Assembly (NCBI GenBank): GCA_963693315.1
Contig: OY856187.1
Coordinates: 426,429,748 to 426,493,747 of the forward strand
Reading direction: 5' to 3'
From: Diogma glabrata
Taxonomy: Eukaryota > Arthropoda > Insecta > Diptera > Cylindrotomidae
Length of the DNA stretch: 64,000 nucleotides
The notes below the pieces were generated by a model. It did no database searches. It was not told the DNA's origin and worked only from the letters and a program-made list of their open reading frames with translations. Position 1 is the first letter of the stretch. Each line of letters opens with the position of its first letter. The position numbers and the translations under genes are program-made. Below are positions 1 to 64,000 of the stretch, piece after piece.

Positions 1-840
1 TGTATATATGTGTATATATATATATGACAATGGTGAATGGTCGTCTTATCAACACTTGTTATAAGTGACAGTGTGAATTTTAAACTAAATTAATCTCTTA
101 AATGATAAATATATAAGTATAACCAAATGTAGTGACAACATTAATTGTAATAATCAGTTTTATATCTAATATAATAGTTTTAAAGTGTTGGTTTTAATAA
201 TTAAACTCTAAGGTAAGATTGCTTTCAAAAATGGAAAGATGTGGGCGACCAAGATGTAATCTTCCCTAAATGTAAAATTTATTAACTCTGATTTTTACTA
301 GAAAACTAAATAAAGGTGTTATTGTGCTATTCGATTTTGTGTAAAATTTAAACCTACTTAGAGCTTTAACTAGCGAAATTTAGTTATTATTTCAAATTCA
401 GTTTAAAATTTCATTTGTTGGCATAATTTTATGTGATAGATTTATCTCTTTCTATTTATTCAAACATTATCCATAAAATCCAATAAGATTTTTGAACGAT
501 ATCAACGAGCAGGGTTAATTGTTTTTGTTAAATTAATTCTTGTGTTTCAAGAAAAATTCAAAACATTCTTGCGTTAATTATATTATATAAAATAATGTTT
601 TATAAAATTTAAATAAATACATTTCAAATAAAAACATCAAGTGAAAGATAATATTTTTATCCAATTCAATCCCATTAATACTTTTTATATGAAATTCACT
701 CAATTTTCAAAGGGGTTTTTTGTTTTTTATATATATGTACATAATATAAATGTTTTTAACCATAAATAACCATATATAATTTTAACCATAAATATAATAA
801 CATGAATTCAGATTGGAGAGTGCAGAGGACTACAATTTAG
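1..840. other. AT-rich sequence, TATG/TA simple repeat at left edge
   Basis: The first 25 bases are a TATATATG-type simple repeat. The rest is AT-rich with short poly-T and poly-A runs. I see no ORF of note, no tRNA-like fold and no terminal repeats. Confidence 0.7.
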
Positions 841-1165
841 TCATCATCCTATTATACTAATAAATTACATGAATAACAGGTTTCCGACTGGAGATTGCAG
901 GCGAGAAATTTTAGATACGGGATTGCTGATTGGCGATTGCAGATTATATGTATAAGTGATTGTCCTTGTGATTGTCTCCTAACAGTAGTAGCTAGATACG
1001 ATTTGCCAGGTGTCTGTAACCGGGTCGTTCACTCCTAACTTACAATTACCTACCTATCCTTACCTATTGTTATATGTAAAACGACTGTAGGAAGTGGCCC
1101 GGCCGTAATCCGGGAGTCTCGCCTAGTGCTTGGTCCTACAGTCCAATCAATCAATCAATCAGTGA
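841..1165 (+). mobile_element. probable retroposon 3' end with (ATCA)n tail
   Basis: A GC-richer block (for example AGTGGCCCGGCCGTAATCC near 1095) stands out from the AT-rich surroundings. It ends in four ATCA/AATC units at about 1143-1160. A unique body ending in a short microsatellite tail is typical of some LINE and SINE 3' ends. Nothing codes for protein. The 5' limit is uncertain; the GATTGCAG motif recurs at about 893 and 937, hinting at internal repetition. Class is inferred from the tail only. Confidence 0.4.
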
Positions 1166-1369
1166 GTTTCCATTTCTTTTTTTAAATATCTTAAAATATC
1201 AAGTAGCCTGGAAGTTTAGTTTCATACAAATAAAACGAAACAAAGGAATGCAATTATTATTTATGTGTTTTTTTTGTTCATTCCAATCTATAATATAATA
1301 GCCGTAAGTCTATTCTTCTATACAAGCGTAACGGATATCTTATCTATCCTTTAGTCTAAAAACCAAATA
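1166..1369. other. AT-rich, nothing recognised
   Basis: No coding, terminal repeat or RNA-like structure seen. Confidence 0.6.
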
Positions 1370-1640
1370 TAGATCAATTTGGTATATTGGTAGCGCGCTC
1401 GACTGATGATCTATAGATTGAAAGTTCGAAACCTGAATATTGCGAATTTTTTTTTTAAATAACATTAAAATTATTGTTTTTTTACACACTCTTATTTTAT
1501 TCATATTCATACATACATTTCGTTTTACGATAATGCAGTTTTTAAATTTTTATTTTAAATAACATTAAAATTGTTTTTTTTTTATTCATAAATTCATTAT
1601 TTTCTTAAAATAACTTTAAAATTATTGTGCTTTTTTATTT
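1370..1640 (+). mobile_element. tRNA-derived SINE copy
   Basis: Positions 1385-1432 resemble the pol III promoter half of a tRNA: TTGGTAGCGCGCTCGAC looks like an A box and AGTTCGAAACC matches a B box closely. No matching acceptor stem is present, so it is not a tRNA gene. The downstream AAATAACATTAAAATTATTG stretch is also found, in diverged form, at about 46805-46830 behind a second tRNA-like head, so the two appear to be copies of one SINE family. The AT-rich body repeats the AAATAACATTAAAATT motif at about 1556. Confidence 0.55.
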
Positions 1641-2630
1641 TATTATTCATGAATGAATTCATATAAATAAATAATTCATATATAAATAAAACTTATATAA
1701 AATTTTGTTTTTGGATACTTAGAATTATCGATAAAGTAGTTAAGTATAGAATGCACTTAGGGGATTTTATTTTTTTATTTTAATTAAGTTACATAATACA
1801 TATATTTATAATTTTTGTTGATGTTTTATTAATAAAACCTTTTTTATTTTGAATTAGTCACAAGATATGTAATATTTATTATGAAAAATAGATCGAATTT
1901 TTTTTAAAGGAATAATAACCTTTTTTTAAAGGAATAATTTTTACACTAAATAGTAAAGTTGGTAGATGGTTTTTATAATAAGTTTATTAAAAAAGAAAAG
2001 AGGAAACAAATTGATGAAAGTACATGATTAAAGGTCTATTTTCTCACTTTTTGACACAACATTTCGTAAAATACTAGCGCTGGCAGGACCAGAACCAGAA
2101 AATTGTTCTTTAGTACAGCGAACATAACAGCAAAGAAAAATATACATTTTTAACAATTTTTAAAAACAATGTAGGTTGAAAACATTTGATATTTTTATAC
2201 AAAAAACAGTTTAGGTTATAATATACATTTTCAAACATTAATAATTTAAACCGATTTAATAAAATGAACTTTAAGAAACTCAGTACGAAATTTCGTTGTC
2301 ATTGTCGATTTAAATGTAAAAATGTCGATGTCGATGTAAAAATCATAGAATATTTTTTTTCCATCATTATTTTTGCATAATTTCATTTTTTGCAAATAAA
2401 ATATAGAAGAACAAAAGCTACTATTTCAGTATTTTCTTATTATTATTATTTTCAACCATTTGTCATTGATCGTATAAAAATTTATCGTTAACCTCACGAT
2501 GGTTTTTGTAAAATTATAGTTAAGCAGAAGGTACACACAGAATAGATTAGAAGAGGTTGGATTATGATGGATAGTACTTAGTAGTTGTATCAAAGCCGGA
2601 TGAAAAGAGCAAGAGTGTATTGGTGTGCGT
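1641..2630. other. AT-rich, nothing recognised
   Basis: Only short duplications are visible, such as TTTTTTTAAAGGAATAAT twice at about 1899-1940. No credible coding sequence or element ends. Confidence 0.6.
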
Positions 2631-2670
2631 AGGGAGGGGGAAAGGAGGGAGGGGTGGGGGGGGGGGCGGA
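2631..2670 (+). repeat. G-rich tract
   Basis: Forty bases are almost pure purine with at least four G runs of three or more, ending in a run of about ten Gs before CGGAGCCCGCGGG. On its own strand this could form a G-quadruplex. It lies 70 bp left of the 2742-4392 element and is extreme against an AT-rich background. The open frame crossing it on the minus strand encodes a proline-rich run only because of this tract. Confidence 0.6.
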
Positions 2671-2741
2671 GCCCGCGGGATACCCCCTAGTTAAAAATAA
2701 AAGAAAATTTGACATTATTAACCTAGGTAATTTTTTGTTAT

Positions 2742-4392
2742 TAGGGTTCCGTACTTTGAAAAAGTAAAAACGGTACCCTATTGGTGAGACTTCGGTGTCC
2801 GTCCGAATTTCTACATAATCGATTTTCTCAAAAATTATAAGTGCTATCAACTTGAAATTTTTTACAGTTATACAATGTATTTGTCCACGCCTTCTGACAA
2901 CAAGAAAATTATGAATATTTGTTTTTATCAATATTTTATGGACATTGATAAGGAGATAGTAAAACAAAAGTTTGTTTTAAGGAATCGAGTTTGGTTTAAA
3001 AAAATCAAAAAAAATTCAAATATTTCAAAAAGTCCTTTCAACGAATTATCGACTGCTCAGTTTTTAAGTTATTTCCAAAAACGTGTGTTTATTTTTTTGT
3101 CCCCCACCTTAACCTCGAATATTACAAAAGCAAAAAATTGAAAAAATTCAAGGTTGTAGGAATTTTGCATACAAAAATCCGTTTTTTTGTTTTGGTTGTT
3201 ATAATTTCAAATGTTTATTGGAGGGGGTTGAGAGTGAAAATTACGAAAACAAAATATTTTTGGTCATGTCAAGTGGGGTATCAAATCAAAGGTTATTTTT
3301 TTTTTCTAGTCTAAAACAACTTTTTTTGTAATTTTCGAATGCACAGTTTTTGACTTATTTTGGAAAAAGTGAAATTTTAGTTTTGTCCCCCCCACTTATC
3401 TTCGAACATTACAAAACAAAAAATTTAAAAAAATTCACGGTTGTAAGAACTTGGCAAAAAAAAAATGAAAAATTTTTTTTGGTCGTTATAATTTCAATTG
3501 TTCTTTGGAGGGGGTTGTGAGTAGAAATTTTGAAAAAAAAATATTTTGGACCTGGACAAGTGGGGTGTCATATGAAAGGTGATTTTTTTTGTAGTTCAAA
3601 ATATTTTTTTGTAATTTTCGAGAACATGGTTTTGGACTTATTTATAAAAATGTGAAAATTTGATTCTGTCCCACCCTTTATCATCGAACATTACAAAAGC
3701 GAAAAATTGAAAAAATTCACAGTCATAGGTAATTTTGTAAAGATTGAACGAAAACTATAGCGGTTATCTCATTATTTCAAATGTTCCTTAGAAGGGGGTT
3801 GAGAGAAGAAAGTTCGAAAAAAAGTTATTTTTGACCTTGATAAGTGGGGTGTTATATGAAAGGTTATTTTGTTTCTAGTCTAAAACCGTTTTCCGAAATT
3901 TTCGATTTAAAATCGTGTTTTTGGGAAGAATTTCACGTAGAATTTTGAATTCTTTGATCAATTTTTTGAGGATCAATTTTGTTACTTTGCAGCAAATGTA
4001 TAATTTAGTAACTAATTCAGAAAATATTTTATAATATTAGGGTTATAAAATAATATTGAATAGATTATGGTTAGTCAGATGAACTCGGCATAAAAAACAT
4101 TATTCGGGCTGACCATTGCAATCTAGTAATCTTCATGGTCCAAGAATTGTAACCGTTTGTTATCGGTATACGCATTCCATTAATTCTCAATGATTTCGAG
4201 AAAAACTGTATTTATGTTTGACTAATAAACGAATTAAATTCAAAAATGTTGCCACCATTATTCCACAGTTATGGGTAAAATTCAACCCAACGTATAACTA
4301 ACTACATTAGCAAATACTGTTTTTTCATATTATTATATACACGGAACCCTCGGCGAGCGAGTTATATTCGCACTTGACCCGACTTTTATTAT
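2742..4392 (+). mobile_element. GGGTTCCGT/ACGGAACCC-bounded repeat element
   Basis: The left end (2742) carries AGGGTTCCGT followed by an A-rich loop and ACGGTACCCT, a small hairpin. The right end (about 4351) carries the exact reverse complement ACGGAACCCT, followed by CGGCGAGCGAG and CGCACTTGACCCGACTTTT. I associate this pair of ends with a very abundant, poorly classified repeat in lepidopteran and other insect genomes; that comparison is from memory. The interior has no real ORF. It consists of about four diverged units roughly 280 bp apart, marked by AAGTGGGGT.TCA.AT.AAAGG at about 3273, 3559 and 3843, and by GTCCCCCC.. .ACCTT and CGAA.ATTACAAAA repeats. Transposition class unknown. Confidence 0.6.
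2900..3910 (+). repeat. diverged ~280-bp tandem units inside the element
   Basis: Marker strings recur in fixed order: GAACATTACAAAA at about 3113 (variant), 3404 and 3687; GGAGGGGGTTG at about 3221, 3508 and 3790 (variant); AAGTGGGGTGT at about 3273, 3559 and 3843. The spacing is about 286 then 280 bases. Units are diverged by many substitutions and homopolymer indels, so this is an old internal array. Confidence 0.6.
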
Positions 4393-4479
4393 TGAGCTAG
4401 GTTGAGAAAAATTACTTCTCATTGGGGCATTCGAGTAAATAATGACGATATCTCAAGTTAGTAGTTAAAAAAAGTATTT

Positions 4480-4851
4480 TTTTTTTTTTTTTTAATAAAA
4501 TGTGTTGTGTAATAGGGTTTAGAATATGTGTCACAACAACACATAAATACCTTTTAAGACCTAGGTCTAGACCTGGGTCCCACAACAACTGGCGTTCTAA
4601 GGTGTAGATTAACGCTTTTTTTAAACATCTGTGGGTTGAAGCCACCTGAGACTAAGTGTTCCGGCAAACTATTCCATTTGTACGCAGTTCGGACAAAGAA
4701 GTCTCTCTGCGATCTGCCAGTATGACAGCGCGGGATCTTTACCGTTTCACTGGTTGCGGCAGCCGATTGCCGAGTGGAACGGGGGTAAGAATAAGTTTGA
4801 GGCATGATGCCGCTGATTTCATCTGAGCACTGCTGATGACGATATTTGTAA
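4480..4851 (-). mobile_element. 5'-truncated jockey-like LINE copy, young
   Basis: On the minus strand this holds the last 83 codons of the LINE ORF2 (stop at 4554-4556), then a short 3' UTR and a poly(A) tail seen as a T run at 4473-4490. It is nearly identical to 27472-27840; I count about three substitutions over roughly 360 bases. Key protein features are the NSLPEHLVSGGF block and the basic tail. A 12-base AAAAAAAGTATT occurs on both sides (about 4466 and 4851), a good target-site duplication for target-primed reverse transcription. Only the C-terminus of the reverse transcriptase is present, so it cannot move itself. Confidence 0.85.
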
Positions 4852-4862
4852 AAAAAAGTATT

Positions 4863-6779
4863 GTTTGTGTTGTGGCATTTTATAGTTTTTTATTAATTTG
4901 ATAATTTTGTTTTAATTTAATTTTTGTTAATCACTGACACTAAACTACAATTGACTTATTGTCGTTACTTTTATATGTAATTATCATTTGTGTATCAGTT
5001 AACTAACATGTTGAAATCGAGATTTGTATTATGCTAATTATAATGTAATGCAACCTCTATTTCAATTTATATTAACCATTCTTAAGTGAAATAGAAACAA
5101 TCGTCATGTAATTTTATACTATTTTTTACAATTAATAAATTTAACATCATAAACCTTAGGGTATCATATTAATTTTAATTGAGTTTTACTTTTAATTGGT
5201 GGAGTTTTAAATCTTTTTTGAATAGATGAGGAAGAATAGCGATCTATAAAAAGCCGATTAACCATCTGACAAACAATCTATTATTTTCAGATAGAGGACT
5301 AGAGATAAAATACGGATAAATTAACACAAATAGTAATTGACATAAAAGTTAAAAATACTGCTGGACAAAAACAAAGCAATATTAAGTCAGATAGTAAAAT
5401 AAATAATTAAACAACGAGACAGCTAGTCTATATAAGCAAACATGCCAATACTTAAAAAGGAACACTAATTTATTAATAATTTGGTTTTAAAATGACCGAT
5501 GTCGCACTTGATGTTGTTGTTTTTCAGTCAATTCAGTTATATTAGCCAAATCGAACGCACCTAATGCCATCACGGAAAAGGAACATTTAGAATAAAGAAA
5601 TGGTAAGTAAGACAAACACAATATCAATTTTCAAATTTTTATTTAACTTAAAAATTTCAAATATTAAGAAAAATTAACTTTTTCCCATGGTTGTTTGTTT
5701 ATACGGATATTGTATATGCCCACATTCTCACAACAATTTATTTTACATAACTATATTTGAAGAATTTTTTATTTAAGAACAAAAATCATGAAACTTGATT
5801 TTGTATCTTTATTTTTATATTTATATTTTTTTATTCCGTAAAGAATGATATCCTTTTATTTCATTATTTTCAATTTTGGTTGGTTGTATTTTTTGGCTCA
5901 TGCTACTAAAAGATAAAAAAAATAACAAAAATTGAAAATATAAGAAAATTTTTCCATATTTTCTTTAATTTTTTATTGTGCTATATAGAATTTAGATGAA
6001 AGAAAATAAAAGGAATTCTGAACATAGTTCAAGAGCCTGTTGAAAAGTGTATGGAGAAACACATACAGATAGTCTCTACATTGAAAGTACATATTTATAT
6101 TATAACTTTCTTTATTTCCCTGATATTCTTATCAACACGCCCTTGTAAAATTTCACGTTGAGAAAAACAAACGTAAAAAAATTTAACTAAAGAAATTGAA
6201 TAGGACCGAAAGGGATTTGTTTTTCGTTCTTTCCATTGGAAATTATTTCTTTACCAGTTTAAATTTTACATAAATTTTCGTTTTTAGATTTAATTCTATG
6301 TTTTTGTTTCTCTTCTGAACCAAAACGTTTTGTATGTAAATCAAATTACGTAAGGTTCGATAGGTAATTTTCTTTTAACCCTGGATTTTATATGGGTAAA
6401 AAGGATGCTATTGTTTTTCCCATGAAGGGGAATGTCAAAAAAACTTTTATCGTTATGGAGAATTTGAAATTGTCTGATTTTAAACTATTCTTTGAAACTT
6501 AAAGTTTGTTTTTGACATTGGTTTGATGGACATTTTACCACTTTTAATTTAATGTTAATCTATTGGAAAGAATATTTTGGTTGTTTTACTCTAGCAAATG
6601 TGGTTGCGAAATCATTGTATCTTTGCGCAATTATAGCGCATATAGTGCACAACGCCAAGACGAACCTACTTTTTCTGCTTTCATATTTAACATAAGTCGT
6701 AAGAGTTTTAATGCAGAGTTTGTACTTAAAAAGTAAATTACATCATATTGTGGATTTTTGACCTCAACCTTTTATTGCT
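4863..6779. other. AT-rich, nothing recognised
   Basis: No coding frames with familiar motifs, no terminal repeats and no tRNA-like fold. Short poly-T and TTTTTATTT runs only. Confidence 0.6.
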
Positions 6780-7165
6780 TTTATTGACATACGAGTTAAC
6801 GGGAGATATCACATAACACTGGCTATGGATGAACTATATTCAGCCAACGGTAGCACCCTGAATCTTAGCTGTGAAATATTCCTTGATGATAGTACGTTTT
6901 TGCTTACTCGAAGAAACAAGCTTTCATATAACTCTATAGCTGAACTTGAATCATTTAGGAAGACAGTGCGTCACATGAACAAGGAATATGCCACCAGTTG
7001 GATTAATGGCAACCCCATTTTAGTTTTGTTCCTGTAAATTTTTTAATTTGTGTCCATTACCAACTTAGAACGCACGTTGTTGTGGGATCTTGGTCTTAAA
7101 AAGTTGTTGTTGTGACACATATTGTAATTCCTACTACACAACACATTGTGTTAAAAAAAAAAAGT
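6780..7165 (+). mobile_element. SINE-like repeat with LINE 3' tail, copy 1
   Basis: The head (6788-7035) contains ATACGAGTTAAC, GATGAACT..ATTCAG..AACGGTA and CCTTGATGATAGTACG. The tail (7065-7160) is related to the last part of the local LINE: TTAGAACGCACGTTGTTGTG, then GTTGTTGTGACACATATTG, then ACACAACACATT and poly(A). A 70-codon open frame crosses the head, but other copies at 17.2 and 61.3 kb do not conserve it, so I treat it as non-coding. The arrangement (unrelated head, LINE-like tail) is what a LINE-mobilised SINE looks like. Confidence 0.55.
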
Positions 7166-7909
7166 TTTGATGCTATACACGTTAATGACATCATATTGTG
7201 ATGTTATGTACACAACTTACTGGCTCTAATTTAAATGAATGGTATGAGCCTACACAAACACCAACAATTAAAAATTTACAAACACCATGTTTGTCAAAAA
7301 ATGAGTGATGATTCGTGAAAACAAGGAAATGGATCCTTCCTACTTTGAAAATCATATTATCGTAACTTAAGTAGGTGCAGGGCATGAATTCTTAATGCTT
7401 CGTATTCTAAAAAATGAATAAGACATTACTGTTGCTGATTTCATCGAGGAATCTGGATCCAATTTGAATGAAAGCTCGCGTAAGCCTGAGTTTGCAGCAA
7501 ACAAATATTTTCAATATTGTTTTCAACAAAGTCAATATGCCGCTACCTTCAATATATGCCCCAGAAACCATACATATTTGCAATGCAATTTTGACTACCA
7601 TCGAATGAGAGAAGTACTTGGTGGCAATTATAATTGAGTAACGGTGATACACGATCGTTAAACGTATGTCAGAGAATTCGTTGTTCTCAATGAACGAAAT
7701 GACTTCATTCACAATTTCTTTACATACCTTCCACTTTTAAAAGAATTACTTGCTAAAAACGATTCTAGTTGGGACTATACGTATAAACAAAAGAGGAAAA
7801 GCCAATAAAGGTAGTATAATTGTATACGCTATTCTATAAATTGTGCGTCTTTATTCACACAGTTAACGAGAGCAAATAGAAAAATAAAATATACATATTC
7901 AGTTCAATG
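7166..7909. other. nothing recognised
   Basis: Two minus-strand open frames of 64 and 101 codons occur, but neither has a recognisable domain and both start and stop in AT-rich sequence. No repeats or element ends seen. Confidence 0.5.
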
Positions 7910-7911
7910 TG

Positions 7912-8010
7912 TAAATAGACGAGTGGTTAGTCAAACTGACCGAGATTCAGAGGTAACGAGTTCAACCCCTGATCGAAACAAAATATATTTTTAGGAATCA
8001 ATAAAACTGA
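7912..8010 (+). mobile_element. tRNA-like SINE head
   Basis: GACGAGTGGTTAGTC resembles an A box and GAGTTCAACCCCTGATC a B box, about 45 bases apart, as in tRNA-derived SINE promoters. The acceptor arms do not pair, so it is not a functional tRNA. Downstream sequence is AT-rich. Confidence 0.45.
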
Positions 8011-10019
8011 ATGGATTGATGAAATTATAATGGTGCGGCAACTTGTGGGCAATACTTGAAAATATTAAAGAACGTATCCTGGAAACAATTGCTTTTATAA
8101 AAAGCCAAATCTGAAGTGAACTTTCTTGACCAAATGGCACGAAAGTATAGCGCGAAAGTCAGCTTCACTGGATCATCTTTTTAAGTCTTTTACAACATAT
8201 TGATAATAATTGCTAACATCGTATGGTTATTGTGTAAGGAAACCATATATAATTATAACATAATTGTCTGAACAGGTTATAGAAAGTGGTAATGAAGAAA
8301 CACTCCAGTGTAATTCCAGTAGCCAGTCAGAAACACAAAACATTCACAATAAGTAGTAAAAGTAAAAGACATTAATATTATTTATTAAAAATTTTTATTT
8401 ATGGTAGCTGTGTTTCAAAAATTGACAAAATCAAGTTAAGCAATTTTTAAGAGAATGTTTTTTGCATATTGGCCTGATAATTGTATATACTCGCCTTTTA
8501 CTCGCCGAACGTTTGCCTATAAAGCATGAACACTAACATAATTGTAAAAATATTTTTTTCCTTTTTTACAAAAGCTAAACATTAAACTGTGTAAGGTATT
8601 GTCGTAAGTAGAGGAGCAAGCGATAGTCAGTACAGATTGAAATTAAGAAACCGGTTTGAATGTGACAATCTCGTCTCTTTCGCTATCGAAGTGTTTTGTT
8701 TTTCCTAAGAAGTTCCAAGAGTCAAGACTTTCAGTATCTAAAATTGGAAAATAGCAAAAAAAAATTTAAATGTTTTACAGAAATAAACAAATTATAAACT
8801 ATAAAACTTAAATATTTTTGCGATCTCTTATAATTTACAGAAAAACAAACTGTTTTGAATATCAACGTTAAGGTAGTTATTTAAAAAAAATAACTCAGTT
8901 ATACATTAATCTATTAATACATATATGTAATTAAACAAACCTTTTTTTTATTTCCTTATAACTATCGAAAAAAATCACCAGATGTTCTATATTTTTAAAA
9001 TAAATTCAATTCAAAATTCAAAACATAATAATCATCATTAATCAGTTTAAATTTTTCTTGCAATCTCTGAAATTCATGATTACAATCACCACCATCACAT
9101 CATCATGAGCTGCTGCTACTTTTCACAATAAATCAAAAGTTTTCTAAAATTGTTTTACAAATAGTTCATGAGAGTTTTTTGTTTCGTTTTCTAGCAACAC
9201 ATTTTAGGTTTCATCAATTAGTTCGGTTGACCGAACTAATAAATAAAATGTCAAACATTATATTTTAATTATTAGTTCGAACACTTAAAAATGAAATAAA
9301 ACTTAAATTAAATGAATAAGGGGATTTTTATGGGATTCATGTGATCTACATTGAAAAATGGGTCTTGGTTTTAATTAGTTTTAGATTGTTACTAAATAAA
9401 ATGAAATTCAATCTATGTACCAGTATTTTTTTAATTCTTTCAATTTTATCATTATAACCTTCTGCCCTAATGTCATATTGAATTCAGATTATTAATTTTC
9501 TTAACCAGTTCAATTTATATTATCTACAAAAATTTACTTTCCATTTTTGTTATGGTAAAACAATTTTCCTAAACAAACATAAAAAAACATTAAACTCATC
9601 AAAACTTTAATACAACACAAACAAAAACAATAACAAAAATTCATTAATGTTCAAATAATTCAACGAAATATATGCTAAATTAAAACCAAAACAAATAATA
9701 AAAAATTCATAAAATTTTTTTATTGTTTCAAGTTTTCCTTCCTCTCGAATAAAATAACCAACTACAATAGAACTCGGCAAATGAAAAATCAACAAATAAT
9801 AAAAAAATTTAAATAATAAATTACATGAAATTTAAACCTAACTTATTTTCGTTTACAATGAATGGTGGAAAAAATTTCGCAAATGTTTTTTTAATTTTTC
9901 TCGATTTCGTGATTTTTGCAATCAATTTGGTCGTATGCAACTCACAACTTCTTTACTCTAAGAGAAAAATTGTTAGCACTTAGATCACACACAAAATGTA
10001 AAGCTGCAAAATTACATTT
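8011..10019. other. AT-rich, nothing recognised
   Basis: Long AT-rich interval without credible coding sequence. A short palindrome TTCGGTTGACCGAACTAAT lies at about 9221. Confidence 0.6.
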
Positions 10020-10121
10020 ACGCCACCTACTCCAGCCCTTGTTATTGCTATACGAGTTAACGTAAGAATTCACATACCAATGACTATAGAAGTTAGATAT
10101 CATAAGTCAAGGTGATATTTA
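10020..10121 (+). repeat. head fragment of the SINE-like family
   Basis: CTATACGAGTTAACGTAAG and AAGTCAAGGTGATAT match parts of the heads at 6788 and 17215-17275. No LINE-like tail follows; it abuts the poly(A) end of the LINE at 10122. Confidence 0.45.
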
Positions 10122-11945
10122 AGGTTTTTTTTTTATTAATTAGTTAGACGCGTTAGACGTTGCTTAGCACACTAAATATGAAATATTCATTATTCAGACT
10201 CTTTGAATATCCGAAGATACCATGTCAACTATAAAGGAAGGAGTTGAGGAAAATGGAAGGAACGAGGATATAGGGACATCTATACTAATTGTTTTAAATG
10301 ACGATGTACATTTTCTTTAAATGCCTGAGGGGAAAATTCATCGGGAAATACAGAGGAGGGCATTGAGTTCCACAATTTGGCCTCTCTATTAAAATAGTCG
10401 TTCTGGAAGGACATAGTTCTATAACGAGGTATTTGTACAACAAATGGATGAGATAACTCGGCAGCTCTTGTTTGTCGATTATACTGCGCACATGGTGGAA
10501 GGATATTTTATAAAGTTATATTTATAGTAGATTGACAATTCAGCCACATTTCTTCGGTGCTGGAGCGTATCAAGCTGGTCCGTTACTTTGGTATTACCAA
10601 TGAACCGTATTGATTTTCTCTGTACAGAGTCTAGACATTTTATTGCTGACTGACAAGCACCTCTCCAAACATGACAACAGTATTCCATACATGGACGAAT
10701 AAAGGACTTGAAGATTAGCAAAATTTTATCGGGATTGAAATACTTTTTACATCGACTCAAGAATCCTAATTTTTGCATTGCAGATTTAGCGAGGTTTATT
10801 CCATTTTAAGTTATTTTGAATCTCCACTCCAAGAAGTCTAACTGATTCAACCTCGCGCAGTTCCTCATGGTTTATCTTAATAGGGAAGTTTGGGGCACAG
10901 TTTGGTTTTGGTTGGATTAAATGAAACAAGATTACGATCACCCCTTTCATTATACGATCCAGGTCTTTGTTGATAGAATCAATTAGCAGCTCTCTATCAT
11001 TGGTAACTGCAGTATGAGATCGAAATTTGGGAGATGCATGTGATGCATTCCATGTGCTGTCATCAGCAAAACTATGGATTGGGTGCACTGTGTAAATAAG
11101 TAAATCATTAATGCATAGAAGAAACAGGGTTGGTGAGAGTGTAGAACCTTGGGGAACCCCAGCATTGGTTGTGAAAATATTGGATGTGATACCATCTAAA
11201 TTAACATGAAATTGGCGACTGTAAGAAAACTATGAATCCATGAGACAGTAAGATGGTCTATGCCACAAGATTTTAATTTAGCAATAAGATTTTTATGCCA
11301 CAATTTATCAAATGCTTTAGAAATGTCAAGTGAAATACTGAATGTTTCACCATGGTTTTCACCATTTTTCAAATATTTTAGCCAAAACTGACAGAATTGC
11401 AATTGGTCTATAATTGTAAGGGGGTCTATCTTGCTGCCTTTCTTTGATATGGGTTGAACGCTGGCCAGTTTCCAAGAATCGGGAAATATTCCGGTTTTAT
11501 AAGATAAATAGAAAATTTTTGTTAAAATTTGAGCTAGTTGTCTAGCAAAGTTTTTAAGAATGAGGGATGGAATACCGTCAGGGCCAGCAGGTTTATTGAT
11601 ATTGATAGAAAGAAGCATTTTCCGTACAATATTGCAACGAAAAATAATTGGTTTCATTTACGTTACAACCGGGAAAATGAGTGTGGGAGAATGAGGAGGT
11701 TCAACTTTGTTTGAGTGTTCTGCGAAAACACGACCCAAAAAATCCGCCTTCTCTTTTGAGTCGCTCACGGGAATGTCATTCAGAACTAAGGTTGGAATAG
11801 AGGATGGAGTAAAATTGCTCTGGACTGCTCTAACTGACTGAAAAAAACTACGTGAGCCAGATGGGTGCTCGGCGAATTTCTTTGCTTTCTTCTGGATGAA
11901 AGCGTCTTTGTCCAAGTCTATTTTGTATTGACCACATTGTTATAG
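10122..11945 (-). pseudogene. decayed jockey-like LINE, ORF2 reverse transcriptase
   Basis: Non-LTR retrotransposon relic, reading right to left. Visible in order are: a linker region ending in HPSGSRSFFQSV (about 11840), the RT fingers motif NKPAGPDGIPSLILKN (about 11585), a YRPIAILSVLAKIFE block in a shifted frame (about 11385-11420), the palm segment SLDISKAFDKLWHKNL (about 11320), the AGVPQGSTLSPTLF block (about 11155), the catalytic FADDST (about 11068), thumb and C-terminal blocks including SFIRPCMEYCCHVWRG (about 10690), and a final segment with AKLWNSMPSSVFPDEF (about 10370) ending at a stop at 10280-10282. A short 3' UTR and a poly(A) tract (T run at about 10122-10131) follow. At least four frameshifts, plus apparent loss of sequence between the YRP block and the palm, make it inactive. 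The endonuclease and ORF1 are missing (5' truncated). Confidence 0.9.
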
Positions 11946-13660
11946 GACTCCCGTAGTTATAGTCATATCAGAAAATTCAACTGCATTGCCCTCATATTTA
12001 TTATAATTATCATTTTAATTTGTTCAGTTGCAGGTATGGTGTCTATAAAAATAGATTAAATCCAAATACTGCAGCAATAACGTTATTAGCGGACCAATCA
12101 AAACAGTAATTAATATTAAAATGCAAATTTTATATTAAAATAACGGTTTTTCACAGGAAACATTCGTAATAAAGCAAATGATTTGAAGTTAGTGGAATCC
12201 GATAAAATAATATTTCCTCACCTCTGTATACCTCAATTTTAATTTTTATTCCTGTTTAGATGCCAATTATATCCAAAATTACGATACATCATATAGAATA
12301 TCGTTTAAGTATTTATCGCTTTCAACAGACCACCAATATTAAAATTTATTTTAACTTTATATGCCTGTGCCATCACATATTACACCAAAAACGAATTTAA
12401 TTAGATCAAAGTTTAAGTCCATAACTATACTATTACGTTTCGATGTCTATCAATGTAGCTTTTATTTATTAAAATGAAAAGAATTTATAACACATATTAT
12501 CAATTTTTTTCCCGCACTTTTCCAGCCTTAAAATATCTCTTATTTTGTTTTTACAAATTAGTGATCGGATAGTTAAAAAATTGATTTTAATCAATTTTAA
12601 ACTTATCCAATTTATAACACATCTTTGTTTAATTTTTTTTATCCACTAAAAACATCTATTAACCAATTTTCACTAGAGCTTATTACATAAAAAATTAATA
12701 AATAGCAAACTTTAATATCAGTATTACACAACCAGTAATTTATTTCTAAACAATTCAAAATAAACAAAATCTAATTAAATATATATTTCTGTAATAATCT
12801 CTAATAATGAATTGCTATCTTTGATTTAAATTAACTAATCTGCCAATCGGACATTTGATCGATTATTATTAATAGCTAGATTGTCTATCGGTTTCTTTTT
12901 AATTATACTTTTCATCGCACATAAATTTAAAATTTTCCCATATCTCAATATTTATAAAATGCTAGCCAAACCATTTTCATATATCATCTCAATAAACAAT
13001 TCTAGTCAAACGAGAAAATGTTCTCCTCTACAACTACAGACAACCATTATACTTTTTATGCATTATAACAGCCGTATTATATCCACATATAATACTCTGA
13101 TTAAAGCTATATATACAAAACAAAAATTTTATTATTTTAGTAGATAGAAACATGTATTAGTGTAAAGGACTGTGTGTAGCACTGTGTGTACCTGTGTGTA
13201 CTTGTGTGACGCAACAATGCAATTAACTGAGAAAATTTTAAACATTGGTTAATTGACCTGTACCATACATAAATGTTTTTATGTTTGGTGCTATAGATTA
13301 TTTTAAGACAATGAGTTATAAAGCCGGAACCGAAATAAAATAGTAAATCATTTAGAAAATTTCTTTAGCTATGCATATTCTTTTTTTAGAGTAAAACTCG
13401 AAATAGACCTGTCGTTATGGTTATGGTTATTACGCCCGAAAGACTCGAGTGATGGATTTCGCTTCATGAGTGTAATAGTCAGTAACGCTAGTGGTGCATA
13501 CAAGCTTTTATGCTTCATTTAATAAACTAGAACCTAAGAAACAATTTAATTTTGTTTCTATGTTGATATGATAAAAATACACATGTATCCTAGTATGCCA
13601 TGAAAATTAATAGTTTGAAGTTTGAAGTAATTATTTTTTGTTTGTATGTTGCTATGTAAT
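11946..13660. other. AT-rich, nothing recognised
   Basis: No familiar coding motif. TGTGTGTAC-type short repeats lie at about 13170-13208. The 88-codon plus-strand frame at 12881 is an AT-rich, membrane-like translation without support. Confidence 0.6.
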
Positions 13661-13661
13661 G

Positions 13662-13898
13662 GTTATTTAAGTATTAAGGGCAGTAAGAGTGTTTTACCGA
13701 TTGAGGATATATGTTTTGAGATCGAGACGAAATCGAGATCTTTCAATTTCAAAATAGTAAGCATTGCGATTCATCATAATTCTATAGGTTTTTTTGTTGC
13801 AAAACTTACTATCATCAAAAAATTTCGACTTTGTCTCGATCTCAAAACATATATCCTCAATCGGAGGACACTCTTACGGTCCTTAATACTTAAATAAC
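13662..13898. repeat. 237-bp inverted repeat (hairpin or MITE)
   Basis: The left arm (13662 to about 13768) and right arm (about 13800-13898) are reverse complements with few mismatches. Outer ends are GTTATTTAAGTATTAAGG and CCTTAATACTTAAATAAC. The arms share GAGGATATATGTTTTGAGAT. The loop is about 35 bases. An open frame of 83 codons runs through it, but its two halves are complementary strands, so it is an artefact. I see no clear target-site duplication. It could be a MITE or a foldback relic. Confidence 0.75.
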
Positions 13899-13981
13899 TA
13901 TAAAGTTGAAGCTAGTAAATTGTCCTACATAATTATTTAAATAAAAATCGTTTTTATTCACACCGTATAGTGTCTCCCTTA

Positions 13982-14032
13982 CCGGTAAGTAATTGTATGA
14001 TCAGTATGATCAATAAGTAATTACTTACCGAT
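13982..14032. repeat. short palindrome
   Basis: CGGTAAGTAATT and AATTACTTACCG face each other around a TGATCAGTATGATCA centre. Possibly the core of a small foldback element. Confidence 0.5.
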
Positions 14033-16066
14033 CTGTGATTTGTAAACAAAATTTACTATGTTTATTCACGAATCAGTAAACATGCAAAATCGCCTGATCG
14101 TTCGAAAATAAATTTTCCTACAAATGGTAACGTATGACAAAAACTTGTATGACGTTTAAATATTTTGTTAGTTTTGAAATTCATATTAACGTTTATAGAA
14201 AAAATGTTGCACAAATATTTCCAAAAATGTAAAATTGTTTTAGCATTTTATGAGCCGGCGTTATTAATTCATAACGCCCTCTTATAACGTTCCGGTTGGT
14301 ATCGATGAGTTTATCCGCGTATCCTAGACTTTATAATAACTTTATATAAATGTGAAGCTTAAATAAATTAAAAGTTAAGCGTATTTTGTCTTTAAAAGCT
14401 ACAAGTGAGTCAAAGGTTGAGCTGTAAACACTGTTTAGTTCATTCATTAGTGTTCCTGTTATTTATAGTTTCTAAGTTACATTGAGCATGCTTTTATGTG
14501 AAAATATGGCTTACGGTATAAAAATATTCAAATTGTAACTATTTGTTTCTTAAGATTGAGAAAAACTTAAAAAAGATGCTTGCTTATTATATTAAGTTAG
14601 TTAGCAAGTTATCAGAAATTAATAGCATAATTAATGGGATTGATTAAATCGAAAATTCAATCACTTCTTTCGTTGTTATCTTGAACTAATTTTCAGTTAT
14701 TACATCCAACAATTTATGATTGATATAATACTTAAAAATTTTGAGAGATTTATGGTTTATGTATGCTGATTTATGATTTTTAAAATATAACTACAAATAT
14801 AGTGAAATTAATGTTACTGAGTCAATACTGACTACACATAGCAATAAATTTTATTTGAAACCGTCAAACTATAGTTTAACATTTAAATATGTAATATTTT
14901 ATTATGAATCAATAAGTTTAAAATGTTTGTACAGATTAACCATATGGTAAAAATGTACGACACTATGTTCGTATAATATGTTGATTGTGACTATCTTTTA
15001 TTTTTTTGCAACTATATAAAACCTTCATTATGTCCTAAATTTGCCAGACTCCAATTTAGCTTAGTTCTTTTACCTTATATCACCTAATTAAACGTTTTGT
15101 TATACTTTAACTCCATCAATTTGATTAAACACAACATTATCATTCTCAAAATGCTGATGTCGAAACTAAATTCCAATATATTGACGTTTCCCATGCTTCT
15201 TACATATTTCTACCAATTCGTTTCCTCAATTTTAGCTTTTGATCTCATTTTCTTTTTCTTGTTATTCTAGGAATGGTATAGATTTTCTCTTTCAATTAGA
15301 ATTTTGTCTTTTGTCAGCGCCGCATATCTTTCAAAGACATTTTATTTTCTTCAATAGATTTCCATAAATAAATTTTCTTCTAGTTCTCTAATATGTATAC
15401 ACTTTAAATTTTCCAATCTTTCGCTTTTTATATGCTGTAGTAAAAGAAAAGTTTATAGGTTTCAAAGAGATTCAATTTAATGTGAGAAATAAAAGAATTT
15501 TGTCTCCGCTTGTATTTGATAGATGATTGAATTGTTGTTTGCTGTGAAGTTTTTTTTGTATTAAGCTTTTCAAAAGTTTTTCAAAAGAAATTGATTTTGT
15601 ATGAAATTATGTAAATACTTAGATTTAAACATAATCTTAATTCTGTTCTCTCTTGCTAATATTTTGGTGGATATTAATTAGCAAAAGCAATTTTTTGTAA
15701 ATAGCTAAAATTCAGAATGGCTAGTTTAATCCGAAAGCAAAAACTAGCATATCTTGCTAGCAAAGTACTACTTTGCTATAAAACCAATTACAAGATCAGC
15801 ACATCTGATTTACGACAGAAAACAAAAGCAGTGTGTAAAATTGTGTAAAATGATGAAAAACAGTGTGTTGAATTATTATGACTTGTATACAGTCTTATTC
15901 AGCCAATTTGCTTTATTCGTGCTCATACAACTAAAAATGGTGACTAATTCTGTCCAACCAATAAAACTAATAAAAAGTACGTACGAAAAAATAATTTTAT
16001 AATATGCATAAAAATTACATTAAATCTAAGAATTTGTTAATGTTTGGCGCTAATAAACGCAAAATT
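14033..16066. other. AT-rich, nothing recognised
   Basis: No coding or element ends identified. GGCGTTATTAATTCATAACGCC at about 14265-14287 is a small hairpin. Confidence 0.6.
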
Positions 16067-16068
16067 AA

Positions 16069-16138
16069 ATACGTATATATCAAAACTCGTTGGGATATAT
16101 ACTACTGTAGATGAAAGCATAGCTTTCGAAATACGTAT
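16069..16138 (+). ncRNA. hammerhead-ribozyme-like relic
   Basis: Three helices can be drawn around a hammerhead core. Stem III: ATACGTAT at 16069-16076 pairs with ATACGTAT at 16131-16138. A short stem I can form between TATATC (16076-16081) and GATATA (16094-16099), not ideally placed. The core CTGTAGA (16105-16111) differs from CTGANGA at one invariant position. Stem II is six perfect pairs, GAAAGC/GCTTTC (16113-16118 and 16122-16127), followed by GAAA (16128-16131). An AUA triplet lies at the expected cleavage position. Hammerheads of this kind are known from Penelope-like element terminal repeats; the substitution in CUGANGA predicts weak or no activity. Confidence 0.55.
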
Positions 16139-16139
16139 A

Positions 16140-17129
16140 TCTAGTAAATAAAAACTATTAGTGAACAAGAAATTGGCGATTTTATTTTAATTTATCAGTG
16201 AAATTTATTATATTCAGAATGCTTTTCAAACGTGTATTGAAAGTAAAGTGTTTCAGTGCTTAACCGTTTAACCTAATTGCACTTAAATAAAGTATTTTTC
16301 ATTTCCTTATAGCGGCCATTCGACTTTCTATAAATAACTTATTAAATTTAAATTTATTATTTCATTTATTTTTGAAAATCTTAAATAAATCCCACAAAAT
16401 CTAACATTTTCACTTATCAATTTAAACGTTTTTCACCCCACAATCTATTATCGTAACCAGCACAAGATCAGATCTGTATATTATCAAATTAGAATTAAAT
16501 AAAAATGAAAAGCACAACTTAAGTCATTTTAAAAATTCACAAGAATAACAAAAAAATATTGTTGAATGTTCTAAAATCCCATAAGTAATCACACAGAACA
16601 AATAAAAAGGAAAATCAGAGAGAAACATTCACGTAAATAAAATAAAATCCTGAAGAATTTGAATTGAATCAAAAAAAAATTATATTAAGTCAATCAAAAT
16701 CTTCGCGAGATAAAAAATTCTTAACAATCATTTTGATTTGAGTGATTTATTTTATTATTATTCATTGATTTACTCATTCGTTTTGTACGTACGTACGTAC
16801 TTTAACTCCCATTTCTTTAAAAGTATCATCATTTGTAAATGTGTGTACGAGAGTGGGTTGATATGTAGCAACAAATAAAATGTTATTCTGCAATGGCTTA
16901 AATCAACGCATTTTATGGATAAAAGCCCTCCCTTATATATGTATATATTCACAGAAAATAAGTAAAACAAAGTTAACAGAACACAATTGCCAACAACATT
17001 GAATTCTTCTATAAAATAAATTTTGTTTGTTGTAAATGTAAAAAAGCGACATAAAGTAAAAAATCAGTTTGTCGTTTTGTTATTATACATATTATGTTTT
17101 TGTTTGGAATATATAAACGGCAACATCGC
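16140..17129. other. AT-rich, with a GTAC simple repeat
   Basis: GTACGTACGTACGTAC at about 16786-16801 is a short simple repeat. Nothing else recognised. Confidence 0.6.
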
Positions 17130-17700
17130 ATGAAGGGATCAGTTTTTGTTGATTTGTAATTTTTTAAAATTTTTGCTCTATGGATTTGATAACCCCGCGT
17201 ACTCTTGTCCCTGCTATTAATATACGAGCCATAATATCTGAAAGATATCAATAGCCAAGGTGATATCTTAAGGGTACTGAAAGATGAACTCTATCCAGTC
17301 AACGGTATCACCCAAAATCTTAGTTATGGAGCATTCTTTGATGATTTTAGGCTATTACGTGCTCGAAGAAATGATATGTGAAATTTAATCATTGAGGAAG
17401 TCTGTTCCATAATTAAGGCATATGCCACTACCTGGATAATTGGCAATTACATTTTACTTTTGTTCCTGCAAATTTTTAAAATCGGTTTACTTTTTACGTC
17501 TTATTAAATTTTTATTTCCTTAAATTTCTCCATCTTATGAAGTATGTCATATTTTATTATATGGTAGGATTAATTCTTTAGTTATATTTTTTTAAAAACA
17601 ATTTTCGTCTATCAACAACTTAGAACGCATGTTATTGTGGGTCCTAGGTTTGTGTCTGTAACATTTATTGCCTATTACACAGCAAATCGGTTAAAAAAAA
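17130..17700 (+). mobile_element. SINE-like repeat with LINE 3' tail, copy 2
   Basis: The head contains ACCCCGCGTACTCTTGTCCC, CAAGGTGATATCTTAAGGGT, GTCAACGGTATCACCC and CTTAGTTATGGAGCATTC, matching the 6.8-kb and 47.4-kb copies. The tail (17610-17700) has ACTTAGAACGCATGTTATTG and ends in an A-rich run. The tail has lost part of the TGTTGTTGTGACACA motif. Strand-consistent head-then-tail order matches copy 1. Confidence 0.5.
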
Positions 17701-18520
17701 TTATTTCCTACTTATTCATCTCCACTGTTTCTTCTTTTCATAGCACCAACTTCAATCATTCATCCACTCGAATTTTATTTTTAAAAAAATAAAGATATTA
17801 GATACATACATCCACTTTTGCACGTATTCCTATCAAACGAATTTTTCTTTTTTATGTTTTTCGCAATTTAGCTGTTTTTTAAATTATCCCGTTTGGAATA
17901 AGTGGAATTTGTTCAGTAGCCGTCCAAATATATGGTTATTACTTTTTATAAGAATATTTGGAATAAAAATTTGTTGAATCGATTTAGTGTCAAAAACAAA
18001 CATATTTTGTGATTATTTAAGAGTTGGGATATTAAAGCTCTATTTCATGTATGTGTCGCCATGAAAACAAAAATACGTTTTTATTTTATAATTACCATAA
18101 TTATTACATTTATCACACATCTTGTATTATTTAATAAAACTATAAACAAATTATCAATAATATAATGAAATAATATATCGTGCTACTAGTGCGTATGGGT
18201 TTTCCAAACGCGAGTGAAGTTACGCACGAGCGATAGCGTTGGCAGTTATCATACAAACTTGGACAACTCCTCTAGCATTACATAATATCCCATGATAGTT
18301 TTTGTATCGAATGTACAAAATTTTTTGAGTCTCAAAAAATAAACACATTAAAACTAAAAGTTTCGAACATTAAAAAATAAAATAGTATATTCTTCAACGA
18401 TGCCGAAAACAACTTATTTTAAAACGAGAGGACAGTGGTCCTTGTGATTCAAAATATGATTTTCGACAAGTAGAAGACTGTACTTTTTCTACTACCTTTT
18501 TAAAAAGTATTATATTATTT
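17701..18520. other. mostly AT-rich; short CG-containing block near 18.2 kb
   Basis: A block at about 18180-18250 (GAGTGAAGTTACGCACGAGC) loosely resembles the CGAG/CGCTAGCG-containing repeats at 38.4, 50.3, 60.4 and 63.95 kb. No coding sequence. Confidence 0.45.
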
Positions 18521-18712
18521 TACACTTTTTGCCGTAGGCTCTTGGCGTAATTCGTTGAATAACATATTTGTTTAGCACTTGTTTTTTACGCACGTTAATA
18601 TAAATTTTTAAAAAAATAAAAGATTTAGTTTTATTTTTATGATTACTCAATATATTTCGTCTTTTAAGGACGTCCTCAGGAGTAATGTCGTTTAGTTTGA
18701 TAGAATGGTGTT
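18521..18712 (-). repeat. direct repeat (LTR-like), downstream copy
   Basis: About 190 bases are repeated in the same orientation at 19617-19800 with roughly 90% identity. The start is ACTTTTTGCCGTAGGCTCTT and the end TTTAGTTTGATAGAA. On the minus strand it carries the hammerhead-like core CTGAGGA (18673-18679), a GTC/GAC stem and GAAA (18655-18658). It sits downstream of the 19078-19674 open frame, as the terminal repeat of a Penelope-like element would. Confidence 0.6.
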
Positions 18713-19077
18713 TATATACAAGAAATTTTTACTAATACTAACAATGTCAAAATTTTTATACCTCTATACATAACAAATTTCTAAAATAATTACATTTAAC
18801 TTAAAAAACAAAGAGGGAACATACAATAAAACTTAACAATAATAAAAATGTATACAATTACAAAAACTAAAAATAAACCAAATTAAAATATCAAAATTTA
18901 TGAATAATGAAATGGGAGTAAACGGTAATCCTCTATGTCGGAAGAATCTGAAAATAAAAACAAAGGCAAAGAGAAGTATCCGAAAAAACTATAGAGTATA
19001 ATTAATTGGAGTAAAGGACTAAATAATTTACCTAACCAGTTTTAAACGTTTCTAATAAAATAAATGAAAGAAAGAAC

Positions 19078-19674
19078 CTAATAGAAAAGAGCCGGATCGG
19101 TTAAAGGAGAATATTTGGTTTCAGTTTGTTCGTTTAAAATATTCTCATTGAAAAATAAGGACTTACGTATCTCATAAGATTCTTGGTGATGGATCTGGTT
19201 TTGTTTACGCAATTGCTCCATTACTTTGTTCAGTTTGGCAGATTGTTTCAGGTACTGAATATGTGTCAATTCTGCAGCTTCTTCTCTTACTTGTTGGTCA
19301 TAAATATCAAATTCCATGTTATGTAACCTTGATGACAATTCTGTATATACAATTTTAAGATGAGTAGAAAGGTTACATCTTATTGCGTACCATGATCTAA
19401 GTTCTTGATCTCTCCAAAATTCTCTTGCTTTCCTTATGGCACGTAAGCAGCTACGTGAGATGTTTGTTGTACAAATCCTTGTGTAGTTTGGTAATAAATT
19501 TAGTTTTTTACATCTGCTGTTGAACCAAAGATGGTTATTAACCGCACCAATTCTGACAATCAAACGACGGTAGAAGACGGCTAAGATGGCTAAATCTGCC
19601 AGTTTAATGTAGTTTACACTTTTTGCCGTAGGCTCTTGGCGAACGTATTTGTTTAGCACTTGTTTTTTACGCAC
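19078..19674 (-). pseudogene. probable Penelope-like element, N-terminal ORF fragment
   Basis: An open frame of 198 codons ends at a stop at 19078-19080. I see no known catalytic motif. The middle is basic and helical (LRAIRKAREFWRDQELR at about 19415-19460), followed by a coiled-coil-like stretch (EEAAELTHIQYLKQSAKLNK at about 19235-19290). The N-terminus overlaps the 19617-19800 direct repeat. An N-terminal charged helical region ahead of the RT, reading out of an LTR-like repeat that contains a hammerhead motif, is the known layout of Penelope-like elements; the family call rests on this layout, not on a catalytic domain. RT and GIY-YIG endonuclease are absent. The nominal first codon is GTG, so the true start is unknown. 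Confidence 0.45.
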
Positions 19675-19800
19675 GTTAATATAATTTTTTTAAAAAATAA
19701 AAGATTTAGTTTTATTTTTATGATTACTCAATATATTTCGTCTTTTAAGGACATCCTCAGGAATAATGCCGTTTAGTTTGATAGAACGGTGTATAGAGTC
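19617..19800 (-). repeat. direct repeat (LTR-like), upstream copy with hammerhead-like fold
   Basis: Partner of 18521-18712. On the minus strand a hammerhead-like order is visible: ACTCTATA (about 19796) can pair with TATATTGAGT (about 19726) as stem III; CCGTT and AACGG flank a loop as stem I; CTGAGGA (19754-19760) is followed by a single base, a three-pair GTC/GAC stem with a CTTAAAA loop, then GAAA (19736-19739). The same spacing of core, one extra base and three-pair stem II recurs at 39.6 kb. Confidence 0.55.
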
Positions 19801-19850
19801 ACATGTATAAAAATTTTGAGATTGCTAGTATTAGTAAACATTTTCTTGTA

Positions 19851-21050
19851 TATTTAAAATTAAAATCATTAAAATTATTCTGGGTTTCACCTCTATCAGC
19901 ATTTCAAGCAACTATTATATACATTTTTATATTTAAAATAATCAAAACATCATATAAAAATTTGCGTCTATCAACACCTTAGAAAGCATGTTTTTGTGAG
20001 ACCATGTTCTTAAAAGTTTTTTATGTGTTGTTGTGACACACATTGTAATTTCTACTACCAAACACATTTTATTTTTAAAAAAATAGCGTGTCATCAAAGA
20101 ATATTCCATAACTAAGACTAAGGGATGGTATCGGTGATAGAAAACATTTCATCCGCCAGCACACCTAAGATATCATTGTGGCTAATGAGATTTCACTGCT
20201 ATTGCCAGTGGTATACGATATCTCAAGATAACTCATATGCCAATAGCAGGGACTAAAGTACGCGTAGTTGTCACAACCATAGATCAACAAGTTTAAATCT
20301 CACAAATCTTCCTGCGGAAAGCTAAGTAAATTCATTGGTATTAATGCGCATTGTTGCCGTTTTGTAAATCACTATCGGCTAAGTGTCACCATTTAATTAG
20401 TTTATACATTATGATGACCATCCATGTTTAATCCTACCTAAACTATGCTTCTTTGTATAGAATTTGTGCGGTTTCCGTCTCGTAATTTTGAGCTTTAAAT
20501 CGATATAATCGATGTTATCAAGTATCAAGTTACAAGTATTAAGTCTTCACTTAATTTTAGAAACATGTATTACATACTATTGTAAACCAACAACATATTT
20601 GGTGTAGACTGTAGATGATAAAATTTGTAACATCATGATGTGTTAAATTTGAAAACATATAATTTTGATATTAAATGTAATTTTTTCAGGTTATACTTTC
20701 ATTTTTAATTTCATAAAAATTATGTTTAACAATAAAAACATTGATCAAAGCAAACAACCGTTTAAAACGATATTTAAATAAAAACCAAATTAAATAGTTA
20801 TCAACATTTAGGCAAAATCTCTTAAGATTATTATAAAGGCTCTGAGCTGCAGTTTTTGAAAATAGAAAATTTGCTAGTTACCTTTGGACTAGTGTACACA
20901 ACTTCCCAAATTTGCATGATGATCGGATGAATGGAGTATCAATGCATAAAGGACAAACAGACATACTTTCAATTTTATATATATTCAATATTTATATAGC
21001 ATGATGACTCGAATGTAAAAGACAGTAGCAATATAACTTTAAAAAACTAC
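19851..21050 (+). repeat. composite dispersed repeat, copy A
   Basis: Matches 46952-47830 in inverted orientation over nearly its whole length. It holds a LINE-like tail (19970-20085, TGTGTTGTTGTGACACACAT then poly(A)), then the SINE-like head in the opposite direction (20090-20350, including GGTATACGATATCTCAAGAT), then an AT-rich part ending near CATGATGACTCGAATG. About 250 bases at 20352-20600 are absent from copy B, so either A gained an insertion or B a deletion. Since two nested insertions are shared at the same junctions, the whole composite was copied as a unit. Confidence 0.75.
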
Positions 21051-21470
21051 ATTATAGATCAATTTCTTAAAATTCGTAAAAAGAACTTTGTATGAATTCA
21101 TGAATAAAAAAAATAATTTTAAGGGTACTTTATAAAAATTAAAAAAAAAAACAAAAAAAAAAGTGTACTACTCTAGTAGTGGAGTCATATTAGTAAAAAA
21201 AGGTGATATTGTGACGATTATGGAAGATGATAGAACACAACAACAATAGAACTTTCAAGAAAATTCTCGTTAGCTCTACAAATATAAAAATCAATAAAAG
21301 ATAATAATGCAACCAAAGTAAACAGTTAATAGGAAGTATTTGTTTTATCGAATAAGGATTGGTTAACGAAATAAAAATTGGTAAATAAAACAATTGAAAA
21401 GAATAGATTTCACACCTAGGTGTCAATATTTGAAGATCGTCTTATTGTTGATAAAGTAAGGAAAAAAAGG
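21051..21470. other. AT-rich, nothing recognised
   Basis: A minus-strand open frame of 78 codons (21190-21426) has an unsupported hydrophobic translation. Confidence 0.5.
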
Positions 21471-21853
21471 GTGTGTTCTATCTAGAACATCACAGCAGTT
21501 TCGAGGCTATTTCATGTAGTATATATAAGAGGTGTTCTTCGAGGATAGGATTAGTATAAAATTGTTAGCGATACAAAAAGTATAAAAATTTAGCAGTGAT
21601 AAAGGCGAAGTAAAAATTAACAGTGTTATAAGTAGAATGTTAAAAGTGATATTGTGAACAAGTATAAAAGAATTATAAGTGGTGAAATATTGTTAGTACA
21701 AGAAGAACTAAAAGCGTAATAGTAATAGGAGAAATATTTTTATTGTAAAATCTTGAACGAATAAAATTATAACGTTTAGAAAATCCATTGTGTTTTAAAT
21801 TTCCTGATTTAGTGATCGAACTAAATAATTGTAACTCGGCTAAGAAACGTTAC
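21471..21853 (+). mobile_element. probable solo LTR
   Basis: The block begins TGTGTTCTATCTAGAAC and ends CGTTACA, giving TGT...ACA ends. It holds a TATA-like TATATATAAG at about 21520 and a possible polyadenylation signal GAATAAAATT at about 21759. The 31977-32409 block begins TGTGGCCTATTG, also has an early TCTAGAA, a TATA-like box, and ends GTCGTTACAATAT, so both may belong to one LTR family. No internal coding sequence or primer-binding site flanks it and I cannot find a target-site duplication. Confidence 0.4.
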
Positions 21854-21929
21854 AATATATTTGATGTAAGAGCAAAGTTGAATTGTTTTTTTCTTTTCTG
21901 TTATAGACGTAATTATTTACGTACGTAAT

Positions 21930-22360
21930 TATTTAACAAATTTGGAGGTCCGGAAGGGCCCCAAAATGGCCAAATCTGGATTTTTGGTGCTTTTGGTGCC
22001 TTTTTGGTGAGTAGGTCGCTTCACTATTTTGAAATATTTCGGGCTCTATGGTCATAAAAAAAAATGAAAAATTTTTGTGATTAAATTTCGAATCCATCTA
22101 GGGGGGGTTAGTTACTTTAAAAGTGTAACCTAACCTCAAAAAACCGAATAGCGTGATTTTTTTTTTTACTAAATTTATGATAAGGGGCGGAAAACTCGTC
22201 GACTTTTCATGAAAATTTCAGGGAACATGTATTTTAATAGTCTTAACATGGAATTTAGTTTTTATGAAAAAATTTTAATTTTTTCGGCCACAATTGGCAT
22301 TTTTCGTTAAATTTGACCACTGGCGCCATATGAGAAGTCATCCAAAATTAATTTTTTTTT
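21930..22360. repeat. non-coding dispersed-repeat-like block
   Basis: A region with phrases such as GGTCCGGAAGGGCCCCAAAA, a CTAGGGGGGGTTAG run and GCGGAAAACTCGTCGAC differs in style from the AT-rich background and resembles the low-coding repeats at 2.9, 24.7 and 30.7 kb. No ORF and no terminal repeat found. Confidence 0.35.
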
Positions 22361-24689
22361 CTCCTTTAACCTAAGTATAATTAAAATTATGTTGTATAAC
22401 ATAACACTTTTATGAATACCATTTACTAAACATTGTCCTGCTTATTATATAAATTGCTCATAAAAAACGGAATGTTCTATGAAACATTAGAAATTCTAAC
22501 TATTTGTGATAGTCCATATCTTGTGTTTGAATTGAAAATTAAAGAAAATTATACGAAAATTAAATTTTTTATTAAAAATAAATTTATTTCCTTTTAAAAA
22601 TAAAAAAAATTGAAAAACAAGAAATTTATTCGTTCTCATAAAAACTTAAAAATATGTAATGGCTCAACAAACTAACATGGTTAGAGGACGATAAACATTT
22701 AGAGGGCGATATGCGAGTCTTTCACTTTCTCTCTAATTTCTACTCCCAGAAATATTTTGTCAATTTTCCTATTATGTACTTTAATAAAACACATAAAAAA
22801 TTCATATTTCGAGTTTATAGTAAATGTCACACAAATTATTTATTGTCTTGATATAAACCTTTTCATACACTTGATTTTACATATATGTAATTATTATAAA
22901 AGCTAGAAAAAGCTTCTAGAAACAAAAATTATTTATCGTTAAATTACTGAAATGAATGAAAGACATACAAAAAGAAAAATTCATCACTTTGAAATGAATC
23001 ATGAAAGCTTTCAATAAAAAAACATTTTCTTTCAACAATCCTAGCCGTTATTATGAAAAAATAAACTGGAGTTCTAATAGCAGGTACAAAAAAGGTTTTC
23101 ATATGGCATATAATAGCAGGTTTTCAAGGCATATAATAGCAGGTACAAAAAAGGTTTTCTTTTTTGTGATAAACTTGAACAAAAAAAGAAATTACAGACA
23201 TTTATTAACTCAACAACATAAGCAACAAAAATATTTTGTATCTTGTAAATGTTATCCCAAGTTTGCTTGATAAACAAAAAAGTTTTTAACTCATCTCAAC
23301 ATTAATTACAAATTACCTAATATTTTTTGGTTTTAATAGAGGAAATAAAAATTAAATAACATCAACAAATGTGTCATCTGAAAGATATGAAAAGCGATTA
23401 AATACAAAATAAAGGACAAACATTGTGAGGGTAAAATTTTCTGCGAAATTTTAATAAAGATATATTAATTTTGTTGTTGTTTGAATCTTTTTCATATTTT
23501 TGTTTTTTAATATTTCGAGATGGCTGAAATATTGTTGGTGTTTTATTTAGATTTAATATAAAGTTCTATGTTCTTTAAACCATATACGCATTTTTTGTCT
23601 GCTTGATGGCTTTTTAAATGAATAATGAAATTAAACGGTTTTGTTTACAACTAAAAATTTTTCTTTCATTTGGTTTTTTTATTAAGTACAAACTATACTT
23701 TTGCAAAATGCTTATATTTTGTGATAGATTTTCAGTTCATAATATAAATACACTATATTTATTGAAATATCTTTGAGCTTGGTTTGATAGTTGAATGCTG
23801 GTTAAATTTCGTCATCAATATTTAAATAGTTGTTTACTAACTCCAAAATTACTGTTATAATATAATTGAACCTGCATGTATTTGTATATCGTACGCATAA
23901 AGAACATGTTATACATTATTCTCTTCTATATCATTAAATTGTCTTAGATATTCTGTCGATTATTTTCTTCATTTTATGGTTTCGTTATTTTAGTCTAATT
24001 TATCTTTGTACGTGACTTGATGTTATTATAATAAAACCGCTGGTTGAGCTATGCTGAACTTTAATATATTAAATTTCGTGGTTTGATGTTGTGTTACTTA
24101 CAATTCATGACACAAGAATATGTTTTGATTTATTTCAAAGCTTGCAAACATCTATTGAAGTTGAACCTTAACTTAATCAGTGGAAAAAATTAGTAAAATT
24201 ATAATAGAAATGTTTTTTTAAAATTTTTTTATGTACTTCCTTAGTTCTAACCCTTTAAAGAATTGCGTTATTTTTTGTTTAATACGTAATAGTAAAATAT
24301 TCAAGAATGAACTCAAAATAAAACAAGCGCGCACTGCAAAACATTTGTCAATTAAACTTTGCTTTTCTCTTCTAATAAATTAGTTTATTTCGCAATACTT
24401 GCTAAGATAGTCAATTCATAAAAGTTAAGAGATGTTTTTAATTAAGAGAAAAATATATAAGCACCGCTGGTCGCTGATAGATTAGCGGATCTCACTACCA
24501 GTTCGCCTATATGGTATACACATATTCATTCAATATTTAAGGCTCAATTTTATTATAACTGTTTCTTAAATATAATTTTAGACATCGTTATAGCAATAAG
24601 AATGCAAGACAAATAACCATACAACAATCATATATAAATGTTTATCAAAATCGATTACAAAATTCTTTTGATTCATTTTTGTGTCGTTT
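22361..24689. other. AT-rich; small duplication near 23.1 kb
   Basis: ATAATAGCAGGTACAAAAAA is duplicated at about 23076 and 23131 with a partial third copy between. Otherwise nothing recognised. Confidence 0.55.
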
Positions 24690-25800
24690 GAGATTGCCAG
24701 AAAAAAGTACCACTGGTTTGAATATGCAAAAAAAACGTAATATTCTCGAAAATGACAATTTTCAAACAGCTGTATCTCAGAATCTAAGGCGTAGATTTTA
24801 GTTTAAAGTTTAGTTTTAAAGATAAGGTCATAATCTATCAATTGATAGGACAATTGTTAAATTGTCCTATATTTATTAATACAATTTTGACAGTCGTTGT
24901 AAAATAATCAAATTTTACAATGACCGCTAAGCAATTATTTGATCCTCAAAACTGAACCCTATTACGTGGGGTTCTAATTTTTTTTTTTTGAGAATAAGAA
25001 CTTAAAACTCAAACAAATGTCCTTTATTGAACTTAAATCGGCTAATAAGTGTTAGAAGTAATGGTCTTTGAAAATAAGGTAAAAAATGTCCTTTTTGGGC
25101 ATTTTAATAGCGGTTTCTCGAGTTCAGGTGACCCTAGAGGGCTGAAAATTTGCAAATAGTTTTTCTTGGTTAACTCTTATAACATACTAAAATTTAAGCG
25201 AAATCCACGACTCCTCCCTACAGAAGTGCGAAAAAGGATAAATATTGCTCATAGATATTAAAGAAATTATACAAAAGTCACTCAATTTAAACTTTGGATG
25301 CATCTATCTCCCAAAGTAGGTCCGAAACACTCATCAAAGTACATTCGTTAGAAAGCTTATTATATTCTCTTTCAAACGGTTTATTAACATGTTTCATTTT
25401 CTGGGGGCTTCTTTAGGCTCTATACCTTTTTAGGCTCTTTTGTATCTTTTGTATGATCCTACTTTCTGGTAACGGTAAAAGTCTAAAAAAATTAAAATTG
25501 ATGTTTTATGTTAGTGCAATTCAAGATCTTTCCGAAATGGTATTATTTTAAACCAACCGATATCTAGAAACTAAAATCCATCAAATTTACTATACCTCTG
25601 CTCACACAAAAACCAAAAAATTCAAAAACATTCTATCTTTGAAATTAAATAACAGTACCTCTGAAGGTCAAAAAAATAAAAGAAAAAATATGGGTCTATT
25701 TTTTTAAATCAAATTATTTGATAAAATTAAAAAATCAAAAATTGGTGAGATCGATTTTTTCAAACTGCTGAAATATAATGGAATGACCCATATATATCTC
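24690..25800. repeat. non-coding dispersed-repeat-like block
   Basis: Longer phrases of mixed composition (GAGTTCAGGTGACCCTAGAG at about 25119; AAGTAGGTCCGAAACACTCA at about 25314) stand out, but no ORF persists. The right end GAATGACCCATATA (about 25782) equals the outer end of the foldback element at 39139-40605, suggesting kinship. No matching left end found. Confidence 0.35.
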
Positions 25801-26894
25801 GACTCTACAAATTAGTACTAAATTGAATGAAATGTAAAACTATACGAACAACAACTAAAATCAATAGAGCAATCTCAAATCAAGGATATTTTTTTATCAA
25901 CTCAGTGATAATAATAGTTACTCGATAAAAAGTTTTTTCTTTTAAGAATGGAACATCATTAAGAGTCTCATCATGAAACCAACATTGAATGAATTTAATT
26001 AAATTTTCAACTTTATTTTCTAATATATCTGTTTTAATATTAATCTGAATTACGATTGGAAAAGGTGACAATAATAATAAAATTGGTTATTATTATCGTT
26101 TGCGGTTTCATAAGGATGATACGATGCTAGTATTATATGAATTATTCAGACGAGAATTGATGTGGTTTCGAATGGGATTTCGTTGAATTTTTTTCTTAAA
26201 TTGTGGTGTTAAATATTATTCATGTGGCTTTCTAAATCTATTCCACATAATTATTTAAGATCTCGTTTTTGTTTGGATAGTTTAATGAAAGGTTAATAAA
26301 GTTGTGGTAGTCTTTTATTGTTAGCGAAAGATGCAAACAAAATTTTGGCTATGACACCAGAACAGCCTATCTACATGTAACCACTTATCCCCACTCCCTC
26401 AAAATTAAACTCCCTCAAATGATTCATGCTTCTCTTATTCAATTAACTTATGAAGAAATGCTATTATTTATTAATCTACATTAACAAAGTTTTCATTCAA
26501 TTATTTATAAAAATAATTAAACTAACAATATAATAAAATTCTTAATTTGTTTAAAGAAACGTAATATCATTTTCAATTGTAAGAAGAACAGTGTAATAAG
26601 AGACCAATAAAAAATATTAATAATAATAAAGTCTCTTTTTTTACAAATATAAAGAATTTCTTAGATGAAGATTATATTTCCTGACTTATATCTTCTTTAA
26701 TTATCTAGCCAATTTATTCAACAACTGAATCTACTAATTAAAGATCATTTAATGAATCTTGAGAAAAAATTAAAAACAAAATTATTAAAATATTGTATAA
26801 ATAACATTGAAAATGATATTATATATGAACTTGGATATCACAAGTTTGCCTATAGTAACATTCTGAAAAGTAATTTTATTCTCTTCCAAATACT
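25801..26894. other. AT-rich, nothing recognised
   Basis: No coding or terminal repeat identified. Confidence 0.55.
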
Positions 26895-27072
26895 AATATC
26901 AAGTTAATTTGTATGCTTTTTCCATAATAGTAGTACGTATTATTATATTGTTTTCTAACCAATAGATTAATGAACTTAACCTATTGTCTAATGAAAATTT
27001 TCCTATAAAAAATTATCATTCAATTAGGATGATTCCAATTGGTCAAGTTGTTTTAATTGTATCAAAATTATT
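26895..27072 (+). repeat. dispersed repeat, inverted copy at 38811-38975
   Basis: Both contain TGAACTTAACCTATTGTCTA and GATTCCAATTGGTCAA in the same order on opposite strands, with about 85% identity. Similarity stops at AAAATTATTT, where the LINE coding sequence begins, so the LINE probably inserted into this repeat. Confidence 0.7.
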
Positions 27073-27843
27073 TTTCAAAGTTCCCCAAAGATATTTTATT
27101 TAGTATGTGTGATGAACCAATAGGTGAATGTAAAAACATTCGTTTATTGGGTGTCACAGTTTCAAATGACCTACTCTGGAACGATCATGTAATGGCGATG
27201 GCAAAAATCGCGTCTAAAAAACTCGGCCTCCTAAATAGATGCAAAAAATTTTTCACTCCATACCAATTGCTCCATGTTTATAAGTCCTATATTCGTCCCT
27301 GTATGGAGTACTGCTGTCAAGTTTGGGGTGCTGCCTCTGTTTCCATCTTGGCCCTCTTGGACTCTGTTCAAAAGCGAGCTATACGAATTGTAGGTGATCG
27401 AACTTTGACATCAAAACTTGATTCCCTACAACATCGTCGCACTGTTGCTGACCTCGTTGTTTTTTACAAATATCGTCATCAGCAGTGCTCAGATGAAATC
27501 AGCGGCATCATGCCTCAAGCTTATTCTTACCCCCGTTCCACTCGGCAATCGGCTGTCGCAACCAGTGAAACGGTAAAGATCCCGCGCTGTCATACTGGCA
27601 GATCGCAGAGAGACTTCTTTGTCCGAACTGCGTACAAATGGAATAGTTTGCCGGAACACTTAGTCTCAGGTGGCTTCAACCCACAGATGTTTAAAAAAGG
27701 CGTTAATCTACACCTCAGAACGCCAGTTGTTGTGGGACCCAGGTCTAGACCTAGGTCTTAAAAGGTATTTATGTGTTGTTGTGACACATATTCTAAACCC
27801 TATTACACAACACATTTTATTAAAAAAAAAAAAAAAAAAATTA
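27057..27843 (+). mobile_element. jockey-like LINE, C-terminal ORF2 and complete 3' end
   Basis: An uninterrupted frame of about 230 codons ends at a TAA at 27759-27761. It encodes the C-terminal part of a non-LTR reverse transcriptase downstream of the catalytic palm: the KNIRLLGVTVSNDLLWNDHV block (from about 27133), the SYIRPCMEYCCQVWGAAS block (from about 27285), LDSLQHRRTVADLVVFYKYR (from about 27419) and FVRTAYKWNSLPEHL (from about 27621). The palm with FADD is missing, so it is 5' truncated near 27070. The 3' UTR (TTAAAAGGTATTTATGTG, GTTGTGACACATATTC, ACACAACACATTTTATT) ends in a poly(A) run of about 19. No frameshift or stop decay is visible, so it is young. The 4480-4851 copy is nearly identical, and tails related to this 3' UTR occur in at least five further places. 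Confidence 0.9.
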
Positions 27844-28474
27844 TAATCACAATCACATACAAGATTGTACAACTGGTCCAGTAATGCTCCATTACTTGCA
27901 GCCAGTAATGCAGCAATGGGCGAGTACTAGCAACCACGACTGGGTCATTAACATAATTTTTTCTGGATGATAACTTCGGACAATAAATGGTTGCCATTCA
28001 TGGGCCAGAGGAAAAACAACAGCAATGGCTCATACAAGGTTGTACAGTTGGCCTAGTAACGGGGCAATAATGATAACCAGCATTGTAGTAATGACCAAAT
28101 ACTGGCAACCATGACTGGGCCGTTAAAAAAAATATACATTATTATCATATGTAAATTTATATAAATTAAATACAAACTAATTTAAAATAAAATAAAAATG
28201 ACGGAAAAAATTCAAAACTCCCCATACAACTGGTTCAGTTGTAAGAATGGCTAACTAATGGCAAACATGACTGCCATTAAAAAAAATATAAAATTATTTA
28301 CAAAATAATTAAAATAAAATAGAAATTAAAACAAATTAAAACATATACCAACCTTTTCTACATTACCATAGTCTTTCAACCGACAAGGCGATAACTAAAC
28401 TATATGTGAAATTTTTCAAACTATGTTTTTCTAAAAGGGATAATACTCTAGTGAAATTTAAAAAAAAATGACAT
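27844..28474. repeat. degenerate repeats of CCAGTAATG / ACTGGCAACCATGACTGGG
   Basis: Short phrases such as CCAGTAATG, GCAACCACGACTGGGTC, GCAACCATGACTGGGCC and ACAACTGGTYCAGT recur at about 27870, 27930, 28040, 28105, 28225 and 28260. They look like older, shuffled versions of the ordered array that follows. Confidence 0.5.
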
Positions 28475-28825
28475 AGATCGGCAAATTCATGGCTACAGTA
28501 CTGGCCCAATAACAATAGCCAATTAATGTTAACCATTAACTGGCTATTGCTTGACCATTCAAAGTAAACTGCACTGGCAATTTTCTATAAACGGTAGATT
28601 GGCCGGTTCATGGTTCCAGTAATGACACGATAACAATAGCCAAGCAATATTTACCATTCATGGGCCAGTGCTTGGTCATTCAAAGGTAACAATATACTGA
28701 CTATTTTCTGTAAACCATAGATCGGCCGATGAATGGTTCTAGCATTGGCCCAATAACAATAGCCAAGTAATGTTAGCCATTAATGGGCCAGTGCTTGGCC
28801 GTATGTCAATGTCTGGCAAAACCTA
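28475..28825 (+). repeat. tandem array, three units of ~121-123 bp
   Basis: Units start AGAT[CT]GGC at about 28475, 28596 and 28719. Each contains CAATAACAATAGCCAA (variants), a CCATTAATGGGCCAGTGCTTGG block and, in the first two, ATTTTCT.TAAAC.. before the next unit. Divergence between units is roughly 20%. The third ends near 28825. No coding capacity. Confidence 0.8.
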
Positions 28826-28901
28826 CTTGGGATGGTTTCGCTACGTTTTGTTCAAAAAGCAAATTTTAAGTTAAATTCTCTTATTTGTTTTAGTTGGTAT
28901 C

Positions 28902-30471
28902 CGGTCAGTTCACAGAAAACCAAATTCACGGAAAACCAATTCACAGAAAACCAATTCAAGAAAAACAATTTACAGAAAACGATTAAATTCAGAAAACTGA
29001 TTAAAATGTTATTAGGACTTGCGTTTGTTCCTTCTGGAGACGTTACACAAGCATTTAAATCATTAAAAGAACAAAATATAATTTCTGAATCAGTAAACGA
29101 ATTGTTAGACTATTTCGAAGATAATTATGTGGGTAGATTAGATGTTCGCACTAAAAAGACAACAGATAGGAGGGATCCTAGATATGTCATTAATGCATGG
29201 AATGTTTATGAAGCTGTACAAGAAGGATTCCTACGAACAAATAATAATGTCGAGGGATCTCACAGTGGTTTCAAAAAATTAGTTGGTTTAGAGCAACCGA
29301 CCACCATAACTAATATTAATCGTGATTGATCTTCTGTCAAATCGTTTTTTTGTTTGTTTGTTTTCCTTTATTTCTCTGAGAGAGAAACCGGTTTGTCTTC
29401 CCAAAGACGTGCATAAATTTTTCATTTGATTCAAAATTGTAGAATTATTGCGAGTTTCTTTTAAATCTATAAGAAAAAAACCTACCACAAAAAAATAATA
29501 GTTTCTCCCTCACTGCTACTATATAAAAAGAAATAAGTAAAATGACAGATTAGGATTTGATTCTAACCAAATATATAAATTTTAATCTTTTATCTATTAA
29601 AAATAAACTACACAATAATGAAAAGTTGGTCGCCAGCTAGTTTTCATAATATACTTTCAGGATGTATACATACCTTAAATATTTGCACATTTGCATTATA
29701 AAATAATACAATATTCACTATTATAAAGTCACTGGAAATAACACAATAAATGTAAAATACTCTCGTAATTATTTTTATTCATTTTATAAAAATTAGCACA
29801 ACTAAAAATAATAGATTGTACTTTTTGTTTCGTTTTAAATTATTTAATTGTTTTTAATTTATAATTTAATACAATAGTTGGTTGTTGTAAATAAACAGAA
29901 ATGCAAATGGCGAAATGAGAAATTGAATATGACATATTAGCAAACACGATTTCTTATGTCTCTCTTCATACAATTTTAAAGTTATGTTCTCTCTATATTT
30001 ATATATACTCTAAGGTTTAGAGCATCCTTCAATATGGAGTTTTTTAGAAAAGTTGCAATCGGAACAAACAAAAAATGAAATAACTTTACAACAAATTTTT
30101 GCTGGTATATCTGTGCCGCCAAAAAAGTAAAAATATCGTGATTACGATCAAAGGTTACAAAAAATTGTATCTTCTTACTCAACAATGGCCATAACTGATT
30201 TTTAAGTGCTGTTGCGCATAATATAATAATTTAAATTATCAATTATAAATAAAAAATTTACCTATTGAAATATTGAACAACTTACGAGTATCATTTTTTT
30301 TTTGTTTTTTTTTTTTGTAAATATTTTCTTATCTTGAATAAGAATTAGTTCACAGAAACTCCGTTTCTGTGAATTGTTTTTCTGTAAATTGTTTTTCTGT
30401 GAATTGTTTTTCTGTGAATTGTTTTTCTGTGAATTGGTTTTCCGTGAATTGGGTTTTCTGTGAACTGACCG
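28902..30471. mobile_element. Mutator-like (MULE) element relic with repeat-built termini
   Basis: The ends are inverted: CGGTCAGTTCACAGAAAACC at 28902 and the same, reverse complemented, ending at 30471. Inside each terminus a 15-16 base unit AATTCACAGAAAACC (right arm GTTTTTCTGTGAATT) is repeated about five to seven times, 28910-28990 and 30350-30465. Between them lies a MULE-type transposase fragment (29006-29329), then about 1 kb of AT-rich sequence. No 9-11 base target duplication could be found. Terminal arms built of subrepeats occur in foldback-like and MULE elements. Confidence 0.7.
29006..29329 (+). pseudogene. MULE transposase C-terminal fragment
   Basis: From an ATG at 29006 the frame gives LLGLAFVPSGDVTQAFKSL, then NELLDYFEDNYVG, then a WNVYEAVQEG segment and RTNNNVEGSHSGF, ending at a TGA at 29327. 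These blocks match the end of the MULE/FLYWCH-associated transposase family common in insect genomes (typically ..ALAFVPP.DV.., ..LLDYFE.TYIG.., ..RTNN.VEGWH..F..), recalled from memory. The catalytic DDE core upstream is missing and the family's extension after the last block is replaced by a premature end. The frame can be extended upstream to 28832 only through the terminal subrepeats, which is not meaningful. Inactive. Confidence 0.75.
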
Positions 30472-31976
30472 TGAATCAAATAAAAAAAAATCTCTTAGTT
30501 TATAACGCCATTTTTATAATTTTCCTTCAGAACAAAAATAAACTGATTCCCGACAGTCATATGCACAGCGAATTTTATCTTTAAAACAATAAATAACGCG
30601 TGTCCTAAACTTTCACAAGTAGTTAGATATAAAATACGCTTCAATTTAGTTTAAAAAAAAAATAAAGAGGCTGTGCCATCTTTTCTTATGTGACACCGTT
30701 AAAAATTATTTCAAAAAATTAACAGTGTACATTTTTAAAAACTTTGTTCTAATGCAACTCTTCAACGACATATCATTTATGAAAATCGATTGAGTAGTTT
30801 TTCTACATTCGCTCGTCAAAATGCACTCACATCACAAAATAACAAAAAATTGAGGGACTTGTATTTTTTATTTATGAAAGACTATCTATAAACAAAAAAT
30901 AATCAAAATTATAAGGGGTCAAGACAAAACGTTGAATCTTCGTGAAATTGCTCATATATACTTACCTATTTACTTTGTGTTTAAGGGGTTATATGCAGTT
31001 GCAAGGCCAAACACAGTTAGTTGTTAATTTATGGTTTTTTTCTGAATAAGAATTTTATCGTCAAATACAAGATGTATTAATACATGTAGTTTTAACTTTT
31101 TGCTTTATATCGGCACATTTAATATTTAAAAATATCGAGTTACAGTGTTCCATGTACACGATTTTATATGTGTCTGGCGGTGAGGACGATATCTGCGGTT
31201 TGAATTTTTTAAAATATAACAAACCCAAAAAATGATATTAGAAGATGGATAAATTATAGGTATTGATCGAATGAATGTTTAAAATTTTGATTTTTGACAA
31301 AATGGCGACCCAAAACAGAAAAACTTCCGATTTGCGACCAAAATTTTTTTTTTAAACTGTTTAAAAAATAGAAATAATTTTCGGATATCTTATTCCTTCG
31401 ATTACTCAAATCTTATTCCTTCGAAAAATATATCTGAGAAAGCAGTGTTTCAGAGATATATTTTCAAACCGATTGGTTGAGCCGTTTTTGAGAAATTTTT
31501 GCTCTCGAAAATACCGTTTTGAGAAAAACGCATTCCAAGTTTCAAAAGACGTTTACACTGACTGTTCCAACTGACGAAATTCACTTGTTTCGTATAAGTA
31601 ATGACTAAATATAGCTCTCACGTATAAAATAGACCTTCTACATTGCCATTTTATATCGGAAAATACAATGAAAAGGGTCAAATTTGGAAAAGCGCGCCAT
31701 TACAAATATTACAAAATATTACATTACATAACAAATATATGTGTATTTCCAAAAATGTTTACTGGATCGATTTGAAATGTTTAGATTGTATAGTCAAATA
31801 TATTGTAATAAACTTCGTCCAAAATGGGTTAATTTACTCATAAATAACCAATACATCCTGCATAATGTTTTCCACATTCATGAATTAAAAAAAAGGAGTT
31901 ACCTAATACATTTTGCATAAATTAAATTTGAGTTCGCTAATACAAATGTTTACATTTATGCAAGTATGAATGGAGA
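30472..31976. repeat. non-coding dispersed-repeat-like block (30.64-31.62 kb)
   Basis: Phrases such as TTGACAAAATGGCGACCCAAA (near 31288, shown here in part), GATTGGTTGAGCCGTTTTTG (about 31471) and GAGAAAAACGCATTCCAAG resemble long non-coding repeats found in insects. No ORF holds together and no terminal repeats were identified. Confidence 0.35.
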
Positions 31977-32409
31977 GGTGTGGCCTATTGATTTCTAGAA
32001 ACTATAGTGAGTACCAGAAGATTCGGCTTATTTGTTTTTGAATATAAATAAGCGAACAAAATATCAGATAGTCAGTTTTAATTTTGCAATTAAAAGTGTT
32101 TATAAATATTCGCAAGTATAAGGAATAATCGGTGGTACTTGAGCCTGGGTACTAATAGTGAAAGAATTTGAACTTAGTGGAATAGTAAATACAGATTTTA
32201 CGATTCCGAATATTATTGATTCAAATTGTAGAAAAGCGGTGAAGTTTATCGTACATAAATTGGAGACCCTGGAATTCATTGTAATTAAAATCGGAAGTTG
32301 CTGTAACTGGTTGATAAATAAAGTTTGAGATTCTGTTAACTAAAGATCTGTCTTTTTACTATCGTATTTGCTCCATAATCGAAAAGAACCAACGAAGAGT
32401 CGTTACAAT
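31977..32409 (+). mobile_element. probable solo LTR
   Basis: TGTGGCC at 31977 and GTCGTTACA at 32401-32409 give TGT...ACA ends. Inside are a TATA-like AATATAAATAAGC (about 32040), an arthropod-initiator-like AGTCAGTTTT (about 32070) and a polyadenylation-like GATAAATAAAG (about 32312), in LTR order (promoter, initiator, poly(A) signal). No internal region or paired LTR is present. Its ends resemble those of 21471-21853. No target-site duplication found. Confidence 0.45.
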
Positions 32410-32639
32410 ATGTACATTCCGAAAATGTGAGTGTATATAGTTGGAAGTTGGTATGTATTTAATTTATTTAAATTAAAATAAAAAATATTTTATTTTTATT
32501 TATATTTATATTTGCTTTCTTGTTTTTTTTAATGTACTCTACTAGCATTCTGTTCAGCTCCCAACGTAGTAGTCAATGCCCTATTTTAACTAGACCGCTG
32601 ATATGGCTGCTTGATCCGGCTTGAATAGTTCGAAGCGTT
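32410..32639. other. nothing recognised
   Basis: AT-rich, no features. Confidence 0.5.
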
Positions 32640-32730
32640 ACATTCCTGATCAGCCTGATCCATTCCTGATCAGCCTGATCCGGCCCGATCCAAGCCTGAT
32701 CCACTCCCTGTCAAAATCAGGCCAAGCCGG
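32640..32730 (+). repeat. short GATCC-rich repeat cluster
   Basis: ATTCCTGATCAGCCTGATCC occurs twice in tandem (about 32643-32683), followed by CCCGATCC, GCCTGATCC and CCGGATCTG variants. About six GATCC or GATC words lie in 90 bases, in otherwise AT-rich DNA. Confidence 0.65.
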
Positions 32731-34699
32731 ATCTGAGTCCTAACATAATGTTAGTCAGTAATAATATACAATACAATATATGTTAAGAATATAGTCTGCA
32801 TTTCGAAATTCACGAACGCAAAACATTATGCCTAAATTAACTTTTTCTAGTTACAAATTGCTTTACAAGTTCTTGTTTTCCATCTATGAATATCCAAAAC
32901 CCTAACAATTTTCAATTGTGTATTTTTGCATTGTAACTTGCCAAAGAATATAACAGAAGATGATAATAAATTTGTCTTCAATTCAAATTAAATTTCAGGT
33001 TGAAGTCTAATGAAAAGAAACTAACATATAATATAAAAAGCTAGAGAAAGAAAATTTCTTGCAAATGAGAGAATTTCAATCGTTTTTCTATGTTTTGGTA
33101 TTTGGAAATTATGTGTTAAAAGATTGTTAAATTAAATCTTAATTTTTAATAGATGATTTTGTGTTTTCCATATTGTTAGACGCGGTATTGTAGTTACACT
33201 ATATAGAGCAGATCATTCATCTAATAAATTTATTTATGTTTTCTTAACCACTTTATTGTTTTTGTATGTTTGCTCTATAATTATAACATTTTTAATTTGT
33301 TATTGTTTCAGGTAAGCATGTAGCACAATTCTGAATGTGTTTAAATCATTCTAATCCTACGACTTGTAAGTACAACATTTTTTAATATCAATCAATAATG
33401 TAATGGTGATTGAACATTAGTTAGCGGTCATTAAACAGATGTATTTCACATATCAATAAGCCTATAATAATAACAGATATTCTAAAAACCAAATATATTT
33501 ATAGTCTTTAAAATTAGGTATATAAACCTATCAAAAATCCAACAAAAAGCAGTTTTTATTTATTCAAAAACTTAACTTAAAATGCTTAATCCCAGAATTT
33601 GCTGATGATAAATGGACAATATCTCTAGAAAATGATAAACAAATACAGTTTCGTAATTTAATCAACTTCAAAAACTGAGAGCATATTTTGCTAAAAGGAC
33701 AATAATTTTGTTTTGTTTTTGGCAAACAGGTGACTAAAAGCGCCAGTCCGGATTGTGAATGGTTGAACGATAAGCGTACTATGAATAGGAATAGGCACAA
33801 AAGATCATATAAAATTCGACTTGCAAAGATGAAAAAGGGTTTAGTGAAATAAATAAGCAATGAGAAATCGTCAACAATTGTCAGAAATTGTCAAGGAGAC
33901 CGAAGTGTATCGGTTGGATAGACGCCAGAAGATGTTGATTATGGTAGTATAAAACTAAATAATTAAATTTATACCGTTTTGGAAAAAGGTTTAAGGCACC
34001 TTAAGTGAAATCTGCTAAAATTAGTGACGTTATATTTCTAGTTTCTACTTATAACTGTTACAAAATACTTAATAAATGCTTATGGAGTAAATGTATAATT
34101 TAACATAATTTAAAATTTTCAACGAAATATTAATTATTGTTTCAGGTAACTTAATTTTGGCTGGGCTTGTTGAAATTTTATATCTCACAATCTAATTTTT
34201 AAATAAAATGTCGAGAAATATTTTTGATGTAACAATTCCGAGAAATCTGTCGAAATTTGAAAACTACAAAAAATAATAAAAACAAATATTGGAACAATGA
34301 AACTTGATTAATTCGAAGAAAATATCACTAGCTACAAAATCATCAATATTTTTGTTTTTTTTTTTGGCTGGATTCACATCGTCGTTATTACATTTTGAAT
34401 TTCAGCAGAACTTGCTCTAGTAAAAGATCAAGGCAGATTGTTTTTTTCGTACAGAGTAATACATATACATATAGTTATATTCATATTGTTATATTTTTAT
34501 TCTATTTACACTGTAAAGTCTTTGAAATCATCCATTTTTTAAGGTTCATTCTACTTTGCATATGGCGTCCAATAATCTGGCTTTAACTAAAGACGGTTTT
34601 GATTTTTTTAGTTACTCTTAAACAAATTTAGAATGACACTTATGGTATGTAAATCATTTTCGAGTTATCTACTCATCAACAGATACTTTTTTCTAAATG
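32731..34699. other. AT-rich, nothing recognised
   Basis: A plus-strand reading at 33594-33850 (LADDKWTISLENDKQIQF, one internal stop, then a basic tail) is not recognisable and may be chance. TTGTTTCAGGTAA occurs twice (about 33305 and 34138), without supporting exons. Confidence 0.45.
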
Positions 34700-34935
34700 T
34701 GCTGTGTACTGCGCAGCAGGAATTGCAATATATGTCACAATAACACATAAAAACGTTGTAAGACCTAGGTCACACAACAACACGCAAAGTTTTTTTAATT
34801 TTTTATGTCTTTTTTAAAGAATAGATAAATTAACAATAAATCTTATCTTAGCGTGCCATCTTCAAAAATTATTCAATAACTATGATTGAGGATTTTACCG
34901 TTGAGATATGGATTGTTAACATATTCATTGTTATT
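34700..34935 (-). mobile_element. SINE-like repeat with LINE 3' tail, copy on minus strand
   Basis: The tail reads on the minus strand: TTGTTGTGTGACCTAGGTC, TTATTGTGACATATATTGC, then a decayed end (about 34715-34790). The head fragment with ATAACTATGATTGAGGATTT (about 34876) matches in reverse the CTTAGTTATGGAATATTC zone of the other copies. Strongly decayed. Confidence 0.45.
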
Positions 34936-34950
34936 TGAATGTAACTCATA

Positions 34951-35432
34951 TGTGATTTTCGATTCGCACGTCAGATCAAAAAAAAATTGATCTATTTTTG
35001 ATCTGACAGCAAATTTGTGTTTCATTGGTACGTCAGATCAAAAAAAAATTGATTTATTTTTGATCTGAGATCTGTTTTTCAAATCTGAGATTTTAGCTAG
35101 ATTTACCCCTCAGATCAATTCCCCTTCACTAATACCAATTAAAATGAAATTTGACATATATCAATTGTATTCTTTAATATGAGATTTTAAATTTTAGATG
35201 AGTTTATTAATTGTAAATTAAATTAAATGAAATAAATAATTCTAAATTAAATAAAAGTGTGTAAAGTGCGTGAAGTGTGTAAAAAGTAGTTTACTGTTAT
35301 CAAAGCTCATGTCGCAAATTTCATTTTTTTACACATACAACAAAAATAGTAAAAACAGCTGATTTCATGTTCGATTGGTCGCCGAAGTCTAGATCTTTTT
35401 CGATCAAATCTGATTTTACCAATCGAAAACCA
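34951..35432. repeat. MITE-like element with nested hairpins
   Basis: The ends GTGATTTTCGATTCG and (reverse complement of the right end) GTGGTTTTCGATTGG are inverted. Inside, ACGTCAGATCAAAAAAAAAT followed by a TTTTTGATCTGA arm occurs twice (34969-35010 and 35030-35068), each forming its own hairpin. No coding. Target duplication unclear. Confidence 0.5.
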
Positions 35433-36149
35433 CAATACATAGATTAAACATAAACACAAAACTAATAAAAGGGTTGAAGTGCATATATATTTTCTTTGAC
35501 AAATCATAATGTTAAGTTACATTTACGTAACGAACACTGCAATAGAAACTAAAAACTCATTCTATTCAATGGAAAATAACATCATCTATAACCAATTTAA
35601 TGAAAACATTCACTTATTATTTTCTATGTCATTTCAAGTTTATAAAACGAAAACAAAAACACAAATATATATGTTGCAACAACTATAAATATTTTAAACT
35701 TATTCCTATTCTGGAAGTTGATTATGAAATCGTTGTTTAAAGAGATTTTCAAATCCTTAATTTCATGCTAAAAATTAACGTTTATTTGTCATTGAATAAA
35801 CGGGGTGACGAGTTCAACACATTTCTTTACATAAGTCTTTATAACATTATGTGTGGTATTTTTTACTAACAAAGAAACAAAACAACAGCAACACCTTTGT
35901 TGAAAATTAAAATTTACCCAATAGAAAATTCTAAATGAAAGCAAATATAAAAAATCAATAACGAAAACAATAACAGTACAAAAGGATTTTAAATAATCTT
36001 TACCGAAATTTAAAAAAAAAATTGATTACAGAAAATGTAAAGTATTATAAAGTCTTAAGTGACATTGGTGATAAACCTTATATAACAGAAAAAACGTCAC
36101 TGATACGAAATACACCCACACTTACATTGCACAGTATTACCTGAGTAAA
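35433..36149. other. AT-rich, nothing recognised
   Basis: No features. Confidence 0.5.
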
Positions 36150-36440
36150 AATTCGTCGTTTTTTTAGCGCTAGTCTTGTAACTAACTAAAAGGTGCCGGG
36201 TTCGATCCCCGACGTAGGGCACTTTGTCTATACCATGTTCAGAATGTTTGTCTTCAGACCTGGTCGTTAATTAAACATTTTGAATGTATAGTAGAAGAAA
36301 ACTGTTACCATGGTATCTGGGGATATCCAAAGCTATTGAGTTAAGCGCTGAAATTCAATGCTAACCATGTTATACAAGTTTATAACACCCTACGAGTTTC
36401 TGACATTACGACATTGGCCAGGTACTAACTGATTAACCAC
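36150..36440 (+). mobile_element. tRNA-derived SINE
   Basis: GGTGCCGGGTTCGATCCCCG (about 36191-36210) is an excellent B box with T-arm pairing of four of five bases; TAGCGCTAGTCTTG upstream may be the A box. The acceptor stem does not close, so it is not a tRNA gene. The body continues with mixed-composition sequence (ACCATGGTATCTGGGGATAT) to about 36430. Confidence 0.55.
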
Positions 36441-36555
36441 ATAAAAATCATGAAGATATGGACACAATTTATAGTAATTACTTTAAGGTTTATCCGTTTA
36501 TTGTTTTTGTTTCTTTTTACATTAAAAACAGAGCTTATCACATAAACCTTTATAA

Positions 36556-36776
36556 TTAGTCCCTGGGCCCACGTCGATTTCATGTGATGATTACCTCATA
36601 TTTTACACTTCGTGTGGCGCCTGTCTTTGATGAGCACGAAAACTTTTGTTCTGCGATTTTCCTCAAATCGGCCGCTTTTTCGTTCGGCAAGCTCTGAAAA
36701 ATACCGATTGCCCGCGATCTTGTAAATTTGCTACTAAATTTTTTTTAGCTGTAGGGGTTGGAAATTCGTTTTGAGT
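36556..36776 (+). repeat. single arm of the TTAGTCCCTGG foldback family
   Basis: About 220 bases match both arms of the 41461-42007 element, from TTAGTCCCTGG through TTTCATGTGATGATTACC and GGCGCCTGTC to AGGGGTTGGAAATTCGTTTT. No partner arm lies nearby; it runs directly into the array at 36780. Confidence 0.7.
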
Positions 36777-36779
36777 TTT

Positions 36780-37690
36780 TTCAAACAAAAACATCAACTT
36801 TTTTCAGACAAAATTCTAAAAATATTTCAAAAATTATTACAAAATCAAAGATTAAAACTTTTTCAAAAACTCTAAAAATATTGCATAAATTATAACAAAA
36901 TAAAAAATTGTAACTTTATTCAAAATTATAAAAATTATAATAAAATTAAAAATTTAAAATTTTTCAAAATTCTAAAAATATTCCAAAAATTCTTACAAAA
37001 TCAGAAATTGATACTTTTTTCAAAATTCTTAAAATATATATAAAATTCAAAAATTCCATTTTTTTCAAAATTCTAAAAATATTCCAAAAATTAGAATAAA
37101 ATCAATAATTTAAACTTTTTCTAAATTCTAATAATATTCCAAAAATTCTTAAAAATTCAAACTTTTTCCAAAACTCTAACAATATTGCAAAAATTTTAAC
37201 AATATCAAAAATTTAAAATTTTTCCAAAACTATAAAAATTATAATAAAATAAAAATTTAAAATTTTTCAATATTCTAAAAATATTTCAAAAATTCTTACA
37301 AAATCAAAAATTGAAACTTTTTCAAAATTTCAAAAATATTTCAAAAACTATAACAAATTCAAAAATTTCCTTGTCCAATTTCATTTTCAATTACATTTAC
37401 GTCATAAAACAGCTACATTTTTTTTTCCAAAAAATTGGATAATAAAATAAATGAAATCATTTTTTGACACACTTGACATTATTTTTTTGACAAACTTATA
37501 ATGCCATAATTCTCTATAGTAAAAATAAAATTTCATGTCATACAAATTATTAATTTTATTTTGTTCCAAAAAATTGGGTAAAATAATAAATAAAAATCTT
37601 TCTTTTGACGCACTTGACAACATTTTTTTGACAAACTTATGATGCAATAATCTAGTTTTTGATCTCACATACCAATCCCTACCATTAAGA
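36780..37690 (+). repeat. CAAAATTCTAAAAATATTCC array plus two ~136-bp satellite units
   Basis: At 36780-37370, phrases of the type TTCAAAATTCTAAAAATATT, CCAAAAATTCTTACAAAATC and AAAAATTGAAACTTTT are repeated with a period of about 60-65 bases. At 37380-37690 there follow a TTACGTCATAAAACAGCTA segment and two units of the TTGACACACTTGACA...TTTGACAAACTTATAATG satellite (about 37462 and 37598). The same order of array, TTACGTCAT segment and satellite occurs inside the Transib at 58070-59990, so this is probably a fragment of a related element. Confidence 0.7.
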
Positions 37691-37898
37691 TCTCTCCAAA
37701 TTTAATGTTCCTACTCGTAATCACTTAAAATGAACGTTTTTTAAGCCAAAAAATATGAAAATTTGCTGTTTTTGATACACTTAATGCTTTTTTGGCACAC
37801 TTCCGATACAGTTATAACAGAGCGAGCACAGCGTACTTTTGGACCTGTCCTTTGAGTGTACCTATTTTTAGAAGAAAAAAAATTGAAATCACTCTAGC

Positions 37899-38603
37899 TA
37901 GGGTTTCCACGGTTTTCAATATCGGTATTGAAGTAAATTTTTACAATACCGAAACCGTATCACAATGCCGGTTTTGTACGGATTTCAAAATTTTAATTTT
38001 CAGAAGTTAATAAAGATGGCAATCTGCAAATCTTACACATTCTAGAACAAAAAACCAGAGAGTTGCATAACTTTTGGCGATTAAAACAAAAAAAATTTAG
38101 TTTTCTGAAAACTTTCGCCTATAACAATGCAATAGCAACACTCTTCTTTTTGTGTTCGAAGTTTGTAAATGAAAGAGAAAAAAATAAAAAAAAAGTTTTT
38201 AAAAACACACTTTTAATGAAAACGAACTAAAAACTAAAAAATAAATTTTGGATTAACACAACACGATGTTCCAAAGAAACAAAGGTTATATTCAAACGTT
38301 AAATCTTTTATTAATACTTATGTTTGCTTTCAAACTGTAATAAGGAAATAAATATTTAAATATCTTTTTAAAGCCTACGGCTCGCGCTGTAAATTTCGCC
38401 TCCGAGCACAAAAGATTCACTTTCCGCTTTAAATATGCAATATACTACATATTGTAAAATGTTTTAACTGAGTTTTCTAATGTTTTAGCCAAACTTTTAA
38501 GATGTTTCATACAAATACCGCGCAATACCGGTATATACCGGTATTGAAAATTTTTGAATACCGAGAACCGGTATTAGAATTTTCCGGTATTTTGGAAACT
38601 CTA
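37899..38603. mobile_element. hAT-type non-autonomous element
   Basis: The left end TAGGGTTTCCACGG and right end TTTTGGAAACTCTA form a short inverted repeat, with further inverted GGTATTG/CAATACCG motifs just inside. An exact 8-base target duplication ACTCTAGC flanks it (37891-37898 and 38604-38611), diagnostic of hAT-like insertion. The 705-bp interior has no transposase. A part near 38385 (GGCTCGCGCTGTAAATTTCGCC) resembles the motif at 63.98 kb. Removing element and one duplication leaves a smooth flank. Confidence 0.85.
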
Positions 38604-38810
38604 ACTCTAGCGGTTTTCCCTGCAGCGTAGGTAATGATGGACGGACGGCCGACCGGTCGGCACACAGACATACATTTTTTTTTGCTTTTTAGAATCAGTA
38701 GGTCCTAAAACGTCGAGAAATGCCAAAAGAAGTGGGGGTAAGAATTTCACTTTTGGCTCATGAATGTAATACTTAGGTCTTTCAGACCGAAGTAAATAAT
38801 TTTAATAAAA

Positions 38811-38975
38811 TCAAAACAATTTGACCAATTGGAATCATACCAATTGAATAATGATAATTTTTTTATAGGAACATTTTCATTAGACAATAGGTTAAGTTCA
38901 TTAGGCTATAGGTTAGAAAACAATACAATAATACATACTATTATTCTGGAAAAAACATACAAATAAAGCTGATAT
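38811..38975 (-). repeat. dispersed repeat, partner of 26895-27072
   Basis: Reverse complement of the 26.9-kb block, including TAGACAATAGGTTAAGTTCA. Here it has no LINE insertion, so it shows the approximate pre-insertion sequence. Confidence 0.7.
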
Positions 38976-39138
38976 TGTTAAATGAAACAGAATAAAAGAT
39001 TTTTAATGTATTGCAAATAGATGAATGAAAAAATTGTGTTTTGCCTAAAGTAAAATAAACACTAATACATATATGATATTTTGTAATATGTAGTAATAAC
39101 GTATGGTATGTGATAGTATAGATTTTTTTTTATTTACA

Positions 39139-40605
39139 TATATGGTTCATTCTGTTACAAACCGAACACCTTTCTGATCGACACCTCTTCGATTTGGCTG
39201 AAACTTTTTTTGCGGATTCTATGTCAAAAAAAAACAGATACGTATCCAAGAAATATGATACCTTTTCAATTATTATTCTTAAAATATTAATTTATATAGC
39301 GCGCAACGACCAAAAAATTCGCTTTTTTGCTAATAAATCAAAATCTGTAACTTGCATCAAAAAAAGTTAAATGTAAAAGTTGTAGATAATTAAAAGATCT
39401 ACAATTTTTGCCTACAAAAACTTTAAATTAAATTGCAAAAAATGTTACAAATCATCTTTTGAATTAAAATGCAATATTTAAAAATATACCTTTTGATATG
39501 TTTATTTTTAAATTTTTTATTTTATTAATAATAACATTACTTTCTTATAGTAACAATTGTATTTGATTTTTATTTTTAATGAAAATCGATTTCGACTACC
39601 GTCATCATCAGGTCTTAAATTATTATTCTTTTTTAAATATTGCATATTAACATATGAAATATTAAATACTTCTTAATTAACTTTATTTTTTATTACGTAA
39701 TTTTTGTTATTTACTAAGATATTTTTTTTATCATCTATTATTATTTTTCAAAGTTTGTCATGGCAGTGGTGGCTAATACAACAGATAGGTTGTGGCGCAC
39801 GGATGGGTTTTTTTCCCAACGCTTGATAATAATGTTTTTTTTCAATCCAGATTTATTTTCTAACATGTCAGGAGATTTGGTTTGAAAACGAATTACCCAT
39901 AAATTTTTTTTATGCAAATTTTCAATAAATAATTGTTACAAAGATGATTTGTAACATTTTTTGCAATTTAATATAAAATTTTGAGGTTATGTCAAAAATT
40001 TGTTTAAACAAAAGATGTAGATCTTTTAATTATCTACAACTTTTACATTTAACTTTTTTTGATGCAAGTTACAGATTTTGATTTATTAGCAAAAAATCGT
40101 TTTTTGGTCGTTACGCGCTACATAAATTAATATTTTAAGAATAATAATTGAAAAAGGTACTATATTTTAAAAACTTGTTTTTGCCGTAAAATTTGAAGCA
40201 GAATAAAATGGGAATACTAAGAACTTGATTCGTTTTGGGGGCGATTGTTAAAAAGCGCTTTAAACAATTAAATTGTTTACAACAATATGAATTTGTTAAT
40301 ATTTTTTATAAAAAATATTTTTTTCTCAAAGTTCAGTCCTGCAGCTATAAAAGTGTATTTGGCGAAAATTTTGTAGCTCTTATAGATTCTGAACAATGAG
40401 TTTTTGAAAATGGGACAATCAAAAACTCGACATTCTGAAATGTTTGATTACTTGTTTTATCAAAAATATGCAAAAAAAAAAAATTTCTTGTACACGTACC
40501 TCTTTTTTTCGATATAGAATTCGCAAAAAAAGTTTAAGCAAAATCGAAGAGGTGTCGATTAATTTTCATCAAAATTCGTTCGGTTTGTAAAAGAATGACC
40601 CATAT
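39139..40605. mobile_element. foldback element with ~330-bp inverted arms
   Basis: The outer 28 bases match in inverted orientation at 26 positions (left ATATGGTTCATTCTGTTACA, right end the reverse complement of ATATGGGTCATTCTTTTACA). The arms continue inward: CGACACCTCTTCGATTT, AATATTAATTTA, CAAAATCTGTAACTTGCATC and TAAATGTAAAAGTTGTAGAT recur inverted at 40550, 40120, 40062 and 40040. The right arm has about 330 extra bases (40160-40490). The spacer (about 39490-39930) has no ORF but contains the hammerhead-like core at 39.6 kb. A foldback or MITE-like element without its own transposase. Confidence 0.75.
39582..39620 (-). ncRNA. hammerhead-like core motif
   Basis: On the minus strand: CTGATGA, one base, GAC-GGTA-GTC (three-pair stem II), then GAAATCGATTTTC. 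The arrangement equals that in the 18.6/19.7-kb repeats. I cannot draw convincing stems I and III, so only the core is supported. It probably marks a Penelope-like relic in the foldback spacer. Confidence 0.4.
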
Positions 40606-41460
40606 ACGAAGGTCATACACATATGCTCATTGATATATGAGCATATGATATATGAATATTTTATACCTGATGTTAACCAAATTAACAAACGTTCCAAAAT
40701 TGCATAGATGCAGTTTTGCTTATAATTAATATTATTTTTAAGATTTGTTTAATAGTTTTATTTGTAAATAGTTTTTTTATTTAACTATTCTGATTCATCC
40801 GAGTCTGCTAGTACAAAAATCTGTCCGGCCAAGAAATCTATCGATTTCTAGCATATATGCTGCTGCTTGAACCTTTTGATTTTATTTTAAAAACTGATTT
40901 TATTTTGCATAAAACATTAATTACTTTTTGTTTGAGATGTAAACGTAACTCGAAAACCAACTCATTCCAAATCCAATTAAATAACATAAAATTAAAATCA
41001 ACTAAATGAATAAATTCAATTAAATTGAAACTATTGTTAGTAAAAATCAAAAACAAACCATCCAATCGATTTTATTTTAACTGTTATTTTGTTTGTTTCA
41101 ATATAATTTCAATTAAAACAATTAATTAAATCCTTCTGGAGCACTTGCTGTTGCGAATATAAATTCCTTTTACCAGTCGATTTCCACCCTATTATTTTCA
41201 ATTTTAAACAAATTTTCTCGGAAAATTTTTAGTTTATCGAAGGTAAGTGTAGGTTTAACAGTTTGTATGAATTGGGTAGAGAATATTATATTCGCTGGAT
41301 TGGTATTGCATTTTTTTATGGCTTTTAAGAGCATAGTTCAAATTAAATAATTACTGATCAGACTGCGTTCGTCGCATTTGATTTATTTATATTTAACTAG
41401 CATGTATGAAAAATATTAAATAATAATTATATTAATTACAGAATAACTTACAACATCCAA
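40606..41460. other. AT-rich, nothing recognised
   Basis: Some ATATGAGCATATGATATATG tandem words near 40625-40660. No coding. Confidence 0.55.
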
Positions 41461-42007
41461 TTGCCGATTTCGTGTGATGATTACCACAAATTTTATATTT
41501 CGTGAGGCGCCTGTCCTTGACGAGTCCGAAAACTTTTGTTCTGCAATTTTTCTCGATTCGGCCGTCTTTTCATTCGGCAAGCTCCGAAAAATGCCGATTG
41601 CCCAGGATCTTGTAAATTTTTTTTTAACTGTGAGGTTTGGAAATTTGTTTTAGAATACAAACTCAACCTTGTCCGACCAAAATTGGTCCGTTATTGTCTA
41701 GTCCGACATCCCAAACATCCAAAATGTCAGTTGTCGGACTCGAAAATAGCAGACACATTTTAGTCGGACAAGCTTACCCTCGTGTTCTAAAACAAATTTC
41801 CAACCCCCACAGTTAAAAAAACAAATGTGGTAGCAAATTTACAAGATCGCGGGCAATCGGCATTTTTCGGAGATTGCCTAACGAAAAAGCGGCCGATTTG
41901 AGGAAAATGGCAGAACAAACGTTTTTGGACTCGTCAAGGACAGGCGCCACAGGAAGTATAAAATATGTGGTAATCATCACATGAAATCGGCGCCGGCCAG
42001 GGACTAA
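41461..42007. mobile_element. TTAGTCCCTGG foldback/MITE, both arms
   Basis: The left arm (41461-41655) and right arm (41800-42007) are inverted copies of about 200 bases sharing TTTCRTGTGATGATTACC, GGCGCCTGTCCTTGAC, AAAACTTTTGTTCTGC-like and CGGCAAGCTCCGAAAAATGC-like segments. The right end keeps the full CCAGGGACTAA terminus; the left end has lost about 14 bases. The centre (41660-41790) has four GTCCGAC words. A 75-codon frame across the left arm is not a gene. Confidence 0.75.
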
Positions 42008-43100
42008 TATTGGAAATCACTTGAATTCGAAATCATTCGAATCAATTCGAAATCATTTTGCTTTTCTCTTAGAAAAACTGCTTTAGAAATTTTTTTGAGT
42101 GACACTCATCAGAGACGCCTGTTCAGATCCCTAGTGTCTTACACAATCTCAGACACCAGCGATGACGAACCATATTTTAATTTTCAAGCTCAGATGATTT
42201 CTAAATTGAAACTTCATCATTTCGTTATTTCATTTAAATTGAATCTTTCATCTGTGAGTACAAATTGAAAATTACATGTCTTTGGAATTTTTGTATAAAA
42301 TTTCTAGACATTACTGTGAGTGGAATTATAAGATGAGAAAACATTTAGTCAACATCTTAAGCTAACATTCTAGTCAACATCCTAAGTTACGAGTGTAGAT
42401 ACATTTTTGATTCTTGTCAATTAATGCGAAACTAATATCTGACGCACGGTCAATTTATTGCTATATATGGTTAGATATATAGACAAAATTAGGGAAATTT
42501 TTAATTTTAATGGATATGCAGAGCTTTCTGCGTTTAAATTTGTTCGTATTTTTTTTTGACAAAAAATCTACAAAAACTTGCAAAACAAGCAAGTGCAAAA
42601 CAGCAATTTCCTCATCCTATGAATTCACACATTGTAATATCGAGAAAGTTAATCCAAAAATCCCAAATAAATTAGAAATAATGTTATTCTTTCACTTATT
42701 ACTTAAATGAAAATGTAAAAGCTTATGTGAGTTTTGCACCCTAATCTTGGTTGCGGCAGAAACCAAAAACATTGTAATTTCATTATTTACAGATATATGT
42801 AAAGATCAGACACACCACCTGCAGTGGTTTTAATCTTGCAGTAATTATGCACAATTAAAATTTTGATTTCGTGTTAAACTGTTGCTTTTGATCTTGATTT
42901 ATTAAAATGTTGGTTTCGACCTTTATTTCGTATGCTGTCAAATTTTAATTCTCCATTTTTCATTTACCATTTATTAGTTCGTTACTTTTTTATCTGTTTA
43001 GTGGTAACTTTATTTTCGTAAATAGTTTGATTCGTAGGATCTCTGAAAAATTCAAATTTTCATTTTCTCTACATTCCTAAAGAACTATAGATAATAAATT
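42008..43100. other. AT-rich, nothing recognised
   Basis: ATTCGAATCATTCGAA-type words directly follow the MITE. No coding. Confidence 0.55.
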
Positions 43101-43102
43101 CG

Positions 43103-43179
43103 ATGGATTTTACCGCTTTACAAAAACTCAGTTTTTTGTAAGCGCCTGAGGATGATGTTATAAACGAAATCGGATCGAG
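43103..43179 (+). ncRNA. hammerhead-ribozyme-like relic
   Basis: Stem I is strong: CGCTTTACAAAAA (from about 43114) pairs with TTTTTTGTAAGCG (to about 43144) with one bulge. CTGAGGA (43146-43152) matches CUGANGA. Stem II is a weak GTT/AAC (43157-43165) with four unpaired bases before it. GAAA (43166-43169) is followed by TCGGATCG, which pairs with upstream CGATGGAT with a small internal mismatch (stem III). The order and junction fit a hammerhead. No Penelope-like coding sequence adjoins it. Confidence 0.5.
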
Positions 43180-45524
43180 TATATAAATTAAATATAGTCA
43201 AATTAGCTATGTAATTTATCAATAATAAAAACTCAATTGCGAAATACTACAACAAGGAATTTTATTTACAACTAACTATAGATAAGTTGTAAATAATGAA
43301 GGGCTGACATTGATGTTTGAAAAGTTTTGATAAACGTCTTCTATAAAAAAAAACATATAATTGTGTTTGTATATTATACTGTTAATAAATATACATATTT
43401 ATAACACAAATGGGTTCTCGGTAGTAAACAAGCTTATCATACGTAAGGTAGAAATCATCTACTAACAAATTTTGTTTTCAGTTTAAATAAAAGGTACACT
43501 TAGTCAATTGAGTTAAGGATATGTTTTAGATTTGTTTTTAAAACAAACATTGGACAACATTAAACTTCGGCTTGTGTTTTGAATATAATTTGGTTAACGA
43601 ATTTAGTTTTCCACATCCTGGTAGTTTTAACCTGGATATTTCTCACTTTGATATTTTTTGCTTTCGTTCAAATATTGCGTTATAATATTGCTATTCGTTA
43701 TAATATTGCTTACTGTTAATTTTGAAGTACATTTTACCATTTAATTAGTTAATTTCCTTAAATAACCATTAGAACTAATACTCTCAAATCGTTGCACATT
43801 AAAATCTCCTAAATAAAAATTCAGTTAATAAAACTACATTTTTATTCTAACATAATATAAACAATTTAAATCTTTGATAACATGTCATCATCTTTTAGTA
43901 AAATAAAAAAAATCAGATATAAAATCAGTTCCTTCAAAAACAGGACCTTTTAAAATATTACATAAACCATCACCATCCTACTTCACTTCAACTTGTAATA
44001 TAAAATAAAAAAGAGCTTAAGCTTTCAAGCTTTATTACTTATAGTCTTCAGTTGCTCAAAAATTGAGTACAGAAAATAAACGAAAAAGAAGTCCATCCAC
44101 ACTCTGTAAAAGACATCAAAAACATTTAAGTACTAATTTTTAATATTTGGTCTCATATTTTACTATTTAGGCGCTCAATGGAAACTTTGGTGTAACGTTA
44201 TGTACGTAACGTAGGTGTAGTATTTATTGTCTATCTTTCGGTAAAAAAGATATAATATCTTTTTCATTTTTTACAACGAAAAAAATATAACATAAAATAA
44301 GTTATTATAAATAAACTTTGTTTTATTTTGATGACAAGCGATGTAGCTTTTCCCTTCCGTATAACTTTTTCAACAAATAACTTTATCTTGTTTTTTAAGG
44401 TAAAGTAATAATAATAAAAAAATGAAAAGCTTCAACACAACACTATTTTATATTCTTAATATACTTTTGTTGTTGTTAAATTTGTTCTTGTATTTGACAA
44501 ATTTATTTCGTAAATTTAGTTCACATTTCAGTAGTTTATAAAACAATATATTATCCAGTGAATAAAAACTAAGTTTATATTTTGTGTGTTATAGAAACAG
44601 GAGACTTAAAGTTAATAATGTTATTAAGTCATAGTTATGTTAGAACAAAAATTTATGTCAAATTAATATTGAAAAATAGTTTTTAAGGAATTTCAAAAAC
44701 TGTAAAAACAGAACAGAAACAGAAAAGAAACAATTCTAATAATAACGTGACATCAAAAGTTGTAACCAATATTTTTGACATCATTTCGTGACAAATTTAA
44801 ATAAAACTTCCGACATCATAATATTAATTTAAAATAATAAATTGCCTAAGTAATTTACTCCGTACCAAGGAAACAGAAAATCTTTGTTTCATTCAGTCAT
44901 AATGGAAAACTTTTATTTTATTTTCTTTATTAATTTGCAACACGGGGCAAAACATGTTTGCAGTCGTTAGAAGAAAATATTTATGCATTGATATATATTA
45001 GTTCTTGTTCCGACTTTTTTAAATAGAGACTCGTTTCTTATTAGTTTTAAAAACATCACTACTTAAAAATGTTGTGCATAAGAAATCAGAATTTTTATAA
45101 ATATAAAGAGAAATTTAAATCTAATTTATAAATAAATTAATATATGACTCTTTTGTGTATGCTTTTAGATGCTCGTTAAAGTAGTATATTCAGACAAAAT
45201 AGTTTCTTTCAACCGGTATAGTTTCAAACACAATTACCCTTTCTCTTTTTCTAGATATTATTATATGATTGGTTTTCCATATCTTATTTGCAGACTTATA
45301 TGTCTCGCACTACTCATCAGCGACTTAAATGTCTTACTCAGTTTCACTTCGGTCAATGATAACAACATTGATGGTGTCATGTTGTTGATACCAGCGGCAT
45401 TGTTAGTTTTTGATTAAAACTACTATGGGGTTTGTTTTTTGGCTGCTCATTCTTATTCACTACTATTAAAAATTGTGTGAAGTAATCCAATCTGTTTGAA
45501 AATGTTGAAAATTTACGTGTGTTA
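43180..45524. other. AT-rich, nothing recognised
   Basis: No coding beyond short AT-rich frames. TATGTACGTAACGTAGG at about 44199 is a small palindromic word. Confidence 0.55.
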
Positions 45525-45526
45525 TA

Positions 45527-45728
45527 CACTGAAAGAAAAAATTCGGTTACTACAGCCTACTTTGTGCCAACCGAATTTTTCCTGTCACAATAACCTCAAA
45601 TTCGGATGTCATATTTGCAAAAACCAAATTTGAAGGCACAACAACCGAATTAAAGACACAACAGCCAAATGTGATTTTATCGTGACCGAATAATCACTGT
45701 GTCAACGGTAAATTTTTTTCTTTCAGTG
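45527..45728. mobile_element. MITE with CACTGAAAGAAAAA termini
   Basis: Perfect ends CACTGAAAGAAAAA (45527) and the inverted TTCTTTCAGTG (to 45728) are flanked by TA on both sides (45525-45526 and 45729-45730), as expected for a TA-target MITE. The 200-bp interior repeats AACCGAATT-like words about six times in both orientations. No coding. Confidence 0.75.
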
Positions 45729-46699
45729 TATTTACATAAAAATAGTTTTTTCTTGGGTGTGTGATTTTCAAGAAAATTTGATTAAGTTTTTCAGTCATTA
45801 TGAATAAGAAACAGTTAACTTTTGAACAAAGTGTTGAGTTTAGATTGCTGATTTTAGATTTGTGAGACATAAAACTGAAGTTTTTGAGCCATACTAGACA
45901 AAATGATAATGCTCCATCACCCGGTTTTTGAAACTCCAATAACGTAAATTAACAATTCACCTACAAAAACGCAAAAAACTTGACACTTAAGCATGCAGTT
46001 GCGTTTTCAACAGTTCTGCGTCCTATCTTCCTGTTTGTCACTGTCATTAATGTTTTCGTTTTTGTCTGTATGTTTATCAATCTACAGCATAGAATTGAGG
46101 CGTGCACAAATTGATTTACTCCATTAAACAAAATGTTGAGAAATTGGATATTTTTCAATGGTAAAACAAATTTTGATGTTCAATGGTGTTAATATTTATT
46201 GTTAAGGAAAGTTGTTTTAAAAATAAAAAGTTACGACTATAGCAAGTGCATTGCCACTTTAATTTAAGATTTTTCAAAAAGTGGAGTTAGTGACTTTGTG
46301 CAGTGAACGGCTCCATTAGTAAAGTGTTTTTGGTGAACGATATTGGACAAATTTATGTGGTTCCCAAAGGGTTATTACTAATACCAAAGAGCTAGGTTCT
46401 GCAAATTCATTTAATAAATGAATTTAATAATAAATTCATTTCAGCAATTTTAGTGACATTTATTTTAAAGTTATTATATAAGCAATCATGAACGTGAAAT
46501 AGTTAATAGCATAGCTCTTCCGCACTTGCTTTTCATTTTTAAAGTGAAAACTTCTGTAGCCGCGTTATGAAATTTTGTATGGAGTAAAAATTGTATATTC
46601 GCGTCATCAAGTTTTATATGCATTTTTGAAGAACAAAAATATATTTTTTTAATCATTTCTATCTATCTATATTTTTTAAATTAAATCTATCTATCATTT
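45729..46699. other. nothing recognised
   Basis: Two minus-strand frames of 81 and 65 codons have no recognisable content. Confidence 0.5.
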
Positions 46700-46880
46700 C
46701 TTAATGTTTCAAATTGCGTTGTGGATGTTGTGCTCGACTGATGTTCTGTGGGTAGTAATTTCAATTCCTGGTGTGGTAAATATTTTTTTATTGTTTTTTT
46801 TTTATTTTTAGTAAATACCATTAAAACTATTTTTTTTTATTCATGAATTCATAAAAATAATGAAAATTTCTTTATACGAA
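46700..46880 (+). mobile_element. diverged copy of the 1.37-kb SINE
   Basis: GTGCTCGACTGATGTTCTGT parallels GCGCTCGACTGATGATCTAT at 1395, and the following AAATACCATTAAAACTAT parallels AAATAACATTAAAATTAT. The B box (AATTTCAATTCCTGG) is degraded. Confidence 0.5.
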
Positions 46881-46951
46881 TTTTAAAAAATTGATCTATT
46901 GATTTTAAAATTGATCTAAAAATTGATCGAATTTTAAATAATTGATCTAGC

Positions 46952-47830
46952 AGTTTTTTAAAGTTATATTGCTACTGTCTTTTGCAATTTGCATTCGAGT
47001 CATCATGCTAAATAAATATTGAATATATATCAAATTGAAAGTATGTCTGTTTGTCCTTTATGCATTAATACAGTAATCATAATGAAAATTTGGGAAGTTG
47101 TTGTGTACACTTAATTTGCTTTTTATTTAACTATCGTTTTAAACGGTAGTTTGCTTTGATCAATGTTTTTTTTTGTTGAACATAATTTTTATGAAATTAA
47201 AAATAACGTAAGAAAGATATTATAACCTGAAACAATTACATTTGTATATCAAAATTATATGTGTTGGAATTTATCATGATGTTACAAATTTTATCATCTT
47301 CACCAAATATGTTGTCAATTTGGAATTGTATATAATTGGCAACAATGCGCATTAATACCAATGAATTTGCCTAGCTTTCCGCAGGAAGATTTGTAAAATT
47401 TAAACTTGTTGATCTATGGGTGTGACAACTACGCATACTTTAGTCGCTGCTATTGGCATATGAGTTATCTTGAGATATCGTATACCACTGGCAAAAGCAA
47501 TGCAATCTCATTAGCCAAAGTGATATCTTAAGGGTGCTGGTGGATGAAGTATTTTCAATCAACTTACTCTAACTTATGGAATATTCTTTGATGATACACT
47601 ATTTTTTTTAAATAGAATGTGTTTGGTAGTAGAAATTACAAGGTATGTCACAACAACACATGAAAAACTTTCAAGAACAAGGTCCCACAACAACATGCTT
47701 TCTAAGGTGTTGATAGACGCAAATTTTTTTATGATATGTTTTTATTATTTTAAATATAAAAATGTATATAATAGTTGCTTGGAATACTGATAGATGTGAA
47801 CCCAGAATAATTTTAATGATTTTAATTTAA
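46952..47830 (-). repeat. composite dispersed repeat, copy B
   Basis: Inverted partner of 19851-21050: AGTCATCATGCT (46998), GTATGTCTGTTTGTCC (47041), TTGATCAATG-containing block, GGCAACAATGCGCATTAATA (47338), the SINE-like head (47360-47590) and the LINE-like tail reading on the minus strand (47605-47710). It lacks about 250 bases present in copy A. Confidence 0.75.
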
Positions 47831-48830
47831 ACATTCTGAAATTTTAATTTGCGATGCTACAATAATTGGAAGATACAAAAAAACACAGCTATTTCACAGA
47901 TTTAAGTTTTCACTTCTGTCGGTAGTCCTTAACACTGGCTTCTTTTTTTTTTAAAGATGGTAGAAAAGATGCAATAAAAGTTGAGATGAAATACTAAAAA
48001 CATATCTAAAATGTAATTTTTAAAATCCATGATAATTAACATAGCTATTACAAATTATTTTCAAAATTCTAAACGTCTCCCAAATTTATAATACAGTTTT
48101 GAGCTTGGCAAATATCGTTAGGTTAAATAATTTTTTTTAAGAAAATTAAATAAATATCAATATAAGTTTATCCAATATTTAATCAAGGAACTGAAATTAC
48201 AAACATCAATGAATTTCAGTTTTTTGCATTTCAGATAAATTTTAATTATCATCATAGAGATAGCCAAGAAATGCGAAAAACAACAAAATACATATGTTTT
48301 TTGTATTATATTTTGGAAAATCATCATTTTACCAGCTATCCTTAATATATATGATATATTGTTCATAAGCTTTGATAAAATCAACAAATGCCATAAATTA
48401 TTCCAAGAAAATAATTTTAATAGAAAAATAATATAAAATTTATATAAATATTATAAAAGCGGGTGGGTTTCCTTCAGATCGTGTTTATTAATGAGTAACT
48501 GTTAAGTAACAACCACACCAAATGCTTCAAATATAGAAATAGATGGGTTCGATAACTGTACCGGAAGTGTGCCGAAAAAGTAAATTTGAAAATGTTTGCT
48601 TAAAATGATAATGAGCAGTAAAATTGAATGTGGAAAAATCTATTTGGTCTGCATTTGTATGTGAGACCAGAAGCTTGATAATTGTATTATATGTGTGTTA
48701 AAAAAAATCTTTAAGCTTGTCAAAAGAATGATTTTCATTCATTTTGTTACCCATTTTGACCCAATAACATGTAATGTAACTGTATATAAAATAAGACAAG
48801 AAATATGGTTCTGTCCAGCTTCACCTGCTT
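47831..48830. other. AT-rich, nothing recognised
   Basis: No features besides short AT-rich frames. Confidence 0.5.
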
Positions 48831-49286
48831 CCAACTAAAATAACATTTGAAATATACTATGTTGTTGCAGATTAAATGTCGTTTTTTAACAAAAGTTGTA
48901 ATCACCAGGAAGATGTTTTTTGAGAAATGCTTTGGGTGAATTCGGCTTCCACCACTTCTAAATAATAGGAACACTTGGAAAATATTAGGTTGTTGCAGAT
49001 CAAATATTTGTTTTACAAAAAATGAAATAAGTGGAAATATGCATTTATGCTAAACGGAAAAGTATTGTGAAAAGTTGTTTGAGTAAATATAGTTTTGGTC
49101 TAATGACTAATATAGGTACAGTTCGTAAATGTCAAGATGTTGCAAAGTATATGTCGTTTTTTCTTCAAACCAATAAATAACTTTTAAAAAGATGCATTTA
49201 CGCTAAATGGAGAAGTTTTCTGGACTGGTAGCATCACAATTGAGTTGGAAAATATCAGGTCGTGTTAGATAAAATGTCGTTATTTC
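48831..49286 (+). repeat. degenerate tandem array, ~120-150-bp monomers (left part)
   Basis: Marker words recur in order: TTGGAAAATAT[TC]AGGT, TTAAATGTCGTTTTTT, AAAGTTGTAAT, AAGATG.ATTTA, GCTAAATGGAGAAG. Monomers start at about 48850, 48972, 49123 and 49246. The hAT at 49287 interrupts the fourth monomer; the array resumes at 54603. Confidence 0.65.
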
Positions 49287-49944
49287 TAGGGTTGCACCGA
49301 TTAATCGGTAGGCGATCGGCCAATTTGCCGATTAATCGGTATCGGCATATTTGGCCGATTATCAACATTGTTTTTTTTTATTGAGTATCACATTTTAAAC
49401 AGAATAAATTCTAAATTCTAAAACGTCATAGTCAACCATAGTTGAATACAGTTTTAAAACTGTTTAAAATTAAGGACTGCGACATTTTTGGTTACGACGA
49501 ACTCTCCGAACTCTGCAAATTTTCTGAAAATATTCTTATAGGTACTCTAAGTATTTAAAATTCCATTTTTATATTTAAGTGTAATTCATTATGTCTGATC
49601 AATATCTTTTTCACTTTATACATCTTTAAATCTCCAGTCAAGTCGCGTTAACTTCATAAAAAACGCACGCTTTTAATATCATGTATTTCAAAAACGCTGC
49701 AGTGTAAAATTCAACAAAAAAATGTATTGTTACTCAAATTACCAATTTCTTCGTACCCTACATATACTGTGAACATTTTATTCTTCGCTATAGTCTAGTT
49801 TAGTACCATTTTATCCAGAGTTAAAAAAAAATCTTCTCATCTACTCTTACTCTTAATCCTAAAAGAATTTTGATTTTCCTTCTTGCATATCTTCATTCTT
49901 TTACGATTGAATAGTGAGTTACAAAAAATATTTTGTACAAGACT

Positions 49945-50125
49945 TAGGGCCAGTTTCACCATCCTCAGTTAAAGTTACAGTTAGTTAACTGGCAATTAAA
50001 TTTAACTGAGAGAAAATTGAATGATAAAAATATTTTGCATGCAATTTTCGTTTTTTTTCTCTCAGTTATGTTAAATTTAACATATCTGTCACTTAACTGA
50101 GGAAATTGGGTTTCACAAGTGTCGG
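49945..50125. repeat. CCAGTTTCACC palindrome inside the hAT
   Basis: CCTCAGTTAAAGT and ACTTAACTGAGG, AAATTTAACTGAGAGA and CTCTCAGTTATGTTAAATTT, and outer CCAGTTTCACC / GGGTTTCAC-like ends make a roughly 170-bp inverted repeat. GGCCAGTTTCACCA ends are common in insect MITE-like repeats, recalled from memory. Confidence 0.55.
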
Positions 50126-50382
50126 TTAGTTTAACATGCAAGTTTAAATCTTAATTAACTTAAATATCACAATTGGTCTCAGTTAAAATTTAACATACAT
50201 ATAAAAATGAAAAAAAAAATTGGAAAAATAGAAATGAAAATGAAAAAAATAAAATAGTATATTTTCTTACAAGAGATGAAAATGCTGTTTTTTCGTGAGT
50301 GAATATTTGTTCACGAGACGCGTTAGCGTCGAGTGAAGCAAGTTTACGAACGAAAAACATTTTCATCTCGAGTAGGAAATGC

Positions 50383-51327
50383 TATTTTTTCTACGATAGT
50401 AAATAAATATTATAGTAATTGTAAATTTCCAGATGCAAATATTGCAACATAACCTAACAAATACTAATAGCGAAAACAAACAAAATTTATAACATTTTTT
50501 AGCGTGTAAATTTGGTTTTCATTATTTGCATTGGATTGTTAGCAGGGTGCTATTGTTTATAATTTGCAAACGTATATTTTATACACTACTAATAGAATTT
50601 ATAAATATCATCCGTTTGAAATCAATGTTTTTAAATAATAAGCACATTTTAATTATTATTTTATATTATGTACACTTTTTAACACTAAACAAATACTTTA
50701 CAAAACTGTTTTTGACTACCCTTTCAATTTTGTGAATGACGTTTTGGTTGTTTAAAATAGTAAACAACATTCCCTTAGAAATCTTAATTTGCAATTAAGC
50801 AGAAAACAATTTTTTTTTAAAACCAAATAATAATATATTTATTAAAATCTTATCCTAAAGTTTTTTTTTGTAAATTTGTTATAAATATTCTCACCTGCGT
50901 AATAGAATTCAATTAAAAAAATTTTGTGTTTTTAAATGACACAAAAAATATATTTATTTTAAAACAGTTCTTGTGCTCGCCAAATCGGCGATGAGTAGTG
51001 AGTTTTATATTTCGCCTAATATACAGTTATAAAGATTCTTTGAATGAATTAAAATTGTCTACTTGTAGTAAAACCTTTAATTTTATAGTCAATTTTTAAA
51101 AATATTGTGGATGTGTTGTTTAAAATCGTTTGTAAATTTATGAAATTTCTTTTTTATCCTCCATCTGTCGGCGAACACCGGAAATATGCGGTTAATGGCA
51201 GATATTGTACACTGTCATTCTCATTTTTTATTAAAATATTTTCACACTAGTTAAAAAATTTGTCATTTTCATAGCGTATATGCTGCTCATGAAAATCCAT
51301 TTTCCATATGCTATCGTAGAAAAAATA
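50383..51327. repeat. block bounded by 17-bp inverted repeat TATTTTTTCTACGATAG
   Basis: TATTTTTTCTACGATAG (50383-50399) is present inverted at 51311-51327. The 17-mer differs at only two positions from the 17-bp inverted repeat around the tyrosine recombinase (62221 and 63898). Just outside, GAGATGAAAATG...CGAGACGCGTTAGCGTCGAG (about 50274-50340) matches 60340-60460 in reverse. Interior AT-rich, no recombinase. Confidence 0.45.
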
Positions 51328-52084
51328 TTAATTTTAAAATTGTTTTTTCGTTTGCTTGTTTTTGTTTGAAAGTAGATTATATAAATAAAATAAAACTATT
51401 CTTTGATTTTTATTTGTAAAAAACGATTTATTAGAATGTAGATTGTGCAATTAATGGCAGTAAAATAAAATGAATTTTCTTGATTTTTTAACTCAACCTC
51501 ATAGTTTTGGAATAATATCTTTGGAATCTTTTCGATGAATTTGACGGTGTTGACTTTAAGACTTGATTTTCTGACAAGCTAGCAGTTTGAATTATGTTTA
51601 CTTTCATTCGTTGAAAACGATATAAACATTCGCACAAATATATTAGTTTTACCAAACGTTTAGCAAATGCCGTACATAGCTTATATGTTAATAGTTACAG
51701 ATTTACTACATATACGTTATTAAATTTTATATATTCATTATGTTTAGAAAAAATTATATCACCGTATCTGTCTTTTAACTTTAAAATTAAAGGCATTTTG
51801 TCCCTGTAGCTCTATTCCGGTACATCGTTAAATAGGCATTGAAAAAAACTAAAGCAGTTTTTTCATAACTGATGGAAAATCGCATCAAGAAATTTGAATC
51901 CGAACCCGTTTCCATTTTTTTATAGGGGAGTGAGGCTTTATAAAAAGATTACAGTGATGTAAAAAATTGTATTTTTAGATGATTTTATTGAAAGCAAGTT
52001 TGCCCATTGATTGAACTTCCTTTATTAAAAAAGATACTAAATTAGGTTTTGCAAAAAATCGCAGTGGTTATTTTTCGTCGTCGG

Positions 52085-52265
52085 TCGTCGTTAGAAGTCT
52101 ATATACAACTGGGGGCGACAGGTGCCCAGAGGTTGGTACTTTTCATGGATTGACCCTACATGAGTCCTTTCTAGTGTGTACCCACTAGGGGTGCTAATAA
52201 GGGAGCACCTTCCCGCGACCCGGGCGGCTAAGCCAAGGTCGCCGTTCCCGCTAGACATGACAACA
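52085..52265. other. GC-rich island of unknown origin
   Basis: About 180 bases such as GGGAGCACCTTCCCGCGACC and GGCGACAGGTGCCCAGAGG are far more GC-rich than anything nearby. No frame gives a recognisable protein. It could be a SINE or a rearranged rRNA/LINE fragment; I do not recognise it. Confidence 0.4.
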
Positions 52266-53259
52266 GGTTTACAGTTAACAATAGCAAGCTATGGAATGAA
52301 TATATAAATTTAAAGAGCGAGTTTTGTATCACTGATTTTATCTTTAAGTATATAATATTTTTCAAATTATACCGCCCACCAAGCTCCGAATCGTCGGGGA
52401 CATTGGTAAAAACGCACGTTTTTGATAATATTTCAAAAACTGTGTGGTGTAAAATAAACGAAAAATTGGGATGTTACTTAAATTACAAACCCGCGTGTTC
52501 CAGACCCTGCTAATGCCACACGATTTAAAGTGAGATATATGAGATAGATTTTTTACATACCACTGGCAAACATTGAACAAGAAGAAGAATGTGTTTATAC
52601 AGTATGCAAAGAATGTTTTAAAATTATTTAGATAGTGTATTTAATGACACACACACTTTGATTAGAATGGAAATAGAACGCTAGTCCTTCGAGTTCAATT
52701 GAAACTACTTCACGACTCGGTCACTCAACTGTTATAAAGTGGGTAAAATTCATCAGGAAGTATGACATATTTGAGAACTTGTAACTCAGAAGCTTATAAT
52801 CTGCCCGGACACTAAAAAAGACGAAAATTTGTTCATTATGTAATCATAAACGACGATTGTTGAACTTCTTTCGTTGGCTGACTTAACATTTTGTTAGCTT
52901 ATTGAAAATTTATTAATATTACGAATGTTTTGTTAATATTAATAAAGTGTTCATTGGGCCAACGAAGGTAGGTTCAATAATCGCTGTTTGTGTTTATAAC
53001 GAACTGTTTACCGTTTTTACAGTAGATGTAGGGCTTGTAAAGTACAATTTCATTGACTCATTTGCTATCATTTACATATTACAATAAAACAGAAAATATT
53101 AGGCAAATGATTTTGTCTAATAGAAGAGCTTATATATTCTTAAATAATAATCGTAATGAATAATGAAACAAATAACGTTAGACAACTGAAGTCTGATTTA
53201 TTCAATAAAATTAAAGTTCTTGCCATCGACTTCATAGAGCAAACCGTTTAACTTAGCAT

Positions 53260-54395
53260 TAGTGATGTAAAAGAGTTTAATACTATTGTATAATACGCGG
53301 TATTATACGTGAAATACCGTATTGTCCAAAACGTAGTAAAATACAAGGTATTTTATTATAAAATATTTTCTATTGTGGTGGCGCGCGAATCAGTAATCTG
53401 CCATTTAATTGAGATATCGCGTGGATTACCTGAACAACTTATAACTGCAAAAATATATTCTACTTGATTCTTGAATATATGAACGACACAGAAGAAATTA
53501 ACGAGTTATTGCCCCTTGTTACTAACAGTTAGAAACGCATTCTTAGTGATTCGCAAATTTCTATGGCAACAAAATTATTGTAATATCAACAGAACATAAA
53601 TTTCAAACATTGAATGCTGCATCATTACTATTCACCGTTATAAGGATTTTTTTTAATGCAGCAAATCAAAATTATGAGCCACGACTTCATTCCGTTGCAC
53701 TCATTATGAACTATGGACTCATGGAATGTCATTCAATTTTACATCTCTGAGTAGTCCTCTTTCTATACATTCAGATTGATTAACTAAAACAACCAAATCT
53801 CAAAACTCCCATTCTGAAACCGATGGCAGCTATATTGATTGTTTAACGTAGTGGCAAAGAGTTTGTGGCTCTTCGGAATGTTGCATCGTTCCGCATATTC
53901 CACTGTAACAGAAAAATCTTTTTCAATCTGCAGCCTAACTCATACTGCAAGAAGTATTTGTCTTACAAATCAACGAGGTGTAAACTTGTTTATGTGAAAA
54001 ATCATAATTTAAATCTTCAACAGTTTATCGATGGGAAATGATAAGTCTTCAATTTAAATAAAAACATAAATACAATAGCCCGACGCGAATGAAGGTAATT
54101 AATATTGAAACCAAGCAGAATCAGATGAATAAATAGATCTTTTTAGCATTCGTTTAAGAAATATAAATAAAGATAACGATAAGAAATCCAAATGTCGGGG
54201 CAGTTATTTAGAAGAAAATGAATTAGTTGTGATTGATAATGGTGATGGAAGTAATTTTTTGTTGTTATACCACTAACACTGTATGTCAGCTATTGCACTT
54301 TTGTACAGAATATATGGTATTTTATTTTGTATTATACAATGTATAATACGCTGTATTATACAAAAAAAATAAAATACCGTATTTTAACATCTCTA
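53260..54395 (+). mobile_element. second hAT nested in the first
   Basis: The ends TAGTGATGTAAAA (53260) and TTTTAACATCTCTA (to 54395) are inverted, followed inside by TATAATACGCGGTATTATAC-type palindromes on both sides (about 53290 and 54335). An exact 8-base duplication CTTAGCAT flanks it (53252-53259 and 54396-54403). It must be younger than the outer hAT. The interior holds a decayed hAT transposase. Confidence 0.9.
53480..54060 (+). pseudogene. hAT transposase relic
   Basis: Frameshifted and stop-ridden hAT-type transposase sequence. The clearest piece is the C-terminal dimerisation motif at about 53908-53990: TEKSFSICSLTHTARSICL then NQRGVNLFM, parallel to the SE+.FS.A....T..R..L...N...L.F pattern of hAT transposases. 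An upstream fragment (WQRVCGSSECCIVP in another frame, about 53850) and a helical ILEYMNDTEEINELLPLVTN piece (about 53470) fit the preceding region. No full catalytic triad can be read. It belongs to the inner element by position. Confidence 0.6.
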
Positions 54396-54602
54396 CTTAG
54401 CATCAATTTTATTTTTCAATTCAGAAGCTCATCCTGCTAGAAATCGCAGAGTGAAAGCCTTGACAAGGTACTCTATATAGAATACATATTTGTCAAATTA
54501 AAAATTGTTAAAAACGCATAGAATAAACAAATAATCGGTATCGGCCGATAATGTAAGCCGATTAATCGGTAATCGGCCGTTTTGCTTATCGGTGCAACCC
54601 TA

Positions 54603-55393
54603 GTTTTTTCACAAAATTTGTAATTATTCAAATGAATTTTTTGGAATAAATGTAGCGGTTTTCTAAGAGGTTTTCTGAAGTAATAGGAACAGTAGTTTGG
54701 AAAATATTAAGTCGGTTCATATTAAATGTCGTATTTGCTTAAAAGTTGTAATTATTGAAAAGAACTATTTAGACTAAATGGAACTGTTTTCTAAGAAATT
54801 GGAAAAGATGGGTTGAACAAAATGCGCGTATCAGTTTTAAGCATTTACCAAAATGAAAAAGATTTTTGCGATGTTTTTTGGACTAATAGAGAATATTAGG
54901 TATTGGTAGATAGCATTCAATTTTTTTTAAGAAAAATGGAAATTGTTGAACTCTATATTCAAACCTAGAGGTTTTTGAGAAGTAATTGCTAAGTTTCGTT
55001 TTATTTCATTTCGCATGTTATATAAATTTATGATCAGTTGTAATTTTTTGATAACACATTGATGTTTCGTGTTAGTTTAGTAATAACAGAAATAAAATAC
55101 TTATACTTTTCTAAAAAAAATTATATTTATTTCTGTTTTACTTTTCTAAAGAACTACACGGTGTTTGGGACAAGTACACGTAAACATTTTTCTGGCAACA
55201 GAATGAGGTTTATTTAAAATAGAAAGTGTTACATGCAATATAACAGTAGTTGAATAAAGATAATAACTATTTCCATAAAAAAAGTTTACGTTGGCCTCAT
55301 AACATGATTTTTTCATTTCAAAATAGAAACATTTGAAATTAATTGAACTATATTTAATTTTCCCATAAACATTACGTGCGGTTGTCTTAACTA
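54603..55393 (+). repeat. tandem array resumed, then AT-rich sequence
   Basis: Continuation of the 48831-49286 array: TTTTTTCACAAAATTTGTAATTATTC, TTTGGAAAATATTAAGTCGG (about 54692), TTAAATGTCGTATTTGC and ACTAAATGGAACTGTTTTC (about 54772) follow the same order of marker words; similarity fades by about 54910. The rest up to the Transib is AT-rich, with CACGGTGTTTGGGACAAG at 55157 as an isolated mixed-composition word. Confidence 0.6.
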
Positions 55394-56024
55394 CGCCGCA
55401 CAATGGTTCAAAACGCATTAAAACACGCGCATAAGTGAAAAAAAAAATTTTTTTGTTTTCTCATAACTGACCATTAGTTTTGTTTTCTAACATATTAAGG
55501 ATGTCAAAAAACAGTTTTACCCACAAAAAAAAATTAAATACATCACTATTATGAACATAAATTAAAAGAAAAAATAATTGTTATTTATTGCATATATTTT
55601 TAATTATTTTTATTGAAAGTTTATGTCAGCAGTACCATAAGCACGCATACATGAGACTTTATATTACTCTTTAAAAATGTTTATGCACATTACTAGAACC
55701 TTTTAAAGTCACAAATTCATGTATATAGTTTGTATGTATATATATATGTTAAATTTAAATCATGATACTTATTTCCTTTAATATGATTGCTCGCCTAATT
55801 TTCAAACATCAAGCACTTGAAGGGCTTACTCTGGCTTACGACCAAATTTTTTGGATATTTACTAGTGATGTATGTACTAAGCGAGGCACTTAATTTCATC
55901 TGCATATTTCTGCCTATTCTAGAGATATTTCATTATTATTGCAAAAACTGCCCGAAAAAAAACCGACAAATTTACATTTTTTCGTAAAACCGTCCTTAAA
56001 TCGTTATTTTTTTTTCTTTTCTTT

Positions 56025-56990
56025 GACGTAAATGTGACATGGAAATTTTTAAATTTGTTATAGTTTTTGAAATATTTTTGGAATTTTGAAAAAAGTTTGT
56101 ATTTTTGATTTTGTAGAATTCTTGGAATATTTTTAGAATTTTGGAAAAAGTTTTAATTTTTGATTTTATTTTAATTTTTAGAATATTTTTGGAATTATGA
56201 AAAAAGTTTCAATTTTTGATATTGTTATTATTTTTGCAATATTTATACAATTTTGAAAAAAGTTTGAATTTTTAAGAATTTTTGGAATATTATTAGAATT
56301 TAGAACCAGTCCAGTTTAAATATTTGATTTTATTCTAAGTTTTGGAATTTTGAAAATAGTTTAAATTTTTGATTTTGTTATAATTTTTGCAATAGTTTTA
56401 GAATTTTTGAAAAAAGTTTTAATCTTTGGTTTTGTAATAATTTTTGGATTATTTTTAGAATTTTGAAGAAAGTTTGATGTTTGATTCTATTTAATTTTTA
56501 CATTATTTTTGGAATTTTGAAAGAAATATGAATTTGTGATTTTGTAATATTTTCTCGAAACGCTAAATGGAGAAGTTTTGAGTAGTCTGCTGAGTGTATT
56601 ATCTTTTCACAAAATTATGTTAAAATAAAATACTGGTACTTCTACAGAGAATTTTATTTTTGATATACATATCGCTGCCTAAAACTAAAAACAATGTCCT
56701 CAGAAAAGTTTGTTTCTGAAAACTAAACCCAGACCGAAGTCTTAATATCTCAGAACTGTGAGATTTCAGCCCTTCACATATTTTATTATTTAAATAATAA
56801 AAATTAAAAAATACTGTCATAACATTTTTGTTTATTGATAATATTAAATTTTTTTTATAATTTTAAACAGTTTCTTCATCATCTGTGTCTTGTTCTTGAA
56901 CTGTAATTTTGAATAATTGTTTCACATCTTTGTGATGTTCGTGTGTTTTGCGATTTAAAGTGGATGTTCGCATTTTTGTCCGAAAAAAAC
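56025..56990 (-). repeat. left arm of Transib-internal palindrome
   Basis: Reverse complement of about 57635-58590 at high identity. From outside in: TGACGTAAATGTGACATGG, the TTTTGGAATATTTTTAGAAT-type array, CGAAACGCTAAATGGAGAAG, CTCAGAACTGTGAGATTTC, then an antisense copy of the last transposase codons (56880-56985). The 56879-57232 minus-strand frame arises only because of this mirror copy. Confidence 0.85.
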
Positions 56991-56993
56991 AAA

Positions 56994-57738
56994 AAGTTTC
57001 TAGATGAATTTAAGAAAAAATTAAATTTATCTGTTGACATGCCAAAACAAGGTAACAATGTAAAAGATAATCTTTGTATTTTTTTCTTACAACTAAGATA
57101 AACTTTCAATACTTGATTTTTCGTGACGAATACTTTAGGTTTTGGATCTTCTAATGATGACAATACGTCTAGGCGGTTTTTCGAAAGTGAAAAAGTCACT
57201 GCAGAAATCACAGTCTTGCACTTATCCATCAACTTAACGTTATTCTCACTGCAATAAATTGCTCTGAAGATATAGATCCTAATAAATTTTTTAATTATAC
57301 ACTAGAGACTGCAAATACAATTGTAAAAGAGTATGATTGGTGGCCTATGTCAACAACAGTACATAAAATACTGATGCACGGTTGTGACATCATAGCTCAG
57401 TCCATTTTGCTAGTCGGTAAGAGAAAAACTTTATTTTACTGGAAATTAAATAACTATTGGATAATAAATGAATATGTGTATATAATTTTGTAACAGGACA
57501 ACTGTCCAAAGAAACTCAAGAGCACTGCAACAAAAATTTTAAGACTTTCAGGAGTAGATTCGCACGAAGAGATTCAAGAATTCACTATCTTACAGATATT
57601 TTTATTCGATTTCTTGTTTTTTTCGGACCCATTAATACCAAAAATGCAAACATCCACTTTAAATCGCAAAACACACGAACATCACAAAGATGTGAAACAA
57701 TTATTCAAAATTACAGTTCAAGAACAAGACACAGATGA
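56994..57738 (+). pseudogene. Transib (RAG1-like) transposase, C-terminal fragment
   Basis: Three exon pieces can be read. Piece 1 (56994-57051) ends ..NLSVDMPKQ and splices at GTAACA (57052) to TTTAG (57138). Piece 2 (57139-57416) starts GFGSSNDDNTSRRFF, which parallels the Transib NDGNTARRFF block, then shifts frame at about 57200-57255 and continues SEDIDPNKFFNYTLETA and STTVHKILMHG. A second 80-bp intron (GTAAGA at 57417 to ACAG at 57496) leads to piece 3 with GQLSKETQEHCNKNF and FRSRFARRDSR, stop at 57736-57738. In Transib and RAG1 the third catalytic acid sits in LSEE..E..NK (RAG1 ASEGNESGNK); here that position reads K (LSK). Both aspartates upstream are deleted. Frameshift, lost N-terminus and E-to-K change make it inactive. 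Family alignment is from memory. Confidence 0.8.
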
Positions 57739-58590
57739 TGAAGAAACTGTTTAAAATTATAAAAAAAATTTAATATTATCAATAAAAAAAAATGTTATAA
57801 CAGTATTTTTTTAATTTTTATTATTTAAATAATAAAATATGTGAAGGGCTGAAATCTCACAGTTCTGAGATATTAAAACTTCGGTCTGGGTTTAGTTTTC
57901 AGAAACAAACTTTTCTGAGGACATTGTTTTTAGTTTTAGGCAGCGATATGTATATCAAAAATAAAATTCTCTGTAGAACTACCAGTATTTTATTTTAACA
58001 TAATTTTGGGAAAAGATGATACACTCAGCAAACTAATCAAAACTTCTCCATTTAGCGTTTCGAGAAAATATTACAAAATCACAAATTCATATTTCTTTCA
58101 AAATTCCAAAAATAATGTAAAAATTAAATAGAATCAAACATCAAACTTTCTTCAAAATTCTAAAAATAATCCAAAAATTATTACAAAACCAAAGATTAAA
58201 ACTTTTTTCAAAAATTCTAAAACTATTGCAAAAATTATAACAAAATCAAAAATTTAAACTATTTTCAAAATTCCAAAACTTAGAATAAAATCAAATATTT
58301 AAACTGGTTCTAAATTCTAATAATATTCCAAAAATTCTTAAAAATTCAAACTTTTTCCAAAATTGTATAAATATTGCAAAAATAATAACAATATCAAAAA
58401 TTGAATCTTTTTTCATAATTCCAAAAATATTCTAAAAATTAAAATAAAATCAAAAATTAAAACTTTTTCCAAAATTCTAAAAATATTCTGAAAGTTCTAC
58501 AAAATCAAAAATACAAACTTTTTTCAAAATTCCACAAAAGATTTCAAAAACTATAAAAAATTCAAAAATTTCCATGTCACATTTACGTCA
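57635..58590 (+). repeat. right arm of Transib-internal palindrome
   Basis: Includes the sense copy of the last transposase codons and 3' UTR, CTCACAGTTCTGAGATAT, the CAAAATTCTAAAAATA array (58070-58560) and CCATGTCACATTTACGTCAT. The spacer between arms is about 650 bp and contains the rest of the transposase fragment. Confidence 0.85.
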
Positions 58591-58599
58591 TATAAACAG

Positions 58600-59990
58600 C
58601 TAGCTAATTTTCTTTTCCATGAAATTAGCTAAAAAAATAAACGAAATCATTTTTTTGACATACTTGACAATATTTTTTTTGACAAACTTATAATGCAAAA
58701 ATATTCTCAATAATAATAATATCATGTTCATAACATTTCATTTCATCCAAATAACTATTTAATATGATCTAAAAAAAGAATTGAAAATCATTCTTTTGAC
58801 ACACTTGACATTATTTTTTTGACAAGCTTATAATGAAATAATTCTTAATAATAATAATAAAATTTCATGTCATATAAATAAGGAATTTATTCTTTTCCAT
58901 AAAATTGGGTAAAAAAATAAATAAAAATCTTTCTTTTGACACACTTGACAACATATTTTGACAAACTTATAATGCCATAATTCTCAATAATACTAATAAA
59001 ATTACATGTCATATAAATAATTAATTCTATTTTGTTCCATAAAATTGGGTGAAAAAATAAATAAAAATTTTTGTTTTGACACACTTGACAACATTTTTTT
59101 GACAAACTTATAATGCCATAATTATCAATAAAAATAATTAAATTTCATGTCATATAAATAATTAATTTTGTTTTTTCCATAAAATTTCGGTAAAAAAATA
59201 AATAAAAATCTTTCTTTTGACACACTTGACAACATTTTTTTGACAAACTTATAATCCCATAATTTTCAATAATAATAATAAAATTTTATTTCATTCAAAT
59301 AATTAATTTTATTTTTTTCCCAAAAATTGGCTAAAAAATAAATAAAAGTCTTTCTTTTGACATACTTGACAACATTTTTTGACAAACTTATAATGCCATA
59401 ATTATCAATAGTAATAATAAAATTTCATGTCATTCAAATAATTAATTTTATTTTTTCCATAAAATTGGGTAAAAACATAAATAAAAATCTTTCTTTTGAC
59501 ACACTTGACAACATTTTTTTGACAAACTTATAATGCGATAATTATTAATAGTAATAATAAAATTACATGTCATATAAATAATTAATTTTATTTTTTCTAT
59601 AAAATTGGGAAAAAAATAAATAAAAATCTTTCTTTTGACACACTTGACAACATTTTTTTGACAAACTTATAATGCCACAGTTCTCAATAATAGTAATAAA
59701 ATTTCAATGTCATACAAATAATTAATTTTATTTTTTTCCATAAAATTGGGTAAAAAAACTAAATAAAAATCTTTCTTTTGACACACTTGACAACATTTTT
59801 TTGACAAACTTAGAATGCCATAATTATCAATAATAATAATTACATATCATGTCATATAAATAATTAATTTTATTTTGTTCCATAAAATTGGGTAAAAAAT
59901 AAATAAAAATCTGTCTTTTGACACACTTGAAAACATGTTTTTGACAAACTTATGCCATAATTCACAGTAATAATAATAAAATTTCATGTC
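58600..59990 (+). repeat. ten-unit ~140-bp satellite inside the Transib
   Basis: Each unit has TTTGACACACTTGACAACAT, then TTTTTTGACAAACTTATAAT, CATGTCATATAAATAATTAA (variants) and CCATAAAATTGGGTAAAAAA. Unit marks lie at about 58653, 58794, 58936, 59075, 59216, 59357, 59496, 59636, 59778 and 59916, so the period is about 140 bases. Units are 85-95% alike, the edges being most diverged. Open frames inside are artefacts of the period. Confidence 0.85.
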
Positions 59991-60119
59991 ATATACTTCA
60001 AAACACTTCAAGAATTAGTATTTACACGAAAAAAATACTAAACATCCATGTAGAATTATTTAAAAGGGAGCAAAATAATTATGCGCGTGTTTTAATAGGT
60101 TTTGAACCATTGTGCGCCG

Positions 60120-61289
60120 TTCTATACCTGTACATCTGTTCTGGACTTATACGAGGTTGGGACAACTGCATTTCGATAGGAAATTAAACATCTATTTTCA
60201 GTGTGTTTAATATCATCTCTTTATACCCAAAACTAAAAACAATTTCATTTCATTTTTCAAGTCTTGATATCTCAGAGCTTTGAGATTTCAACCCCTTCAT
60301 ATTTATAATTAATATCGTTTAGTTTTACCAATGTAGAAAAATAGCATTTTGTTGCAAATGAAAACTTTTTACGTTTGTGAACCCCAATCGACGCTGGCGC
60401 GTCTCATGAACAAATGTTCACTCATGAAAAAACGGTATTTTCATCTCTTGTTGCAAAATATACTATTTTCCTGATTCATTTTCTTGATATAATCAAAATT
60501 TACAGTTTTTTATTTGAATGTTATGCGAAAGAAAAAAAAATATTTTTCAACGTAATATTATTTTAAATCTGCTTCTTCCTTAAAGCGTGTAATAGCAGTA
60601 AACCAAAATCGTCATGGTGAATCTTTTATAATTTGCAAGAAAAGCAAAAGAAATTTGGAGATATGAAGATTTACTTAAAAAAATGTTGCCAGAATTTGTG
60701 TTGTACCTTAAAACATTTGTTTCAACTTTAAATGAAATGTTCTTGAACATCCCAGTCAACAACATGTCAAACATTAGTATCAACCGCTATAATTAAACCA
60801 ATCAAAAATGAACTAATCTTAATGAACTTTGTTTGATTGATTACCACTCAATACCTAATATACTTCACCTATTACGAACATTTGTTCCATTACACAAAAC
60901 GAATATAAATATAGATTTGTCAGTTTTGTTCAATTAGTTGTATAGTTGTAAAACGATTTCGATTTAAATATTCATAACAACAAACTGATGAATAGTTTAC
61001 TGAATAACAATGAAATATAACTAAAGTTTGTTCGTGGATGTTGAATAATTTATTTTGTTTTAGCTTTATAGTTCGTAAGTGTGTGAATTAATAAGTCATT
61101 ATGAAATCACTTAGGAGGAAAATTGTATGTTTCCTAATAAACATGACTGAAATTCAGACAAATCCTAAAATTTTTTTACTTCTAGCAGCAAACTACATAA
61201 ACATTTTGGTTTGGTGTTGTATCAGTTTTTTATGATTTATTTTGAAACTGTAGTCAAAGTACAGTACAGGTACAGTTATAATAATGAAC
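60120..61289. other. AT-rich; one dispersed CG-containing motif
   Basis: At about 60335-60465, TGTAGAAAAATAGCATTTTG and CGACGCTGGCGCGTCTCATG...GTTCACTCATGAAAAAAC match, in reverse, 50274-50395. The motif also resembles the right edge of the window (63900-64000). No coding. Confidence 0.5.
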
Positions 61290-61510
61290 GATACGTGAGG
61301 GATCAGGCAATAACAGTGAGATATTACTAGCTAAGATAATATCATAGTGTTGCTGGCGGATGAACTCATCAGTCAACGATAGCACACTCACACTTAGTTA
61401 TGAAGTATTGGTTGGTATATCGCACGTTTGCACGCTCGAAGAAATGAGCATTGCATGTGTGAGCTTTAACCATTTTAGTTTCGTTCCTGAAAATTTAAAA
61501 CAAAATGTTC
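61290..61510 (+). repeat. head fragment of the SINE-like family
   Basis: GCTGGCGGATGAACTCATCAGTCAACGA (61351, partly), CTTAGTTATGAAGTATTGG and CGCTCGAAGAAATGAGC match the heads at 6.8, 17.3 and 47.5 kb. No LINE-like tail follows. Confidence 0.5.
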
Positions 61511-61632
61511 ACCACTTATGCAACAAATCCCATATAATGTAAAAACATTTCCATAATATGGAATCTAATGACAGTGGAAAAATTCAACTTAAGTAAAAAT
61601 AAATAAGTGATAAAGAAGTTTCAACTTTGAAA

Positions 61633-61790
61633 TTGCCATCGCCTCAACGGCGTAATCGATAGCGTGTCTGCCCAAGGATTCGAACCGGGCACTGACGAGG
61701 TAGGTTCGAATCCCAACCGAAACACGAAAAATGTGAAGTGGAGTTTTTTTCTGAACTTCAAACCATACCTTTGAATTGAAAATATTCTAA
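61633..61790 (+). mobile_element. tRNA-derived SINE
   Basis: ACGGCGTAATCGATAGCGTG (A-box-like, about 61650) and GGTTCGAATCC (perfect B box, about 61701) are spaced as in a tRNA. The acceptor halves do not pair and there is an extra ATTCGAACC in reverse between them, so this is a tRNA-like SINE head and not a tRNA gene. Confidence 0.55.
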
Positions 61791-62220
61791 TTACTTCTTT
61801 ATTTACTTGAGTTTAATTGATCTCAAAAATTCAAAATTAGTTCACCACTTATTTTATTTTTATTTTTTTCATATACATATTATTATATATTATAGGATTT
61901 ATTGTGTAGTTATCCATCCTAATATTTCTATCTGCCTCCTTTATAATAACACAAGGACTTACGATTTAAAAGCTATAAAACACTTTTTATTAAAAACAGT
62001 TGTAAGTAATTGATAAATTGAAAAAACACTATGAGCTGATGATCGATAAGTACATATAATAACCGATTAAAATTAATTCTTTAAGTGAAACTCGACCAAA
62101 AAATTGACTAAATGATAAAATTAATACAGCTGGGAACACACTTGTTAACTGCCTATATTCCTCTATGGAACATGAACGACACAAACATGACAGTTTGTAA
62201 AGTTTAAATGCTTAAGAACA
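61791..62220. other. AT-rich, nothing recognised
   Basis: No features. Confidence 0.5.
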
Positions 62221-62307
62221 TATTTTTTCTACAATTGTTGTGAAAGTCAAATTTTCTACGATGAATTTGATAAAAAGTAGGCATTGAAAATTAATCTTCC
62301 CAAATGA

Positions 62308-62392
62308 CGTGTAGAAAGTACTTTCTGCACGGATTTGCCGTGTAGAAAGTACTTTCTGCACGGATTTGCCGTGTAGAAAGTACTTTCTGCAC
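62308..62392 (+). repeat. 31-bp tandem repeat of dyad-symmetric sites
   Basis: Two complete and one partial identical unit start at 62308, 62339 and 62370 (spacing exactly 31). Each contains GTGTAGAAAGTACTTTCTGC followed by AC: a 14-bp perfect palindrome AGAAAGTACTTTCT inside a 22-bp near-palindrome with one mismatch. Paired inverted half-sites of about 10 bases around a short centre are what tyrosine recombinases bind. They lie about 150 bp past the recombinase stop codon. Binding is inferred from position and symmetry only. Confidence 0.75.
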
Positions 62393-62473
62393 AGTTGTGT
62401 TTACATTGGAAAAATAACTAGAAAATAAATCTACAAAAAACACATTCAATGCAATATTTAAAGTGAATCGAAT

Positions 62474-62479
62474 TTTATT
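62474..62479 (-). terminator. possible polyadenylation signal AATAAA
   Basis: TTTATT on the plus strand gives AATAAA on the minus strand, about 65 bases after the recombinase stop. In AT-rich DNA such a hexamer is common, so this is a weak call. Confidence 0.35.
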
Positions 62480-62543
62480 ATAAATCAAATTATTCATAAT
62501 TATAGATTAAACATTAACAATAAATTATAGTTTTAATTGAAAT

Positions 62544-63724
62544 TTATTTATTAATATTTATTGTGATGTTGCATGAAGTACATGCACTAATATTTATCCC
62601 CTCAGTCGTATTTTTAGCAGCCTTAACAATTGTTCTATTGAAAATCATATCTGATTCCGCTGCACTTCCAACAATGGAGCTACTACCGCGACCTATATTT
62701 TCATTATCCATTGCGATATTGTCACTTGCAGGGGCTCCAGTTATTTTCTCACACACAGATATTTTATTTTGAATGGAGTTGTCGACATAGCTTTCCGCAA
62801 CAGCAGAGGATTTCCATCCGCCATGCCTCTTGAGTGTTAAAATGTCTCCACCCGCATCTGCGAGTAACGTAGCAGATGTTCGTCTGAAACAGTGCCCTGT
62901 ATATTCATGCAAATTTGGAAGATTTAAGTAGCTCGCAATTTTTAGTGGAATTTTTCCAAATGTATTTATTCCAATAGCTTGCGAAGTACATTTACCATTC
63001 CGATAGTTAACAAAAAACCTGTTATGAGTGGTGTTTGCAGTGCGAAGATTTCTGTATTTACGATAAACTGAGATCCAATCACCAACCCCATTAGAAACAG
63101 TAAACGTTCGAGTGATGTGAGTTTTGGTGTCTGGCACCTGTACAATTAATATATTTTCCTTATCCTCAATATGATCCAACATCATTTTCAGCAGCTCCTC
63201 CTTTCGACAGGCTCCAGCGATACCCATTATAAGAGCAATCTTTAATTTGAATTTTTTGAATATTAATATTAATTTTATACATTTAAATATTAAATAATTA
63301 CCTTCATCATCCCTGCTGCTTCATTCACAAACTTATTTATATCTTCTCTAGAAAAGGTTCTAGTTTTTTTAGCAACATAGCCCACTGATTTTCTTTTCAA
63401 CAATGCAATAAACTTATGATATTTAGAGATATCGACGTTGTCTTCTAAAATAAGTGTACTCTTTAACATAGAGTACATTGACCATAAAGTGGATGACTTG
63501 AAAATGTTTGATTTTTCTGAAAAATAAGCCAAAAGAACATTCTCCGTAATTTTCGTGGCTTTTTTCTCTCCACACCATGTCAAGAAAGCTTCTTGTTCTT
63601 TTCTATATCTAGTTTTAGATTTTTCAGGTAGAAGTTCCAAACAAACATTTTTAGCTGCCTCAGCAATGTCTTGAGGAGTTCCAATGATAACCTCTTCATC
63701 ACTTTCACCGAAATCACTATTCAT
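62544..63724 (-). CDS. tyrosine recombinase, Crypton-type, two exons
   Basis: Exon 1 runs from the ATG at 63724 to 63302, exon 2 from 63239 to the stop at 62544. The 62-bp intron has GTAATT at its start and TTAAAG at its end and splices in phase 0, giving about 372 residues. A nearby in-frame GTG at 63730 is not a likely eukaryotic start. Residues 1-130 form the helical core-binding half (YRKEQEAFLTWCGEK; STLWSMYSMLKSTL). The catalytic half follows: first arginine in MGIAGACRKEEL, the H-x-x-R box in YTGHCFRRTSATLL, the third box RHGGWKSS and the nucleophile tyrosine in VAESYVDNS. All expected catalytic positions are present; a lysine in the VPDTKTHITRTF hairpin may be the beta-2/3 lysine. A Ser/Asn-rich tail of about 75 residues follows the tyrosine. 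There is no stop or frameshift, unlike every other transposase here. It cuts and rejoins DNA through a phosphotyrosine link. Family (Crypton versus domesticated relative) is inferred from insect context and solitary gene structure. Confidence 0.85.
63240..63301 (-). other. intron of the tyrosine-recombinase gene
   Basis: 62 bases, AT-rich, GT at 63301-63300 and AG at 63241-63240 on the minus strand. Without splicing exon 1 would stop after four more codons (V-I-I-stop) and the catalytic domain would lack its start; with splicing the protein reads NEAAGMMK-IALIMGIAGAC, continuous across the first catalytic arginine region. Confidence 0.8.
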
Positions 63725-63926
63725 TTTCACCGATTTATTTTTAGAACGTTATTCAAACAAAATCAAAAACGATATGGGAAAATTTTTGACAACAATAAAC
63801 CATGACATACTTGATATAGTATAAAAAATGAAAATTTTAAAATCTACATTAGTTTATGGTATTAAGTATTTGTATAGCATATGACTATCGAATCTTGCAA
63901 TTGTAGAAAAAATAGCGTGTATGACT

Positions 63927-63937
63927 CGTGTAGAAAG
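63927..63937 (+). promoter_or_regulatory. half-site matching the 31-bp repeat
   Basis: CGTGTAGAAAG is an 11-base exact match, same orientation, to the start of each 31-bp unit at 62308. It is followed by CAATATTGCAGTACTC and not by the CTTTCTGCAC half, so only one half-site is conserved. It is upstream of the recombinase start, so the two sets of sites flank the gene as direct repeats. Confidence 0.45.
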
Positions 63938-64000
63938 CAATATTGCAGTACTCATGTGAATGCGGCCCTCGACTAGCGTCTCGTGCTGCAAATTTCACAC
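63938..64000. repeat. dispersed CG-containing motif at window edge
   Basis: CCCTCGACTAGCGTCTCGTGCTGCAAATTTC resembles words at 38385, 50315 and 60400 (CGACGCTAGCGCGTCTCGTG-like). It continues out of the window. Confidence 0.45.

Follow-up and report, generated by a model that had tools for sequence, protein, structure and literature searches.

The window, a stretch of 64,000 nucleotides, holds at its right edge a copy of a transposon whose components are listed in Table 1 together with two relatives. The element is ordered as its left tip (L), a set of 31-bp dyads, a spliced tyrosine recombinase gene, an inverted copy of the left tip (L′), and an imperfect palindrome of 138 nt that closes at the right tip. 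L and L′ belong to a perfect 17-bp inverted repeat (62221-62237 and 63898-63914), which was missed by the first-pass annotation of this DNA; none of 1,000 simulations of the segment under a Markov model produced its equal. Exact matches to the 12-mer GTAGAAAAAATA in the window number four, namely an inverted pair here and a second inverted pair at 50383 and 51316. Relative A, with no recombinase gene, is probably a nonautonomous element.

Table 1. Coordinates of the window element, its parts, and its relatives
Feature	Position	Strand	Remarks
Whole transposon copy	62224-64048 (1825 bp)	minus	Positions 1472-3296 of locus L024; right end 48 bp outside the window
Left tip, L	62224-62237	plus	Arm of the perfect 17-bp inverted repeat
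Dyads	62308-62393	plus	Three units at 31-bp spacing; near-palindrome CGTGTAGAAAGTACTTTCTGCACG
Recombinase exon 2 (catalytic domain)	63239-62544	minus	Stop codon 62544-62546
Intron	63301-63240	minus	62 bp, GT-AG
Recombinase exon 1 (N-terminal domain)	63724-63302	minus	Private 12-nt in-frame deletion near 3′ end
L′, inverted copy of L	63898-63914	minus	Adjoins the right-end palindrome on its inner side
Right-end imperfect palindrome	63911-64048 (138 nt)		Inner arm, center, and start of outer arm inside the window
Relative A	50253-51324	minus	L 51306-51324; L′ ~50383-50404; palindrome 50253-50390; no recombinase gene
Relative B	60325-60467	plus	Right-end module alone; left tip not detected upstream

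The recombinase gene

The first-pass annotation had described a two-exon gene with catalytic R, H-x-x-R, H, and Y positions, and this description was borne out, with R153, K180, H257, R260, H280, and Y292 all found in the 372-amino-acid product. The gene had also been called uninterrupted; its reading frame is indeed open, but it is damaged by the in-frame deletion before the intron, which shortens a family frame of 376 codons. The deletion is absent from all 27 sibling copies, one of which (L027) carries a different, 5-nt deletion there. Nearly all of the 117 aligned homologs fill the deleted segment, which is mostly missing in P0097 and P0113 and one or two residues short in P0032, P0048, and P0070.

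A Pfam search with the window recombinase returned Phage_integrase alone (E = 5.5e-11). The protein matched 936 homologs, and the named organisms among the 120 that were listed are insects, including Tribolium. Each of the catalytic residues R, K, H, R, H, and Y is retained in 110 to 118 of the 118 rows of an alignment made up of the window protein and 117 of the listed homologs; P0001, P0002, and P0023, which exceed 469 amino acids, were left out. A model of exon 2 (mean pLDDT of 77.7, pTM of 0.53) gave XerH, Cre, XerA, and the Tn1549 integrase as best Foldseek matches, with E values down to 5.9e-6, and a sequence search of the PDB gave a single, unconvincing match (E = 0.87). By the list of open reading frames, the recombinase is the sole gene of more than 110 codons in the 1.8-kb element.

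The intron measures 62 or 63 bp in 27 of the 28 complete copies described below and 51 bp in L025, and its acceptor is altered in L045. In homolog P0116, the intron site holds an in-frame insertion, and a related recombinase gene at locus L058 (positions 7100 to 8100) reads through that site without a break; the presence of the intron varies within the recombinase family. We also observed a C-terminal tail of the form GI-x-I-x-NC-x-NCT-x-NI, at about 62544-62610 in the window and, among homologs P0004-P0063, after a variable linker in many family members; a strict regular expression for it matched 29 of the 118 sequences. The tail is predicted with fair confidence beyond a disordered linker, and it may resemble RHIM-type amyloid motifs.

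Copies, ends, and insertion sites

The dyad 20-mer has 126 exact matches in the 1.33-Gb genome from which the window comes, and a reversed-pattern control had none. The 100 matches that were listed fall into 56 array places, 36 of which are covered by the 35 loci that were fetched. The recombinase element, whole or partial, is present in all 35 fetched array loci, the window locus included, so that the dyads and the recombinase do travel together, as the first-pass annotation would have it, in loci that were themselves picked by the dyad and among which copies without a dyad are undersampled. The outcome that was to refute that annotation, in which other recombinase copies lack the repeats or the repeats occur mainly elsewhere, was not encountered in these loci. 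A common left end is reached in 34 of the 35 loci and a common right end in 29, the loci short of an end being interrupted by gaps, rearrangement, or the limit of the fetched stretch. The exact right tip has 64 matches genome-wide (reversed-pattern control, 0). In the range covered by both listings, an array lies within 2.3 kb of 39 of the 51 right tips and within 12 kb of another 7, and 5 tips lack one at that distance; among the listed dyad matches, 9 of the 56 array places lack an exact right tip within 12 kb.

Twenty-eight copies are complete; the other 7 of the 35 loci, in which the two ends do not stand together in a single piece, were excluded from their alignment. Twenty-four measure 1762 to 1837 bp, and the other four measure 1692, 1959, 1995, and 2161 bp. 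The full 376-codon frame is kept by nine of the 28, two of which are duplicates of each other. Divergence of the complete copies from the majority sequence is 0.27 to 2.74% in coding DNA and 0.15 to 1.63% in noncoding DNA. With L048, a duplicate of L047, left out of the substitution counts, private changes comprise 47 synonymous and 183 nonsynonymous substitutions (12 of them stops), a ratio of ~1.07, and shared changes comprise 5 and 14, a ratio of 0.77. The dN/dS comparison among copies, which the first-pass annotation had put forward as a check, therefore gave a value of ~1, with no purifying selection seen in the family of the window element; a ratio of this size in private changes is expected after insertion. 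Some copies diverge more in coding than in noncoding DNA (L036, 2.74% versus 0.30%), and this excess, in exon 2, may reflect alignment errors near indels or an uneven, patchy course of mutation. L047 and L048 (C3, ~391.35 and ~391.37 Mb) have identical host junctions, lie in opposite orientations 19 kb apart, and represent a duplication that takes in the transposon.

The first-pass annotation had also reported three exact dyads at 31-bp spacing 3′ of the gene, and these are present. By chance, the 14-base dyad core, with up to two mismatches allowed, should occur 0.58 times in the window; it was found three times, each time exactly. Of 100 shuffles, 3 also reached three core matches, and what goes beyond chance is therefore the exact tandem spacing. 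The triplicate did not hold up as a fixed feature, with three exact units found in the window copy alone (1/28); 21 copies have two, and the remaining 6 have a single exact unit, accompanied in three of them by a second, mutated one. The 11-base CGTGTAGAAAG, taken for a 5′ half-site, had been correctly recorded in the same orientation as the dyads (63927-63937), but it belongs to one arm of the right-end palindrome.

From these repeats the first-pass annotation had proposed that the dyads are the attachment sites of the recombinase and that direct copies recombine to excise circles. The dyads are exact copies set ~three helical turns apart, and the word GTAGAAA is common to them, to L′, and to the palindrome stem (7 of its 24 occurrences in the window lie inside the 1.8-kb element), a hint that the recombinase may bind the dyads. 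However, the copies stop at L and at the palindrome tip and not at the dyads, the number of units ranges from one to three, with copies carrying only one in existence, and the gene lies outside the array, so that dyad-dyad recombination would not release it. The ends of the copies speak against the dyads as attachment sites, and the proposal as a whole is highly improbable. Judged from sequence, the dyads are more likely to be candidate accessory or regulatory recombinase sites than crossover sites.

Empty sites, which had been named as a further check, were recovered as clean paralogs for two insertions (L029 against two places in L049, and L049 against L026 and L055); other candidates, three for L047/L048 and one for L049/L026, were not clean. 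In the empty sites, just TTT, TTTT, TTTA, or TTTTA (3 to 5 bases) lies between the flanks, with no target duplication. At the left junction, the host base at position -6 is A in 34 of 34 cases (background, 34 to 35%), and AAA occupies positions -7 to -5 in 24 of 34 (background, 6.7 to 6.9% of positions before a T-run, with copies masked); without L048, which is included in these counts, the values are 33/33 and 23/33. Together with the host T-run of the empty sites, the AAA of the left junction points to a symmetric target, AAA-N4-TTT. The extreme tips of the element differ and do not form a plain terminal inverted repeat, but a subterminal inverted repeat and the palindrome are present. Terminal direct repeats of 4 to 6 bp, of the Crypton type, were not found: the right tip of the element is invariant, and the four bases of host DNA next to its left tip are not. 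The circular junction that had been anticipated was not seen, neither a circle junction nor a head-to-tail copy being present within the fetched DNA.

The right-end palindrome and a possible mechanism

Folded as single-stranded DNA, positions 63898-64048 form one long imperfect hairpin (-30.3 kcal/mol, z = -6.25), and the corresponding end of relative A folds with -26.0 kcal/mol (z = -5.7). In the consensus of three modules, the stem can extend from the base next to L′ as far as the right tip, with AATAG pairing with CTATT. A profile of three ends retrieved further modules from the fetched loci, giving 12 end modules in total, in which L026 and L049 represent one family. The 12 modules align at the tips and the center and much less along the stems, and both sides have changed in 23 of the 25 consensus pairs. 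Paired cells amount to 87.3%, compared with 62.6 ± 1.9 in shuffled alignments (0 of 500 shuffles reach the observed value), a test in which related sequences can exceed shuffles, and with 35.5 to 50.2% for slid arms, a control that leans toward the structure since the structure was derived from the same 12 modules. Arms score a mean of 18.9 when paired with their own partner and 5.4 across families; in B, L058a, and L058b, the outer arm of another family outscores their own.

Between families, changes in L tend to be accompanied by changes in L′. A left tip matching L′ with at most 2 mismatches in 16, a match equaled by at most 1% of shuffles, was found for seven modules, namely those of the window element and relative A and L058a, L058b, L045, L056, and L026; L058a and L058b pair with each other and could together form a single composite. 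The match is weaker in L034 and L049 (3 mismatches, with 3% and 2% of shuffles as good, respectively), and no L was detectable for B, L046, and L044 in this test of the 12 modules. With the 16-mer anchored differently, the L/L′ match in L058 was not significant.

Two further genes of the recombinase family, at L058 and L055, were found in the fetched DNA after the copies had been masked. The L058 gene is diverged (44% to P0109) and consists of interrupted frames with the R, H-x-x-R, H, and Y motifs. A perfect 14-nt inverted repeat has its arms on either side of the gene (6790-6803 and 8349-8362) and was equaled in 5 of 2,000 simulated flanks and in 6 of 200 when wider flanks were used. On the 5′ side of the L058 gene lies a palindrome (8369-8495) with a score of 29, six simulated 2-kb stretches scoring at most 13. 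At L055, the best palindrome (score of 14) lies within the gene, with none found on its 5′ side, and the inverted repeat was not significant, being equaled in 76 of 200 simulations. The layout is thus present in two of the three recombinase families seen.

Retention of a hairpin shape across related elements while the letters of its stem change suggests that the fold is read by the recombinase or by a factor acting with it. Alternatively, the element could have inserted as an ordinary Crypton, with the palindrome and repeats having no role and the arms kept matched by template switching or intrahairpin conversion. Conversion within a hairpin is able to homogenize its arms, and the recurrence of the palindrome does not separate conversion from selection as the source of matched arms. 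Nevertheless, the position of the palindrome, a similar length, its center, and its tips recur in 12 modules, seven of which have an L/L′ pair of their own, and the palindrome end is the right tip in all 29 right junctions seen. We therefore consider a palindrome without any role improbable.

A different explanation starts from the near-identity of the end layout to those of Helitron2 and HINEs, which must be taken seriously: the element would have Helitron2/Helentron-type ends and be a nonautonomous carrier, with a Crypton recombinase as its passenger, moved in trans by a Rep/helicase. Helitron2 has been described with one arm of an inverted repeat at the 5′ tip and the partner arm in a subterminal position just upstream of the 3′ hairpin, with a 5′ T, and with compensatory changes (parts of PMC3627910), and the 5′-tip repeat and the position of its partner are matched by the window element. 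Helentron HINEs insert into T-rich sequence, leave the target unmodified, have Ts at both ends, and may contain tandem repeats (parts of PMC4067079), and the window element shares with them the lack of duplication, the T-run, the Ts at both tips, and a tandem repeat. Asymmetric inverted repeats, a T-rich unmodified target, and compensatory changes are thus common to the window element and the Helitron2/Helentron group as portrayed in the sections of PMC3627910 and PMC4067079 drawn on here. In contrast, the 1.8-kb element encodes a tyrosine recombinase and no Rep/helicase, with no other frame of at least 110 codons; two recombinase families ~44% apart occupy the one layout; and the conservation of catalytic residues across homologs is hard to explain for a passenger. 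A supported 5′ hairpin is also lacking, since none of eight left tips folds into a significant hairpin in which the tip itself takes part (L026, with z = -2.9, has one further inside). In addition, the palindrome, at ~138 nt, is several times longer than its Helitron2/Helentron counterpart, the 3′ inverted repeat being placed ~20 to 60 bp from the end in the two papers, and a symmetric target such as AAA-N4-TTT is not described in the same sections of the two papers. On balance, we regard movement as a Helitron2-type carrier as unlikely.

These observations suggest that the window holds one copy of a young, multicopy, CryptonI-like DNA transposon, which is probably mobilized by its own tyrosine recombinase and whose folded end probably matters to its movement. 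The recombinase is proposed as the mover on the basis that it is the sole gene, that its catalytic residues are kept, that its model resembles Xer, Cre, and the Tn1549 integrase, and that insertion is conservative wherever it can be read. In the mechanism that we envisage, the recombinase would bind L and L′, and the palindrome, going by its geometry, would fold out as a cruciform or as a single-stranded hairpin. Folding would bring L′ to the right host junction and make both ends alike, and the element could then leave as a circular form and reinsert by conservative strand exchange at the T-run of a target.

A more specific and more tentative proposal, reached by analogy, is that Crypton-type transposons of insects recombine at one of their two ends through a hairpin, with the recombinase recognizing its shape and L′ in the way that IntI recognizes attC. 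This is possible rather than likely. If true, folding would give an asymmetric element a pair of matching inverted ends, and the elements would constitute a class of hairpin-end tyrosine-recombinase transposons in animal nuclei with a layout convergent on that of Helitron2.

Comparison with known systems, and other repeats of the window

Judged by its gene, the window element is closest to the insect Cryptons (CryptonI). As characterized in the sections of PMC3212892 used here, CryptonI elements are short, encode only a tyrosine recombinase with R-H-R-Y, and have no C-terminal domain that was found; they occur in insects, make no target duplication, and have nonautonomous derivatives, all of which are points of likeness. 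The window element differs from that description in its L/L′ pair, its structure-conserved end palindrome, its AAA-N4-TTT targets, and its empty sites. In the same portions of that study, animal Cryptons are reported to have no terminal repeats, a finding that included a comparison among 50 copies from a single family (Kojima and Jurka 2011, PMC3212892). Fungal CryptonF elements and Starships are likewise tyrosine-recombinase transposons, as far as the consulted parts of their descriptions go, but CryptonF has 6-bp terminal direct repeats and a GCR1_C domain (parts of PMC3212892), and the window element has neither.

The integrases of Tn916 and Tn1549 share the recombinase fold (Foldseek) but belong to bacterial conjugative elements. 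Tn916 and Tn1549 prefer AT-rich targets, as the window element does, and we know of no end palindrome of its kind in them. The integron attC/IntI system, as outlined in the excerpts consulted, is also a tyrosine recombinase system, and its imperfect palindrome keeps a conserved structure but not a conserved stem sequence. It differs in that the window element is a eukaryotic transposon, for which recombination of a folded single strand would be a putative step. A search of titles and abstract openings, with most subscription journals and all preprints outside its scope, returned none on a Crypton with an end palindrome.

The mechanism of animal Cryptons has been hard to study from sequence, since those published lack recognizable terminal repeats. 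In the present case, one genome offers precisely defined ends, a consensus for the target, empty sites, copies whose frames are open, and nonautonomous relatives of small size, and excision, circle formation, and the role of the folded end thereby become directly testable. If the recombinase reads the fold, eukaryotic Cryptons would be linked to integron-type recombination at folded sites, and Helitron2-like ends would not by themselves identify a rolling-circle element.

Searches for relatives in viral contigs (by protein, by alignment, and by two DNA patterns) and in genome contigs (by alignment) confirmed none; the best of 15 DNA-pattern matches in the viral contigs (L008) was rejected as a chance match in a coding-looking stretch. 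Rfam gave no match at gathering thresholds.

Several further repeats were observed in the window. A tRNA-like stretch at 61641-61837, with a B-box-like GGTTCGAATCC and pieces at 88 to 94% identity in L030 and L034, is perhaps a tRNA-derived SINE. A long inverted repeat at 56024-58590, with arms at ~56024-56970 and ~57650-58590 and many perfect 16-mers, encloses and overlaps a frame of 140 amino acids (56879-57301) and is followed by a 140-bp satellite array (58613-59995). An inverted pair of 15-bp tandem arrays (28902-30464) lies near a frame of 181 amino acids (28784-29329), and an inverted repeat at 39323-40096, with arms of roughly 130 bp, is probably another foldback element.
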